This document shows, one piece after another, positions 1 through 64,000 of a stretch of DNA of 64,000 nucleotides (the stretch's first letter is position 1; every line of letters begins with the position of its first letter). Position numbers and translations under genes: made by a program. The stretch comes from an uncultured SAR202 cluster bacterium. GTDB taxonomy: Bacteria; Chloroflexota; Dehalococcoidia; Lucifugimonadales; Lucifugimonadaceae. The stretch is taken from assembly GCA_902620405.1 (NCBI GenBank), contig CACNIC010000004.1, positions 1-64,000 of the forward strand. The letters run 5' to 3'. A model generated the notes under the pieces. It was not told where the DNA came from. It did not search any database and worked only from the letters and a program-made list of their open reading frames with translations.

Positions 1-1
1 A

Positions 2-301
2 AGAAAAGATTTTGAAAAAGAAAAAAATATATTATCAGATAAGTCATTTGATAGCTTAGATAATGAAATTTTTGAATTTTTGTATGGAAATTCAAAAATA
101 AAATTATGGAAAGATTTTGCTTTAAATTTTAGACTTAAAAATAAAAGTTATTATGTTCCAAGCAAAATTTATTGTAATGAATCGGATAATTTTGATTATT
201 GGTTATCAAAAATGAGGATAATTAAATGTACTCGAGAACTAAATGCCAGCTTACTTTCAAGAGGGCTACAGCATATAAGAGGATTAGGAATTTATGAGTA
301 A
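2..301 (+). CDS. C-terminal part of an unidentified protein, truncated by the window start
   Basis: Reading frame is open from base 2 through the listed ORF (80..301) with no stop; overlaps the valS start by 8 nt. Confidence 0.6.
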   Translation, partial: RKDFEKEKNILSDKSFDSLDNEIFEFLYGNSKIKLWKDFALNFRLKNKSYYVPSKIYCNESDNFDYWLSKMRIIKCTRELNASLLSRGLQHIRGLGIYE

Positions 302-2876
302 AAAAGAGCTTAATTTTGAAAAAAATTATGATCATTTAGAAGTAGAAAAAAGAATTGTTCGCAATTGGGAAGATAATAAAATATTTTATGGAATTAATCT
401 AAATAATAAAAAATTATTTTCAATAGACACTCCTCCTCCTACAGCAAGTGGACACCTACATATTGGGCATGTTTTTTCATATACCCATCAAGATATATTA
501 GCAAGGTTTAAAAGAATGAATGGATATGAAATATTTTATCCAATGGGCTGGGATGATAATGGATTGCCTACTGAAAGAAGAGTGCAGGATTATTTTAATG
601 TAAGATGCGACCCGGATGAAAAAAGTGTTAATAATATACAAGAATTTATAAAAAAAATAGATAGAAAATCAAATCCGGTTAAAGTTTCCAGAAAAAATTT
701 TATTGAATTATGTCATATTGTTACTACTGAAGATGAAAAAGTATTCAAAGATTTATTTATGAAAATAGGGTTGTCAGTTGATTGGGATCAAGAGTACGCA
801 ACAATTCAGGAAGTTCCCCGTGAAATAGCGCAAAGAAGTTTCATTGATTTATATAACAAAGGTCATGTCTATAATGTTCAAAGCCCATCATTATGGGATC
901 CTGAATTCCAAACTGCCGTGGCACAAGCTGAAATAGAGGACAGGGAAGTTCCAGGAGCTTATCATGATATTGAATTTGAAGCAGATGATGGTAATAGCTT
1001 TATTATTTCAACAACTCGGCCAGAATTACTTGCAGCTTGTGTAGGAATTGCTGCACACCCTGACGATAAAAGATTTATAGATTTAATTGGCAAAACTGCC
1101 ATAACACCATTATTTGAAGTTGAAGTCCCGATTTTTTCAAGTGAACTTGTTGATAAAGATAAAGGGACAGGAATTTTAATGGTCTGTACATTTGGTGATA
1201 ATGTCGATGTTCAATGGTGGAAGGAAGAAAGACTTAAAACAAGAATAATAATTAATAAATATGGCAGATTAAAAGAGATTGATTTTAATAGTGATGGATT
1301 TAAATCAAAACAGCCTGAAAAAGCCAATCAAATATACAAAACCATAGAGGGAAAAAATCTAAAACAAGCAAAAAGAATTATTGTTGACTTGCTTTCTGAT
1401 CCTTCAAATTTTAAAAAGAAGGCTGCACTAGTATCTAATCCAAGAGAAATCATGCATAGCGTTAGATTTTATGAAAGAAGCAAAACCCCGCTTGAAATTT
1501 TAAGCACAAGGCAATGGTTTGTTAAATTGCTGGATAAGAAAAAAATGCTTTTAGAAAAATCGAGCCAAATTGACTGGCACCCAAGTTTTATGAGTAAAAG
1601 ATTTGAAAATTGGACAGAAAATTTAAATATGGACTGGTGTATTAGTAGGCAAAGATTTTTTGGTGTACCATTTCCTGTCTGGTATAAACTTGATGAAAAT
1701 TCTGAACCGAATTACAACAACCCTATATTCCCAGATGTATCTGAATTGCCAATTGACCCTTCTGAAGATACACCTAAAGAATTTGAAGAAAATCAAAGAG
1801 GCGAACCAAACGGATTTATTGGTGAAAAAGATGTGTTTGATACATGGTTTACAAGTTCAATGACGCCTCAAATTGGTGGTAAATGGGGCACAAGTGAAGA
1901 TTTTTTCGATAAAATTTTACCTTATGATATCAGGCCTCAAAGTCATGAAATTATAAGAACTTGGGCATTTTATACTGTAGTGAAATCAGTTCTTCATCAT
2001 AATGAGATTCCTTGGAAAAATGTAATTATTAGCGGATGGGTTCTTGACCCTGATAGAAAAAAAATGAGTAAAAGTAAAGGTAATGTTGTTGTTCCTAATG
2101 ATTTAATTGAAGAATATAGTGCAGATGCTGTGCGTTATTGGTCTGCAAATGCAAGATTAGGAGCAGATACTGCCAATGATGAGCAAGTGTTCAAAGTAGG
2201 TAAAAAATTAGTAGTAAAAATATTTAATGCAAGTAAATATGTACTTAACAATTATCATGAAGTAGATATTTTGGACAAATCCAACATAAAAAATCCTTTA
2301 GACATTTCAATAGTCATCATATTCAATAGTTATTTACAAAAAATTTCTAAAAGATTAAACAATCACCAATTTGCTGAGGCTCTAAATATTCTTGAAGATT
2401 TTTTCTGGAATTATTTCACAGATAACTACATTGAATTAGTTAAAAATAGAAGACAGAGTGCAAGTACAGTTGATTCTTTATCTGCATCAACAACATTGAT
2501 TCTAATTTTACAAAATATTCTAAAATTATTTGCACCATTTGTTCCAATGATTACAGATGAAATATGGTCTATTATGAAGCCTAACGAAGAATCGATTCAT
2601 CTTTCAAAATGGCCTGAAGTAATAGATATTGAAATAAATACTATTTCAACTAACGAATTTGAGGTAGCTAAAGAAAGTATTGCAAGTGTAAGAAAAGAAA
2701 AAACTTCAAAGGGAATCGGCTTAGGAAAAGAGGTTGATGAAATTACAATTACAATCAACAGTGAAAAAAGTAATTATTTAAAACAAGTTTTAAATGATGT
2801 CAAAGATGCATCAAGGGCAAAAAAAATTACGATAAATCTATCTGAAGAAAAAGATGAAATAAGTGCAGAAATTTAG
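294..2876 (+). CDS. valS: Valyl-tRNA synthetase
   Basis: Class I signatures GHLHIGHV and KMSKSKGN; 860 aa; ValRS-like editing and anticodon-binding regions. Confidence 0.95.
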   Translation: MSKKELNFEKNYDHLEVEKRIVRNWEDNKIFYGINLNNKKLFSIDTPPPTASGHLHIGHVFSYTHQDILARFKRMNGYEIFYPMGWDDNGLPTERRVQDYFNVRCDPDEKSVNNIQEFIKKIDRKSNPVKVSRKNFIELCHIVTTEDEKVFKDLFMKIGLSVDWDQEYATIQEVPREIAQRSFIDLYNKGHVYNVQSPSLWDPEFQTAVAQAEIEDREVPGAYHDIEFEADDGNSFIISTTRPELLAACVGIAAHPDDKRFIDLIGKTAITPLFEVEVPIFSSELVDKDKGTGILMVCTFGDNVDVQWWKEERLKTRIIINKYGRLKEIDFNSDGFKSKQPEKANQIYKTIEGKNLKQAKRIIVDLLSDPSNFKKKAALVSNPREIMHSVRFYERSKTPLEILSTRQWFVKLLDKKKMLLEKSSQIDWHPSFMSKRFENWTENLNMDWCISRQRFFGVPFPVWYKLDENSEPNYNNPIFPDVSELPIDPSEDTPKEFEENQRGEPNGFIGEKDVFDTWFTSSMTPQIGGKWGTSEDFFDKILPYDIRPQSHEIIRTWAFYTVVKSVLHHNEIPWKNVIISGWVLDPDRKKMSKSKGNVVVPNDLIEEYSADAVRYWSANARLGADTANDEQVFKVGKKLVVKIFNASKYVLNNYHEVDILDKSNIKNPLDISIVIIFNSYLQKISKRLNNHQFAEALNILEDFFWNYFTDNYIELVKNRRQSASTVDSLSASTTLILILQNILKLFAPFVPMITDEIWSIMKPNEESIHLSKWPEVIDIEINTISTNEFEVAKESIASVRKEKTSKGIGLGKEVDEITITINSEKSNYLKQVLNDVKDASRAKKITINLSEEKDEISAEI

Positions 2877-3124
2877 TTATCTGATATTTCTAAGTCAACT
2901 CCAAAAAAATCAACCCATGGCTTAAATTGTTCAACGAAACTTTTTCCATCTTCAATTGTGGTTAGTCCTTTAATTGCTCTTCCTGGATCATAACCTTGAG
3001 CCTTTGCCATCGCTTCAATGCCTCTTTTAGTTAATCTAACACCACCGACAACAAACTCATCTTCGTTGTCGTCAAGAACAACCAAATCAAGGCCCTTACT
3101 TTTTTCTTTCCAAAATAACTTCAT
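2873..3124 (-). CDS. Small conserved-looking hypothetical protein (83 aa)
   Basis: ORF fills the gap between valS and coaBC; 1-nt gap to coaBC on the same strand; no family recognised. Confidence 0.6.
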   Translation of the reverse strand: MKLFWKEKSKGLDLVVLDDNEDEFVVGGVRLTKRGIEAMAKAQGYDPGRAIKGLTTIEDGKSFVEQFKPWVDFFGVDLEISDN

Positions 3125-3125
3125 A

Positions 3126-4322
3126 TCAATTAATAATTGTTTTTAATTTATCAATGATATTGGATGCAATAATTTTTTTATTTTCAATATCACTTTTAAA
3201 TATATCACCTTTTTTCGTAATTATCTTAACTTGATTATAATCAGACTCAAAACCAATTTGGGAATTAGATACATCATTAATTACAATCATGTCTAGGTCC
3301 TTAGAATTTAATTTGTTTACACCAAATTCATCATGATTGGATGTTTCAGCAGCGAAACCTATTTTGATACATTTAGAATCTTTAATTAAATTCAAAATAT
3401 CATCGTTTTTAACTAAATTTAATTCCATTTTTTCTATACCATCTTTTTTTACTTTTCCTTCATTGAAAATTTCTGGTTTAAAATCAGCAACAGCTGCAGC
3501 CATAATGATGCAATCCATAGAATCAATCAAATTTATTATTTCTACTTTCATTTCTTCAGCAGTTGAAACTGATATTTTTTTTATTCCGTTTGGAACAAAT
3601 AAATTTGATGTTGTCACTAAAGTAACATTTGCGCCTCTTTGCGAGCATATTTCTGCTAAAGAATGCCCCATTTTTCCTGATGATCTATTTCCAATAAACC
3701 TAACTGAATCAATAGGCTCTCTTGTTCCACCAGCTGAAATCAAAATATTTTTTCCTTTTAAGTCATCAGCAATTGATAAGACCCTCTCAACTTCGGCAGT
3801 AATTTCTTCTTGATTTCTTAGTCGTCCTTTTCCTGTCAAACCTGAAGCTAAATAACCTGATTCAGGCTCAAGAACAATGACACCATTTTTTTTCAATAAT
3901 TCAATATTTTTTTTCACAGCAAAATGGTCATACATGTTTCCATCCATTGCTGGTGCAATAATTATGGGTTTTTCTGTTGCTAATAATGTTGTAGAAATTA
4001 TGTCGTCAGATACTCCATGAGCTATTTTAGATATCATATTAGCTGTTATTGGAGAAACAATCAGAAGGTCTGAATTTTTCGCGATATCCAAATGATCAAT
4101 ATTCAAATCAGACTCATTATTCCATAAATCATCGACAACTTTATTATGAGTTATGCCTTCAAAAGTAGCTTTTCCAACAAATTTTTGTGCAGATTTGGTC
4201 ATAAGTACTTTTACATCTGCTCCTTGTTGAACCCATTTGCTAGCTAAATCGACTGACTTGTATGCAGATATACTCCCGCAAACGCATAAAGCAATTTTTT
4301 TATTTTTTAATATATTTTTCAT
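3126..4322 (-). CDS. coaBC: Bifunctional phosphopantothenoylcysteine decarboxylase / phosphopantothenate-cysteine ligase
   Basis: N-terminal flavoprotein (VCGSISAYKS, APAMDGNMY) and C-terminal ligase motifs (ISAGGTREPIDSVRFIGNRSSGKMG). Confidence 0.95.
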   Translation of the reverse strand: MKNILKNKKIALCVCGSISAYKSVDLASKWVQQGADVKVLMTKSAQKFVGKATFEGITHNKVVDDLWNNESDLNIDHLDIAKNSDLLIVSPITANMISKIAHGVSDDIISTTLLATEKPIIIAPAMDGNMYDHFAVKKNIELLKKNGVIVLEPESGYLASGLTGKGRLRNQEEITAEVERVLSIADDLKGKNILISAGGTREPIDSVRFIGNRSSGKMGHSLAEICSQRGANVTLVTTSNLFVPNGIKKISVSTAEEMKVEIINLIDSMDCIIMAAAVADFKPEIFNEGKVKKDGIEKMELNLVKNDDILNLIKDSKCIKIGFAAETSNHDEFGVNKLNSKDLDMIVINDVSNSQIGFESDYNQVKIITKKGDIFKSDIENKKIIASNIIDKLKTIIN

Positions 4323-5086
4323 TTCTTATTAAGATTGTAAATTATTCTCATTCCATCCAAAGTTAAATTTTGATCTATTTTATCAAAAATTGGAATTTGA
4401 TTATTAATAATTTCAGCAAACCCTCCAGTGCCAATAATAATATACTCACTTTCTTTTAATTTTAATTCTTCAATAATTCTTTTAACAATACCTTCAGTCA
4501 GCGAAATATATCCCCAATAAATCGATGATTTAAGAGCTTCATCTGTATTATTTCCTAAAACTTTTTGATTATTGCTCCATTCATCAAAATTTATTTCACT
4601 TAATAAAGATGCTTTAAGAGCTAAAGCTTTTGAGGCAACTTCAAGCCCAGGGAATATAGAACCACCTAAAAATTCGCTATTATTTGAGATTACTTCAAAG
4701 ACTGTTGCAGTTCCAAAATCAACAACAATTTTGAACTTTTTTTTATCATAATTATTGTTTGCTGCAACGCAATCGGCTATCCTGTCGGGACCAATATCTG
4801 AAATTGGTGAATAATTAAAGTTGATTCCAGTAATTAAATCAGAATTAATAAAAGTTGGTGTAATTTTTAAACTATCTTCAATAATCTTGATTACATTTTT
4901 ATTAACCTCTGGGACAACAGACGATACTAAAACAGAATCGAATTTAGATATGCCTACTTCTTTTAAAACTGAATTAATTTTTTTAATGTTATCGCAATAA
5001 AAAACATCAATTTTATTTTTAATATTTGGATTTTTACATAATCCAATTTTTATTCTGCTATTACCTATATCTATTAAGAGAATCAT
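4319..5086 (-). CDS. coaX: Type III pantothenate kinase
   Basis: N-terminal LLIDIGNSRIKIG, GPDRIAD, VDFGTATVFEV, GGSIFPGL motifs. Confidence 0.93.
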   Translation of the reverse strand: MILLIDIGNSRIKIGLCKNPNIKNKIDVFYCDNIKKINSVLKEVGISKFDSVLVSSVVPEVNKNVIKIIEDSLKITPTFINSDLITGINFNYSPISDIGPDRIADCVAANNNYDKKKFKIVVDFGTATVFEVISNNSEFLGGSIFPGLEVASKALALKASLLSEINFDEWSNNQKVLGNNTDEALKSSIYWGYISLTEGIVKRIIEELKLKESEYIIIGTGGFAEIINNQIPIFDKIDQNLTLDGMRIIYNLNKK

Positions 5087-6591
5087 ATTTCTATACTTTT
5101 AAATACTTGAGGAATGAAAGATATCACATCAGATGCTGTCATTGAAGTACTTCCTTTACAATCTCTAGATAACTTTCCTGAATTAGAGTGTATATATGTG
5201 GCTATAATTGCGGCATCTTTAATTTTCATTTTAGGGTAAGATGCTATTCCTCCAATAAGCCCAGTAAGTACATCGCCCATTCCAGGCTTAGACATTCCGC
5301 CATTTGGTGATGTATTTATGACCATTTCTTTCCCATTAGCAATAAATGTAGAAGGGCCTTTTAACAACAAGCACATATTAGTTTTTTTAGTAAAATTTAG
5401 GATTTTTTTGAAAATGTCTTCATAATCTTTAAATTTATAAATTTTATTAAATTCGCCAAGATGAGGTGTAAGAATTGTTGTCGATGGTAATTTTTCCCAC
5501 CAATATTTAATCTCACTTAAGATATTTAGTGCATCTGCATCAATTACGATGTTATGTCTGTTTTTTGTATTATTAATGTAATTCAAAAAACTATTAATAA
5601 TTTCTTTGGATTTTTCATCCTGACTTAACCCAACTCCTAAAGATATTGAAGAAAACCTTTTAAAATATTTCTCTTCGCTAAAAGAAGATGTAAATAAAGT
5701 TATTTCTGGTGACTTTTCTATTATTTTCTTGGCAATTGAACCTTCAGTTAAAACTGCTGTATGGCCAGTGCCAGACATGTTTGATGACTTTGAGCATAAT
5801 AATGCTGCTCCTGGATACTTATTTGAACCACCAATTATCAAATGAGAACCAAATTTATTTTTGTACAATGTTTCAGGTCTTTTTGGAAACTTCTCTTCGA
5901 TTATATTAGGGGTAAGTGCCTCAAAATTAAAATTTTGTTTTTTTAATTCACTTCTTTTAAAACCAATATCAACATAATTAATTTTTTTGAAAGTTTCAGG
6001 ATTTAATATGCTTTTTTTTAACTGTGATCCAAGAATTATTATTTCGTCTGAGATAAATGTATTTTTATCTTTTAATCCACTTTCAGGATCAAAACCTGTT
6101 GGAATATCAAGTGAAAAAATTGTTACTTTGTCATTTTTTTTGCATAAACTATTTAAAAATTTAATTTTTAAACTTAATTCCGGTTTCAAATTGCCTCTTG
6201 AAGAAATACCAATTATTGCATCAAGAATTATTATGTTGTCTTTGTTTTCTTTAATTTCTTTAGTTAATAATTTTTTATCAAATTCTTTGACATTTATGTT
6301 TTCATTTTTTGAAAAAATTAAGTTCTTGTTTGACGAATTTTTTTCGATACACGACACAAATTGAACATTTTCACTTCCAATCTCTTTTTGAATCAATTTT
6401 CCAGCAATTAATCCGTCTCGACCATTCATCCCTGGTCCAAAAAAAATGAATACCGCGGAAGGATTTTTTTCAATAATTAACTGACTTATTCCTCTTGCGG
6501 CTCTATGTTGAAGAATGCTTTTATTATTACTTTTAATAAGGTATTTTTTTTCAACCCTTTTAATTTCTTTTGGCGACAGTATTGGTATCAT
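5083..6591 (-). CDS. nnr: Bifunctional NAD(P)H-hydrate epimerase / ADP-dependent NAD(P)H-hydrate dehydratase
   Basis: YjeF N-domain (GPGMNGRDGLIAG) and dehydratase domain (LTPHLGEF, NGGMSKPGMGDVLTGLIGG). Confidence 0.92.
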   Translation of the reverse strand: MIPILSPKEIKRVEKKYLIKSNNKSILQHRAARGISQLIIEKNPSAVFIFFGPGMNGRDGLIAGKLIQKEIGSENVQFVSCIEKNSSNKNLIFSKNENINVKEFDKKLLTKEIKENKDNIIILDAIIGISSRGNLKPELSLKIKFLNSLCKKNDKVTIFSLDIPTGFDPESGLKDKNTFISDEIIILGSQLKKSILNPETFKKINYVDIGFKRSELKKQNFNFEALTPNIIEEKFPKRPETLYKNKFGSHLIIGGSNKYPGAALLCSKSSNMSGTGHTAVLTEGSIAKKIIEKSPEITLFTSSFSEEKYFKRFSSISLGVGLSQDEKSKEIINSFLNYINNTKNRHNIVIDADALNILSEIKYWWEKLPSTTILTPHLGEFNKIYKFKDYEDIFKKILNFTKKTNMCLLLKGPSTFIANGKEMVINTSPNGGMSKPGMGDVLTGLIGGIASYPKMKIKDAAIIATYIHSNSGKLSRDCKGSTSMTASDVISFIPQVFKSIEI

Positions 6592-6965
6592 CAGTGCATA
6601 ATCACCATTGCTGTTGCTAATTCTTTTGAATGACTAATGCTAAGCTCAATTTTTTTTATACCAATAAAATTAGCTCTTTCTTTCGCTCTACCATGTAATT
6701 TTATAAATGGTTTTCCAGATGGTAATCTTTGAACTTCAATTTCTTTCCATGCAACTCCTCTAGTACCTGTTCCTAAAGCTTTCATTGTAGCTTCTTTTGA
6801 TGCAAATCTAGCAGCTAATTGGGTAGCTCTACCTCTACAATAATTTCTTTCATATTCGGTAAAGATTTTTTCAAGGAATCTTTTTGGATGTTTAGTCAAG
6901 ACATGTTTAATTCTATTAATTTCAATTATGTCTATTCCGCTGTGTATTTGATTGTTATCGTCCAT
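6591..6965 (-). CDS. acpS: Holo-[acyl-carrier-protein] synthase
   Basis: GIDIIEINRI, FASKEATMKALGTG, SISHSKELATA motifs. Confidence 0.93.
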   Translation of the reverse strand: MDDNNQIHSGIDIIEINRIKHVLTKHPKRFLEKIFTEYERNYCRGRATQLAARFASKEATMKALGTGTRGVAWKEIEVQRLPSGKPFIKLHGRAKERANFIGIKKIELSISHSKELATAMVIMH

Positions 6966-7009
6966 TTTAAGTTGTAATATAAAAATCTGTTAAAACTAAT
7001 TTAATTCAG

Positions 7010-7876
7010 ATGTTAATTGATGGAAAAGAAATTTCAAAACTAGCTTATAAAGATATTGTTAATGAAATTAAAATAATAACAAAAAAAATTAAAAGACCTC
7101 CAACATTAAATATTATTTTAATAGGTGAAAATCCATCCTCATTGACATATGTGAATAATAAATTGAAAAAGTGCGAAGAAATTGGCATTAAAGGAAATTT
7201 AATCAAAAAACCTAACAATATAGGACAAAAGGATGTTTTGAGCATTATTAGTGAGTTAAATGCAGATAAAAGAGCCGATGGAATTATTCTTCAGTTGCCA
7301 ATACCAAATCATTTAAATGAAAGAATTTTAATTGAGAGCATAAATCCATTAAAAGATGTTGATGGCCTTACAGCAACAAATATAGGTCTTTTGAGTATCG
7401 GTAATCCAAGATTTATACCTGCAACTGCTTATGGAATTATGGAGATATTAAAAAAAGAAAAAATTAGTTCTGAAGGTAAAAATATTGTTGTTATTGGGAG
7501 AAGTAATATTGTTGGTAAGCCTATGGTGGCTTTATTGAGTGGGAAAAGTGAAAATGCTACTGTTACTGTTTGTCATAGCAAAACAATTAACTTAGAGCAG
7601 CATACAGTTAATGCTGACATTATAATTGTTGCAGTTGGGAAGCCAAATGTTCTCGATGGCTCAATGGTTAAGAAAGGAGTAATAGTGATTGATGTTGGAA
7701 TTAATAGAATAGAAAATAAGGAAAATTCAAAAGGGTTTTCAATAGTTGGAGATGTTGAATTTAATTCGATTTCGAAAAAAGCATCTTTAATTACACCTGT
7801 TCCGGGAGGTGTTGGTCCAATGACAATAGCTATGTTGATGAAAAATGTGTGTGAGGCTGCGAAATTAAATATATAA
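7010..7876 (+). CDS. folD: Methylenetetrahydrofolate dehydrogenase / cyclohydrolase
   Basis: GIILQLPIP, DVDGLTATNIG, VIGRSNIVGKP, TPVPGGVGPMTIAML motifs. Confidence 0.96.
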   Translation: MLIDGKEISKLAYKDIVNEIKIITKKIKRPPTLNIILIGENPSSLTYVNNKLKKCEEIGIKGNLIKKPNNIGQKDVLSIISELNADKRADGIILQLPIPNHLNERILIESINPLKDVDGLTATNIGLLSIGNPRFIPATAYGIMEILKKEKISSEGKNIVVIGRSNIVGKPMVALLSGKSENATVTVCHSKTINLEQHTVNADIIIVAVGKPNVLDGSMVKKGVIVIDVGINRIENKENSKGFSIVGDVEFNSISKKASLITPVPGGVGPMTIAMLMKNVCEAAKLNI

Positions 7877-7923
7877 AATTATTTTTTATACTCTCAATTC
7901 TGTTGTAATATTATAAATGAATT

Positions 7924-8880
7924 ATGAATAAAGAAGATCATCTAGATTTATATAGAAAAATGTACTTGATAAGGCTCTTTGAAGAGTCTTGTGGTGAAAA
8001 CTATTCAAAAGGTTTCATTAGAGGTTTTTTGCATCTATACATAGGGCAAGAAGCAGTTGCAGTTGGGTCTATCGACTCTTTAGAAGAAAAAGATTATATA
8101 GTTACTCACTATCGTGATCATGGCCACGCAATTGCAAGGGGACTCAGCACAAATGGATTAATGGCTGAATTGTTTGGTAAAGAGACAGGGGTCAGTAAAG
8201 GTAAAGGTGGTTCAATGCACCTGTTTGATTCAGAAAAAAACTTTATGGGAGGGCATGCTATTGTTGGTGCCCAAATGCCTTTAGCAGCAGGTTTTGCTTT
8301 GGCATCTCAATATAGAAAAGAAGATTCAGTTACTATGGTTTACTTTGGAGACGGAGCTACTAATCAAGGCACATTTCATGAAACAATGAACCTTGCAAGT
8401 GTATGGAAATTGCCAATTGTATTTTTCCTTGAAAACAATTTTTATGGTATGGGGACAAGCGTTGAAAGAATAAGATCAAATGGAAAATCCTTTTCTAATA
8501 TGGCAGAAGGATATGGAATTCCAAGTACAATTGTGGACGGAATGGATGTTATTGCTGTAAAAGAAACAACAAAGGAAGTTGTTGATAAAGTAAGAAGTGG
8601 AAATGGACCCGCTTTAATTGAAGCAACAACATTCAGATTCCAAGGTCATTCAATGGCAGATCCTGCAAAATATAGAGAATCGAGTGAAGTTGATGAGTGG
8701 AGAAAAAAAGACCCAGTTGAGTCTTTTCCTGAATACATTATTTCAAGTAATATTGCATCAAAAGAAGAGATTGAGGATGTAAAGAAATCTGTTGAAGATG
8801 AGATGAATGCTGCTGTTAAATTCGCAACGGAAAGCAATGAACCTGATTTAGAAAGTTTGAGTAAGGACGTGTACCTATAA
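7924..8880 (+). CDS. pdhA: Pyruvate dehydrogenase E1 component alpha subunit
   Basis: TPP-binding GDGATNQGTFHE..., YRDHGHAIARG, GKGGSMHLF; followed directly by E1 beta and E2. Confidence 0.92.
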   Translation: MNKEDHLDLYRKMYLIRLFEESCGENYSKGFIRGFLHLYIGQEAVAVGSIDSLEEKDYIVTHYRDHGHAIARGLSTNGLMAELFGKETGVSKGKGGSMHLFDSEKNFMGGHAIVGAQMPLAAGFALASQYRKEDSVTMVYFGDGATNQGTFHETMNLASVWKLPIVFFLENNFYGMGTSVERIRSNGKSFSNMAEGYGIPSTIVDGMDVIAVKETTKEVVDKVRSGNGPALIEATTFRFQGHSMADPAKYRESSEVDEWRKKDPVESFPEYIISSNIASKEEIEDVKKSVEDEMNAAVKFATESNEPDLESLSKDVYL

Positions 8881-9857
8881 TGGCTGAAATAACACTAAGA
8901 CAAGCTTTGCAAAAGGGGTTGAGTGAGGCAATTGAAAATGACCCTGATGTATTTATTATGGGTGAGGATATTGGAGCTTATGGTGGAGCATATGCAATAA
9001 CTTCTGGTTTTTTAGAAAAATATGGCCCAGATCGTATTAAAGATACTCCAATTTCTGAAGCTGGATTTATTGGTGCTGGGATAGGGAGTGCAGCTGCAGG
9101 TTTAAAACCTATCGTAGAATTGATGTCAATAAGTTTTTCTCTTGTTGGATTTGACCAAATTGTCAATATGGCAGCAAACATAAGATATATGTCTGGAGGG
9201 CAAATTAATGTTCCTATGGTAATTCGTGCACCCACAGGTGCAGGAATGCAATTGGGTGCTACCCATTCTCAAAGTTTCGAAACTTGGCTATGTGAAGTAC
9301 CTGGCCTAAAAGTTGTTGCACCTTCAAACCCGAAGGATGCTCTTGGGTTATTAAGATCTTCAATCAAGGATCCAAATCCAGTTATATTTGCTGAATCAGC
9401 AGGACTGTATGGAACCAAAGGTGAAGTTTCTGAAGAATATTATGAAATAGAAATTGGTAAGGCAGAAATTAAACAAGAAGGCACAGACATAACTCTAATA
9501 TCTTATGGTCATGGCATCCCAATGATTAATAAAGTTTCTGAAGAACTTGCTAAGAAAAATGTAAGTTCAGAAATAATTGATCTAAGAAGTTTGAGTCCAA
9601 TTGATTATGATTTAATTAATAATTCCGTTCAAAAAACTGGAAGGGCACTTCTTCTTGATACAGCAAGAAAGAATGGTGGGGTTATGGCAGAAATTGCTAC
9701 AAACATAAATGAAGATAGTGGTGACTATTTAGATGGACCAATTTTGAGGGTTGGAAGTGAAGATGTTCCATGGCCTTATAATAGAAAGCTTGAACAGCAT
9801 GCAATGTCTAGCGTCCCTAAAATTATGAACAAAATTGAACAAGGCTATAGTTTATAA
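8880..9857 (+). CDS. pdhB: Pyruvate dehydrogenase E1 component beta subunit
   Basis: Transketolase-like E1 beta (FIMGEDIGAYGGAY, DTPISEAGFIGAGIG, LRSLSPID). Confidence 0.92.
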   Translation: MAEITLRQALQKGLSEAIENDPDVFIMGEDIGAYGGAYAITSGFLEKYGPDRIKDTPISEAGFIGAGIGSAAAGLKPIVELMSISFSLVGFDQIVNMAANIRYMSGGQINVPMVIRAPTGAGMQLGATHSQSFETWLCEVPGLKVVAPSNPKDALGLLRSSIKDPNPVIFAESAGLYGTKGEVSEEYYEIEIGKAEIKQEGTDITLISYGHGIPMINKVSEELAKKNVSSEIIDLRSLSPIDYDLINNSVQKTGRALLLDTARKNGGVMAEIATNINEDSGDYLDGPILRVGSEDVPWPYNRKLEQHAMSSVPKIMNKIEQGYSL

Positions 9858-9871
9858 CCAAGGAGGTTAAA

Positions 9872-11068
9872 TTGATTTCAGAAGTTACAATGCCTAGCAT
9901 GGGTGCAGATATGTCTGAGGGAACAATTGTAAAGTGGCTTAAAAAAGAAGGCGATCAGGTCAAAAGGGGAGATAAGTTAGCTGAAATCGAAACCGACAAA
10001 ACAGTTGTTGAAATGGAGTGCTATAACGATGGAATTTTAAAAAAAATTATTGTTCAAGAGGGTCAAGCGGTCCCAGTTGGAGATTTAATAGCATTTATTG
10101 GCGATGAAAGTGATGAGGTTCCTGAAGCCTCTTCTTCACAAAGTGCACCTATTGAATCAAATGCAAATGATTCATCTCAAGTTGAAAATAAGCCTGAACC
10201 AACACCTTCTCAAAGTAATGTAAAAGTAAAAGCTAGCCCAATTGCAAAAAAATTAGCCACTGAATTAGGGGTTGATCTTGGTGCGATAAATGGAACTGGT
10301 CCTGGAGGAAGAATCACAAGAGAAGATGTTGAGGCAGCCGCAAAAGGAGGTTCTTCAGTAGGGGATTCAAATGAAGCAAGTGGTGAATCTAAAAACATTC
10401 CTCTGACTCCAATGAGGAAAGCAATTGCTGGTGTTGTTTCTAAAAGTAAGTCTGAGATACCACATTTTTACATAAGTAATAGTGCAAATATGACTGAAGT
10501 GATCAAGAAAAGATCAGAATTTAACGAAAAAAATAATGTCAAAGTATCTGTAAATGACATAATATTATTTGCTGTTACACAAGCTTTAAAGAAATTCCCT
10601 AAATTTAATTCTTCATTTAATCAGGATAGTTTAATTGAGCATAAAAATATAAATATTGGTATGGCAATTGCTTTGCCTGTTGGACTAATTGTTCCTGCAG
10701 TTCTAGGCTGCGAAGAAAAAAGTTTGATGGAAATATCAAATGCTGCAAAAGATCTTGCAAGCAGGGCTAAAGGAAGTGGATCACCATTAACTCAAGAAGA
10801 AAATAATGGGGCAACATTTAGTGTCAGCAACTTAGGGATGTTTGATATAGATGAATTTGTGGCAATTGTTGTTCCACCTCAATCAGCAATATTATCTGTC
10901 GGTAAAGCAAACGATGAAGTAATAGTTGAAGATGGAAACATGGTTATATCAAAAATTATGAAGATGACACTTTCTGTTGACCATCGAGTAAATGATGGTG
11001 CTGAAGCAGCAATGTTTTTAGGTGAATTGAAACAAATACTAGAGAACCCAGATCAAATTTTTGGGTAG
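9872..11068 (+). CDS. pdhC: Dihydrolipoamide acetyltransferase (PDH E2)
   Basis: Lipoyl domain (EIETDKTVVEM), E3-binding domain (SPIAKKLATELGVDL), catalytic domain (SVDHRVNDGA); TTG start preceded by AAGGAGGT. Confidence 0.92.
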   Translation: MISEVTMPSMGADMSEGTIVKWLKKEGDQVKRGDKLAEIETDKTVVEMECYNDGILKKIIVQEGQAVPVGDLIAFIGDESDEVPEASSSQSAPIESNANDSSQVENKPEPTPSQSNVKVKASPIAKKLATELGVDLGAINGTGPGGRITREDVEAAAKGGSSVGDSNEASGESKNIPLTPMRKAIAGVVSKSKSEIPHFYISNSANMTEVIKKRSEFNEKNNVKVSVNDIILFAVTQALKKFPKFNSSFNQDSLIEHKNINIGMAIALPVGLIVPAVLGCEEKSLMEISNAAKDLASRAKGSGSPLTQEENNGATFSVSNLGMFDIDEFVAIVVPPQSAILSVGKANDEVIVEDGNMVISKIMKMTLSVDHRVNDGAEAAMFLGELKQILENPDQIFG

Positions 11069-12653
11069 TATGTATTTTCAAGAAGAATTTACAACAGAAG
11101 AAAAAGATATCTTATTAAACCACTTTTCAAATATAGATAAGCCTGTTTTTTGCTTAATTAATATGCCAGAAGTTGTAAAAGGAGCACTTTACGCAAGATA
11201 TAGCAGGTCTTCTAAATCTTTAAGGAGATTATTTTTGGATGAATTTTGGAGTGAAGGTAATCTGGGTGACTCAATTGAAATAGACAGTTCAAAGGCAGAA
11301 AGTTTATATGAAAGGGTTTTTACTCAATATGGTGATGACTCTGTTGCTCAACTAGGTTCAGCTCATTTAGCTTGCGAACAGGCATCAAACATTCTAACTA
11401 AAATTCTTGAGTGGGGAAGAATTGCTTCTTATTTAGAACAAAGTACAAGATATATCTATTATGATCAAAAAATTGGAGACAAATTTAGGTATATAACTCC
11501 ACCTGAACTAAATAAATCAAATTTAAAAAAAGAATATGAAGAAACAATGGATACTATTTTTGAAACGTATTCAAAAGTTGTTCGGAGTCTTGTTGAAATT
11601 TACAAAGTTGAGTTTCCCAAAGAAGAATCAGTTTCATTGCAAGCATACAATGGCACTATCCGTGCTAAAGCTTGTGATGTTGCAAGGTACTTTTTACCTT
11701 CTTCTACAATTTCAAATGTTGGTATATTTGCCAGTGGGCAAGCATATGAACACATGTTGATGAAAATGAGAATACATAAATCAGAAGAAGTAAGAAATTA
11801 TGCAGATATGATTCTAGTTGAATTAAGAAAGGTCATACCCTCTTTTTTGAAAAGAGTTGACGTTGAAAGCAGGGGCGTGGAGTGGTCAAATTATCTGAAA
11901 AATAACCAAGACAACATAGATAATTATGTTCTAGAAAATTTAAATAATTCACCGTCTGTGGCTCCAGAAGTAAATCTTGTAGAGTTTGAAAATGATGCTG
12001 AAAGAAAAATTGCTGCTTATTGCTTGTATTCATCTTCTCAAAAATCAATTGAAGATTTAAAGCAAATTGTTAATAAAATGCCTGATGATGAAATAAAAAA
12101 TATTCTAAATAAATATACTGGAGTCAGGAAAAATAGGAGGCATAAACCTGGAAGAGCGTTTGAAAATTCTTATTATACTTTTGACATACTGTCTGATTAT
12201 GGATCATTTAGAGACCTTCAAAGACATAGGTTAATGACAATAGAATGGCAAAAAATGAATCCTGAATTAGGATTTAATTTCCCTGATGAAGTAAAAAAGA
12301 CTCCTTATGAAAATGAGTGTAAAGAGTTGATAGCTAAATCAAAAGAACTTTATAAAAAACTTGAAGCAAATTTCCCTCATCTTAAAGAATACTCACTATT
12401 ATTTGGCCACAATATTAGGTATTCAATGACAATGAATGTGAGACAAGCATTTCACTTAATTGAGTTAAGAACTGCCAAACAAGGGCACATCTCTTACAGA
12501 AAAGTTTGTATGAAAATGCACGATCAAATAAAAGATATTGCAGGTCATTCAAATTTTTATGAGTTGATGAATTTTACTGACCACGAAGAATATGAATTGC
12601 AAAGATTAGACAGTGAAGTAAAACAAGCTAAAAAAAAGGAAAATTTTAATTAA
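11061..12653 (+). CDS. Tandem ThyX-like (FAD-dependent thymidylate synthase-family) protein
   Basis: 530 aa, about twice a canonical ThyX; C-terminal half has QRHRLMTIEW, N-terminal half has a degenerate ARYSRSSKSLRR; second-half motif NVRQAFHLIELRTAKQGH. Confidence 0.75.
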   Translation: MGSMYFQEEFTTEEKDILLNHFSNIDKPVFCLINMPEVVKGALYARYSRSSKSLRRLFLDEFWSEGNLGDSIEIDSSKAESLYERVFTQYGDDSVAQLGSAHLACEQASNILTKILEWGRIASYLEQSTRYIYYDQKIGDKFRYITPPELNKSNLKKEYEETMDTIFETYSKVVRSLVEIYKVEFPKEESVSLQAYNGTIRAKACDVARYFLPSSTISNVGIFASGQAYEHMLMKMRIHKSEEVRNYADMILVELRKVIPSFLKRVDVESRGVEWSNYLKNNQDNIDNYVLENLNNSPSVAPEVNLVEFENDAERKIAAYCLYSSSQKSIEDLKQIVNKMPDDEIKNILNKYTGVRKNRRHKPGRAFENSYYTFDILSDYGSFRDLQRHRLMTIEWQKMNPELGFNFPDEVKKTPYENECKELIAKSKELYKKLEANFPHLKEYSLLFGHNIRYSMTMNVRQAFHLIELRTAKQGHISYRKVCMKMHDQIKDIAGHSNFYELMNFTDHEEYELQRLDSEVKQAKKKENFN

Positions 12654-14113
12654 TTTTTAATTGACGTCATGATGTAGCCAATAGGAATTGAAATTATGCA
12701 AATTATTAATCCTATTAGAAAAAATTCCTGAAATACTTGTAACCCAGAATTTAGAGTTACATCAGTCAATTCTTGTTGTGCTAAAGGGTCAAGTGAAAAA
12801 CCTTCTAGATCGCTTGTAAGTTGAGAAAATCTTGTAGTTCCCCATGCAGTAAGGGAAGACAAGCCAATTGTCATTCCAAGCATTCTTGATAAAGTTAGTA
12901 TCGATGATGCTGACCCTCTTTCAGTGTCTTGAATATTTTTCATTGCACAGTAAGTAATTGGAGAAATGCAAACTCCAAAACCTAACCCAAGAAGAGATAG
13001 ATGTATTGTCATACTTGGGTCTTTAATATCTAAGCCCCACCCATACATAAAATAAAAACCAATCGAAATTAATATAAATCCAATCATCAGAGGAATCTTA
13101 GAATTAATTCTTTCAGTTAAAATTCCACCTAAAAAAGCCCCTATTGAAAGAGCGATAGTCAATCTCAGAAGCCTTAAGCCGCCTTCCAATGGTGACGCTC
13201 CCATAATTGTTTCGGCCATTACTGGAACAGTTATTATAGCTATAATTAATCCAATACCAATAAAGAAATGGGTAAGATTTGAAATTAAAAATAATTTATC
13301 TTTTATTATTTTTCTTGGGACAATAAATTCACTTCCTGATTTATACCTCAACACTCCAAAAATTATAAATATTATGCTTGCTATTAAGAATAAAATTAAT
13401 AGGCTATTTGATTTTGATATCTGAGCACATGCGATAGTTATTGAGGATATGATAATAAAGAAAATAAAAGATCCTAGATAGTCAATTTTTATATTTTGAA
13501 CTTTATTTTTTGGTATCCAAATTATTAAACTTATCATTATTAATAAAGTTGGAGGAATATTTATCCAAAAGGCCCATTCCCAAGATGATATTTGAGTAAT
13601 GAAACCGCCTACTAAAGGTCCAAATACACCTCCAGCTTCAGCACTTGCACCTATAATACCGTATGCAATTGGAAGCTTTCTTCTAGGTAACAAGAATCCT
13701 GCAGCAGCGATTGAAATAGGTACTAATGCTCCTCCACCAATAGACTGAATAAACCTTGTAGCTAAAATCCAATTTACATTTGGTTCTCTGTGAAAAATTT
13801 TTGAAATTTCTGGGCTCAATGCAGTCAAAATGGAACCTATTAAAAAAATAATTAATGAAGCTAAAAATAAATTCCTAAAACCAAATTTATCTGAAAGCCT
13901 TCCAGTTAAAGGCATAATTGCGGTATACCCAATTAAATAAATTGTTATAAGCCAGGATGCAATATCTAAACTAGTTACAGGAATTTCAAAATCAATCATA
14001 ATCTGAGGAAGAATAGTTACAACCTTTGTTTGATCGTCAGCTCCAAGAAAAACACCTGCGCAAAATGGCAACAACAAAACATAGTCAGAAAAATATGAAT
14101 ATATTTTTTTCAT
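12650..14113 (-). CDS. MFS transporter, EmrB/QacA (DHA2-like) family
   Basis: 487 aa, many hydrophobic helices; SWLITIYLIGYTAIMPLTGRLSDKFGFRN and QSIGGGALVPI motifs. Confidence 0.85.
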   Translation of the reverse strand: MKKIYSYFSDYVLLLPFCAGVFLGADDQTKVVTILPQIMIDFEIPVTSLDIASWLITIYLIGYTAIMPLTGRLSDKFGFRNLFLASLIIFLIGSILTALSPEISKIFHREPNVNWILATRFIQSIGGGALVPISIAAAGFLLPRRKLPIAYGIIGASAEAGGVFGPLVGGFITQISSWEWAFWINIPPTLLIMISLIIWIPKNKVQNIKIDYLGSFIFFIIISSITIACAQISKSNSLLILFLIASIIFIIFGVLRYKSGSEFIVPRKIIKDKLFLISNLTHFFIGIGLIIAIITVPVMAETIMGASPLEGGLRLLRLTIALSIGAFLGGILTERINSKIPLMIGFILISIGFYFMYGWGLDIKDPSMTIHLSLLGLGFGVCISPITYCAMKNIQDTERGSASSILTLSRMLGMTIGLSSLTAWGTTRFSQLTSDLEGFSLDPLAQQELTDVTLNSGLQVFQEFFLIGLIICIISIPIGYIMTSIKN

Positions 14114-14802
14114 TAGAATGGAGGATTTACTTCAAATTCAGAATCAACATCCCAAATTTCGATAATTCTTATTACGTTATCTTCATCTAAAGGATTAACT
14201 TTTCCTTCAATTCTAGCAGAGAGAACATTCATGTTATTTAAGTCTATTTCAAGTACAACATCAGCAATTTTTGACTTATCAGATACTCCAACCAAAGGTT
14301 CAAAAACCATAGCAGCAACTTTTCCAGATATTTTTATTTTACTTCCTGATTGTGCGCCTAAAATAGGATTATTTATGTTTGTTAATATATCTTTTACTAC
14401 TTCACCTACATCAAATGTCCCAAAAGGACTTTGGCCTTGAGGAATTTCACTCCACTTTTGATTAATAGGGTTTGTCCAATAACTTCTTTCATTAATTAAT
14501 ATAACGTCCAATTTGATTAATTGGCCTAACGTGATTGCATTTGTTTCTAAGCTAACTCTTCTTGGTAAAATTATTTCTCCTCTTGCAGATTTAAGTTGAT
14601 AAGAACCACTTGCAAGACTAGTTAATCCTTCTTCGTGTTCTAAACTGAATCTAAATGAATTCCATTCAGATACTCTTGAAGAAGAATTTGTAATAATTTC
14701 ATTTGCAGTTAAGTTATTCTCAACTTGATCAGAACAAGATATTAAAAATAAAAAAAGTATTGTCAAAATAGTTTGGTATTTATTTTTAAAAATTAATTTC
14801 AT
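14113..14802 (-). CDS. LppX/LprAFG (LprG)-like lipoprotein
   Basis: Lipobox LFLISC; LprG-type layout (S...FRFSLEHEEG, YWTNPINQKWSEIP, VVKDILTN); overlaps the MFS gene by 1 nt. Confidence 0.65.
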   Translation of the reverse strand: MKLIFKNKYQTILTILFLFLISCSDQVENNLTANEIITNSSSRVSEWNSFRFSLEHEEGLTSLASGSYQLKSARGEIILPRRVSLETNAITLGQLIKLDVILINERSYWTNPINQKWSEIPQGQSPFGTFDVGEVVKDILTNINNPILGAQSGSKIKISGKVAAMVFEPLVGVSDKSKIADVVLEIDLNNMNVLSARIEGKVNPLDEDNVIRIIEIWDVDSEFEVNPPF

Positions 14803-14803
14803 T

Positions 14804-14923
14804 TTAAGGATCCGAACAATCTCTTATATAGCCACAATTTTGACATTTGATTTTACAGTGTACATCTAAAATTTTAGCACCACATATGATGCATGTATGC
14901 TCTTTTTCATCTTTATTAAACAT
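14804..14923 (-). CDS. 39-aa zinc-ribbon microprotein MFNKDEKEHTCIICGAKILDVHCKIKCQNCGYIRDCSDP (absent from the ORF track)
   Basis: Hand translation of the reverse strand; CxxCG...HC...CxxCG...DCSDP cysteine pattern; 1 nt upstream of the lipoprotein gene. Confidence 0.75.
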   Translation of the reverse strand: MFNKDEKEHTCIICGAKILDVHCKIKCQNCGYIRDCSDP

Positions 14924-14984
14924 ATTTTTAGTTTATTTTTCTCCCTTGATATTACAAATAATATAAAATAATATTGCATTAGTT

Positions 14985-15070
14985 TAAGGGGGAGCACATT
15001 GCTGAGAGGGTAAAGTAAATCTTTACCGACCCGTAATACCTGATTTCTGGATAATGCCAGCGAAGGGAAA
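14985..15070 (+). ncRNA. TPP (thiamine pyrophosphate) riboswitch
   Basis: THI-box core CTGAGAGGG ... GACCCGTAATACCTGATTTCTGGATAATGCCAGCGAAGGGAA directly upstream of thiamine-type ABC transporter genes. Confidence 0.95.
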
Positions 15071-15075
15071 ATTTA

Positions 15076-15792
15076 TTGAATTCGATTCTAAAAGTTAAAA
15101 ACCTAAAGAAGTCTTATCAAGATAAAGTAATCTTTGAAAAAATTAGTTTTGACCTTCATGAAAACCAAATAATTTCAATATTGGGCCCCAGTGGTATTGG
15201 AAAAACAACACTTTTAAATGTAATTTCTGGAATCGACAAAGAATTTGATGGAAGTATTAATTTGAATTCTAAAATCCACCATGCAAAAGAAAATTTTGCT
15301 TTTTCTCAATCAAAAGATTTATTAATTCCTTGGAAAAACGTGATTGATAATGCTGTTTTTTCACTTGAATTATCTGGTGTAAAAAAAGAAAAGTCTTATC
15401 CGGTTGCAAAAAAACTTATGTCAGACTTTTTCTTAAAAGGTTCTGAATTCAAATACCCTCATCAGTTATCTAAAGGGATGAAACAAAGAGTTTCACTAAT
15501 CAGGTCATTTTTAACTGGTAGACCAATATTGCTACTTGATGAACCTTTTAGCCCTCTTGATTCAATAACAAGAGACGATTTGCAAGATTGGCTAATTGAT
15601 ATCTTAAAAAAACATAATAAATCTGTTGTTTTAGTTACACACGATATTGATGAGGCATTGAAGATTTCAAATAAATTGATCATCTTAAATGGTGAACCGG
15701 CAAAAATTGTTGATGAAATAGATATTAATAAAAAAACAAACCATAAAGAATTGAAAGTAAAAATTAGAAGCCTTCTAAAAAGAAATGAATAA
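15076..15792 (+). CDS. ABC transporter ATP-binding protein, thiamine-precursor type (ThiZ-like)
   Basis: Walker A GPSGIGKTT, LSKGMKQRVSL, LLDEPFSPLD; downstream of the TPP riboswitch; TTG start. Confidence 0.88.
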   Translation: MNSILKVKNLKKSYQDKVIFEKISFDLHENQIISILGPSGIGKTTLLNVISGIDKEFDGSINLNSKIHHAKENFAFSQSKDLLIPWKNVIDNAVFSLELSGVKKEKSYPVAKKLMSDFFLKGSEFKYPHQLSKGMKQRVSLIRSFLTGRPILLLDEPFSPLDSITRDDLQDWLIDILKKHNKSVVLVTHDIDEALKISNKLIILNGEPAKIVDEIDINKKTNHKELKVKIRSLLKRNE

Positions 15793-16546
15793 ACTAAATT
15801 TACAATTTATACCATCTATGTTTTTAATATTTATTTTATTTATTTTATGGGAAGTATTGGTAAGGGCATTTAATGTGGAAGAATGGTTTCTTCCGCCTCC
15901 GTCACTAATTTTTAATGAATTATTTTCATCTTATAAAATAATTTTTGATCATTTTTTAACAACATTTACTGAAGTAGTAGTTGGCCTTATTTTATCTGCA
16001 GTTATAGCAATAAATATTGCAATAGTAATTTTCTTTTTTAAAAATTTAGAAAAAAGTATTTATCCTTTGCTTATTGCTAGTCAAACAATACCTGTAATCA
16101 CACTTTCACCTTTATTACTTGTTTGGTTCGGACCGAATATACTTTCAAAAATTATTATTGTAATTATTATTTCCTTCTTTCCAATTATTGTTAATTTCTT
16201 AGATGGATTAAAGTCAGTGGATGCAGAAATGATAAAAATGTCTGAACAATTTGGTGCTTCAAAATTACAAATATTTTATAAAATTCAAGTTCCTTATTCT
16301 TTCCCTTATTTTATTTCGGGAATGAAAATAGCATCAGTATCTTCAGTAATTGGTGCAGTAGTAGGCGAATGGGTAGGAGCAAGTAGTGGACTAGGTTGGT
16401 TAATAAAAATTTCATCGCCTCAATTTTTAACTGAAAGGGTTTTTGCATCTATATTTGTTCTCTCTTTTTTGGCGATAGCATTATTTTTATTTTTTTATTA
16501 TTTAGAAAAATTAGTATTAAAAAAGTATCCGATTAGAGGAGGGTAG
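15785..16546 (+). CDS. ABC transporter permease, thiamine-precursor type (ThiX-like)
   Basis: SsuC/TauC-like BPD permease; EAA-like loop EMIKMSEQFGASKLQIFYKIQVP. Confidence 0.87.
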   Translation: MNKLNLQFIPSMFLIFILFILWEVLVRAFNVEEWFLPPPSLIFNELFSSYKIIFDHFLTTFTEVVVGLILSAVIAINIAIVIFFFKNLEKSIYPLLIASQTIPVITLSPLLLVWFGPNILSKIIIVIIISFFPIIVNFLDGLKSVDAEMIKMSEQFGASKLQIFYKIQVPYSFPYFISGMKIASVSSVIGAVVGEWVGASSGLGWLIKISSPQFLTERVFASIFVLSFLAIALFLFFYYLEKLVLKKYPIRGG

Positions 16547-16547
16547 A

Positions 16548-17483
16548 ATGAAAAAATTATTATTGATAATTGTGTTTACTTTAATTTCTTGTAGTAACGA
16601 ACAAGAATTAATTGATATTTCACTGGCATTAGATTGGTATCCAAATTCTAATCATGCAGGAATATATTACGGTATTGAAAATGGCTATTTTGAAGAAAAT
16701 GATATTAATGTAGATGTGTATACACCTTCTGATCCAGCTTCAATTCTTCAAACTGTTGCATCAGGAAGAGATGAGTTTGGAATAAGTTATCAACCCGATT
16801 TACTCCTAGCTAGAAGTGAAGGTATTCCAGTTGTTGCTGTTCACTCTATTGTGAAGACACCTCTAAATTCCATTATGACATTAGGAGATTCTGGTATAGA
16901 TAATCCATCCAAACTAAAAAATAAAACAATTGGATATCCAGGTATACCGTTAAACATCGGTATATTAAGTTCAATTCTTGAAGAGCAGAGCTTAACAATT
17001 GATGATGTTGAATTGGTAGACGTTGGATTTGACCTTGTCCCAGCATTATTAAGTGAAAGAGTAGATGCAATAATAGGTGCATTTTGGTCTCATGAATCGA
17101 TATTGATTGAACTAGAAGGAAGGGAAGTAAATATTCTAAAATTTGAGGAATGGGGCATTCCAAAATACCATGAACTTGTTCTTGTAACTAGTGAAGAATA
17201 TTTAAAAAATAACAAGGAAATTGTTGAAAAATTTGTTGATGCTTTTTCACGAGGTTATGAAAAATCCATAGAAAATAATGATGAATCAATGAAAGCATTG
17301 ATTGCTGCATTCCCTGAAGTGAATGTTGAACTAGAAACTCAAGGAATTAAATTATTGTCTCCGTTATGGCAAGAAAGCTTTGATTCTGATGGAATGGACA
17401 GCTGGAATAAATTTGGAGATTGGATGAAAGATAAAGGGCTTATTAGTGAAAGCCTAGATGTTGAAAAATCTATTATGAAATAA
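16548..17483 (+). CDS. ABC transporter substrate-binding lipoprotein, NMT1/THI5-like (ThiY-like)
   Basis: Lipobox LISC; ALDWYPNSNHAGIYYGIENGYFEENDI typical of the ThiY/THI5 family. Confidence 0.88.
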   Translation: MKKLLLIIVFTLISCSNEQELIDISLALDWYPNSNHAGIYYGIENGYFEENDINVDVYTPSDPASILQTVASGRDEFGISYQPDLLLARSEGIPVVAVHSIVKTPLNSIMTLGDSGIDNPSKLKNKTIGYPGIPLNIGILSSILEEQSLTIDDVELVDVGFDLVPALLSERVDAIIGAFWSHESILIELEGREVNILKFEEWGIPKYHELVLVTSEEYLKNNKEIVEKFVDAFSRGYEKSIENNDESMKALIAAFPEVNVELETQGIKLLSPLWQESFDSDGMDSWNKFGDWMKDKGLISESLDVEKSIMK

Positions 17484-18053
17484 TTCGTAATCTTCAGATG
17501 TATTAATATCTATATTTGATGAAAAGTCAGTCGTTTTAAACCTAATAATTGACTCTGAGTTGTTTTTGATAATTTCTCTTATTCCAAATGATTCTTCTTT
17601 AATATTAGATAAATCATCTAAAAATAAATTTGAAAAAATTATTGGGTGACCTCCATGACCTTCTTTGTAGGGCATCGATATCTTTTTATTTAATGGGTTA
17701 GTAATGTGGAAATTGACAACTTTATTAATAAGGTCCTCTGTTCTTGGCTGGTCTACTGCTATGAGTAAAATGTCATTTTGATCGTTCCCAATATAAGAAA
17801 TTCCTTTCTTTATTGAAGATGTTTTTCCGCTTAAGTAATTATTATTTTCTGCAATTTTAATTTCATTTTTGAAAATAGACTTTTTAACTTTTTCTGATTC
17901 TGATCCAACAACTACAATTTTTTCAGTAATACTCTTGTGACTCAAAGAATTTATTTGATAGTTAATTAGGTTTTCATTTCCCCAATTAAGCAAAGCCTTT
18001 GTAGACCCAATTCTTTTTCCTTCACCTGCCGCCAGAATAATAGCTGAAATCAT
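17454..18053 (-). CDS. MobA-like NTP transferase / molybdenum cofactor cytidylyltransferase-like (MocA-like)
   Basis: N-terminal ISAIILAAGEGKRIGSTKALL; adjacent to xdhC-like gene. Confidence 0.8.
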   Translation of the reverse strand: MISAIILAAGEGKRIGSTKALLNWGNENLINYQINSLSHKSITEKIVVVGSESEKVKKSIFKNEIKIAENNNYLSGKTSSIKKGISYIGNDQNDILLIAVDQPRTEDLINKVVNFHITNPLNKKISMPYKEGHGGHPIIFSNLFLDDLSNIKEESFGIREIIKNNSESIIRFKTTDFSSNIDINTSEDYELFHNRFFNI

Positions 18054-18056
18054 TTA

Positions 18057-19169
18057 TTACTTTGAATTACTAATAATTTTCTTAAATAATTTTTCATCAA
18101 GTTTCATAGGCATTGAAGAAGAGTTATTTCTAAAACTTATCATCTCAGCGACAATGCTAACGGCTATTTCATTTGGAGTTCTAGCTCCAATATCTAAGCC
18201 TGCAGGAGAACGAACTTCTCTTAATCTTTCTTCAGAAATACCTTTTTTCAATAGAGATTCATAAATTAATATTGCTTTTCTTTTACTGCCCAGCAAGGCA
18301 ACATATTTTGCATCTGTTTTTACTGCTTTTTCAAGCACTATATCATCAAAATTATGACCTCTTGTAGCTATGATAATAAATGTATTTTTTCTAATAGGCA
18401 GTTCATCAAATGCATTGTCAAAATCGGAGTTTACTATTTTTTCGGCTTCGGGAAACCTTTCACTGTTAGCAAAATCTTTCCTGTCATCTACCACCCAAAC
18501 ATTAAAGCCAGATGCTTTTGCAAGTGGCGCAATGGCTTTACCGACGTGTCCGCCTCCAGCAATTAATATAGCTGGGTCTGTCGTAATACCTTCAACGAAT
18601 ATTTTTGTTTCATCTAGTTCGATTATTTTATTATTTCCAAAAGTCATTAATTCATTTGAAATATCTGAAATTTCTTTTATAAATTTTTCATTACTGATAT
18701 TTCCAAAAACCTCACCATTATCTTTAATAATTAACTTATTACCAATTTCATTTTTTTCTTTTGAATCAACTATTGTTGCAGAGGCTAAAGAAAATTCACC
18801 TTTATAACCTTTTTCGATCTCACATAATATTTTTTCATTGATTTTGACATTAGATTTTCTGTATGGGTCGATTAAAAAATACATTGTTCCGCCGCATACT
18901 AATCCATCATTTGCAGCCAGATCTTCATTTAAAACATAATCTTGATACTTTGATTTGCCGCCCTTTTCAAGAATTTCTTTTGATGCAAACCAAATATCTC
19001 CTTCAACGCAGCCACCACCCAAAGTTCCAATAGTTTTACCATCGGTCTTTACTAAAAGTTTTGATCCAGGCTTTTGGGGAGTTGAGCCAGAGGTCTTCAC
19101 AACTGATGCAACAACAAACTCATTGCCACCATTTAATTCTTCTAATGCTTTATTAAATACTTCTTTCAT
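18057..19169 (-). CDS. XdhC/CoxI family protein
   Basis: VKTSGSTPQKPGSKLLV, GTLGGGCVEG, LIAGGGHVGKAIAPLA, RSPAGLDIGARTPNEIAVSI. Confidence 0.92.
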   Translation of the reverse strand: MKEVFNKALEELNGGNEFVVASVVKTSGSTPQKPGSKLLVKTDGKTIGTLGGGCVEGDIWFASKEILEKGGKSKYQDYVLNEDLAANDGLVCGGTMYFLIDPYRKSNVKINEKILCEIEKGYKGEFSLASATIVDSKEKNEIGNKLIIKDNGEVFGNISNEKFIKEISDISNELMTFGNNKIIELDETKIFVEGITTDPAILIAGGGHVGKAIAPLAKASGFNVWVVDDRKDFANSERFPEAEKIVNSDFDNAFDELPIRKNTFIIIATRGHNFDDIVLEKAVKTDAKYVALLGSKRKAILIYESLLKKGISEERLREVRSPAGLDIGARTPNEIAVSIVAEMISFRNNSSSMPMKLDEKLFKKIISNSK

Positions 19170-19254
19170 ATTTATAATTTTACTCTAGAAATATGTATTG
19201 TAGAAGTTGCTTGCAAATTTCTATATTGTGTTTAAGATATTGTTAGCATGTTTC

Positions 19255-19330
<76 letters not shown>

Positions 19331-19345
19331 TGTTAAAATAATTTC

Positions 19346-20551
19346 ATGAGAAAGTTGATATACATAATTTTTATATTTTTGCTACTTTCTTGTGCATCTG
19401 ATGATAATGAATCTAATGAAAATTTTTCTGATTCACAAAGCAACAACCAAAGTGAAGAATTAATTTTTTCTAATACTGAAATTTTAAATACTGACGTTAA
19501 ATGTGAAGAATTTGATACACACGTATACTGCATATCAAAATCTGCTCAAGTTGCTAAAAAATATCCAAAATGGGGAACTTTAACTGGTTATTCACCAGAA
19601 GTATTTTGTTCAACTGACCTTCCATTGCTTGTATGCACTGAGACAACTAAGTCTTTGCTGGCAGCAATGATGGAGTGGGGTAGTTATGGAAATGCAGAAT
19701 ATTGGATTATAGGTTCAGATAAAACAGCTGCAAAGAATTTAACAGACCTAAATTGTCAAAGAAGAAAAGAAAAAGATCAAATGAGGCTTGAAGACTGTGA
19801 ATGGAAGCATGGGCCAAATGGAGATCACGGGTTTGAATCTTATAGGCTAATTGGAGAAGAAAGTATAAAAACTAATCAGCCTAGTGGCAGTGCTGGCCTT
19901 AATGGTGATAGGGGATGGGGATTTCATTATTTTACTTCTTCAATACCAATTGGTTTAACTGATTACTTTCCATACATTGAACCTTGGCAAGAACAAAAGC
20001 TTGCATTTCATGAATATTTTCATGCTTTCCAACATTCATTTATTGAAACTGAAGATTATGACATAAGAGACAAGCTTCTCGGTCCTGTCTGGTTTAATGA
20101 AGGGGGGGCAGAATACATGGCCCATATAGGATTTAAAAAATCATTTGATGAAGGCATTTTATCAACTCCAATTAAAGAAGACACAACTAATCCATATGAC
20201 TTTAAAGAAGCTATGAGAAATAAATTGGAATATGCCAAGATGAGTAAAAAAGAGGTATGCCCAAACTTAGATATTGGTGATATGTCTTATCAAAATGATT
20301 GTAATGGTGCTAGTTATGATCTTGGAACTTGGGCACATATATTACTTGAAAGTAAAACTACAATGCCAAATCTATTAGTTGATAAATTTTACCCAATATT
20401 AGAAGAAAATGGCTGGGAAGAAGCTTTCAATAAAACATATGGAATATCTCCAAAAGAATTTTATAGTGAATTCAACCAATTTATTAATCAATCAACTGAT
20501 GATCAATTAAAGCTCCTAGATAAAATTTTTGAAAATTATAATTTAAATTAA
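19346..20551 (+). CDS. Putative lipoprotein zinc metallopeptidase
   Basis: Lipobox LLLSC; HEYFHAFQH (HExxH) and downstream WFNEGGAEYMAH; 401 aa. Confidence 0.6.
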   Translation: MRKLIYIIFIFLLLSCASDDNESNENFSDSQSNNQSEELIFSNTEILNTDVKCEEFDTHVYCISKSAQVAKKYPKWGTLTGYSPEVFCSTDLPLLVCTETTKSLLAAMMEWGSYGNAEYWIIGSDKTAAKNLTDLNCQRRKEKDQMRLEDCEWKHGPNGDHGFESYRLIGEESIKTNQPSGSAGLNGDRGWGFHYFTSSIPIGLTDYFPYIEPWQEQKLAFHEYFHAFQHSFIETEDYDIRDKLLGPVWFNEGGAEYMAHIGFKKSFDEGILSTPIKEDTTNPYDFKEAMRNKLEYAKMSKKEVCPNLDIGDMSYQNDCNGASYDLGTWAHILLESKTTMPNLLVDKFYPILEENGWEEAFNKTYGISPKEFYSEFNQFINQSTDDQLKLLDKIFENYNLN

Positions 20552-20553
20552 TT

Positions 20554-22545
20554 TCAATTTTTTAATTGTTTTAATAATTCTTCTATTGACTCAGATGGCA
20601 ATTCGCAATGATAGTTTTTGCAGAAATATGCCAAATTCTTATTTTCTACGTATTTATTATCTGAGATGTAGAAAGATTTATTTCCATTATTAAAACCAAA
20701 TGTTGTGGTCGGCATAAATTCAGAACTTATTGCTCGAATAAAATTATTAATACTATTTCCAGTTAAAACTATTTGAGAAGAATAGTTTTCAAAATTCAAA
20801 AGTTTTATCCAATTGCAATGAGCTGCTGGAAACCTTCCAATATCATTGCTGGCATTTTTTAATTGTTTTTCAACAATTTCTTTATATTCTTTATTATTTG
20901 TAATTACGCTTAATTTAATTAGGACTTCGCATGCAACAGAGATGCCTGAAGCAGTAATATTATCTTGAGTGGTACTAGGCCTAACTAGAGTGTCGGTGCT
21001 ACTTTTCCCTGAATCATAAAATTTACCTTCTTTTTCTGACCAAAATTCATCAATCATTTTTTCCGCAAAAAACATTGCTTTTTCAATCCATTTATTTTCT
21101 CCAGAAGATTCATTAAGCTCTATTAAAGCTTGGATAAAGTATGAATAGTCTTCAAGTTGCCCATGTATATTTGAAGGTGTATTTTCATATGATGCACGCT
21201 GTATTTTATTATTTAAAATATTATTTTTAAGTAAGTATTTAGCATTTTTTTCTGCAATTTCTATCCACTTTTTATTTTCAAAAATTGCACCAGCTTTAGC
21301 AAAAACTTTAAGTGCCATTGAGTTCCATGAAGTTATAACCTTTTTATCAGTTAGTGGAGGTACTCTTTTAGATCTTTCATCGTATAATTTTTTTAGTGCT
21401 TCAGAAATAATTTTTTTATCTTCATTATCAATATCTTCATTTTTAAATAAAATATTTTTTCCTTCAAAATTACCTTCTTTAGTTAAATTAAAATTAGAAA
21501 TAATTTTTTCTGCCTCTTCTTTATTTAAAACAGAATTAATTTCATCGATTGACCAGGTGAAAAACTTTCCCTCAACGCCTTCACTATCTGCATCTTGAGC
21601 AGAATAAAAGCCACCGTTTTCTGAAAACATTTCTTTTGATAAGTAATTAAGTGTTTTTTCAACTGTATCTTTATATTTTTCTTTCTTTGTAATTCTGTAT
21701 GCATTTAAATAAAGGTAAGCAAGTGAAGTATTGTCATAAAGCATTTTTTCAAAATGTGGAACAAGCCACTTTTCATCTACTGAATATCTATGAAATCCTC
21801 CGCCAACTTGATCATGGATTCCGCCTTTTTCAATTGCATCTAAAGTCTCGAGTGAAATATTTAAAAAATCTTGATCTTTAGTTTTTGAATAGTGTTCTAG
21901 TATAAATTCATGAAGAATTGGTTGTGGAAATTTAGGGGCCTTTCCAAATCCTTTATTTGTTTGGTCAAAGTCGTTTTCAAGATTGTTTTTTATATATAAT
22001 CTTGCAGTATTTTCATCGTTTTCAATTTCTTCCTTATTGCTTTCAAATTGCTTTTTTAATATTTCAGTTATTTCAGTTGAGGATTTTTCAATGTCATTTC
22101 TCTTGGTTGCGTAAAGCAATGTTATTTTCTTTAATACTTCTATAAAACTCGGGATGCCGTGTCTTCCCTCTTTTGGAAAATATGTGCCAGCAAAAAAAGG
22201 CTTTCCTTCTGGAGTCAAAAAAGAACTCATTGGCCAACCTCCGTGTCCTGCAATAATTTGAACACTAGTCATATACACGGAATCTACATCTGGTCTTTCT
22301 TCACGATCAACTTTTATTGAAACAAAGTTTTTATTTAAAAAATCAGCGGTTTCCTGATCTTCAAAACTTTCCTCCTCCATAACATGGCACCAATGACATG
22401 CGGAATACCCGATACTTAAAAAAATTGGTTTGTCTTCATTTTTAGATTTTTCAAAAGCTTCTTTTCCCCATGGGAACCAATCAACAGGATTGTCTTTATG
22501 CTGCAAAAGATATTCACTTTTTTCATTTTGAAGTCTATTTGGCAT
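20554..22545 (-). CDS. Thioredoxin-domain protein, DUF255/YyaL family (SPATA20-like)
   Basis: [66 protein letters not shown]. Confidence 0.93.
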
Positions 22546-23144
22546 TAGTCATACCAAAATCTTTGCTCTTTCCAGGGGTCACCATACATATGATATCCGT
22601 ATTGTTCCCAGTATCCTGGCCTGTCAGATTCTCCTAAATGGATACCTTTAACCCATTTAGCAGATTTCCATAAATAAAGATGAGGCACCAATAATCTTGC
22701 AGGACCTCCATGATCCTTTTCAAGATCTTTTCCATCAAAGGTTGTGACCACAGACCCCTTTTTATCTAATAAATCTACAAGAGGTAAATTTGTTGTATAT
22801 CCGCCAAAACAATATGCCATAATAAATTTATGCTTTTCTTTATCAATTATTCCATCTAAAAGATCTTCTATGTATACACCAGTCCAAACAGTATCTAATT
22901 TTGACCACCTAGTAACACAATGTATATCGGTCTCAATAGTTTCTTGTTTTAGGTTATTAAATTCTTCCCAATTAAATGATCTTAGTAATTCATTTTCATA
23001 CTTTATTTCAAATACCCATTCTGATGTTTCTACTGTTGGAGCTGGTCCATCAGTTAGCACAGGAAACTTGTCAGTCACAGTTTGACCAGGCGGAACTCTG
23101 TTGTTCTCGTCTTTCTCAACTTTTAATGGTTTTTTAAAAAACAT
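22545..23144 (-). CDS. Sulfite oxidase-like molybdopterin-dependent oxidoreductase (soluble, short form)
   Basis: [18 protein letters not shown] (moco Cys), [23 protein letters not shown]. Confidence 0.87.
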
Positions 23145-23197
23145 GCAATTTAAACTAATATATAACTATTAAATATATTATCATTCGGGGGTTTAAC

Positions 23198-23968
23198 ATG
23201 GGAAAACTAGATAACTTAGGTGCTATTGTAACTGGTGCAGCAGAAGGAATTGGAGAAGCAATCGCTTTAGAACTTGCTTCAAATGGGGCAAAAGTTGCAT
23301 GCATAGATTTTAATGAAGAATCCGGGAGTGACACTGCAAAAAAAATAATTGATAGTGGGGGAGAAGCAGTTTTTATTAAAACAGATATTTCTGACCCTGA
23401 TCAAGTAAAAAAAATGGTTGATGGATCAGTTGAATATTTGGGATCTATTGATATTTTAGTAAATAATGCTGCTAAATTTACTTTTGGTGCAGTAGAGGAT
23501 GTTTCTCAAGAGGAGTGGGAAGATATTTTAAAAGTTAATGTTATTGGTTATTCGACATGTGTAAAAGAATCTCTTCCTTATCTAAAAAAATCTGGGAAAT
23601 CTGCTGTAGTGAATCTAGCATCAGTAAGCTCAATAATTGCAGGACCAAAATTTGTTCCATACAATACAAGTAAAGGAGCAGTGTTAATGCTTACAAGATC
23701 TCTTGCTGTAGATTTAGCTGAATATGGAATAAGAGTAAATGCAGTATGCCCAGGCTCGATTCATACCTCTGCAACTTATAAACATATTGCTCACATGGGA
23801 ACTGATGTTGAAAAGACATTAAAGGAATTTCAAGAAGGATCTTTACTGAAAAGGCAAGGAAAACCTGAAGAAGTTGCTAAAGCTGTATTATTTTTAGCAA
23901 GCAACGAAGATTCTTCTTTTATTACTGGTGAAAATATCATTGTTGATGGAGGGTTGATATATACATAA
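23198..23968 (+). CDS. SDR family oxidoreductase
   Basis: TGAAEGIGEAIA, NNAA, YNTSKGAV, NAVCPGSIHT motifs. Confidence 0.92.
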   Translation: MGKLDNLGAIVTGAAEGIGEAIALELASNGAKVACIDFNEESGSDTAKKIIDSGGEAVFIKTDISDPDQVKKMVDGSVEYLGSIDILVNNAAKFTFGAVEDVSQEEWEDILKVNVIGYSTCVKESLPYLKKSGKSAVVNLASVSSIIAGPKFVPYNTSKGAVLMLTRSLAVDLAEYGIRVNAVCPGSIHTSATYKHIAHMGTDVEKTLKEFQEGSLLKRQGKPEEVAKAVLFLASNEDSSFITGENIIVDGGLIYT

Positions 23969-23972
23969 AAAT

Positions 23973-25130
23973 ATGGATGAAAAACTTGAAAAACATGTAG
24001 ATAAATTAATTGAAGAGAATCTTAAATTTAATAAAAAAAGTTTAGATGCAAAGAGGCAAGCTGCAAAAAAACTAAAAAGAAAAGTTAGGTCATTAAAAAA
24101 TTTAGATGCACCAGATAACGTGGCAATTTATGGTACTGACGGAGGAAATAATACTTTTAATTTTGATGCTGCTGGACTAAAAATTGTAAGAGTTAGTGAC
24201 AATAATAATAATTTTGAAGAAATAGACATAATAACTGATGCGGATAAAAGGCGAGACGCACTTGATAGAAAACACTTGAACTCTAGGGGTGAACCAATTA
24301 AAAATCCATACACAGGAAAAACAACATCAATTGGAAAGTTAATGTATGAGATGGGGTTTTCCTCAATTGAAGAATTTACTCTAATTACACAAAAAAGACT
24401 TGAAGAAGGTTCATCTTGGCTAACTGATTACAGAGAACTTATGGAATGGGCAGTTGTTTATGATTTCCTAGATCATGAATTTTTAAATGATACTGTCATT
24501 CTTAGAGAAGGACAACTAAGGTCAAAGATATTCAGAGGGGAATATTTAATAAAAATTGGTGAGAAAATGAATGAAAAAATTGAGAATCAATATAAGAAAA
24601 GAAAGAAAAATATATTTCTTGCGGCAGTTGCAAAAAGTAGTAGCTTTATTGATATGAACAGAATGGCCTTAAATGAAGAAGGCGTAATGGTAATAGATAA
24701 GCCAGCATGTGTTTATCTCCCTGAAGACCTTGAGCAAAAAGCATTAAATTATGGTGAGTGGGGTATGAGAATAAATTCTTGGGATGGAAAAGGTGAACAC
24801 CCAAAACAAAATTTGTCTGAAGCATATTTGGCAAAATTTGGACCAAGAAAGTATGACAAAGTCTATCCTGTTGATATTTTTTATACTCAACAAAGTAAGG
24901 CAGAAAGGATAATAAGCACTATAGCAAAAGATTCAGAAGGTTCTTATCCGATTCCTTCTTTCCCGAAATCATTACAAAGAGCCCATGACAAATCTGCTAT
25001 AACAGGGCTATTTAAAGATGAATTGAATGCTAAATATATGCAGGGGGTAAGAAAGTATTTAGGTTCCGAAGGATTTGCAATTAATAAGCTTTTAAATGTA
25101 GATTATGAATCAAGGAGGTATGGCTCATGA
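23973..25130 (+). CDS. NurA-like nuclease (divergent)
   Basis: YGTDGGNN (DGS-like motif), VILREGQLR, AAVAKSSS, KVYPVDIFYTQQ; directly upstream of and overlapping a HerA-like ATPase. Confidence 0.6.
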   Translation: MDEKLEKHVDKLIEENLKFNKKSLDAKRQAAKKLKRKVRSLKNLDAPDNVAIYGTDGGNNTFNFDAAGLKIVRVSDNNNNFEEIDIITDADKRRDALDRKHLNSRGEPIKNPYTGKTTSIGKLMYEMGFSSIEEFTLITQKRLEEGSSWLTDYRELMEWAVVYDFLDHEFLNDTVILREGQLRSKIFRGEYLIKIGEKMNEKIENQYKKRKKNIFLAAVAKSSSFIDMNRMALNEEGVMVIDKPACVYLPEDLEQKALNYGEWGMRINSWDGKGEHPKQNLSEAYLAKFGPRKYDKVYPVDIFYTQQSKAERIISTIAKDSEGSYPIPSFPKSLQRAHDKSAITGLFKDELNAKYMQGVRKYLGSEGFAINKLLNVDYESRRYGS

Positions 25131-27139
25131 AGTTTTTAGATCAAAAAAAGTTAGCAGGGTATTTTAAGGGTTATGATGATCAATATGTAGCTAATTTAGT
25201 CTTGCCATATGGACTACAGGATAATCCCACAGAATTGCATGACATTCCAATTATTGGACAATTTATATTAATTGAGCTTCCAAATGATTCAATTACTCTT
25301 GGAAGGATATCAACATTTAATGCAGGCGGCAGGTTAACACAAGCTGATGCTGAAGATACAACCCTTATAGAATTGCAAGAAAGAAGAAATTTACCCACTA
25401 ATATGCTTGATCACTTCCTTAAATTTCATTCAAGAGTCCACATACTTGGGACAATAAAAAATATTTCAACTAGTCCTATCTTTGTTCCAACTCAAAGAAG
25501 AATTCCACCATTTGGTAGCTGGGTATATTTTCCTAGTGATTCCGCACTACAGTTTTTGGCTGGAGAAATTAACAATGATCCAAATGAATTAGGCGATTTA
25601 GCTTTTGGAGACTTTATTCATTCGGATGATACAGAAGTTCATGGAGAGCTTTTTGAAATTATTGATCCAAATATAAAAGTAAAGTTTGATATTAATAACT
25701 TAGTTTCAAAAAGATCGTTTGTTTTTGCGAGAGCAGGTTTTGGGAAATCTAATTTAACAAAGAAGTTATTTAGCGATCTATATGAAGATGATTCAGATAG
25801 TATTGGGACGATAATTTTTGATCCAGAAGGAGAGTATTTTTGGCCTGACAATAAAGGAAGGCCCGGATTATGTGATGTACCACACCTTGAAGATAAATTA
25901 TTAATTTTTACAGATCGAAAAAGCGATAGCGAGTTCTATTCGTCCTTTATTGGTGGAGGTTTATCTTATAATTTTAATGAGTTTTCAGCTTCAGAAATCT
26001 TATCAATTTACTTACATCCTGAGATATTAGATCAGGCTTGGGTAAGAAATTTTATGGATTTGGGGCAAAGAAACTGGACAGAAATAATTGAATTATACCA
26101 AAATAACCCCAATGCAAACGTGCAAGATTTAAAAAATATAATTCAAATTGTAGGTGCTAATCCAGATGCACAATATGCTGCTGCGCACAGTAATCTTAAG
26201 CGTATTTTTAGGAACCATGATTCAAATAATAATTTAATTACCTACGTTTTAGATGCAATGTCCGAGGGAAAAATATGCATTATTGATATATCTATGTTGA
26301 GCTCTTCAAATGGCATGAGACTAATTGGTTTAGTGTTGAGAAATATATTTAATATGGCACAAGAAAGATTTACAAATACTGATAGCGAGCCATTGCAGGT
26401 GATTGCAGCTATTGAAGAAGCTCAGTCAGTTTTGAATTCTTATGGTACGACAGCAGTACCAATTATTGAATGGGTTAAAGAAGGCAGAAAATACGGACTT
26501 GGTTCATTTTTAATCACTCAGCAGCCGGGTAGCATTGATCAAGAAATTTTGAGTCAAGGCGACAATTGGTTTGTTTTCCATCTTTTATCAAAAACTGATT
26601 TAAATGTTTTAGGTAATGCCAATTCAAATTTTTCAGATGATATTCAATTTTTAATTTCAAAAGAGTCTCTTCCTGGAAATGGATTTTATTGGAGTTCTAG
26701 CTCTAATAGACAATACCCAATAGGTTTTAGGGGAAATAATTTTGGAGAAAAAATAAATAATAATTACATTGGTCAATATAAGCCAATTGATCCTGAAAAT
26801 ACTAAAAAGGCTGCTAATACTTTTGCTTCTAAGTTAAAAAAAAGAAAGTCTCCCCAGGAAAGAAAAAAAGGAAAATCAGAAGAAACTATCAATGGGGCCA
26901 ACAATGAAATTAGCAATGATAGCTTTTCAAATGAAAAGTGGACCAATGAAGACTGGGTAATTCAAAGTAAAAAAGGATTAATATTTTCATACAGAGCATC
27001 TAGATACAAAAATTGGTTAGTTGAAGATGTTTATAATGAAGATAAAACTTATATAACCAAATGGTTAAAAAAAATGGATGATGAGGGAGAACTTCCAGCA
27101 TTTTCAAAAAAACAATTAAAAAAATATTTTGAAAAGTAA
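25127..27139 (+). CDS. HerA-like hexameric ATPase / DNA translocase
   Basis: N-terminal HAS-barrel-like region, Walker A FARAGFGKSNLTK, Walker B-like IIFDPEGEY, AAIEEAQSVLN, EGRKYGLGSFLITQQPGSI. Confidence 0.85.
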   Translation: MKFLDQKKLAGYFKGYDDQYVANLVLPYGLQDNPTELHDIPIIGQFILIELPNDSITLGRISTFNAGGRLTQADAEDTTLIELQERRNLPTNMLDHFLKFHSRVHILGTIKNISTSPIFVPTQRRIPPFGSWVYFPSDSALQFLAGEINNDPNELGDLAFGDFIHSDDTEVHGELFEIIDPNIKVKFDINNLVSKRSFVFARAGFGKSNLTKKLFSDLYEDDSDSIGTIIFDPEGEYFWPDNKGRPGLCDVPHLEDKLLIFTDRKSDSEFYSSFIGGGLSYNFNEFSASEILSIYLHPEILDQAWVRNFMDLGQRNWTEIIELYQNNPNANVQDLKNIIQIVGANPDAQYAAAHSNLKRIFRNHDSNNNLITYVLDAMSEGKICIIDISMLSSSNGMRLIGLVLRNIFNMAQERFTNTDSEPLQVIAAIEEAQSVLNSYGTTAVPIIEWVKEGRKYGLGSFLITQQPGSIDQEILSQGDNWFVFHLLSKTDLNVLGNANSNFSDDIQFLISKESLPGNGFYWSSSSNRQYPIGFRGNNFGEKINNNYIGQYKPIDPENTKKAANTFASKLKKRKSPQERKKGKSEETINGANNEISNDSFSNEKWTNEDWVIQSKKGLIFSYRASRYKNWLVEDVYNEDKTYITKWLKKMDDEGELPAFSKKQLKKYFEK

Positions 27140-28220
27140 TAAATTTTCTTTAAATTCAATCTCTCCATACTACACCATGTTCCCTGTTGAATTTCCTTCA
27201 AGAATCATTAAAAGATATGTTAAAAAAAATTTAAATATTTTAGATCCATTTTGCGGTAGAGGTACAACAAATTTTGCTGCTTCAAAACTTGGATATTACT
27301 CAACAGGGATTGATTCAAGTCCAGTTGCAACTGCCATTTCAGAATCAAAGGTAACTTATGTATCCTCTAATAAAGTAATTAAAGAAGCAGAAAATATATT
27401 AAATAAAAATAAAAACATGAAAGTTCCAAAAAATGATTTTTGGAATCTTGCTTATCACCCTGAAGTACTAAATCAGATTTGTTTGCTTCGAGAAGAATTG
27501 CTAAATAAATGTGACACACCTGAAAGAAAAGGACTTAGGGCAATAATTTTAGGTTCTCTTCATGGGCCAAAATTAAAATATGAACAAAGCTATCTTTCAA
27601 ATCAATGCCCGAGAACTTTTGCTCCAAAACCAAAATATGCAAGCAATTTTTGGAAAAAAAGAGGACTTCTGCCTGACAATGTAGATGTAATTCAAGTTAT
27701 CCAAAAAAGAGCACTTAGATATTTTAATGATGAAATAAAAGTTGAAGGCATGATAATAAAAGGGGACAGCAGGGATAAAAATTTATTTAAAAAAATAAAT
27801 AAAAAATTTGATTGGATTATCACTTCACCCCCTTATTTTGGAATGAATACTTACATTCAAGATCAATGGATTAGGAATTGGTTCGTTGGTGGTAGTCATG
27901 AAGTTGATTACACTTCGCCAGATCAGATAATGCATTCAAATGAAGAAATGTATTTGGAAGATTTATCTTCAGTTTGGAAGAATATAGAAAAAGTTTCAAA
28001 TAATGGTGCGAGGCTAATAATAAGATTTGGAGACCTTCCTTCAAAAGAATCAAATGCAAGAGATTTAATTAAAAGGTCTTTAATAAATACAAACTGGAAA
28101 AACATCAGAGCATATAAAGAAGGTTTGAGCTCAAAAGGCAGAAGGCAATCTGATTACTTCTTAAAAAATAGCTCGCAACCTAAGCAAGAATATAACGTTT
28201 GGGCTACTTTAAAAGTTTAA
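27129..28220 (+). CDS. DNA methyltransferase (N4-cytosine or N6-adenine type) with motif order X-I-IV
   Basis: MFPVEFPSRIIKRYV (motif X-like), ILDPFCGRGTTNFAASKLG (motif I), DWIITSPPYFGMNTYIQ (motif IV); TTG start, 11-nt overlap with HerA gene. Confidence 0.82.
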   Translation: MKSNKFSLNSISPYYTMFPVEFPSRIIKRYVKKNLNILDPFCGRGTTNFAASKLGYYSTGIDSSPVATAISESKVTYVSSNKVIKEAENILNKNKNMKVPKNDFWNLAYHPEVLNQICLLREELLNKCDTPERKGLRAIILGSLHGPKLKYEQSYLSNQCPRTFAPKPKYASNFWKKRGLLPDNVDVIQVIQKRALRYFNDEIKVEGMIIKGDSRDKNLFKKINKKFDWIITSPPYFGMNTYIQDQWIRNWFVGGSHEVDYTSPDQIMHSNEEMYLEDLSSVWKNIEKVSNNGARLIIRFGDLPSKESNARDLIKRSLINTNWKNIRAYKEGLSSKGRRQSDYFLKNSSQPKQEYNVWATLKV

Positions 28221-28221
28221 T

Positions 28222-29397
28222 TTACCAGTTAGTAAAGGCTCCATCATTTCTTGTTAGGAAAGGTGGGAATCCATCTAAAGTTGCATGATATTTTTCTGCA
28301 ACTTCAGAATCAAATTCGATTCCAAGTCCCGGTAAATCATTACACCATGCATACCCATCTTCCCAAGAAATTTGAACTGGAAAAATATCATTTGCAGTCG
28401 TTCCAGGTTTCTTAGGCATTTCTTGAACCCCAACATTTGTGGATGCCATACAAAGTGAAACGCATGCAGCAGCACTTATTGCTCCCAATGGATTATGAGG
28501 CACAATATCTATGTAATGGGTCTCTGCCCAATTAGTTATTTTTTTTGATTCAGTAATACCACCTGCTATACAGAAATCAATTCTTGCATAATTAATTAAA
28601 TCTTCTTCAATTACTTGCCTGAATTGCCATTTACTAGACCATTGCTCTCCGGCAGCAATTGGAAGTGAAGTGTGTTTTGAAAGATTTCTATATGCATGAG
28701 GACTTTCAGACCTTAAAGGGTCTTCAATGAAAAATGGGTTAAACTCTTCAAGTCTTTTACATAAATCTATTACGTGAGCAGTATCAAGCCTGGTATGCAC
28801 ATCGAGGCAAATATTTATGTCATCTCCAACTGCATCCCTGATTTTTGCAAACTGCTCAGTTGTTAATTTAACTGATTCTGTTGGTTCTAAAATTCCAGGA
28901 TTCTTATATGTTGTTTGATCAGTTTTTACTGCATCATGAGTTTCTAATAATCCAAATCTAACAAATTTCCATCCTTCATCAGTTGTTTTTTTGCAATTTT
29001 CAACTAAAGCATCAGTCCCTCTTCCAAAATTATGAGGATAGCAAACTACTTTTTCTCTAACTGCTCCACCAAGTAATTTATATAGAGGCATATCAACTGA
29101 CTTTGCTTTCAAGTCCCAAAGTGCAATATCTATTGCGGCAATTGCAGATGAATAGATTACTCCAGGTGGAAAAAAATTTCCTCGAAACATTATTTGCCAT
29201 AATTTTTCAGATTCCCAGGGGTCTTCTCCAATAAGTCTTTTTTCAAGGTGTTCAATAGCAGAAATTACTGTTTTTCCCATATTTGGAACACCAACTTCAC
29301 CAAGCCCTTTAAGTCCATTATCAGTACATACTTCAATATATAAAGAAATTCTTCCATCGTGAGAAAGAGGGTATTTTTTTATCTCTGTAATTTTCAT
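28222..29397 (-). CDS. Enolase superfamily (mandelate racemase/galactonate dehydratase-like) protein
   Basis: CLDVHTRLD, FFIEDPLRSE, AAGEQW metal-ligand motifs; start placed at MKITEIKKYP, preceded by AAAGGAGCA. Confidence 0.88.
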   Translation of the reverse strand: MKITEIKKYPLSHDGRISLYIEVCTDNGLKGLGEVGVPNMGKTVISAIEHLEKRLIGEDPWESEKLWQIMFRGNFFPPGVIYSSAIAAIDIALWDLKAKSVDMPLYKLLGGAVREKVVCYPHNFGRGTDALVENCKKTTDEGWKFVRFGLLETHDAVKTDQTTYKNPGILEPTESVKLTTEQFAKIRDAVGDDINICLDVHTRLDTAHVIDLCKRLEEFNPFFIEDPLRSESPHAYRNLSKHTSLPIAAGEQWSSKWQFRQVIEEDLINYARIDFCIAGGITESKKITNWAETHYIDIVPHNPLGAISAAACVSLCMASTNVGVQEMPKKPGTTANDIFPVQISWEDGYAWCNDLPGLGIEFDSEVAEKYHATLDGFPPFLTRNDGAFTNW

Positions 29398-29410
29398 TTC
29401 TTTGCTCCTT

Positions 29411-30169
29411 TTAGACAGTGAAGTAGGATCCTCCATTTGGAGAAATTATTTGGCCTGTTAAATAGTTTTGATCATCTGATGCAAGCATTAATGCAATTGA
29501 TGCAACATCTTTTTCTACACCAGGTCTTTTAAGAAGAGTAAGATTAACTACCAATCCTCCACCACCTGATTTTAATTCTTCTCTTGTAAGATCAGTTTCA
29601 ATAATTCCAGGAGAAATGCTGTTAACAAAGATATTGTGTTCTGCTCCATAGCGAGCTAAATTTTGAGTTATTGAATGAAGTCCTGCTTTTGATGCTGCAT
29701 AATGCGGGGTAGTTGGTCCACCATAAAGACCTGATACAGAACCAATATTAATAATTCTTCCACCACCATTTTTTTTCATTATTGGAAATACTTCTCTTGA
29801 GCAAAAGAAAGGACCTTTAAGGTTAACAGCCATTATGTCATCCCAGTCTTCTTCTTTTACGTCATCCATTTTAGCTTGCCTATTTATTCCGGCATTATTT
29901 ACAAGAACATCTATTTTAGAAAATTCATTTTCTACATTAGAAACCATTTTTTTGATTGAATCTAGATTTGAAGCTTCTAAATGAATAGCCATAGATTTAG
30001 AACCGTGAATCTCTATGTTTTTACATACTTCAATGGCTTTATTTTCATCGCTATTGTAAGTAATAATCACTGCTTCTGCTCCAGATTGAGCAAAAGTAAG
30101 AGCCATTGATTCTCCAAGACCTCTACTGCCTCCAGTAACAAGACATACTTTTCCGTTAAGTTCAAACAT
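29411..30169 (-). CDS. SDR family oxidoreductase
   Basis: TGGSRGLGESMA, NNAG, YAASKAGLHS, NSISPGIIET motifs. Confidence 0.92.
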   Translation of the reverse strand: MFELNGKVCLVTGGSRGLGESMALTFAQSGAEAVIITYNSDENKAIEVCKNIEIHGSKSMAIHLEASNLDSIKKMVSNVENEFSKIDVLVNNAGINRQAKMDDVKEEDWDDIMAVNLKGPFFCSREVFPIMKKNGGGRIINIGSVSGLYGGPTTPHYAASKAGLHSITQNLARYGAEHNIFVNSISPGIIETDLTREELKSGGGGLVVNLTLLKRPGVEKDVASIALMLASDDQNYLTGQIISPNGGSYFTV

Positions 30170-30171
30170 TT

Positions 30172-31326
30172 TTAATCTTTCTCTAGGGGTTTAATTATTA
30201 ATCCTGCACCTTCTCTTCTTGGAAAAGGGTAGGATTCGTGTTTTGGAGTTGAGTGCTTTTCAACTTTTAATTCGTTTAATTTATCGAAATCAACATCTAT
30301 TCCAAATCCAGGTTTATCGCCAAGTATTATTTTTCCATCAGCGATGTGATGATCAGTATTAAAAAATAATTCTCTTCCATTATCTACAACTTCCATCATC
30401 ATGTGATTTGGAAGATTTGTAGCCAGGTGAGCCATGGTATTTCCAGGGCAATTCATCATAGCAACAGGAAGCTCATATGCGTATGCCATATTTGCAACTT
30501 TCATTGCGCCTGTAAGACCTGTTGTTCCCATTCCAACTTCAACTATATCAACAGCACCGTTATCAATTAATGGCATAAACTCAGCTAAATCATTAATGTT
30601 TTCGCCAGTCGCAACTGCAGCTTTTATATTGTCTGACACTTTTTTTAGCCCATTATAATCCCATCTTCTCGCAGGCTCTTCAGCCCAAGTAATATCAAAT
30701 TTTTCTTCAAGTTTGCTGATAAATCTTATTGCTTGTTTTGGAGACCAGTATTCATTGCTATCTATGCATAGCAAAGGTCTGTCACTTGCTTTTGAAAGAG
30801 CATCTTTTACTATCCCTAACCTTCTTTCATCTGAATCTAAATCTAGACCAACTTTTAATTTTCCTGCATCAATCCCCACATCAGCCATTCTTGAATAAAA
30901 TTTGTAAATTTCATCATCTGTTAAATTCAAATCTATTCCTGATGCATATGCCTTTACTGAATTAGTAGACGACCCAAGTAATTTCCATAGTGGTTGGTCT
31001 GCAATTTTTGCTTTAAGGTCCCATAATGCTAAATCTATTGCTGAAATTGCATCACATCTTTCGCCTTCATTTCCGCCTTTAAAAACAAGGTCATTCATTT
31101 CTTTCCATAATCCAATAACTGACCTAGGGTCTTTCCCTTCTAGTAATGGGAATAATTTTTCAACGTATCCATTTCCAATTAATGAATAACCAGTTATGCC
31201 TTCATCAGTAAATATTTCTAAGAAACTTCCAGGGAGCCTTTTACTTCCATATGGTCCATTCGCATCACCAATAGCTCTCTCAGCTTCACCTTCCCAATAT
31301 GTAATTTTAAAATCAGTTATTTTCAT
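30172..31326 (-). CDS. Enolase superfamily (mandelate racemase-like) protein, paralog A
   Basis: GKLKVGL, CIDSNEYW, WAEEPARRWD, ATGEN motifs. Confidence 0.88.
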   Translation of the reverse strand: MKITDFKITYWEGEAERAIGDANGPYGSKRLPGSFLEIFTDEGITGYSLIGNGYVEKLFPLLEGKDPRSVIGLWKEMNDLVFKGGNEGERCDAISAIDLALWDLKAKIADQPLWKLLGSSTNSVKAYASGIDLNLTDDEIYKFYSRMADVGIDAGKLKVGLDLDSDERRLGIVKDALSKASDRPLLCIDSNEYWSPKQAIRFISKLEEKFDITWAEEPARRWDYNGLKKVSDNIKAAVATGENINDLAEFMPLIDNGAVDIVEVGMGTTGLTGAMKVANMAYAYELPVAMMNCPGNTMAHLATNLPNHMMMEVVDNGRELFFNTDHHIADGKIILGDKPGFGIDVDFDKLNELKVEKHSTPKHESYPFPRREGAGLIIKPLEKD

Positions 31327-32516
31327 TGGTTTAATCTTTCTGAATTTGCTATCTCTTCTTTGCTTGGTGCAACTTGGTACAATCCTGCTCCAGGCCTTCT
31401 TCCAAAAGGACTTGATTGAGTTGATGGAGACGTTTTTTCTACTTTTATTTTTTCTAAAATATCAAAATTTATTTCCACTCCAATTCCAGGTTTATTTCCA
31501 GGAATTGCATAACCATTTTCAAATGTAACATCCCATGTCATGCAAGGATCTGGTTCTTCTTGGGTAATTTCCATGATCATAAAGTTTGGAATCGCGGTTG
31601 CCATATGTGCATGGACATGCCCAAAAGATCCACCCAAAGTTACAGGTAATTCAAAACCATATGCTGCATCTGCTAATTGCATTGCTGTAGTCACTCCGCC
31701 CATTCCTGAGCTTACCTGAATAACATCTGCTGATTTGTAATGAAAATAAGGAAGAAAATCTCCCATTGTTTTCAGATTTTCTCCAGCACAAACTGCAGTT
31801 TTAATTCCATCAGATACTTTTTTTAATCCAATAAAATCCCACCTTCTTGCTGGCTCTTCAGCCCAAGTAAGATCAAATGTTTGTTCTATTTCAGAAATAA
31901 ATCTAATTGCTTGTTTAGGTGACCAGTACTCATTGGAATCGATCATAATTAATGGGTTATCACTATTTACCTTTAAAGCATCTCTCATAATTCCAATTCT
32001 TCTGATATCGTCATCTTGATTAAGCCCAACTTTAAGTTTACCTCCGTCAAATCCCCAGCTTGCCATTTTTTCATACCATTCTTTTAAATTTTCATCGTTC
32101 ATAGGAATGTCTAATCCGCTTGCATAGGCTCTTACTTTAGGATTTAATCCTCCAAGAGTTTTCCATAAAGGCTCATTGTTTGATTTTGCTTTCAAGTCCC
32201 ATAATGCGATATCTAAAGCAGAAATTGCCTCATTTATCATTCCTCCATGCCCACCTTTAAATGCAAAATCCATCATTTGCTTTGTGATACCTTTCACATT
32301 CGATGGATCTTTACCTTTTACTGCTCTATTAAACATGGATTCAACCAAGGGTTTTGCTGCAGCCCCAGATGATGAATAACCTGTTAATCCTTCATCAGTT
32401 TTTACTTCAATGAGAAGGTTAGATTGAAGCTTTCTTCCTGCAGGCGAATTTGCATCCCCAACAACTCTGTTATTTTCAAATTCATACAAATGAGTTTTTA
32501 ATTCAGTAATTTTCAT
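31323..32516 (-). CDS. Enolase superfamily (mandelate racemase-like) protein, paralog B
   Basis: GKLKVGL, MIDSNEYW, WAEEPARRWD, CAGEN motifs; overlaps paralog A by 4 nt. Confidence 0.88.
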   Translation of the reverse strand: MKITELKTHLYEFENNRVVGDANSPAGRKLQSNLLIEVKTDEGLTGYSSSGAAAKPLVESMFNRAVKGKDPSNVKGITKQMMDFAFKGGHGGMINEAISALDIALWDLKAKSNNEPLWKTLGGLNPKVRAYASGLDIPMNDENLKEWYEKMASWGFDGGKLKVGLNQDDDIRRIGIMRDALKVNSDNPLIMIDSNEYWSPKQAIRFISEIEQTFDLTWAEEPARRWDFIGLKKVSDGIKTAVCAGENLKTMGDFLPYFHYKSADVIQVSSGMGGVTTAMQLADAAYGFELPVTLGGSFGHVHAHMATAIPNFMIMEITQEEPDPCMTWDVTFENGYAIPGNKPGIGVEINFDILEKIKVEKTSPSTQSSPFGRRPGAGLYQVAPSKEEIANSERLNQ

Positions 32517-32607
32517 TTAACCCTCGATTTAATTGATTTTAGTTGAAAATTACTTTTTTTTGAACCTTAAATTATTGAAATTCAGCTAAGTGAATAAATA
32601 AAATAAT

Positions 32608-33804
32608 TTGATAATGAAAAAATTGTTAAAAAATTTAATACATTTAACAGTACTTTCAACTTTAATAATTTTGCCCTCCAGTTATTTAAGTGCTGATGAA
32701 AATGATTTAGTAATTGTAGATATGATTTCGTCAAAAACCATACCTGGATCAACTGTAGTTCCTATTGAGATAAAAGTTGAACATCAAGATAGCTCTTTAA
32801 AACAATTTATAAATGTTGGATTAGAAATGAGATGGAATTCAGGAGTGGTGCAAAATTACACCATGAAAGATGATGGGATTTCAGGAGATAAAGTTGAGGG
32901 AGACAATATATATACAGCTTTAATATCTGCAGATTCAAGCTTAGGTGAAAATGTAGCTTTGGTAAAAATTGGATGGAAAAACAGTGAAATTGAGTACCCT
33001 GTTGAATTTAAAATTAATACGCAACAATTCCCTAAAATGTTTTTGATGTCCAATTTAGATATTGTCGGAAGCGAGAATATGGAGAATGTTGTTGGGTTTG
33101 TTAGGACTGAAGTCAATGGTATTCCTTACGAAGTAGGTTCAGATGATTTAAATATTAAATTAACTGATAAAGATGGTTTTAATCGTGAAATTATTATTAC
33201 TTCAAAAAATAAAATTGGAAATAATAATGACTATGAATTTTTTATCTCCACTAAGGAATATATCGAAGAAGAATTTAATTTATCTGCAAATTTAAGTATT
33301 GAATTTTTAGGCGATATTTATGATTCTCCTGTTCAACAAGTGACAGTAATAAGACCAAAATCAAACTTCTGGACAATTTTTTATATTTCTATTTCAATAA
33401 TTGCATTCTTTATAATTTTGATATCTTTTTATTTGTTGAAAAAATGGAATGATAAAGTCAAGCCACATGGATTTTTATTAGATTCTGGAAGAAATTTTAT
33501 TATCGATTTTTCAGAAGTAGAAAAAAGTTTATTTTCAAAGATATTAAATAAAAATTCTTTACTTCCTTCAGAATTAAAAAAATACAATTTTGGTAATTTT
33601 AAACTTGAATTTTTTAAAAACTATATTGTTATTAATTCTATAAATGCTAATCACACGGTAAGGGTAGACGGAAAACCAATTAGTGGATCATACGTCATAA
33701 AAAATGAATCATCGGTAGGTTTCGAAGGAAAGCTATTTATTGTTTGCTGTAAGGAAAATCAGTTAGTTTTTCCAGTCAATAATGCAGCAAGCGAATTAGC
33801 CTAA
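32608..33804 (+). CDS. Membrane-anchored protein with extracellular Ig-like domain and small cytoplasmic domain
   Basis: Signal peptide, DDGISGDKVEGDNIYTA motif, one TM helix (FWTIFYISISIIAFFIILISFYLL), about 110-aa C-terminal domain. Confidence 0.55.
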   Translation: MIMKKLLKNLIHLTVLSTLIILPSSYLSADENDLVIVDMISSKTIPGSTVVPIEIKVEHQDSSLKQFINVGLEMRWNSGVVQNYTMKDDGISGDKVEGDNIYTALISADSSLGENVALVKIGWKNSEIEYPVEFKINTQQFPKMFLMSNLDIVGSENMENVVGFVRTEVNGIPYEVGSDDLNIKLTDKDGFNREIIITSKNKIGNNNDYEFFISTKEYIEEEFNLSANLSIEFLGDIYDSPVQQVTVIRPKSNFWTIFYISISIIAFFIILISFYLLKKWNDKVKPHGFLLDSGRNFIIDFSEVEKSLFSKILNKNSLLPSELKKYNFGNFKLEFFKNYIVINSINANHTVRVDGKPISGSYVIKNESSVGFEGKLFIVCCKENQLVFPVNNAASELA

Positions 33805-34388
33805 TTTTCTCTTATTTCAATTCCAACCATTTTTACTGATGGATCATTTATCATAGATGGGTCTCTAGGTGGAATTGCTTCGATTAATTCAAGGCCTTCT
33901 ACGACCTTTCCAAAAACTGAATGCATGTTATCTAGATGAGGCTGAGGTCCATATGTTATGAAGAATTGGCTTCCATTTGTGTTTGGACCTCTATTTGCCA
34001 TAGAAAGTATTCCTGCAGAGTCATGACTTAATGATGGATGAAATTCGTCTTCAAAAGTATACCCAGGCCCCCCAGAACCTGTGCCATCTGGATCTCCTGT
34101 TTGAGCCATAAAGCCTGGTATCACTCTATGAAATATGATTCCATCATAAAATCCCGAATTACTAAGATCTATGAAATTTTGAACTGTTTTTGGAGTTTTA
34201 TTTGCATACAATTCAATCTTAACTTTGCCCATAGTTTCACCATTTTGGTCTTCAAGTTCAATAAAGGCATAATATTCCGTGCTCATATTTAGCTCCTCTG
34301 AGGATTCATTCGTACTTTCACCGCAAGCAATACCAAATGGAATTAAAAGCAATAAAATAAGATAGAATGTTAATTTATTAATCATCAT
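33801..34388 (-). CDS. Cyclophilin-type peptidyl-prolyl cis-trans isomerase, lipoprotein
   Basis: Lipobox LIPFGIAC; GIIFHRVIPGFMAQTGDPDGTGSGGPGY, NGSQFFITYGPQPHLD. Confidence 0.93.
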   Translation of the reverse strand: MMINKLTFYLILLLLIPFGIACGESTNESSEELNMSTEYYAFIELEDQNGETMGKVKIELYANKTPKTVQNFIDLSNSGFYDGIIFHRVIPGFMAQTGDPDGTGSGGPGYTFEDEFHPSLSHDSAGILSMANRGPNTNGSQFFITYGPQPHLDNMHSVFGKVVEGLELIEAIPPRDPSMINDPSVKMVGIEIREN

Positions 34389-34436
34389 AGTTAATTTATT
34401 AGAAAATTAAATTATGTCAACATTAAATTATTAAAT

Positions 34437-35096
34437 ATGACGCAAAAAAAAATAAAAATAATTGATCTTGGAATGGTTGATTATAATGACGGTATTTCTT
34501 ATCAAAAAAAAATTCATAATAATACTTCAGATAATGCTAATGTAATTTTGCTTGAACATGACAAAGTGATAACGATTGGAACAAAAGGCAACAAAAATGA
34601 TCTTTTAGCTCCTGCAAATCAACTTAAAAAAGAAGGTTTTTCAGTAATTAATTCAGATAGAGGAGGGCAAGTAACTATTCATAATAAAGGACAAATTGTA
34701 TGTTACATCGTGATGCCAATTTCGAAATATAATTTAAAGCCAGTAGACTTTGTAAGAAAAATAGAAAGTTTGATTATAAATATACTTAAATACTTTGATA
34801 TTTCATCATACACCATAAAAGGAAAAACAGGAGTTTGGGTTAAATCAGATAATATTGAAAAAAAGATTGCTGCTATTGGAGTAAGAATAAGTAATGGAAT
34901 CTCAATGCATGGTTTTGCTTTAAATATTAACAATAACTTAAATGACTTTAATTTTATTGTTCCATGTGGAATTCAGGGCAGCGTTGTAACATCTATTCAG
35001 GAGGAGTCAAAAAAAGAGGTTATAGTGAATGATTTAAAAATAATTTTACAAAAAGAATTAGAAAATAATTTTGATTGTGAGGTTGTATATGATTAG
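34437..35096 (+). CDS. lipB: Octanoyl-[acyl-carrier-protein]:protein N-octanoyltransferase
   Basis: DRGGQVTIHNKGQIVCYIVMPI, KTGVWV, KIAAIGVRISNGISMHGFALNI. Confidence 0.93.
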   Translation: MTQKKIKIIDLGMVDYNDGISYQKKIHNNTSDNANVILLEHDKVITIGTKGNKNDLLAPANQLKKEGFSVINSDRGGQVTIHNKGQIVCYIVMPISKYNLKPVDFVRKIESLIINILKYFDISSYTIKGKTGVWVKSDNIEKKIAAIGVRISNGISMHGFALNINNNLNDFNFIVPCGIQGSVVTSIQEESKKEVIVNDLKIILQKELENNFDCEVVYD

Positions 35097-36282
35097 CACA
35101 GGTTCAATGTTTTCTCATATCGAATGCACAAGTTGTAAGAAGACATTTTCAAAAGACGAAATTTTAAAATTATGCCCAGTTGATGATTGCGGAAAAGTTC
35201 TATTTCCAAAATATGATTTGAATTTTGATAAATCAAGAAAATCTATTGATGATCTTAAAAATAGAGAACCAAATATGTGGAGGTATAAAGAATTTTTACC
35301 AGTTAATTTTGAAGAAAATATCATTACTCTAGGAGAAGGATTTACACCAATTTTGGACGCTAAAAATTTAGCTTTAGATCTTGGAATTAATAAAGTATTA
35401 ATTAAGGATGAAAGTTTGAACCCAACATCTTCTTTTAAAGCTCGAGGTTTGTCAGCTGCAGTTTCAAAAGCAAAGGAATTTGGAATAAAAAAGTTCTCAA
35501 TACCAACAGCTGGTAATGCTGGTGGAGCTTTGTCAGCTTATGCAGCAAAGGGTAATTTGGAATCTTATGTTTTTATGCCAAAAGATGCGCCGCAGGCTAA
35601 TAAAACTGAAGTGAAGTACTTTGGGTCAAATTTAGAATTAATTGATGGATATATCAATGATGCTGGTAAAAGATCATTAGAACAGTCATCAAATTTAAAT
35701 CTTTTTGACGTTTCAACACTAAAAGAGCCGTATAGGGTTGAAGGAAAAAAGACAATGGGCTACGAAATTGCTGAACAACTTAATTGGAATTTACCAGATC
35801 ATATTATTTACCCAACTGGTGGCGGAACAGGAATAATTGGTATTTGGAAAGCTTTTCAAGAGTTATCTGAAATTGGAATGATCGAATCTGGTCTACCTAA
35901 AATGATTTGCGTCCAAGCAGATGGTTGTAGTCCAGTTGTAGATGCATATCTTAAAGGAAAGAAATATGCTGAATTATTTAAAAAACCTGCCACAATTGCA
36001 GCTGGAATGAGAGTCCCCATTGCAGTTGGTGATTATTTGATAATTAATTCTGTGAATCAAAGTAATGGAACTGCATTAAAAATTAATGATAAAGACATGG
36101 TTGAAGGAGTTAAAAAAATGTCATCAAGAGAAGGTATTTTTTGTGCTCCTGAAGGAGGCTCTATAGTTTCTGCTGCGATTAAATTGATAAGTAGTAATTT
36201 TATCAAATCAAATGAAACCGTTTTGCTACTCAATACCGGTTCAGGTTATAAATATCTTGAAGAATTGACTGATGCTATTTAA
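35089..36282 (+). CDS. thrC: Threonine synthase with N-terminal zinc-ribbon-like segment
   Basis: NPTSSFKARGLSAAVSKA PLP motif, PTAGNAGGALSAYAA; start chosen at ATG 35089. Confidence 0.88.
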   Translation: MISTGSMFSHIECTSCKKTFSKDEILKLCPVDDCGKVLFPKYDLNFDKSRKSIDDLKNREPNMWRYKEFLPVNFEENIITLGEGFTPILDAKNLALDLGINKVLIKDESLNPTSSFKARGLSAAVSKAKEFGIKKFSIPTAGNAGGALSAYAAKGNLESYVFMPKDAPQANKTEVKYFGSNLELIDGYINDAGKRSLEQSSNLNLFDVSTLKEPYRVEGKKTMGYEIAEQLNWNLPDHIIYPTGGGTGIIGIWKAFQELSEIGMIESGLPKMICVQADGCSPVVDAYLKGKKYAELFKKPATIAAGMRVPIAVGDYLIINSVNQSNGTALKINDKDMVEGVKKMSSREGIFCAPEGGSIVSAAIKLISSNFIKSNETVLLLNTGSGYKYLEELTDAI

Positions 36283-36874
36283 ATAGTTTTTCTAAATCCT
36301 CACCATAAATCTGAACAAATTCATTTTTAAGCATGCCCATAATTGCAGAATTATGTCTTGCTCCATGATGAGGGCGACTTTGCCTTAGAGTTCCTTCGTG
36401 CTGAAATCCTAGGCTCTCAAACATATTCCGTGCATGAGTGTTATACTCTGGAATATCTACCCAAACCCTGTATAGATCAAGTTCTTTAAACGCGTGGTCC
36501 ATAAGGGTTATAACTGAAGAAGAACCATAACCCAAATGCCATAAATCTTTTCTTCCAATTAGTACAGATAATTGAGCATCGCCTAGTGCATCATCAATAA
36601 ATAGTTGTGCTTCGCCTATATGCTCATTTTCGCTAGAATTAATTATAGAAAAAAATGTCCTATGTGGTTCAGGATTTTTATCATCAAAAGTTCTTTCCCA
36701 CTCTTCGTTAGAACTTGTTAACATTTTTTGAGGATCATAACCTAAATGCGCAGCATCGCCATATGAATATCTTCCGAACCACAACTCAGCAACTTCATCA
36801 TCCTTAATCCATTCTACGACCCTTTTAACGTCTTCTCTGGTTATTCTATTTAATTCTATCTTTGGATATTTCAT
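36275..36874 (-). CDS. GNAT family N-acetyltransferase (RimJ/RimL-like)
   Basis: KDLWHLGYGSSSVITLMDHAF, NTHARNMFESLGFQHEGTLRQ. Confidence 0.88.
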   Translation of the reverse strand: MKYPKIELNRITREDVKRVVEWIKDDEVAELWFGRYSYGDAAHLGYDPQKMLTSSNEEWERTFDDKNPEPHRTFFSIINSSENEHIGEAQLFIDDALGDAQLSVLIGRKDLWHLGYGSSSVITLMDHAFKELDLYRVWVDIPEYNTHARNMFESLGFQHEGTLRQSRPHHGARHNSAIMGMLKNEFVQIYGEDLEKLFK

Positions 36875-36949
36875 AAATTAAATTTATTTTACGATTCATT
36901 GTAATATATTTAATAACAAAACTTAATGACTTAAAAATGAGAGGCTATT

Positions 36950-38050
36950 TTGAAAGCAGCAGTATTGTACGAAGTTGGAAAAAAATTAGAAATCATAGAC
37001 TTAAGTATAGGCAAACCTAAGCAAGGTGAAGTATTAGTAAATATGAAAGCTGCTGGAGTATGTGCTAGTGATCACCATGTGATTCATGGTCAGATTCCTT
37101 ATCCAACGCCAATAGTATTAGGGCATGAAAATGCCGGAGTTGTTGAAGAAATTGGTGAAAACGTGCAAGGTATAAAGCCTGGTGATTCGGTTATTATGTC
37201 ATTTGTTTCAAGCTGTGGAAATTGTAATTATTGCAGAACGGGTCTTGCAAACCATTGTTCAAGACATTATTCAGACCCTAAAGTTCAGCATAAATTATTT
37301 GATAACACTTTTAGAATACATGACCAAAAAGACAATGGTATCTTTCAAATGAATAAGTTGGGAGGTTTTGCTGAAAAGCAAGTTGTTCCTGAAGATTCAT
37401 TGCTTGTAATACCAAATGAAGTTCCTCCAGAAGTTGCAGCTCTTATTGGATGCTGCGTAACAACTGGTTTTGGAGGAATAGTGAATCTTGAGAATATTAA
37501 AACAGGTTCGACAGTTGCAGTTTTTGGCTGCGGAGGAGTTGGGTTAAATATTTTAGAAGGGGCAAAGTCTCTGAATGCAAATAAAATAATTGCTGTTGAC
37601 ATATCTGACCATAAATTAGAATTTGCTTATAAATTTGGAGCAACTCATGTTATAAATGCAAAAAACGAAGATCCAGTTGAAAAAATAAAGGAAATTACTG
37701 ATGGTGGTGTAGATTATTCATTTGATTCATTTGGGAGCTCAATGATAATGAAGCAAGCGGTCGAAAGCCTAGGTAGAAGAGGAACTGCATCTTTAGTAGG
37801 TCTTGCTCATCCAAAATCTGATGTAGATTTAAATATGGTGGATCTTGTTAGGAATGAAAAAAAAGTAGTTGGTAGTTTTTATGGATATGCATCACCCTTG
37901 GTTACTATGAAAAAAATTGTTGACATGTATTTAACAGGAAAAATAAATATTGAGCCTTTAATAAGGAAAAAATTTATGCTATCCGAGATTAATGAGGCAT
38001 TTGAAGATATTGATAAAGGAGAAGATGGAAGAGGTGTAATAGTATTTTAA
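36950..38050 (+). CDS. Zinc-dependent alcohol dehydrogenase (MDR superfamily)
   Basis: GVCASDHHVIHG, LGHENAGVVEEIG, structural-Zn Cys cluster SCGNCNYCRTGLANHC, VFGCGGVGLN. Confidence 0.93.
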   Translation: MKAAVLYEVGKKLEIIDLSIGKPKQGEVLVNMKAAGVCASDHHVIHGQIPYPTPIVLGHENAGVVEEIGENVQGIKPGDSVIMSFVSSCGNCNYCRTGLANHCSRHYSDPKVQHKLFDNTFRIHDQKDNGIFQMNKLGGFAEKQVVPEDSLLVIPNEVPPEVAALIGCCVTTGFGGIVNLENIKTGSTVAVFGCGGVGLNILEGAKSLNANKIIAVDISDHKLEFAYKFGATHVINAKNEDPVEKIKEITDGGVDYSFDSFGSSMIMKQAVESLGRRGTASLVGLAHPKSDVDLNMVDLVRNEKKVVGSFYGYASPLVTMKKIVDMYLTGKINIEPLIRKKFMLSEINEAFEDIDKGEDGRGVIVF

Positions 38051-38101
38051 CTTTTAAAAGGGGATATAATTAAAATATAATATTACTGATAGGAGAATCA
38101 T

Positions 38102-38497
38102 TTGCTTGAAAATTATTTTGAAAATTATGCAATACTAGGCTTTTATTTGTTGGTAGCAATTACAGTGCCAATTGGAATGATAACTCTTTCAAAATTAGCT
38201 CAATTTATTAAAGTAAGACCAAGTAATCCTTCTGAGCTCAAAGAAAGCATGTACGAATGTGGCATGAAGCCTGAAACAGAAAGATGGCAAGGATTTAATA
38301 TTAAATATTATTTTTATGCTTTAATGTTTGTTATTTTTGACGTCGAGACAATATTTTTATTTCCATGGGCTTCTAAATATGGAATATGGAGCAAAGAGTT
38401 TGGCATTGCATTTTTCTTATCAATGTTCATTTTTTTATTTATTGTAACTATCGGCTATGTATATGCATGGAAAAAAGGAGATCTTGAATGGAATTAG
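38102..38497 (+). CDS. nuoA: NADH-quinone oxidoreductase subunit A
   Basis: [40 protein letters not shown]. Confidence 0.95.
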
Positions 38498-39111
38498 AAG
38501 ATAAAAATTTTAATTTCCCCTTACATTCTCAAACTTCTGAAATAGATTTTGAAGAAGGCGATGTAATCAATAAAATGAAGAAAGAAAACATCAATGAAAT
38601 ACCTGTTGATGATCTAGCTAGCAATGATGAATTGAAAAAATCAGCTTTCGTTACTTCAGTAGATTTTTTATTAAATTGGGCAAGAAAATCATCACTTTTT
38701 CCAGCACAATTTGGATTAGCATGTTGTGCATTTGAGATGATTGCTTCTGCAGCTTCAAGATTTGATCTTGCAAGATTTGGTGCTGAAAGATTTTCAGCAT
38801 CTCCTAGGCAAGCTGACTTGATGATTGTTGCTGGGACTGTCACCTGGAAAATGGCTCCAGCAATAAGAACAATGTATGACCAGATGTCTGATCCAAAATG
38901 GGTTATCAGTATGGGGGTATGTGCAACAAGTGGAGGACCTTATTATGATTCTTATTCTGTTGTTCCTGGTGTAAACAAGATCGTCCCTGTAGATGTATAT
39001 GTCCCAGGTTGCCCTCCACGCCCAGATGCTCTTTTGTACGGTTTAATGCAGTTGCATGAAAAAATAAAAAGATACTCTCTCAAAGGGAAGTCCGCAGGCA
39101 ATAATGACTAA
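38488..39111 (+). CDS. nuoB: NADH-quinone oxidoreductase subunit B
   Basis: [37 protein letters not shown]. Confidence 0.95.
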
Positions 39112-39550
39112 AGAGTTGACAGGAAACGAAATTAAATCTGCAATTAATGCCAAATTTAACGATCTTATAATAAGCGTTGAACATGATCATTTAGTAATAA
39201 AAAATAATAAAGAAAAATTATTAGATTTTTTTAACAGCTTAAAAAAAGAAAATAAATTCAATTTGTTAAGTTCTGTGACTTCTGTTGATTATATGAGTAA
39301 ATTCGTTGTTGTTTATCACCTTACTTCAATTGATAAGAATGAATCATTGATTATAAAAATACCCTGTGGTGAATCTCGTAAAGAGCCATCCATAATTAGT
39401 GTAACTAGTGTTTGGAGAGGTGCAGAACTACAAGAAAGAGAAATTTATGACTTGATGGGCATTTACTTTCACGATCATCCTAATATGAAAAGGTTGTTAC
39501 TTTGGGAAAATTTTGACGGACATCCGCTCAGAAAGGACTTTGTAAGCTAA
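39104..39550 (+). CDS. nuoC: NADH-quinone oxidoreductase subunit C
   Basis: [45 protein letters not shown]. Confidence 0.95.
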
Positions 39551-40651
39551 ATGAGTACTGAGTTAGTTACAATGAATATTGGTCCAATACATCCAAGCAC
39601 TCATGGTGTGTTCAGGATGAGAGTGACTTTTGACGGTGAAACAATTATTGACGCCGAGCCGATAATTGGCTATTTGCATAGAGGTTCTGAAAAGTTAGCT
39701 GAAGAAAGAACATATACACAAATAGTTACTTTAACTGACAGAATGGATTACACAGCATCTATGACTAATAACCAAGCATATATATTGTCAGTAGAGAAAT
39801 TAGCTGGCATTAAGCCTGCAGAAAGAGGCGTCTGGCTAAGAATGATAGCTGCTGAATTGCAAAGAATAGCTGCTCATTCTGTTGCAATAGGATTTTTAAT
39901 CAATGATCTTGGTGCCTGGCACACCCCTCTTCTCTATTTGTTAAGAGAAAGAGAGAAAATACTTGAATTATTTGAGATGATGTGCGGAGCCAGAATTACA
40001 AATAGTTATTTAAGGCCCGGTGGTGTTTTTATGGATGCACCTGATGAATTTTGGCCATCATTGAACAGATTTTTAGACGAAATGCCCGAAAGGCTAAATG
40101 ATATAGAAAATTTACTTACTGATAATGAAATTATTGTGTCCAGAACTCAAAATGTAGCTGTATTAAACAAAGAGGATGCTATCAATGCTTCTATTACAGG
40201 ACCAATGTTAAGGGCATCGGGTGTAGATTGGGATCTAAGGCACAGAAATCCATATGATTTTTACGATAAAGTTTCATTTAGGAGACCTTTGGGAACAGTT
40301 GGTGACAATAATGATAGATATCTTGTGAGATTGCAGGAAATTAGAGAGAGTTTAAAAATCATTGAACAATGCTTAGATCTTATAGAACCTGGACCAATTA
40401 AACCTGAGGAAGTTCCCTTTTTAGTAAGGCCTGGTGAGGGTGATTCCTATGTACCTATTGAAGCTCCTAAAGGTGAACTTGGGTTTTATCTGGTAAGCGA
40501 TGGAGGGATTTCTCCTTTCAGGTGCCATGTAAGAGCGCCATCATTAATGAATTTAACTTTACTTAGAGACATGGTAATCGGATATAAAATCGCTGATTTA
40601 TTTGTTACATTTGGCTCTGTTGATGTAAATATGGGAGAGGTAGATAGGTAA
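39551..40651 (+). CDS. nuoD: NADH-quinone oxidoreductase subunit D
   Basis: NIGPIHPSTHGVFRMRV, GYLHRGSEKLAE, C-terminal FGSVDVNMGEVDR. Confidence 0.95.
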   Translation: MSTELVTMNIGPIHPSTHGVFRMRVTFDGETIIDAEPIIGYLHRGSEKLAEERTYTQIVTLTDRMDYTASMTNNQAYILSVEKLAGIKPAERGVWLRMIAAELQRIAAHSVAIGFLINDLGAWHTPLLYLLREREKILELFEMMCGARITNSYLRPGGVFMDAPDEFWPSLNRFLDEMPERLNDIENLLTDNEIIVSRTQNVAVLNKEDAINASITGPMLRASGVDWDLRHRNPYDFYDKVSFRRPLGTVGDNNDRYLVRLQEIRESLKIIEQCLDLIEPGPIKPEEVPFLVRPGEGDSYVPIEAPKGELGFYLVSDGGISPFRCHVRAPSLMNLTLLRDMVIGYKIADLFVTFGSVDVNMGEVDR

Positions 40652-41874
40652 TGGGGCCAGCAAGAGATAGCTTCCTATTTGAGATTGTTTATTGTCATTT
40701 ATCGAAAGATCCTTCTTGTGATTCAGTTAGGTACATTAATCTTTCATTCATTCCAGTAGAACTAAATTGGTTATCATTTAGTTTAACTGCATTTTTTTGG
40801 ATTTTTGCATTCGTTAATGCAGCACTTATCAGTGTATTAATGCTTATTTGGGGCGAGAGAAGATTGATTGGAAAGTTTCAAGCAAGGCTTGGGCCTAATA
40901 GGTGGGGTCCTTTAGGTTTGTTTACCCCAATTGCCGATGCAATTAAAGTTATGTTTAAAGAAGATGTTGAACCTACCTTATCGGATAAACTTATATACGT
41001 TCTTGCACCAATTTTAATGGTCGTGCCAGTATTTATGATATTTCCAGTAATTCCTTATGGCGCAAAGTCTTTTTTAACAAACATCAGTGTAGGCGTTGTA
41101 TTTGTTTTAGCTATTACCTCAATCAATAGTCTATCAGTACTGATGGCTGGCTGGGCATCTGGTAATAGATTCGCAATTATAGGCGGCATAAGGGCAGTGG
41201 CAATGCTATTAAGTTATGAAATTCCTATGGGAATTTCCGCAGCGGGAGTTGTTATTATTGCTGGCTCATTATCTTTGAGTGAAGTTGTAGAAGCACAAAT
41301 TATTCCCAATGCTATTTTTCAGCCCTTAGGTTTTTTAGTTTTTCTTGTTGCTTCAACCGCGGAACTAAATAGAAGCCCTTTTGACATAACTGAAGCTGAG
41401 TCTGAATTAGTTGCAGGTTATATGACAGATTATAGTAGCATGAAATTCGGACTTTTTTACTTAGGAGAATTCATGGCAACAATTGCATCCTCTGCAGTGA
41501 TAGTAACTTTTTATTTATCAGGATGGAGAGGTCCATCATTCCTTCCAATACCTGGTGAATTCTGGTTTTTTGCAAAATGGATAGGAGTTATAGCTATATT
41601 TATATGGTTCAGGGCAACGTTCCCAAGATTAAGAATTGACCAAATAATGTCATTGGCCTGGAAAGGATTATTCGAATTAAGTCTTATTAATATTCTTGTT
41701 ATAGCTTTAACAATGGCCATATGGCCAGACCCAACTTCAACACAATTGTTGTTCATGACTGGTATAAATTGGGTTGTATTTTTAGGTTCCGTATATATTT
41801 TTGGAAAAATATTGAGTCCTAATCTTACAGGTAATAAAATAGATAAAAGAAAAGTAATTTACGGATTAGATTAA
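40651..41874 (+). CDS. nuoH: NADH-quinone oxidoreductase subunit H
   Basis: ERRLIGKFQARLGPNRWGPLGLFTPIADAIKVMFKED, NRSPFDITEAESELVAGY. Confidence 0.95.
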   Translation: MGPARDSFLFEIVYCHLSKDPSCDSVRYINLSFIPVELNWLSFSLTAFFWIFAFVNAALISVLMLIWGERRLIGKFQARLGPNRWGPLGLFTPIADAIKVMFKEDVEPTLSDKLIYVLAPILMVVPVFMIFPVIPYGAKSFLTNISVGVVFVLAITSINSLSVLMAGWASGNRFAIIGGIRAVAMLLSYEIPMGISAAGVVIIAGSLSLSEVVEAQIIPNAIFQPLGFLVFLVASTAELNRSPFDITEAESELVAGYMTDYSSMKFGLFYLGEFMATIASSAVIVTFYLSGWRGPSFLPIPGEFWFFAKWIGVIAIFIWFRATFPRLRIDQIMSLAWKGLFELSLINILVIALTMAIWPDPTSTQLLFMTGINWVVFLGSVYIFGKILSPNLTGNKIDKRKVIYGLD

Positions 41875-41875
41875 G

Positions 41876-42547
41876 ATGTTTGGTATTGGATTATTAAAAG
41901 GACTTTTTACAACTTTAAAAAATTTATTTGGACCTGTCTTTACAGTTCAGTACCCAAATAAAAAAGTTGGTCTTTTAGGGGCATTAAAATTTCACAAAAA
42001 AACTCCTGCCAATTTTATAAAAACTCAGCCTAAAGATTTTGTAAAGTCTCTTGCAGGTTTGCATGAAGTTCCTGAGTACCCTGATCAAGCTACAAGATTT
42101 AGAGGACAAGATTTTAATTGGTTTGAAGACAGATGCACAGGTTGTGCAAGTTGCGCTAAATATTGTCCACTTGGAATAATCAAGATAGAAACAAAGCCTA
42201 GTGTTAGAGATGCTAAAGAAGGTTCATCTTATGATATTGATGTATTTGATATTGATATTGGTAGGTGTATGTTTTGTGGCCTATGCGTTGAGGCATGCCC
42301 ATTTGATGCATTGCATATGGGGAGTGGCTTTGAAAGAGCAAATGAAAAAAGGGATGGGTTAGTAATTCCTGTTGATGAATTGAGGACAGCCATAAAAACA
42401 CCTAGTACTTGGTTTAGGCCACAAATGGAAAATAAAAATTATAAGCCTAAGGAAATTGATGCTGAAATTAAAGACTATAGAGATATAGGAAGGCACGAAA
42501 AGCCATCTGATGACGAATTGACAGAGAGATGGGTTGATGAGAGATAG
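41876..42547 (+). CDS. nuoI: NADH-quinone oxidoreductase subunit I
   Basis: Two 4Fe-4S motifs CTGCASCAKYCP and CMFCGLCVEACP. Confidence 0.94.
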   Translation: MFGIGLLKGLFTTLKNLFGPVFTVQYPNKKVGLLGALKFHKKTPANFIKTQPKDFVKSLAGLHEVPEYPDQATRFRGQDFNWFEDRCTGCASCAKYCPLGIIKIETKPSVRDAKEGSSYDIDVFDIDIGRCMFCGLCVEACPFDALHMGSGFERANEKRDGLVIPVDELRTAIKTPSTWFRPQMENKNYKPKEIDAEIKDYRDIGRHEKPSDDELTERWVDER

Positions 42548-42549
42548 AG

Positions 42550-43104
42550 ATGCTGGTTGATGTAGTTTTTTATATTGTGGCATTACTTTTACTTGGATCT
42601 TCTTTTTTAGTACTTTTTTCATCAAATATTTATAGATCAGCAATTTTTTTAGCTTTCTCGATGTTAAGTTTCGCAAGTTTATATTTTTTATTAAGCGCTG
42701 AATTTATAGGTGTAGTTCAAATATTAGTGTACGTAGGTGCTGTTTCAGTATTAATTGCTCTTTCAGTAATGTTGGTTAGAGATATAGAAAAAAGCACACA
42801 AGGTAATAGATATCGATTCATTTCTAATATATTAATTTCATTGACAATAATTTTAATCGCATCATTTTTTATAAATTATGACTGGAATTTATATAGTGAC
42901 AATATTCTAAATTCTTCAAAATGTTTACTTTCTGAATGTAAAAATGAATCTGGGATTTTGATTTCTAGTACAGATTGGATTGGAAAGTTAATAACTGCAG
43001 ATTTCATTATTGCATTTCAATTGACTGGACTTATTTTGCTTGCATCACTTATTGGTGCATTGGCATTATTAAGGATAAGGATGGGTAATAATGACTCTAA
43101 GTAA
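42550..43104 (+). CDS. nuoJ: NADH-quinone oxidoreductase subunit J
   Basis: Membrane protein with VQILVYVGAVSVLIALSVMLV; position in operon. Confidence 0.92.
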   Translation: MLVDVVFYIVALLLLGSSFLVLFSSNIYRSAIFLAFSMLSFASLYFLLSAEFIGVVQILVYVGAVSVLIALSVMLVRDIEKSTQGNRYRFISNILISLTIILIASFFINYDWNLYSDNILNSSKCLLSECKNESGILISSTDWIGKLITADFIIAFQLTGLILLASLIGALALLRIRMGNNDSK

Positions 43105-43435
43105 TTTAATATTATTATCTTGGATTATTTTTTTTATTGGGTTATATGGTTCACTTACAAAAAAGAGTGCAGTTTTAGTGGTCATTAGTCTTGAATTAAT
43201 GTTCAACGCAGTAGCTTTAAACTTTGTAGCCTTTTCAAGATTTGCTCCGGGTGGATTAATAGGGTCTACAGACATAGCAAATGTGCTTTCTGGACAAGTA
43301 ATGGCTATTTTTATTATAGCAATTGGTGCAGCTGAAGCTGCACTTGCTCTTTCAATTGTAATCGCAATGTATAAGGAAAAAAATACTATCGAATTTAGTG
43401 AAACTATTGAAATAAGGGAAAAAGATGTGGATTGA
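43091..43435 (+). CDS. nuoK: NADH-quinone oxidoreductase subunit K
   Basis: LISLELMFNAVALNFVAFS-like core, GAAEAALALSIVIAMYK. Confidence 0.94.
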   Translation: MTLSNLILLSWIIFFIGLYGSLTKKSAVLVVISLELMFNAVALNFVAFSRFAPGGLIGSTDIANVLSGQVMAIFIIAIGAAEAALALSIVIAMYKEKNTIEFSETIEIREKDVD

Positions 43436-43619
43436 TTATAAGGAAGTAGAAAATTTACTTACTGCTGAAATGTGGAAATCATTACTTGAGGGTGAAGGGC
43501 TTCCTGCGAAAATACTACCCGTTGAAGGAATACTTGAATGGTCAGAAACTGCAAAATTTAGATTGATGGTTCCTAAGGGAAGGGAACATGTTGCAGATGA
43601 AATACTTAGGAAGTTGTGA
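43425..43619 (+). CDS. DUF2007-like small protein between nuoK and nuoL
   Basis: 64 aa; overlaps both nuoK and nuoL; EMWKSLLEGEGLPAKILPVEG...FRLMVPKGREHVADEIL resembles DUF2007. Confidence 0.7.
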   Translation: MWIDYKEVENLLTAEMWKSLLEGEGLPAKILPVEGILEWSETAKFRLMVPKGREHVADEILRKL

Positions 43620-45538
43620 TGTCTAATAACGAAGTTGTTTGGTTAATATTACTGCTTCCTTTGGCAGCTTTCTTTGTGAATGGTTTTATCGCATTATTTA
43701 CAAGCTATAAGAATTCAAAATTTTCCGGCTATCTTAATGTAACAGCAATCGGCGTATCATTTATTTTAAGTTTATATCTTGCAATTATCGGATTGGATAA
43801 AAATTTCGATTATCAATCAGCTTCTTTTCAGTGGATTTCATTTGGAATTTTTGAAATAACCATGGCAATTATGCTTGATGAACTTACTCTGATTATGATT
43901 TCAGTGGTAACTGCAATCAGTTTCCTTATTCAAATTTATTCTCTTTCATACATGGAGCACGATGATGGGTATTCAAGATATTTTAGTTATATGGGTCTTT
44001 TCACAACTTCAATGCTAGGCCTTGTTACAGCAAGAAACTTAATTCAATTGTTTATATTTTGGGAATTAGTTGGGGCTACATCATACCTACTTATTGGTTT
44101 TTGGTATAAGAAACAAAGTGCGATAAAGGCTGCAAAAAAAGCTTTCCTTATGACAAGAGTTGGAGATTTTGGATTAATTGCCGGAATACTATTAATTGCT
44201 AAACAAGGTTCTCAATATTTGGATATAACACAATTTTATTTGGGCATCCAAAGCGGCCTTTTTTCTGAAAGCCTAATTTTTATTGTGGGGCTTTTAATTG
44301 TGATTGGTGCAATTGGAAAATCAACTCAATTTCCATTACATAATTGGCTACCAGATGCAATGGAAGGCCCAACGCCAGTTTCAGCTTTATTACATTCTGC
44401 AACAATGGTTACTGCAGGAGTATTCATTATTGGAAGAATATATCCAGCTATAGGGTATTCAGAAAATTTAGGATTAATAATTAGTTATGTAGGAGCTTTC
44501 ACTCTAATTTTTGCAGCATCAATGGCCATCGTGAGCAATGATATTAAAAAAGTTTTAGCTTATTCTTCTATAAGCCAACTCGGATATATGTTCCTTGCAT
44601 TAGGTGTAGGGTCATATGGAGCTGCTATACTTCATCTATTTGCTCATGCATGGTTTAAAGCATTATTGTTTCTGGGTGCTGGCTCTGTTGGCCATGCTGT
44701 CCACACTTTTGATATGAAATTGATGGGTGGAATGAGAAATAAAATGAAAAAAACCTACTTAACTATGTTGGTTGGAACAATAAGTTTGATTGGAATATTT
44801 CCATTGTCAGGTTTTTGGAGCAAAGATGAAATTTTGATTGGTGTTAAATCTGAATCTACATTTTTGTTGGTTATTGCTTTAATTGGTGTGGTTATGACAG
44901 CTTTCTACATGACTAGAATGATGGCTATGACTTTTTTTGGTGACTTTAAAGGTGGTCATGACAATATTAAATATGATGATATTCACGAAAGTCCTAATCT
45001 AATGACCATCCCAATGATTATTTTGGCAATTCCTTCAGTAATAATTGGTGTAATTTTTAGCTCTCCTATTGATTTAGGATTTATAGAAAAGCATGCTATG
45101 GTCTCATTTCTTGATCACAATAAATTAGTCTTTCCAAATTATGAATATCATGAATTTAAATTTGATATTATGATTGCTTCTGTTTCTACAATTCTTGCTT
45201 TAATAGGAATTTCATTTTCAATTTTAAATTTCAAAAAATATAAATTTAATATCAATTTCCTTAACAAGTTAATTTCAAATAAATACTATTTAGATTATTT
45301 ATATGAAACCCTAATAACTGAAAAATTATTTTATAAATATTTCTCAAAATTATTTAGTGTTGTAGAAGAAAAATTAATTGATAATTTTAGTTATAAATTA
45401 ACAGCAAGTTTAAGATGGATGTCAAATAAAATTTCTGTTTCTCAGAATGGTCAACTTCAACTTCAAAGTATTACATTTGTTCTTGGATTTTTAATTATTT
45501 TAATATCCTATCTAGTCTATTTAGGGGCAGGGGGTTAA
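43616..45538 (+). CDS. nuoL: NADH-quinone oxidoreductase subunit L
   Basis: FPLHNWLPDAMEGPTPVSALLHSATMVTAGVF, SSISQLGYM; 640 aa. Confidence 0.95.
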   Translation: MMSNNEVVWLILLLPLAAFFVNGFIALFTSYKNSKFSGYLNVTAIGVSFILSLYLAIIGLDKNFDYQSASFQWISFGIFEITMAIMLDELTLIMISVVTAISFLIQIYSLSYMEHDDGYSRYFSYMGLFTTSMLGLVTARNLIQLFIFWELVGATSYLLIGFWYKKQSAIKAAKKAFLMTRVGDFGLIAGILLIAKQGSQYLDITQFYLGIQSGLFSESLIFIVGLLIVIGAIGKSTQFPLHNWLPDAMEGPTPVSALLHSATMVTAGVFIIGRIYPAIGYSENLGLIISYVGAFTLIFAASMAIVSNDIKKVLAYSSISQLGYMFLALGVGSYGAAILHLFAHAWFKALLFLGAGSVGHAVHTFDMKLMGGMRNKMKKTYLTMLVGTISLIGIFPLSGFWSKDEILIGVKSESTFLLVIALIGVVMTAFYMTRMMAMTFFGDFKGGHDNIKYDDIHESPNLMTIPMIILAIPSVIIGVIFSSPIDLGFIEKHAMVSFLDHNKLVFPNYEYHEFKFDIMIASVSTILALIGISFSILNFKKYKFNINFLNKLISNKYYLDYLYETLITEKLFYKYFSKLFSVVEEKLIDNFSYKLTASLRWMSNKISVSQNGQLQLQSITFVLGFLIILISYLVYLGAGG

Positions 45539-45541
45539 CTT

Positions 45542-47095
45542 ATGCCAGGCGGAATATTATCATTTTTAATCTTTTTTCCAATATTTGCTGGAATATTTAT
45601 TGGCATAGGATCTGCAAGCAATGCTATAAAAAAAAGAATAAAGTTTTTTGCATTACTTTTTACACTTATCGAAATGCTTTTATCGATACTTCTTTATTTT
45701 AACTACGATAAGGAAAATGGCGGATTTCAATTTATAGATTATTTTGATGCATGGATTCCTTTTGAATCATTTAGAGCACAATATCTTGTTGGTATAGATG
45801 GATTAAGTACTCCCTTAGTTTTGCTAACAGGAATTTTAGGCTTTTGTGCTGTTATCGCATCTTTAAAAATATCATTTAGAGAGCGAGAATATTTCATGTG
45901 GCTGTTAATTTTGCAAGGTGTTGTTACTGGAGTATTTTCTTCATTAGATATGCTACTTCTGTTTGTATTTTGGGAAGCAGAATTAATTCCAATGTATTTC
46001 TTGATATCTATTTGGGGCTCGGGAAAGGCTCAGTATTCAGCAATGAAGTTTTTAATTTTTACTTTAACATCAGGCGCATTCTTTTTAATTGGAATTCTAT
46101 CAATTTATTTCGCAACTGGGACTTTCGTTATGTATGATATAGCAGAATTGAATTTAATTGGTGTATCAGGTTCAGCATTTAATATTATAATTCCGTCTTT
46201 ATTAATTTTCTTAATTTTCTTTATTGGTTTTGCAATTAAATTGCCATTATTTCCGCTACATAGTTGGCTTCCTGATGCACATACTGATGCTCCAACTGCA
46301 GTAAGTATTATGCTTGCAGGTGTGCTTTTAAAAATGGGAGGATACGGTTTATTGAGAATAAATGTTGACCTATTTAATTCGATAGATCCAACAATATTAT
46401 TTGATTTATCCCCTTATATTGCTTTAATTGGTGCTATCAGTGTTATTTATGGTGCAGTTTTAACAATTAGGCAAACTGACCTTAAAAGACTAATTGCTTT
46501 TAGTAGTGTGAGTCATATGGGATACATTATTTTAGGACTTTCATCATATAATGCATACTCAAATTTGGGCTCTAGCGAAGGTCTTGGAGGTACTGCGCTC
46601 CAATTATTTACCCATGGAACAATTACTGGATTAGCTTTTTATTTAGTAGGCTTAACTTACGAAAGAACTCATACAAGACATATTCCACACTTAGGAGGAT
46701 TGGCTATAAAAATGCCATTAATAGCAACATTTTTTGTCATAGCAGGATTTGCGAGTTTAGGCTTGCCTGGTTTAAGTGGATTTGTTGCTGAATTAATGAT
46801 CTTCGTTGGAACATTTAAGTTAGGTGGTTTATGGGCATTTTCTACAATTTTATCAGTTTTTGGTGTTGTTTTAGCTGCAGGATATACATTATGGATGATT
46901 CAAAGGTCATTTCTTGGAAGTGGCGTATCAAATGATAGTCCTGTAGCCAAAGAGTATGACAATTTAAATGATATGGATAAAATTGAGCTTATAGGAGCAA
47001 TTATATTGACTATTACTATAGTTGCAGTGGGAGTTTATCCATCAATTGTGACAGACTTATTTAATATTGGTATTGGTGAGGTGTTTTCAAGATGA
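45542..47095 (+). CDS. nuoM: NADH-quinone oxidoreductase subunit M
   Basis: LPLFPLHSWLPDAHTDAPTAVSIMLAGVLLKMGGYG, SSVSHMGY. Confidence 0.95.
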   Translation: MPGGILSFLIFFPIFAGIFIGIGSASNAIKKRIKFFALLFTLIEMLLSILLYFNYDKENGGFQFIDYFDAWIPFESFRAQYLVGIDGLSTPLVLLTGILGFCAVIASLKISFREREYFMWLLILQGVVTGVFSSLDMLLLFVFWEAELIPMYFLISIWGSGKAQYSAMKFLIFTLTSGAFFLIGILSIYFATGTFVMYDIAELNLIGVSGSAFNIIIPSLLIFLIFFIGFAIKLPLFPLHSWLPDAHTDAPTAVSIMLAGVLLKMGGYGLLRINVDLFNSIDPTILFDLSPYIALIGAISVIYGAVLTIRQTDLKRLIAFSSVSHMGYIILGLSSYNAYSNLGSSEGLGGTALQLFTHGTITGLAFYLVGLTYERTHTRHIPHLGGLAIKMPLIATFFVIAGFASLGLPGLSGFVAELMIFVGTFKLGGLWAFSTILSVFGVVLAAGYTLWMIQRSFLGSGVSNDSPVAKEYDNLNDMDKIELIGAIILTITIVAVGVYPSIVTDLFNIGIGEVFSR

Positions 47096-48579
47096 TTAGT
47101 CTAAATGAAATTTTAATCATAACTCCTGAATTATTTATTGTTGGATTTTCTCTAATAATACTTTTATCTGACCTTATATTTGGAAGTAAATTTAGATCCT
47201 CTGACATTGCTTCTTTAGGAATATTAGCCTCATTAATTATTACAATATTATTATTTTTAGGAGTAATAAAAATTAATGATATTTCAAGTATTTCAATCCT
47301 AAATATTATTTCTGTTGATAAATATTCATTATTACTCAAAATAGTCGTTTTATTGCTTTCATTATCAATTTCAACTGTAGGAAAAGAAGTGATAAGTGAC
47401 ACTTTGAAGTTGCGCTCAGAATTCTGGACCTTATTTATGATTTCTCTTGCTGGAATGATGATGTTGACATCAGTTACAGAAATGATTACTGCATGGGTAG
47501 CACTAGAGCTTACATCATTACCTCTTATTGGAATGCTTTCTTTAAATAAAAAGAGATATTCATTAGAAATTTCATTTAAATACTTAATTCTTAGTGCAAC
47601 AAGTTCAGCAATAATATTGATGGGCATATCTCAACTTTATGGATTGTCAGGTTCAACATTTTTTAACGACATAATGCCACTAAAAGATGCTCTTGGTGGA
47701 AGATTTATTTTTGAAGATTCAACACAATTATTAATTATATTTTCATTAATATTAATAATATCTGGATTTTCATTTAAGATTGCATCATTTCCATTCTTTA
47801 CTTGGGTTCCAGATGTATATCAAGGATCACCTTCTTTAGTTACTTTATACTTATCTGTTGTAAGTAAAATAGCAGGTTTTTCAATATTAATTAGATTTTT
47901 ATTTGAGTCGGTTAATATCGAGGTTTATTCAAATATATCCCTATTCATTGCAATTATTTCATCAATATCAATGTTTTATGGAAATATTATGGCATTAAGG
48001 CAAAATGATTTAAAAAGACTTTTTGCATATAGCACCATTGCACATGCAGGTTATATTTTAATTGGAATTGCTTCATTACAAATAAATGATGCAAGTTTTT
48101 CAGGTATAAATTCTACAGTATTTTATCTAATTGCTTATGGCATAACTAATTTAACTGCATTCTTGAGTATGATCTCATTATCAAGGTATGTAGATTCATA
48201 TAATATGTTAGATTTTAAAGGGCTTGGAAGCTCACAAAGATATCAGTCGATAATATTTTCAATTTCTTTAATATCATTATTAGGTATTCCTGCAACTGTT
48301 GGTTTTATGGGTAAAGCATTTATTTTTAGTGGTGCCATATCTAATGATTATTTTTGGTTGGCATCATTTGGGATAATTAATTCATTAATTTCTGCCTATT
48401 ACTATATGAAAATAATTAAAATTATATTTGTTGAAAAAAGTGATAAGCCATATCCTGAAATTACCTTCCCTAGATTGAAAGTTATTACAACAATTGGAGC
48501 AATATTAATATTAGTTTTAGGGTTGGCTCCAGTAGCATTATTGAGTATAGTTGAAAGCGCTTTAAATACAATTATATAA
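47092..48579 (+). CDS. nuoN: NADH-quinone oxidoreductase subunit N
   Basis: FPFFTWVPDVYQGSPSLVTLYLSVVSKIAGF, YSTIAHAGY. Confidence 0.95.
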   Translation: MISLNEILIITPELFIVGFSLIILLSDLIFGSKFRSSDIASLGILASLIITILLFLGVIKINDISSISILNIISVDKYSLLLKIVVLLLSLSISTVGKEVISDTLKLRSEFWTLFMISLAGMMMLTSVTEMITAWVALELTSLPLIGMLSLNKKRYSLEISFKYLILSATSSAIILMGISQLYGLSGSTFFNDIMPLKDALGGRFIFEDSTQLLIIFSLILIISGFSFKIASFPFFTWVPDVYQGSPSLVTLYLSVVSKIAGFSILIRFLFESVNIEVYSNISLFIAIISSISMFYGNIMALRQNDLKRLFAYSTIAHAGYILIGIASLQINDASFSGINSTVFYLIAYGITNLTAFLSMISLSRYVDSYNMLDFKGLGSSQRYQSIIFSISLISLLGIPATVGFMGKAFIFSGAISNDYFWLASFGIINSLISAYYYMKIIKIIFVEKSDKPYPEITFPRLKVITTIGAILILVLGLAPVALLSIVESALNTII

Positions 48580-48580
48580 A

Positions 48581-49444
48581 ATGGAAAAATTCTACAAGCC
48601 AAATACAATTGCAATATTGTTTAATGAGAAGTTAAATGAATCTGAAAATTTAGCAATTAAAATAAAAAATGATATAAGTGATGATTTTGAAGTATTTGTT
48701 CAAAGCGTTGCTGTTGCTCTTCAAAATAATTTACCTTCAAACCCAGACCTTTTAATATCAATTGGTGGAGATGGAACTATACTCAGATGTGCAAAAGTTC
48801 TTAATGGTACCAACTGTCCAATTCTAGGCATAAATATGGGTAACCTTGGATTTTTATGTGAGATTGACTCGAGTGATGTTGATTCAAAACTCCAAAAATA
48901 TTTGAGTGGTGATGCAGTAATTGAAACTAGAAACAAATTGAAAATAAATCTAGTAAGTTCAAATTTAAAAAAAGAATATTCTGCTTTAAATGATCTAGTT
49001 ATTTCAAGAGGATCAAAAATTAGAGTAGTTAATGTAGAGGCATTTATAAATGGAAATCATTTTGCAACATACAAAGGGGATGGAATAGTCATATCAACTG
49101 CAACTGGCTCAACAGCATATTCATTGTCATTGGGGGGAGCAATTTTATCTCCATCTAGCAACAATATGATTATGAAACCAATTGCTGCACATACTAGTTT
49201 AATGGGTGGCCTTGTAATTGAGAAAGACGTAGTGATTTCACTTAAAGCGTCTTCAAATGAAGACTTGTCAATTAGTGTCGATGGATTCATTGATAATTTG
49301 ATTGAAGACTTTGATCAAATAGATGTTGAGATTGACAATGAAAATAAAGTATTTTTTATAAGATCAGAAAATTTTGAAAATTTATACTGGAATTCTTTGG
49401 CACAAAAACTTGATTTAAGAAAAGGGGATTCAATAAATGGATAA
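48581..49444 (+). CDS. nadK: NAD kinase
   Basis: SIGGDGTILRCAK, GINMGNLGFLCE, STATGSTAYSLSLGGAI. Confidence 0.95.
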   Translation: MEKFYKPNTIAILFNEKLNESENLAIKIKNDISDDFEVFVQSVAVALQNNLPSNPDLLISIGGDGTILRCAKVLNGTNCPILGINMGNLGFLCEIDSSDVDSKLQKYLSGDAVIETRNKLKINLVSSNLKKEYSALNDLVISRGSKIRVVNVEAFINGNHFATYKGDGIVISTATGSTAYSLSLGGAILSPSSNNMIMKPIAAHTSLMGGLVIEKDVVISLKASSNEDLSISVDGFIDNLIEDFDQIDVEIDNENKVFFIRSENFENLYWNSLAQKLDLRKGDSING

Positions 49445-50009
49445 AAATAATCTTATTGAAAGATCTAGTTCTCAAATTATTCATAATGGTGACTATATTA
49501 ATCTTAGGAAAGACAGTTTAACCAAAAACGGAAATGTTATTGCTGAAAGAGATGTTGTCGAGCATGTAGGGTCAATAGTTGCTGTGCCATATGAAATTAT
49601 AAATAGTGAAATATATTTTTATTTAGTAAAGCAATGGAGAAATCCGGTTGAGGAATGGTTAATTGAATTTCCAGCAGGAACTTTAAATGAAAATGAAGAT
49701 CATGAACTTGCTCTTATTAGAGAACTTCAGGAAGAAATTGGCATGATTCCAAAAAGCATAAATTATTGGTCTTATTTTTATGTAGCTCCTGGTTGGTGTG
49801 ACGAGAAAATTCATTGTTATTTTGCAGGTAATTTAGAAAAATCCGAACTTGAAGGAGATATTGACGAACAAATTGAGGTTTTAAAAATAACTTATGATGA
49901 AATGGTTGATAAGATCAAGAACTCAGAAATAATTGATTTGAAGACAATATCAGCTTTCAACGTCTTTGATAATCATTTCAAAAATGATTTACTAGAATTT
50001 AACAATTAA
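49437..50009 (+). CDS. NUDIX hydrolase (ADP-ribose pyrophosphatase-like)
   Basis: FPAGTLNENEDHELALIRELQEEIG Nudix box. Confidence 0.92.
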   Translation: MDKNNLIERSSSQIIHNGDYINLRKDSLTKNGNVIAERDVVEHVGSIVAVPYEIINSEIYFYLVKQWRNPVEEWLIEFPAGTLNENEDHELALIRELQEEIGMIPKSINYWSYFYVAPGWCDEKIHCYFAGNLEKSELEGDIDEQIEVLKITYDEMVDKIKNSEIIDLKTISAFNVFDNHFKNDLLEFNN

Positions 50010-50063
50010 TGAATTATTTTAACCAAAAAATGCTAAAATAAAACAAGTAAGAATACAAAAATT

Positions 50064-51737
50064 ATGAGCAAACACGATTTATTAATTATAGGGGCTGGTT
50101 TAGCTGGTTTAAGAGCAGCTGTTGAAGGCGTTAGACAAGGCCTTAACGTTGCAGTTATAACTAAAGTTCATCCAGTTAGAAGTCATTCAAATGCAGCTCA
50201 AGGTGGTATAAATGCCGCTTTAACTGACAGAGGAGATGATTGGAGAGATCATGCATTCTCTACAATCAAAGGAAGTGATTACTTAGCTGATCAAGATGCA
50301 GTAGAAGTTATGTGTAGAGAAGCAGGTGACGCAATCATTGAACTTGAAAATATGGGTGTTATTTTCAGTAGAGACGATGAAGGTAAATTGGGAACAAGAG
50401 CCTTCGGTGGACAAAAAAAAGCAAGAACATACTTTGTTGGTGCAATTACTGGTAGTGCATTATTACACGTTTTATATGAACAATCAGTTAAATATAATTT
50501 ACACATTTATGAAGAGTGGTTTGTCACAAAATTAATTAAAGAGGATGGTCGAATAGCTGGAGCTATTGCATTTGACATTAAAACAGGACAAATGGAAATG
50601 ATAAGTGCTAAAGCCGTTGTTTTAGCTACTGGTGGGGCAGGAAGAGTTTTTGAGCCTTCAACTAATGCTTTAATTTGCACTGGGGACGGATTAAGTCTTG
50701 CTATGCAAGCTGGAGTACCTTTAATGGATACTGAAATGATTCAATATCATCCTACAACTTTAGCAGGCAACGGAATATTATTATCTGAAGCTGCTAGAGG
50801 GGATGGTGCTTATTTAATAAACTCTGAAGGTGAAAGATTTATGGAAAAATATGCTCCTGAGTACATGGAGCTGGCTTCACGAGACGTTGTTTCTCGTGCT
50901 GAACAAACTGAAATTGATGAGGGCAGAGGTGTAGATGGGTGTGTCTTTCTTGACTTAAGGCACCTAGGCAAGAAATTTATTGAAGATAGATTAGGTTATT
51001 TACAAGAAGTTGCACTTGAATTTAGAGGAATAGATCTATCTGAAAAGCCTATACCAATAAAACCTGGAATGCACTATATAATGGGCGGAATTAAAACCGA
51101 CTTAAACGGAGCTACAAATGTTCCTGGTCTTTATGCTGCTGGTGAATGCGCTAATGTAAGTGTTCATGGCGCTAATAGATTAGGCGCAAACTCTCTTCTT
51201 GATACAATTGTGTTTGGAAGAAGGTCTGCTATTGAGAGCGTTGAATATATTAAATCTGTGAAAGATGTTGAAATTGATCCTAAAGAATTATCAAGAGAAA
51301 AATCTCGTATTCAATCAATTTTAGACAGACCTAAAGGAATGAGATCTGCTGAATTAAGAGATAAAATGGGCTCAACAATGACTAAGGGCATTGGAGTGTG
51401 GAGAGATACTGAAAGTATTAAGTATGCAATTGAAGGCATGAAAAGCATTAGAGGACAACTGCCAAATGTGTATGTTGAAAATAAAGGCAAAGTTTTTAAT
51501 ACTGACCTTACTTCATATTTAGAATTAGAATTTATGGTTGATGTTGCTGAATCAATTTGCCAAGGTGCAAATGCTAGATTTGAAAGCAGGGGTGCTCATT
51601 TTAGAACTGATGTTACTACCAGAAATGATAAAGACTGGTTAAAACATACGATTGTTGAATATAATGGAGAAGAATTAAATACATCCAGTGAAGATGTGAC
51701 TATAACTGACTGGGAACCTACTGAAAGAGTATATTAA
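50064..51737 (+). CDS. sdhA: Succinate dehydrogenase / fumarate reductase flavoprotein subunit
   Basis: IIGAGLAGLRAAVEG, RSHSNAAQGGINAAL, HGANRLGANSLLDTIVFGRR. Confidence 0.95.
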   Translation: MSKHDLLIIGAGLAGLRAAVEGVRQGLNVAVITKVHPVRSHSNAAQGGINAALTDRGDDWRDHAFSTIKGSDYLADQDAVEVMCREAGDAIIELENMGVIFSRDDEGKLGTRAFGGQKKARTYFVGAITGSALLHVLYEQSVKYNLHIYEEWFVTKLIKEDGRIAGAIAFDIKTGQMEMISAKAVVLATGGAGRVFEPSTNALICTGDGLSLAMQAGVPLMDTEMIQYHPTTLAGNGILLSEAARGDGAYLINSEGERFMEKYAPEYMELASRDVVSRAEQTEIDEGRGVDGCVFLDLRHLGKKFIEDRLGYLQEVALEFRGIDLSEKPIPIKPGMHYIMGGIKTDLNGATNVPGLYAAGECANVSVHGANRLGANSLLDTIVFGRRSAIESVEYIKSVKDVEIDPKELSREKSRIQSILDRPKGMRSAELRDKMGSTMTKGIGVWRDTESIKYAIEGMKSIRGQLPNVYVENKGKVFNTDLTSYLELEFMVDVAESICQGANARFESRGAHFRTDVTTRNDKDWLKHTIVEYNGEELNTSSEDVTITDWEPTERVY

Positions 51738-52697
51738 TTGGAAGCTTTAATTAAAGTTAAGAGATACAACCCTGAAGAGAGTGAAGAAACTTATTTTCAA
51801 GATTATTCTATTAATGTTGCTGAAGACTCAACTATATTAGACAGCCTAATCAAAATTAGAGAAGAACAAGATGGAACGCTTAGTTTAAGGTGCTCATGTA
51901 GAGCTTCGATTTGTGGATCATGTTCCATGAGAGTAAATGGATCTGCAAAGTTAGTTTGTAAAACAAGAGTTAAAGAAATATCTCCAGATGGTGAATTTAT
52001 AACCATTGAGCCAATGGGAAATTTTAAAGTAATTAAAGATCTCGTTACTGAGATGGATTCTTTTTGGTCAAAAATGAAAAGTGTTGATCCATATGTAAAA
52101 ACTTCATTCGAACCTGAAGCTGAGCACATAGCATCGAATGAAAGCATGACTCATCTTTTAGGAGTTATGAATTGTATAATGTGTGGAGCATGTGTATCTG
52201 AATGTACTGCAATGGAAGTTGATCCTACTTTTACTGGACCTGCTGCCCTTGCTAAAGCTTACAGATTTGTAGCTGATCCAAGAGATGAAGAAGCTAACTC
52301 ACGTCTTGGAAAATTAAATGAAAATACTGGTGTTTGGGACTGTACAAGATGTTTAGCTTGTGTTGAAGTATGCCCAAAAGATGTTGCTCCAATGGAGAGG
52401 ATAGTTAAAATGAGAGATTTGGCTATTGAAGAAGGTTATACCAATACAAGTGGTTACAGACACACTGAAAGCTTTAATGATTCAATTAAAAAGCATGGCA
52501 GGTTAGACGAAACCAGATTGGCACTTGAGAGTACAGGCCTACTTAACATTTCTGGATTAATAGATTTAGCAAAAATTGGTATTAAATCTCTTATGAGAGG
52601 AAAACTTCCTCCGATTCTTCCGCATAGACCTAAAGATATGAAGAAGGTAACATCTATAGCAGAGAGATTGGATAATCAAGGAAAAGAGGAAGAATAA
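51738..52697 (+). CDS. sdhB: Succinate dehydrogenase / fumarate reductase iron-sulfur subunit
   Basis: CSCRASICGSCSMRVNG (2Fe-2S), CIMCGACVSECTAME and CTRCLACVEVCPKDVAP. Confidence 0.94.
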   Translation: MEALIKVKRYNPEESEETYFQDYSINVAEDSTILDSLIKIREEQDGTLSLRCSCRASICGSCSMRVNGSAKLVCKTRVKEISPDGEFITIEPMGNFKVIKDLVTEMDSFWSKMKSVDPYVKTSFEPEAEHIASNESMTHLLGVMNCIMCGACVSECTAMEVDPTFTGPAALAKAYRFVADPRDEEANSRLGKLNENTGVWDCTRCLACVEVCPKDVAPMERIVKMRDLAIEEGYTNTSGYRHTESFNDSIKKHGRLDETRLALESTGLLNISGLIDLAKIGIKSLMRGKLPPILPHRPKDMKKVTSIAERLDNQGKEEE

Positions 52698-53587
52698 TGA
52701 AGTTTGCATTCTACCCTGGATGCGTTGCAAGAGGAGCTGCTCCAGAATTATATAAATCAACAATGATGGTGGTTGATAAGCTCGGAATAGAACTTGAAGA
52801 GATTGAAAAGGCAGCTTGTACAGGCGCTGGAGTATTGCAAGAAAAAAATCAAAAGCTTGGTGATGTACTTAATGTAAGGACGCTTGCCCTTGCTGAACAG
52901 ATGGGCCTCCCTATAATGACAATATGTTCAACTTGCCAAGGTGTTATTTCTCAAGCCAATCACAGAGTAGTCAATGATCAAGATTACTTAGACGAAATTA
53001 ATGAAGAGCTCGCTAAGGAAGATTTACATTATTCAGGTAAAACCGAAGTTAAGCATCTTTTATGGATCTTGCTTGAAGATATAGGTGTTGAGCCTTTACA
53101 GAAAATGTTTAATATTGATTTATCTGGATTTAACTTCGCACCATTTTATGGCTGTTATTTAATAAGACCATCAGATGCACTAGGAATGACAAAAAATCCA
53201 AAAAGAAAACATTCACTTGATATTGTAATTGAATCTACAGGAGCTAAATCAACAGATTATGAAGGTAAAACACGGTGTTGTGGATTTCCAATTCTTTTGA
53301 TCAATCAAAAAAATTCACTCAAAATGGTAGCAAAGCATACAGGTGATGCAAAAGATAATGGTGCAGATGCAATGGTAACCCCTTGCCCATTATGTCATTT
53401 AAATCTTGATGGCTATCAAGCTAAAGCAAGAAAGCAAAATAAAAGAGGCAAGGCTGATTTGCCAATACTCCATCTCCCTCAATTAATTGGGATGGCGATG
53501 GGCCTAGATCCTAAAGAGCTTGGTGTAAATAAACATTTAGTTTCAACGGCAAATTTTATTAAATCTATCAAATCAAAAGTAGCTTAG
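52697..53587 (+). CDS. sdhE: HdrB/SdhE-like protein with CCG domains
   Basis: FAFYPGCVARGAAPELY, PFYGCYLIRPSDALG, KTRCCGFP, TPCPLCHLNLD; 1-nt overlap with sdhB. Confidence 0.87.
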   Translation: MKFAFYPGCVARGAAPELYKSTMMVVDKLGIELEEIEKAACTGAGVLQEKNQKLGDVLNVRTLALAEQMGLPIMTICSTCQGVISQANHRVVNDQDYLDEINEELAKEDLHYSGKTEVKHLLWILLEDIGVEPLQKMFNIDLSGFNFAPFYGCYLIRPSDALGMTKNPKRKHSLDIVIESTGAKSTDYEGKTRCCGFPILLINQKNSLKMVAKHTGDAKDNGADAMVTPCPLCHLNLDGYQAKARKQNKRGKADLPILHLPQLIGMAMGLDPKELGVNKHLVSTANFIKSIKSKVA

Positions 53588-53607
53588 TTTTAAATCATAT
53601 CAGTTAA

Positions 53608-54333
53608 TTAAATTATCATTCCACCATCAATAATATGGGCAACACCAGTAGTGTACTGGGATTCATCAGATGCTAAATATAAAGCTAAATTCGCTATTTC
53701 TTCCGGCTGACCCAATCTACCCATGGGCTGTCTTGCAATAAAGTCCTTTTTTGCTTGCACTGGGTCATCTTCCGCATTAATTCTGTCTTGTAAAGAAGGT
53801 GATTCTACTGTTGCCGGCGCAATAGCATTACACCTAACACCTTTTCCGACAAAGTCTTTTGCAACAGACTTAGTAATGCCAATTATTGCAGCCTTGCTTG
53901 CAGAATAAGAAAATCTATTTACAACACCTGCTAAACTCGATGCTACAGAAGACATATTTATTATTGATCCGGAACCTTTTTCGATCATGTATGGAAGGTA
54001 AAGCTTAATAATTTGATACATTGATTTTACGTTTATATCAAATGCTTGATCCCATTGGTTTTCATCACACTCTAATATAGTTCCTCCATGAACAAAACCT
54101 ACTCCATTAAAAAGAACATCAACCCCACCTGTGATTTTAAAAATATTTTCAATATTGCTGTATTTAGTTACATCAGCCTGTATTGTTTTCATTCCACTGA
54201 GGGTATCTAAAGTTTCTTGATTAATATCACATGCATAAACTTCAGCTCCACTTTCTGCAAAAAGTTCAGCAGTTGATCTTCCAATCCCTTGGCCGGCTGC
54301 AGTTACTAAAGCTTTTTTACCTTTAAGTTTCAT
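53608..54333 (-). CDS. SDR family oxidoreductase
   Basis: TAAGQGIGRSTA, NGVG, YSASKAAIIG, NAIAPATVES motifs. Confidence 0.92.
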   Translation of the reverse strand: MKLKGKKALVTAAGQGIGRSTAELFAESGAEVYACDINQETLDTLSGMKTIQADVTKYSNIENIFKITGGVDVLFNGVGFVHGGTILECDENQWDQAFDINVKSMYQIIKLYLPYMIEKGSGSIINMSSVASSLAGVVNRFSYSASKAAIIGITKSVAKDFVGKGVRCNAIAPATVESPSLQDRINAEDDPVQAKKDFIARQPMGRLGQPEEIANLALYLASDESQYTTGVAHIIDGGMII

Positions 54334-55266
54334 TTACGATTGACCTTTCATTACTTCAATTAGTTCTTCTACAGCTCTAGAAGATGCAGTAAGTCCGTCT
54401 TTTTCACTTTGACTTAAGCTTAGGTTAACTATTTCTTCTATACCTGAACTTCCAAGTTTAACTGGAACACCTGCATAAACTCCACTTATTCCATATTCTC
54501 CATCTAGCATTGCAGCACATGGAAATACCTCTTTGGTATCAAATATAATTGCATCTACCATTTGAGCTACTGCAGCAGAAGGGGCATAATAAGCACTTCC
54601 TGTTTTTAGATGAGCAACAATTTCAGCTCCACCATCTCTTGTTCTTTGAACAATTTCTTCTAATCTATTTTTTTCAATTAATTCTTCTACTGGGACTCCA
54701 CCAATTGTGGTAGCTTTGAGTAGTGGAACCATTGAATCTCCATGTCCACCTAATACGTATGCGTCGATGCTGTTTACAGAAACATCTAATTCCTCAGCTA
54801 GAAAAGTTCTAAATCTTCCTGTATCTAAAATTCCAGCCATTCCTATAACTCTTTCCTTAGAAAGACCACTTTTTGAAAAACTGTGCTGAACCATTGCATC
54901 AAGAGGATTGGAAACAACAATAATTATAGGGTTTTTAGAATACTTCATTATGCTTTCAGTAACTGAACCAACAATATTCATATTAGTTATTAATAAATCA
55001 TCTCTGCTCATTCCAGGTTTTCTTGCAATTCCAGCAGTGATTACAACAATGTCAGAATCTTTAGATTCTTCATAAGTGTTTGTTCCAACAATTTTTGCAT
55101 CAGATTTTACAATTGGACCACTTTCTAAAATATCTAGAGCTTTTCCCTGAGGGATTCCTTCTACTACATCAATTAGAACAACATCACTATGACCCTTTTC
55201 AAAAATTCTTTGAGCGGTTGTTGCTCCAACATTTCCTGCGCCTACAACTGTAACTTTAGATTTCAT
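54334..55266 (-). CDS. mdh: Malate dehydrogenase (LDH/MDH superfamily)
   Basis: [51 protein letters not shown]. Confidence 0.94.
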
Positions 55267-55281
55267 TTATTTTTTCCTTTC

Positions 55282-56649
55282 TTATGCTCCCCATGGGATA
55301 ATTTGTTCTTTTAATTTCTTGTATCCATCTAAAAATCCTGGTCTTTCACCAGAATAAATTTCATCAAATTTATTTAAAGCATGGTCTAGCCATGAACGAA
55401 GTTCTTTATTCTCAGGGTTTGCATCGATGTATGCATCTCTAATTAAAACAAAATGGATTCTTGGATCATAAGGTTGCTTAGTTCCTCCAACCCATTCATC
55501 TCCATCTAATAATCTAAGTAGCATTGCATCAGCTGAGCCCAATGTCTGCTCATGAATTGGTGGGCCCTCCATTCTATACATTACAGATGTCATATCTCTC
55601 CCATTTCCTGTTGTATATCCCATCTTGTTCCATAGATTATTTGTATCAACATTATTACCTAGTTCTTTTGCAACCATTCCTGAATAAGTTCTTAGGGGAT
55701 CAGATATGTCTGCAAGAAGGTCAGTAAGCCTGTCTCCGTCTAGATCGGTAGAAAGTACAATAGTATCTTGCTTATTTATAAGATCCCAAACTAAAAGTCC
55801 ATAATTTGTATCTGCTATGTGTTGTTCTATTTTTCCAGACCAATTTTCCATTCCATCTTTAAAATCAGGTGGCAATAATTTAATTATTTTTTCGATACTT
55901 TCTCTGTGTTCCTCATATGGATCAACTGCATATTTTCTACCAATTTCAAACTTTGTATCTTTTATTAACCAAGAATGAATCCCGGCATTTATTCCATCTT
56001 CCATTGCTTGAGTAGGTTTCATTGCAATTCTACCGATTGAACCGCTTTCGTTAACCATTTTTAAAAATAGTCTGTTCGCATAAGCCATTTGCACCCCAGG
56101 TGAGTTCATTTCTGAATGAATTACACCCGAATCGTCTACATTAAATTTAGGTTTATTTTGAGAATAGGGAAGACAAGGCATACTTCTTACTACTGTTATA
56201 GGTCCGTAAGGCCTTACATTACAATAAACTCCAGCCTGCGTTCTTAAATGAGCGTTTCCAGATTTTCCCATCACAACAACTTTGTTGCCATTACCATCAT
56301 TTACATATGCATCACCTGCAGTAGACCATTTAATTGAAGTTGCAGGAATATTTCCAAACCAAGCCAATGCCTCTAGTTTTGTGTCATGCCTGAATTGTGA
56401 CCACATAGGAACCGCATAAAAAGGTAGCCCTAAAATATCAACCGCAGCAATTGTTCCAAGTAGGGCATACGCATCAGTAAGTGAGTGAGCTATAGGATTA
56501 ATAATCCCGTCATGATTTCCACCTTCCCATACTACTGCTTCAGGATACCCATTGGGCTTAATATCTGAATCTCGGTATAAATTAGATAACTCTTCAAATA
56601 AATTTCCGCCATCTGCTTCTGTCTTTGCTATTTTGAGCAAGTCAATCAT
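55282..56649 (-). CDS. Conserved-looking protein of unknown function (455 aa)
   Basis: Long ORF with normal-looking coding composition on the same strand as mdh and pccB; no family recognised. Confidence 0.85.
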   Translation of the reverse strand: MIDLLKIAKTEADGGNLFEELSNLYRDSDIKPNGYPEAVVWEGGNHDGIINPIAHSLTDAYALLGTIAAVDILGLPFYAVPMWSQFRHDTKLEALAWFGNIPATSIKWSTAGDAYVNDGNGNKVVVMGKSGNAHLRTQAGVYCNVRPYGPITVVRSMPCLPYSQNKPKFNVDDSGVIHSEMNSPGVQMAYANRLFLKMVNESGSIGRIAMKPTQAMEDGINAGIHSWLIKDTKFEIGRKYAVDPYEEHRESIEKIIKLLPPDFKDGMENWSGKIEQHIADTNYGLLVWDLINKQDTIVLSTDLDGDRLTDLLADISDPLRTYSGMVAKELGNNVDTNNLWNKMGYTTGNGRDMTSVMYRMEGPPIHEQTLGSADAMLLRLLDGDEWVGGTKQPYDPRIHFVLIRDAYIDANPENKELRSWLDHALNKFDEIYSGERPGFLDGYKKLKEQIIPWGA

Positions 56650-56666
56650 TTAGTTATCCTTTCAAT

Positions 56667-58262
56667 TTAAAGAGGAATATTTCCGTGTTTTTTTGGAATA
56701 TTTTGATCTGTTTTATTTTCAAGCATATTTAGGCTTTTCAGAATTAAATCTCTTGTTTCAGAAGGTTTGATAACGTCATCTAAAAATCCTTTTTCTGCTG
56801 CAACAAATGGGTTAGCGAATTTATCTCTATAGTTTTGAAGAAGTTCTGCTTTTTTCTCATCTTTATTTTCAGCAGCAGCAATTTCTTTTCTACCAATTAT
56901 ATTTACTGCACCTTCTGGTCCCATTACTGCTAGCTCTGCTGATGGCCATGCAACGTTTATATCTGCTCTTAACTCCTTCGAACCCATAACAATATATGCA
57001 CCACCATAAGCTTTTCTTAAAATAACAGTAATTTTAGGAACTGTAGCTTCAACAAATGCGTAAAGAAGTTTCGCACCATGCCTAATAATTCCTCCATATT
57101 CTTGTATAGTGCCAGGCATGAAACCAGGTACATCAACTAATGTAACTATTGGAATATTAAATGCATCACAGAACCTAACAAACCTGGCAGCTTTTGAAGA
57201 GGCATTGATATCTAATACTCCAGCCATATGATCAGGTTGATTTGCAACAATACCTACTGTCCTTCCATTAAATTTAGAAAATCCAACAACTATATTTTTG
57301 GCATATTCACTTTGAACTTCGATAAATGAATTTGTATCAATAATAGTTTCTATAACTTCAAAAACATCGTAACTTTGATTTGGATTTTCGGGAATTAATT
57401 TATTCAAATCTTCTTGATTTACAGTTTCGACAGAACTATCTGATGCTTTCATATCAACATTATTAGCTGGAAGTGTATCGATAAGCTTTCTTACGCTTTC
57501 AAAACAATCTTCTTCGCTTTCTGATGCAAAATGAGCAACACCACTTTTACTTGCATGTGTAGTCGCTCCTCCAAGGTCTTCGTGACTTACTTCTTCACCA
57601 GTAACTGCTTTAACAACTTCTGGACCAGTTATATACATCTGGCCAACACCCTCAACCATAAAAATAAAATCTGTTAGTGCAGGGGAGTAAACCGCACCAC
57701 CAGCAGAAGGCCCTACAACAACTGTGATTTGAGGAATAACACCTGAGGCCATAGTATTTCTTTTAAAAATTTCTCCATAACCAGAAAGAGAATCAACACC
57801 TTCCTGAATTCTTGCCCCACCAGAATCATTAATTCCAACAATAGGACATCCTGTTTTAATAGCAAGATCAAAAACTTTACATATTTTATTAGAAGCAACT
57901 TTAGAGAGCGATCCTCCAAGAACCGTAAAGTCTTGAGAAAAAGCAAACACTTGCTGGCCGTTTACTGTTCCGTATCCAACAACAACTGAATCTCCATCAA
58001 TTCTTGATTTATCGAGACCAAAATCATTTGAAAAATGCTTTACGTATGGATCAATTTCAGTAAACTCGCCATTATCAAATAATAATGACAATCTTTCTCT
58101 AGCAAGTTTTTTACCTTTTGATTTTTGAGATTCTTGTCTTTCTTTGCCACCACCAAACTTGGTATTGGCTCTTCTCTCTTCTAAATTTTTAATTTTAGAA
58201 GCAATATCTTTAGGCGAATTTTCTTCAGAATTTGTATTTTTCGAATCTTTACTCATTTTCAA
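56667..58262 (-). CDS. pccB: Acyl-CoA carboxylase carboxyltransferase (propionyl-CoA carboxylase beta-like) subunit
   Basis: GGKERQESQKSKGKKLARERL, GGARIQEGVDSLSGYG, TLVDVPGFMPGTIQEYGGIIRHGAKLL, RKAYGGAYIVMGSK. Confidence 0.93.
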   Translation of the reverse strand: MKMSKDSKNTNSEENSPKDIASKIKNLEERRANTKFGGGKERQESQKSKGKKLARERLSLLFDNGEFTEIDPYVKHFSNDFGLDKSRIDGDSVVVGYGTVNGQQVFAFSQDFTVLGGSLSKVASNKICKVFDLAIKTGCPIVGINDSGGARIQEGVDSLSGYGEIFKRNTMASGVIPQITVVVGPSAGGAVYSPALTDFIFMVEGVGQMYITGPEVVKAVTGEEVSHEDLGGATTHASKSGVAHFASESEEDCFESVRKLIDTLPANNVDMKASDSSVETVNQEDLNKLIPENPNQSYDVFEVIETIIDTNSFIEVQSEYAKNIVVGFSKFNGRTVGIVANQPDHMAGVLDINASSKAARFVRFCDAFNIPIVTLVDVPGFMPGTIQEYGGIIRHGAKLLYAFVEATVPKITVILRKAYGGAYIVMGSKELRADINVAWPSAELAVMGPEGAVNIIGRKEIAAAENKDEKKAELLQNYRDKFANPFVAAEKGFLDDVIKPSETRDLILKSLNMLENKTDQNIPKKHGNIPL

Positions 58263-58353
58263 AAGTAAATGCTATATCACTATACAATTTCTATCAAATA
58301 AAATTTGTTATAAATTAAATATTAATAATTTATAAATTAAAAGATTTTGAATA

Positions 58354-59154
58354 GTGAAATTAAACTTATTTAACAAAAATATTGTTATGGGCATTCTTAA
58401 TGCTACTGATGACTCATTTTCTGGCGATGGAGTTGGGAATAACATTGATAAGGCATTGCAATTAGCAAAAGGGTTTGTAGATGCTGGAGTTGATATTGTT
58501 GATGTTGGCGGTGAATCTACTAGGCCAAAAAGCATTTATGAAGGAGTAAATGAGGTAACATCTGATGAGGAATTATCAAAAGTAATTCCAATAATTGATG
58601 CAATTAGATCAAATTTTGATGTAACCATTAGTATTGATTCAAGAAAATCTGATGTAGCTAAAGAAGCAATTAAACATGGTGCAAATATAATTAATGATAT
58701 TTCTATGCTTAGTTACGATGAAAATATGATCGATTTATTAAAAAAAACGGATAACCATTACATTCTTACTCATAATAAAAAAATCAATTCTGGCAAAGTC
58801 ATTGATCAGGTTGTAAATGATATTAATAAAACGATTAATAATCTTGAAAAAGAAGGCATTGATAGAAAAAGAATAGTTATTGACCCAGGGTTTGGCTTTA
58901 ATAAATCTATTGAGCAGAATATAGAGCTTCATAATGATTTTGGAAGTGAAAAATTTAATAATTTTCCAATATTAATTGGGACATCAAAAAAATCTTTTCT
59001 TGGTGAAATTTCAAATAATAAAGACATTGATTCTCGTACAGAAATTTCTATAGCTTCTGCCTTAGATTTAAAAAATAAGGGTGCAAATATATTTAGGATG
59101 CACGATGCAATTTTATTTAAAAAAATAATAAGTTATTTAGATTTACTAAAATAA
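58354..59154 (+). CDS. folP: Dihydropteroate synthase
   Basis: MGILNATDDSFSGDG, VDVGGESTRP, IDSRKSDVAKEAIKHGANIINDIS, IDPGFGFNKS. Confidence 0.94.
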   Translation: MKLNLFNKNIVMGILNATDDSFSGDGVGNNIDKALQLAKGFVDAGVDIVDVGGESTRPKSIYEGVNEVTSDEELSKVIPIIDAIRSNFDVTISIDSRKSDVAKEAIKHGANIINDISMLSYDENMIDLLKKTDNHYILTHNKKINSGKVIDQVVNDINKTINNLEKEGIDRKRIVIDPGFGFNKSIEQNIELHNDFGSEKFNNFPILIGTSKKSFLGEISNNKDIDSRTEISIASALDLKNKGANIFRMHDAILFKKIISYLDLLK

Positions 59155-59645
59155 TGGAAACTATTGTTATTTCGTTAGGCTCAAATTTAGGCAATAGAGA
59201 ATTGTATTTAAATTCATCAATAAGACATTTATCAAAGAAACTTAAACATATTTATTGCTCATCAACATACGAATCTGAAGGCATAGGTGTCTTTAATCAC
59301 CCAAGTTATCTTAATAGAGTAATTTATTGCAAAACAAATTTATCATTTACGTCTCTTCTAAATTACACAAAGAAAATTGAAAAGATTATTGGTAGAAAGA
59401 GTAAAAATGACCTCTCTCCAAGGGTTATTGATATTGATATTATTTTTTATGGAGAAAGAAAAGTTCATAGGAAAAATTTAATATTACCCCATATTAATTT
59501 TGCTATGAGACCATTTGTAGTGGTCCCAATTAATGAGTTGGATAAAAAGATGAAAAGGAAATTAACAAAGAAATTTAAAAATTTTTTAATTCATACAAAT
59601 ATTTCAAGCAAGTTATCAGGCAATATTGTTCAAAAGGTCAGCTAA
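59154..59645 (+). CDS. folK: 2-amino-4-hydroxy-6-hydroxymethyldihydropteridine pyrophosphokinase
   Basis: VISLGSNLGNRE, SPRVIDIDIIFYGE, ILPHINFAMRPFVVVPINEL. Confidence 0.93.
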   Translation: METIVISLGSNLGNRELYLNSSIRHLSKKLKHIYCSSTYESEGIGVFNHPSYLNRVIYCKTNLSFTSLLNYTKKIEKIIGRKSKNDLSPRVIDIDIIFYGERKVHRKNLILPHINFAMRPFVVVPINELDKKMKRKLTKKFKNFLIHTNISSKLSGNIVQKVS

Positions 59646-60053
59646 AAGGAAAATTAAAACACCCCATATTGAGAATGAGTTATAACCCAAGACCCATTCT
59701 TTAAGCCTTGATCCGTATTTAGGATAACCAGTATTTCTAAACTGCCATATCCTAAATAATATTCCAATACTAATTAATATTTTTACACCAAGTATTATTG
59801 CGTAATTTATATCAGTTTGAACAAGAGATAATTTTTGAATAGTCATTATTATTCCTGTTAAAAAAATTAAAATCATTGAGCCATTTACAATTTCCCTTAA
59901 AGTAGATGAAATAATTATAAATACTTTGTTTGAGTTATCTAGAATTTTAAAGTCATCATTTAAGGTAATTCCTATCATAAACACGCACCCTCCTAGCCAT
60001 ATTGAAGCAGATATTGAGTGAAATAAATTTACTATGAAAATCAGTATATCCAT
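59616..60053 (-). CDS. Small integral membrane protein, CopD-like
   Basis: About four TM helices, SASIWLGGCVFMIGI, YAIILGVKILISIGILFRIW. Confidence 0.6.
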   Translation of the reverse strand: MDILIFIVNLFHSISASIWLGGCVFMIGITLNDDFKILDNSNKVFIIISSTLREIVNGSMILIFLTGIIMTIQKLSLVQTDINYAIILGVKILISIGILFRIWQFRNTGYPKYGSRLKEWVLGYNSFSIWGVLIFLLADLLNNIA

Positions 60054-60566
60054 TTAATTATTTATTTTTTTAAGTTGTTCAATAAGGTTTTCTTCATCAA
60101 GATATCCAGTCCATTTTTTTGAAAGTTTATGATTTTTATCGAAGAAAAGAGTTGTTGGAAATCCTAAAACATTAAAATCATTAACTAAATCACCATTTTC
60201 ATCATAAATATTTTGGTATTTGATATTAAATTTATCAATTAATCTTATTGAGTCTTCTTTTTTATCAACTAAAGAATTATGAACAATTCCTAAAAATTTA
60301 ACTTTATATTCATCTTGATTATCAAATTTAACTAATGTTGGTAATTCCTTTGCGCATGGAGGGCATGATGGATACCAAAAATTAATTACTATTGGAGTTC
60401 CTATAAATTCTTCTGAATTAAATTCACCGCCATTAATTAGTTCAGCTTTAATTGGTAGAAAACTATCATCTGGTCCAGAACAGCTTGCAGTAAATAAAAT
60501 AAATATAAATAAAAGCTTAAAGTTAAAAACTTTTAAGCATTTTCGAAATTTCATTTTTAATATCAT
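60054..60566 (-). CDS. TlpA/ResA-like thioredoxin-fold lipoprotein
   Basis: Lipobox-like LFTASC; FWYPSCPPCAKELPTLVKF active site; VLGFPTTLFFD. Confidence 0.87.
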   Translation of the reverse strand: MILKMKFRKCLKVFNFKLLFIFILFTASCSGPDDSFLPIKAELINGGEFNSEEFIGTPIVINFWYPSCPPCAKELPTLVKFDNQDEYKVKFLGIVHNSLVDKKEDSIRLIDKFNIKYQNIYDENGDLVNDFNVLGFPTTLFFDKNHKLSKKWTGYLDEENLIEQLKKINN

Positions 60567-61830
60567 CTATTTTGACTCTTATCTGGTCCATTGTGTCTCT
60601 ATGTCTAAGTGTAACGCAGTTATCAGTTTCAACAGTATCAAAATCTATTGTTAAGCAAATTGGTGTACCAATTTCGTCTTGCCTTCTATATCTTTTGCCA
60701 ATACTTTGGGTGTTATCAAACTGCGCCCTAAACTCACTTTTAAGACTCTTGTATATTTCCTCACTAGTTTCAGCTAATTTTTCATTTTTACTTAGGGGCA
60801 AAATAGCTACTTGTACTGGAGATATTTGCGGTTTAAATCTAAGTACAGTTCTTTTATCTCCATCAACTTCTTCTTCCCTATATGCATCACATAAAATAGC
60901 TAGAACGGTTCTATCTGCTCCCATGGCTGGTTCTATAACGTAAGGAATATATCTTTCTTTAGTGCTTTCGTCGAAATAACTTAAGTCTTTTCCGCTCTTT
61001 TCTGAATGACTTTTTAAATCGTGATCACTTCTATTATTTATAGTCTCAAGTTCACCCCAGCCCCAAGGAAAATTATATTCAATATCTAATGCTGCTTTTG
61101 CATAATGCGGTTTTTCATCATCAGTATGAGCTCTTTTTCTCAGTTTATCTTCACTTAAACCTATATTAATGAACCACTCTTTACTAAAATTTATCCAGTA
61201 TTCGAACCATTCATCTGCCTTGTCAGGTTCACAAAAAAACTCCATCTCCATTTGTTCAAATTCTCTTGTTCTAAAAATAAAATTCCCCGGAGTTATTTCA
61301 TTTCTAAATGATTTACCAATTTGCCCAATTCCAAAGGGAATTTTTTTTCGTGTTGAGGTCATCACATTCTCAAAATTAACAAATATTCCTTGAGCAGTTT
61401 CTGGTCTTAAATATATTTCAGAGCCCTCTTTTTTAACTGGTCCCATATGAGTTTGAAACATTAAATTAAATTGTTTGGATTCAGTTAAATCGCATTCACT
61501 TTTACTTAAAGGGCAATTTCTTTCTTCAATTTGATCTTCTCTGAATCTATTGTGGCATGCTTTGCATTCTACTAATGGATCAGTAAAGCCGGATATATGG
61601 CCACTTGCTTCCCATACACTTGGGTGCATCAAAATTGCAGAATCAATTCCTTCAATATCTTCTCTTTCTTGAATCATGTGGTGCCACCACATTTCTTTTA
61701 CTCTTCTCTTTAATTCAATTCCTAGTGGTCCAAAATCCCAGACACTTCTTAATCCACCGTAAACTTCACTTCCTTGGAAAATAAATCCCCTTCTTTTAGT
61801 TAAAGAAACTATTTGATCTAAAGTTGGCAA
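60523..61830 (-). CDS. glyS: Glycyl-tRNA synthetase (class II, alpha2 type)
   Basis: YGGLRSVWDFGPLGIELKRRVKEMWW, RPETAQGIFVNFENV, RTREFEQMEMEFF; start placed at TTG 61830 after GAGGTGCTGAT rather than the ATG of the ORF track. Confidence 0.9.
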   Translation of the reverse strand: MPTLDQIVSLTKRRGFIFQGSEVYGGLRSVWDFGPLGIELKRRVKEMWWHHMIQEREDIEGIDSAILMHPSVWEASGHISGFTDPLVECKACHNRFREDQIEERNCPLSKSECDLTESKQFNLMFQTHMGPVKKEGSEIYLRPETAQGIFVNFENVMTSTRKKIPFGIGQIGKSFRNEITPGNFIFRTREFEQMEMEFFCEPDKADEWFEYWINFSKEWFINIGLSEDKLRKRAHTDDEKPHYAKAALDIEYNFPWGWGELETINNRSDHDLKSHSEKSGKDLSYFDESTKERYIPYVIEPAMGADRTVLAILCDAYREEEVDGDKRTVLRFKPQISPVQVAILPLSKNEKLAETSEEIYKSLKSEFRAQFDNTQSIGKRYRRQDEIGTPICLTIDFDTVETDNCVTLRHRDTMDQIRVKIDDIKNEISKMLKSF

Positions 61831-61900
61831 ATCAGCACCTCGTTTATGTATTATATAAATAATAAATATTAAGTTTACACATAAATAGTTTAAAAAAGCA

Positions 61901-62668
61901 TTGAATTCCAATCAATTAAGAGAAAAAATTAGAAATAATCAATTTAATGAGCCCACTTGTGGCTACGCAAAAGGTTTTATTCAAACAAATCTTGTAATAA
62001 TTGAAACTAAATATGCCGATGATTTTAATAAGTTTTGTGATAGTAATCCTAAGCCTTGCCCAATTGTAGAAAGGCTTGAAGGTGGCTCTTTTAATCCAAA
62101 TTCTGCAAAAAATTCAGACTTGAGAACCGATATTGTTCTTTACAGGAAGTTTATTAATGGGGATTTTGATTGTGAATTAAATAATTTAACTGATGAATTA
62201 TCTTCCGAATTCACTGCATTCCTTCTTGGTTGCAGTTTTTCTTTTGAAAATGCATTAACCGACTCGGGTATTTATCTTCCTCATTTTGAAAAAAAAGGAA
62301 ATGTAGCTATGTATTCTACATCTTTAAATACAAGGCCTTCTAAATATTTTTCAGGACCTTTGGTAGTTTCAATGAGATGGATACCTGAAGATAAAGTGGA
62401 TCAAGCAGTTAAAATAACCGAAAAATATAAAAAAAACCATGGTGGACCAATCCATATAGGTGATCCGTCTAAAATCGGAATAAATTCAATTGAATCACCT
62501 GATTTTGGAGAATATTGGAGTCCATTAAATAAAAATGACGTACCTGTATTTTGGGCTTGTGGTGTAACACCTCAATTATCACTTCAGAAGTCAAAATTAC
62601 CATTAGTTTATACACATTCACCAGGATATATGTTTGTTACTGACCTAAAAGAAAATGAATACTCATAG
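61901..62668 (+). CDS. DUF1445 / YcsI-like family protein (D-glutamate cyclase N-domain-like)
   Basis: CGYAKGFIQTNLVII, CSFSFENALTDSGI, GPLVVSMRWIP, HIGDPSKIGI, FWACGVTPQ, THSPGYMFVTD. Confidence 0.88.
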   Translation: MNSNQLREKIRNNQFNEPTCGYAKGFIQTNLVIIETKYADDFNKFCDSNPKPCPIVERLEGGSFNPNSAKNSDLRTDIVLYRKFINGDFDCELNNLTDELSSEFTAFLLGCSFSFENALTDSGIYLPHFEKKGNVAMYSTSLNTRPSKYFSGPLVVSMRWIPEDKVDQAVKITEKYKKNHGGPIHIGDPSKIGINSIESPDFGEYWSPLNKNDVPVFWACGVTPQLSLQKSKLPLVYTHSPGYMFVTDLKENEYS

Positions 62669-63512
62669 ATCAATAGAAAAAATAGTATTGCAGAACGATA
62701 CTAGAAATATTTCAAGTTTAGAAATTTTTTTAAAACCAAACTTTATAAATTCAGCTGCAAAAATAATTCTTAAGAATAAAGGAACAGTCTTTATAACTAC
62801 AGGTTTTTATATTGTTTATGCTAAAGCTTCCGAGACCGATGGCCCACCAGGCGCAATAGCTCTAGGTAATGCGTTAAAAAAAATAGGCTATAAAGTTGTA
62901 TACATAACTGATAAATGGTCTCTTGAAATATTAAAAGGTATGACTAATGACTTAATCATCGATTTTCCAGTTAATGATCATGAAAATTCAAAAGAGTTTG
63001 CTATTAATTTAATAAATGAACTAAAACCTTCAGTATCAATAAGTATTGAAAGGGCTTCATTAATGGAAGATGGGACTTATAGGAATTGGAAAAACCAAAA
63101 TATATCCGAGTATAATGCGAAACTAGATTATATTTTCAGTAACACTTCAAATACTATTGGAATAGGAGATGGCGGAAATGAAATTGGTATGGGGAACCTA
63201 TTTAATGAAATAAAAAAAACGGATGGCCTTCCTGATAAACCTGCAGTAACAAAGGTTGATGAGCTTATTGTTTCAAGTTGCTCAAATTGGGGAGCTTTTG
63301 GATTAATATGTTCAATCTCAGAAATTAAGTCAATTAATTTATTGCCAAGCCTTGATGACGCCAAAAATTTGATAAAAAAAAGCGTTGATCTTGGCGCAGT
63401 TGAAGGTTTAACCGGTGAAAAAAAGTATGCCGTCGATGGAAGAGATCTTGATGAAGATTCAATTTGCCTCAACAATCTTCATGAATATTTGAAAAATAAA
63501 TCTATTCTTTAA
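62655..63512 (+). CDS. DUF4392 family protein (D-glutamate cyclase C-domain-like)
   Basis: TTGFYIVYAKASETDGPPGAIALGNAL, GIGDGGNEIGMGN; overlaps the DUF1445 gene. Confidence 0.88.
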   Translation: MNTHRSIEKIVLQNDTRNISSLEIFLKPNFINSAAKIILKNKGTVFITTGFYIVYAKASETDGPPGAIALGNALKKIGYKVVYITDKWSLEILKGMTNDLIIDFPVNDHENSKEFAINLINELKPSVSISIERASLMEDGTYRNWKNQNISEYNAKLDYIFSNTSNTIGIGDGGNEIGMGNLFNEIKKTDGLPDKPAVTKVDELIVSSCSNWGAFGLICSISEIKSINLLPSLDDAKNLIKKSVDLGAVEGLTGEKKYAVDGRDLDEDSICLNNLHEYLKNKSIL

Positions 63513-64000
63513 GAGTTTCTGGCAATAAAAAGCTAAAAATAATTACCCCTATTCCGCCTATCATTGAAATTGATAATGCTGAAGCAGTATTACCAACAGT
63601 TTGTGCAATAGCTCCGCTTATTGGTCCTCCAGCAGAATTTCCAGACCAACCAAACAATCTCCATATTCCCAAAAAGGATCCAGGCTGATTTTTTGGAGAA
63701 AGATCTGAACCCAAAGTTAACATTGCACCTGAACCTAAACCATTTGCAAATCCAAGAAGCAATCCAACTAGCATTAGTCCGTAGAAAGTATTTACGTATG
63801 TCATAAATATAAAACCAGAAGATAAAAGTATTATGCTAGGTACTGAAGTCCATTTTCTGCCATATTTATCCATAATTAACCCAACAGGGTAAAATAATGT
63901 CATGTCAATTGCTGCAGATATACTTTGAATTAATCCTAATTCTTCAACTCCTAAACCTATACTAAATGCCCAAATTGGTATTAATACATGTCTGCATTGA
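63502..64000 (-). CDS. MFS transporter, C-terminal part (runs off the window end)
   Basis: Frame stays open upstream of the listed ORF: QCRHVLIPIWAFSIGLGVEELGLIQSISAAIDMTLFYPVGLIMDKYGRKWTSVPS. Confidence 0.82.
   Translation of the reverse strand, partial: QCRHVLIPIWAFSIGLGVEELGLIQSISAAIDMTLFYPVGLIMDKYGRKWTSVPSIILLSSGFIFMTYVNTFYGLMLVGLLLGFANGLGSGAMLTLGSDLSPKNQPGSFLGIWRLFGWSGNSAGGPISGAIAQTVGNTASALSISMIGGIGVIIFSFLLPETLKE

What the first reader, a model, noticed from the sequence alone, without database searches (positions are those of the whole stretch)
23973..28220. Three-gene NurA-like / HerA / DNA methyltransferase cassette: candidate DNA-processing or defence system
Seen directly: three plus-strand genes with overlapping ends (4 nt and 11 nt), so probably translationally coupled. 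They encode a divergent NurA-like protein, a HerA-type ATPase (FARAGFGKSN; IIFDPEGEY) and an SPPY-type DNA methyltransferase. Established: HerA-NurA acts in end resection in archaea, and HerA pairs with various effectors (SIR2, DUF4297) in bacterial anti-phage systems. Inference: a modification enzyme fused transcriptionally to a resection motor and nuclease looks like self/non-self discrimination, with methylation protecting host DNA. I cannot tell whether this trio has been described.
Basis: partly seen in the sequence, partly recalled or inferred. Interest (0 to 1): 0.8.

Follow-up and report, generated by a model that had tools for sequence, protein, structure and literature searches.

The report
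Methyltransferase-linked NurA–HerA DNA-degrading cassette
Three neighbouring genes encode a DNA-cutting enzyme, a ring-shaped DNA motor and an enzyme that chemically marks DNA; the same trio recurs, scattered, in very different bacteria and probably one archaeon, and most likely destroys unmarked foreign DNA, although this has not been shown by experiment.

Summary
Three intact, overlapping plus-strand genes (23973-28220) encode a NurA-fold nuclease, a HerA-type hexameric ATPase and an SPPY-type DNA methyltransferase. Single-sequence searches gave the first gene no name. A 68-member family profile hits only TdpB in the PDB, half the members match Pfam NurA, and the AlphaFold model's best PDB matches are TdpB and Sulfolobus NurA. 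The pair is co-conserved: NurA directly precedes HerA in 79 of 80 loci (the 80th is cut by a contig end) across about 15 phyla, and the same methyltransferase subfamily is linked in 57, in three gene arrangements. In five loci a D12-class methyltransferase replaces it. In the window's genome the trio fills exactly a site that is empty in close relatives, with no mobile-element genes. The nearest solved relatives are TdpA/TdpB. A TdpA-like operon found here (PAPS-reductase-like gene, NurA, HerA) has the same logic with another modification gene. Best explanation: an R-M-like HerA-NurA system in which methylation marks self DNA (about 0.6). Main rival: DNA donation, because the Thermus tdtA operon (NurA, HerA-like TdtA, PF01555 methylase) serves transjugation. 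That paper also means the arrangement is not wholly undescribed. Mechanism and phage defence remain untested.

The parts
23973..25130 (+). NurA-family nuclease gene (385 aa); DGG motif with D56, E158, K221 and the Q335-A337-H338 region conserved; family D179 is E here
24138..24140 (+). codon of D56, invariant in 68 of 68 relatives; likely counterpart of the catalytic Asp (D49) of Thermococcus NurA (equivalence inferred)
   Evidence: D49A loses nuclease activity, PMC12977600
24507..24509 (+). codon of E179, where the other 67 family members have D (DGLLR motif)
25127..27139 (+). HerA-type hexameric ATPase gene (670 aa), DUF87; the family shares an N-terminal region and a long variable C-terminal tail
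25736..25750 (+). Walker A (GFGKS, residues 204-208), with G204, G206, K207 and S208 invariant
26414..26419 (+). Walker B acidic pair (E430-E431), invariant
27129..28220 (+). DNA methyltransferase gene (363 aa), motif I before SPPY (permuted, alpha-like order), probably N4-cytosine type
27243..27266 (+). AdoMet-binding motif DPFCGRGT (residues 39-46); residues 39-45 counted invariant in 56 of 56
27822..27836 (+). catalytic motif TSPPY (residues 232-236), invariant
23969..28221 (+). whole insertion: it lies between the stop codons of two convergent genes (SDR and mandelate-racemase-like) that are about 5-12 bp apart in same-genus genomes

Best explanation
The cassette is a compact restriction-modification-like system of the TdpAB kind. 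HerA forms a ring motor that threads double-stranded DNA into a NurA dimer, which destroys it. The methyltransferase marks host DNA (probably N4-methylcytosine), and marked DNA is spared. Because a closed ring loads best at DNA ends, the natural targets would be linear incoming DNA; methylation would protect the host at broken ends. Shown here: gene identities, folds of genes 1 and 3, intact motifs, co-conservation, swapping of the modification gene, horizontal movement. Inferred: complex formation, the type of base modified, that the mark blocks degradation, and that phages are the target.
For: NurA sits directly upstream of HerA in 79 of 80 loci. The same methyltransferase subfamily is linked in 57 of 80, in three arrangements (about 35 downstream on the same strand, 11 downstream convergent, 11 upstream), so linkage has been kept through rearrangement. 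In about 400 genomes of the phylum this subfamily (E<1e-100) occurs only in three, all carrying the pair, against six carrying it. Four genomes without a linked copy carry it elsewhere. HerA and methyltransferase distances correlate (r=0.64, 0 of 2000 permutations; NurA-HerA 0.91). Replacement modification genes occur: D12 methyltransferase in five loci, a beta-type N6_N4 enzyme in L020. A Chloroflexota TdpA homologue (52-56% identical to TdpA) lies in an operon PAPS-reductase-like gene, NurA, HerA. Closest solved relatives are TdpA and TdpB. Archaeal HerA-NurA degrades both strands of dsDNA and is argued to be antiviral (PMC12977600). Neighbours elsewhere include type I, III and IV restriction genes; controls do not.
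Against: No methylome, biochemistry or phage data. Eleven of 80 loci show no linked MTase of either class on adequate flanks, and the genome search looked only for the main MTase subfamily. The window copy is not in a defence island, its HerA is a long branch, and its NurA has E in place of a near-invariant D. In Thermus a comparable operon acts in DNA donation. How a sequence-blind end-degrading complex would read methylation is unknown.
Confidence: 0.6

Rival explanations
1. A DNA-donation (transjugation-like) module: HerA pumps DNA out of the cell, NurA trims it, and the methyltransferase marks transfer sites or protects the donor, as proposed for the tdtA operon of Thermus thermophilus ICEth1.
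For: TdtA operon: type IIG enzyme, NurA-like (377 aa), HerA-like TdtA (568 aa), PF01555 methylase (410 aa); loss of TdtA abolishes and loss of NurA cuts DNA donation 4-5 orders of magnitude (PMC5365140). The window's gene order is the same.
Against: The window insertion has no integrase, direct-repeat ends, tRNA target or type IIG gene. Not found in 72,556 plasmids or 50,697 phages. Donation in Thermus relies on recipient competence, unlikely to be shared by about 15 phyla. Whether TdtA belongs to the same subfamily could not be tested.
Confidence: 0.15
2. A DNA end-processing or repair module in which methylation works like a Chi-type stop signal during break repair, with defence at most a side effect.
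For: HerA-NurA was long viewed as an end-resection pair in archaea and Deinococcus (literature reviewed in PMC12977600). Methylation-gated end degradation would protect a broken chromosome.
Against: Patchy: absent from the rest of the genus and almost the whole class. Modification genes are swapped. The Thermococcus study finds double-strand degradation unsuited to resection.
Confidence: 0.12
3. The window copy is a decaying or inactive relict of such a system.
For: E179 replaces D in 67 of 67 other relatives; the HerA has by far the longest branches with L011.
Against: All three frames are open, Walker A/B, methyltransferase motifs and the other NurA invariants are intact, and GC matches the genome. 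Asp to Glu can still bind metal (general knowledge).
Confidence: 0.08

Closest known systems
TdpA-TdpB (with TdpC), phosphorothioate-linked HerA-NurA system (PDB 8wet, 8wfd)
   Same: Closest solved relatives of both HerA (2.5e-19; profile 1.1e-32) and NurA (profile 5.4e-6; fold 3.2e-8); modification gene next to NurA and HerA in the Chloroflexota example L173
   Different: Only about 22-25% identity; HerA here is about 100 aa longer; the modification gene is a methyltransferase, not a PAPS-reductase-like enzyme. TdpC function is from memory; no paper on it was held
tdtA operon of ICEth1, Thermus thermophilus HB27 (PMC5365140)
   Same: NurA-like, HerA/FtsK-like ATPase and PF01555 methylase in this order
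   Different: Carried by an excising element with integrase, repeats and a type IIG enzyme; reported role is DNA donation; TdtA is 568 aa. Subfamily not tested for lack of sequence
HerA-NurA of archaea and Deinococcus
   Same: Same two protein families, same fold of NurA
   Different: No linked methyltransferase in these systems as described; low sequence similarity; regarded as repair enzymes until recently
SIR2-HerA (Nezha) and DUF4297-HerA
   Same: HerA motor coupled to a variable effector in phage defence
   Different: Effector is not NurA; no modification gene; HerA is more distant
DndFGH / 'HerA-FtsK capture' systems (PMC10853773) and BREX-related capture systems (PMC12839542)
   Same: HerA/FtsK motors in defence; modification chemistry is exchangeable (methylases in place of phosphorothioation)
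   Different: Neither paper mentions NurA; many more components

Membership tests
HerA-NurA pair | NurA fold in the partner gene | tested here: met
   Pfam NurA in 34 of 68 members; Foldseek TdpB and Sso NurA
HerA-NurA pair | HerA ATPase with intact Walker motifs adjacent to NurA | tested here: met
   DUF87 2.9e-22; 79 of 80 loci
HerA-NurA pair | hexamer-dimer complex degrading DNA | not testable with these tools
   needs biochemistry
Tdp system | HerA and NurA related to TdpA and TdpB | tested here: met
   closest solved relatives, though remote
Tdp system | linked phosphorothioation gene (PAPS-reductase-like) | tested here: not met
   neighbours are SDR and racemase genes; the third gene is a methyltransferase; contrast L173
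Restriction-modification system | DNA methyltransferase genetically linked to a nuclease | tested here: met
Restriction-modification system | methylation protects DNA from the nuclease | not testable with these tools
   needs methylome and nuclease assay
Restriction-modification system | diversifying target-recognition domain | tested here: inconclusive
   stretch 136-180 between motifs I and IV is strongly conserved, 76-90 and 196-225 vary
ICEth1/TdtA transfer element | integrase, direct repeats, tRNA target, type IIG enzyme | tested here: not met
   insertion 23969-28221 contains the three genes only
ICEth1/TdtA transfer element | TdtA and methylase of the same subfamilies | not testable with these tools
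   no Thermus genome reached; plasmid search with a TdpA fragment empty
SIR2-HerA / DUF4297-HerA | SIR2 or DUF4297 effector | tested here: not met
   gene 1 is NurA

The most novel reading that the evidence does not exclude
A widespread class of ATP-dependent restriction-modification systems in which a ring translocase and NurA degrade DNA from its ends and read base methylation (rather than phosphorothioation) as the self signal. The modification gene would be a replaceable module (N4-cytosine type, D12 adenine type, phosphorothioation), possibly with one target site conserved across phyla.
Probability: 0.4. Interest if true: 0.78.

Novelty: new variant of a known kind. Interest (0 to 1): 0.6.

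Why it matters
If right, HerA-NurA, long taught as a repair pair, is in these bacteria the restriction half of a modular system, with methylation and phosphorothioation as exchangeable self marks. It would be a simple two-subunit motor-nuclease whose response to a base mark could be studied directly, and it would explain many unannotated NurA-like genes beside HerA. The NurA half is missed by single-sequence Pfam and PADLOC searches with the window protein, so current defence catalogues may overlook the system.

Tried and rejected
Single-sequence searches with gene 1 (Pfam, NCBIfam, PHROGs, PDB, plasmids, phages, viral contigs) found nothing useful; a weak PADLOC PDC-M38B hit (0.012) was not pursued because only one of 68 relatives shows it. 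Mobile-element origin of the window copy: no integrase, repeats or foreign GC. The idea that every locus has a linked methyltransferase: false for 11 of 80. Foldseek of the methyltransferase gave only generic Rossmann methyltransferases and Dam, so it did not settle the base modified. First HerA tree had absurd branch lengths (a fragment row included, mixture model); rebuilt without it, the window still has a long branch, so its exact position is not used. The attempt to reach Thermus or Chloracidobacterium relatives of tdtA failed. The 440-aa gene beside HerA in L174 has NurA-like motif order, but profile comparison does not support it. Paper searches for TdpAB found nothing. Iyer 2004 on FtsK-HerA was not held, so earlier notice of the trio there cannot be excluded.

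Full report
What is there. Three plus-strand genes at 23973-25130, 25127-27139 and 27129-28220 overlap by 4 and 11 nt. The second is a HerA-type ATPase (DUF87, 2.9e-22) and the third a DNA methyltransferase (N6_N4_Mtase, 2.7e-16). The first has no family hit on its own.

Gene 1 is a NurA. Relatives were collected through HerA and aligned (A3, 68 sequences). Thirty-four of 68 match Pfam NurA. The profile hits a single relevant PDB chain, TdpB, at 5.4e-6. The AlphaFold2 model (pLDDT 90) finds TdpB (3.2e-8), Sulfolobus NurA (7e-5) and Thermococcus NurA. Residues D56, E158, G180, R183, K221 and D320 are invariant; the window alone has E instead of D at 179.

HerA and methyltransferase. Among solved structures the window HerA is closest to TdpA (2.5e-19), then archaeal HerA; with a family profile the gap widens (1.1e-32 against 1.2e-17). 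The methyltransferase has the AdoMet motif DPFCGRGT before TSPPY, the order of permuted (alpha-like) enzymes; both are invariant in its subfamily. SPPY and the hits to cytosine-N4 methyltransferases 8s9n and 8s9m suggest N4-cytosine, but adenine enzymes also match, so the base is an inference.

Co-conservation. The genome scan found 220 HerA relatives and kept the best 80. NurA is directly upstream of HerA in 79; the exception is cut by a contig end. The same methyltransferase subfamily is linked in 57 of the 80: about 35 downstream on the same strand, 11 convergent downstream, 11 upstream. Three further loci are cut too short to tell. Four loci without it have it elsewhere in the genome, two of them on the same contig number beyond the fetched flank. 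Five have a D12 (Dam-like) methyltransferase convergent to HerA; three of these were confirmed by Pfam. Eleven show no linked MTase of either class. In the phylum sample the subfamily occurs at E<1e-100 in three genomes, all among the six with the pair; if both calls drew the same 400 genomes, which the shared handles suggest, the chance of this is about 2e-6 by hypergeometric count (my arithmetic). Distance matrices correlate (NurA-HerA 0.91, HerA-methyltransferase 0.64, none of 2000 permutations as high), although shared descent alone also produces such correlation.

Mobility. The pair is absent from nine other genomes of the genus and from all other family members searched. In three same-genus genomes (L127, L128, L129) the flanking SDR and racemase genes are adjacent, about 5-12 bp apart; the window carries the trio exactly between them, with no integrase, repeats or GC shift. 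A gain in this lineage is the simplest reading; loss in the others is not excluded. Elsewhere, Cupriavidus cauae and Pandoraea nosoerga share 20.65 kb around the trio at 99.97% identity, and in L024/L036 similarity (90.7%) covers exactly the trio and stops at its borders. The HerA tree mixes phyla and places an archaeal bin (L085) among Bacillota. Some records are metagenome bins and may be misassigned.

Surroundings elsewhere. Against PADLOC at 1e-20, 110 neighbour proteins matched 139 models including type I, III and IV restriction genes; 104 control proteins from the same or comparable genomes matched 27, mostly one kinase-like protein. This is a modest enrichment: models are redundant, and the neighbour set includes the D12 methyltransferases of L052 and L072. 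In the window itself the neighbours are metabolic.

How it may work. Thermococcus HerA-NurA pumps double-stranded DNA into NurA and degrades both strands, and its authors doubt a resection role and suggest antiviral function (PMC12977600). Adding a linked, exchangeable modification gene points to marked self DNA. A Chloroflexota operon found here shows the parallel: a PAPS-reductase-like gene, a NurA (37% identical to a TdpB fragment) and a HerA 52-56% identical to TdpA. I know the phosphorothioate and phage-defence role of Tdp only from memory; no paper on it was held. A ring motor needing DNA ends would spare the circular chromosome and meet linear invaders; the mark would matter at breaks. 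These steps are inferred.

Rivals. The tdtA operon of Thermus (type IIG enzyme, NurA-like, TdtA, PF01555 methylase) serves DNA donation, with large defects in tdtA and nurA mutants (PMC5365140). It is prior notice of the gene order and the strongest rival for function. The window cassette lacks the integrase, repeats and type IIG gene of that element. Sequence membership could not be tested. Repair with a methylation stop signal remains possible.

Novelty. Papers found on HerA defence and on HerA-FtsK capture do not mention a NurA-HerA-methyltransferase system. The library lacks most subscription papers, including the 2004 FtsK-HerA survey. I rate it a new variant of a known kind.

Noticed in passing
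L173:9305-13245: Chloroflexota operon of PAPS-reductase-like gene, TdpB-like NurA and TdpA-like HerA, apparently a full Tdp system outside Thermus.
   Followed up: partly
L174:8363-12530: D12 methyltransferase, HerA and a 440-aa gene with NurA-like motif order but no significant profile match; a possible further variant.
   Followed up: partly
L040 and L041, positions 1-20654: 20.65 kb with the trio is 99.97% identical between Cupriavidus cauae and Pandoraea nosoerga, a very recent transfer (or contamination).
   Followed up: no
L048:5469-8720 and L049:5324-8692: A Sacsin/NO VEIN-domain gene directly upstream of NurA in Bordetella genomosp. 2 and Noviherbaspirillum, with the methyltransferase further away; possibly a composite system.
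   Followed up: no
L011:11177-12301: A DruA-domain gene (Druantia) directly upstream of the NurA-HerA pair instead of a methyltransferase.
   Followed up: no
L020:10106-12660: A beta-type N6_N4 methyltransferase and a 505-aa HEAT-repeat gene upstream of NurA-HerA.
   Followed up: no
window 28222-32516: Three mandelate-racemase/enolase-like genes and an SDR gene in a row; the genome has 24 matches to one of them. Matches in related genomes G005, G002 and G004 are reported with an in-frame TGA.
   Followed up: no
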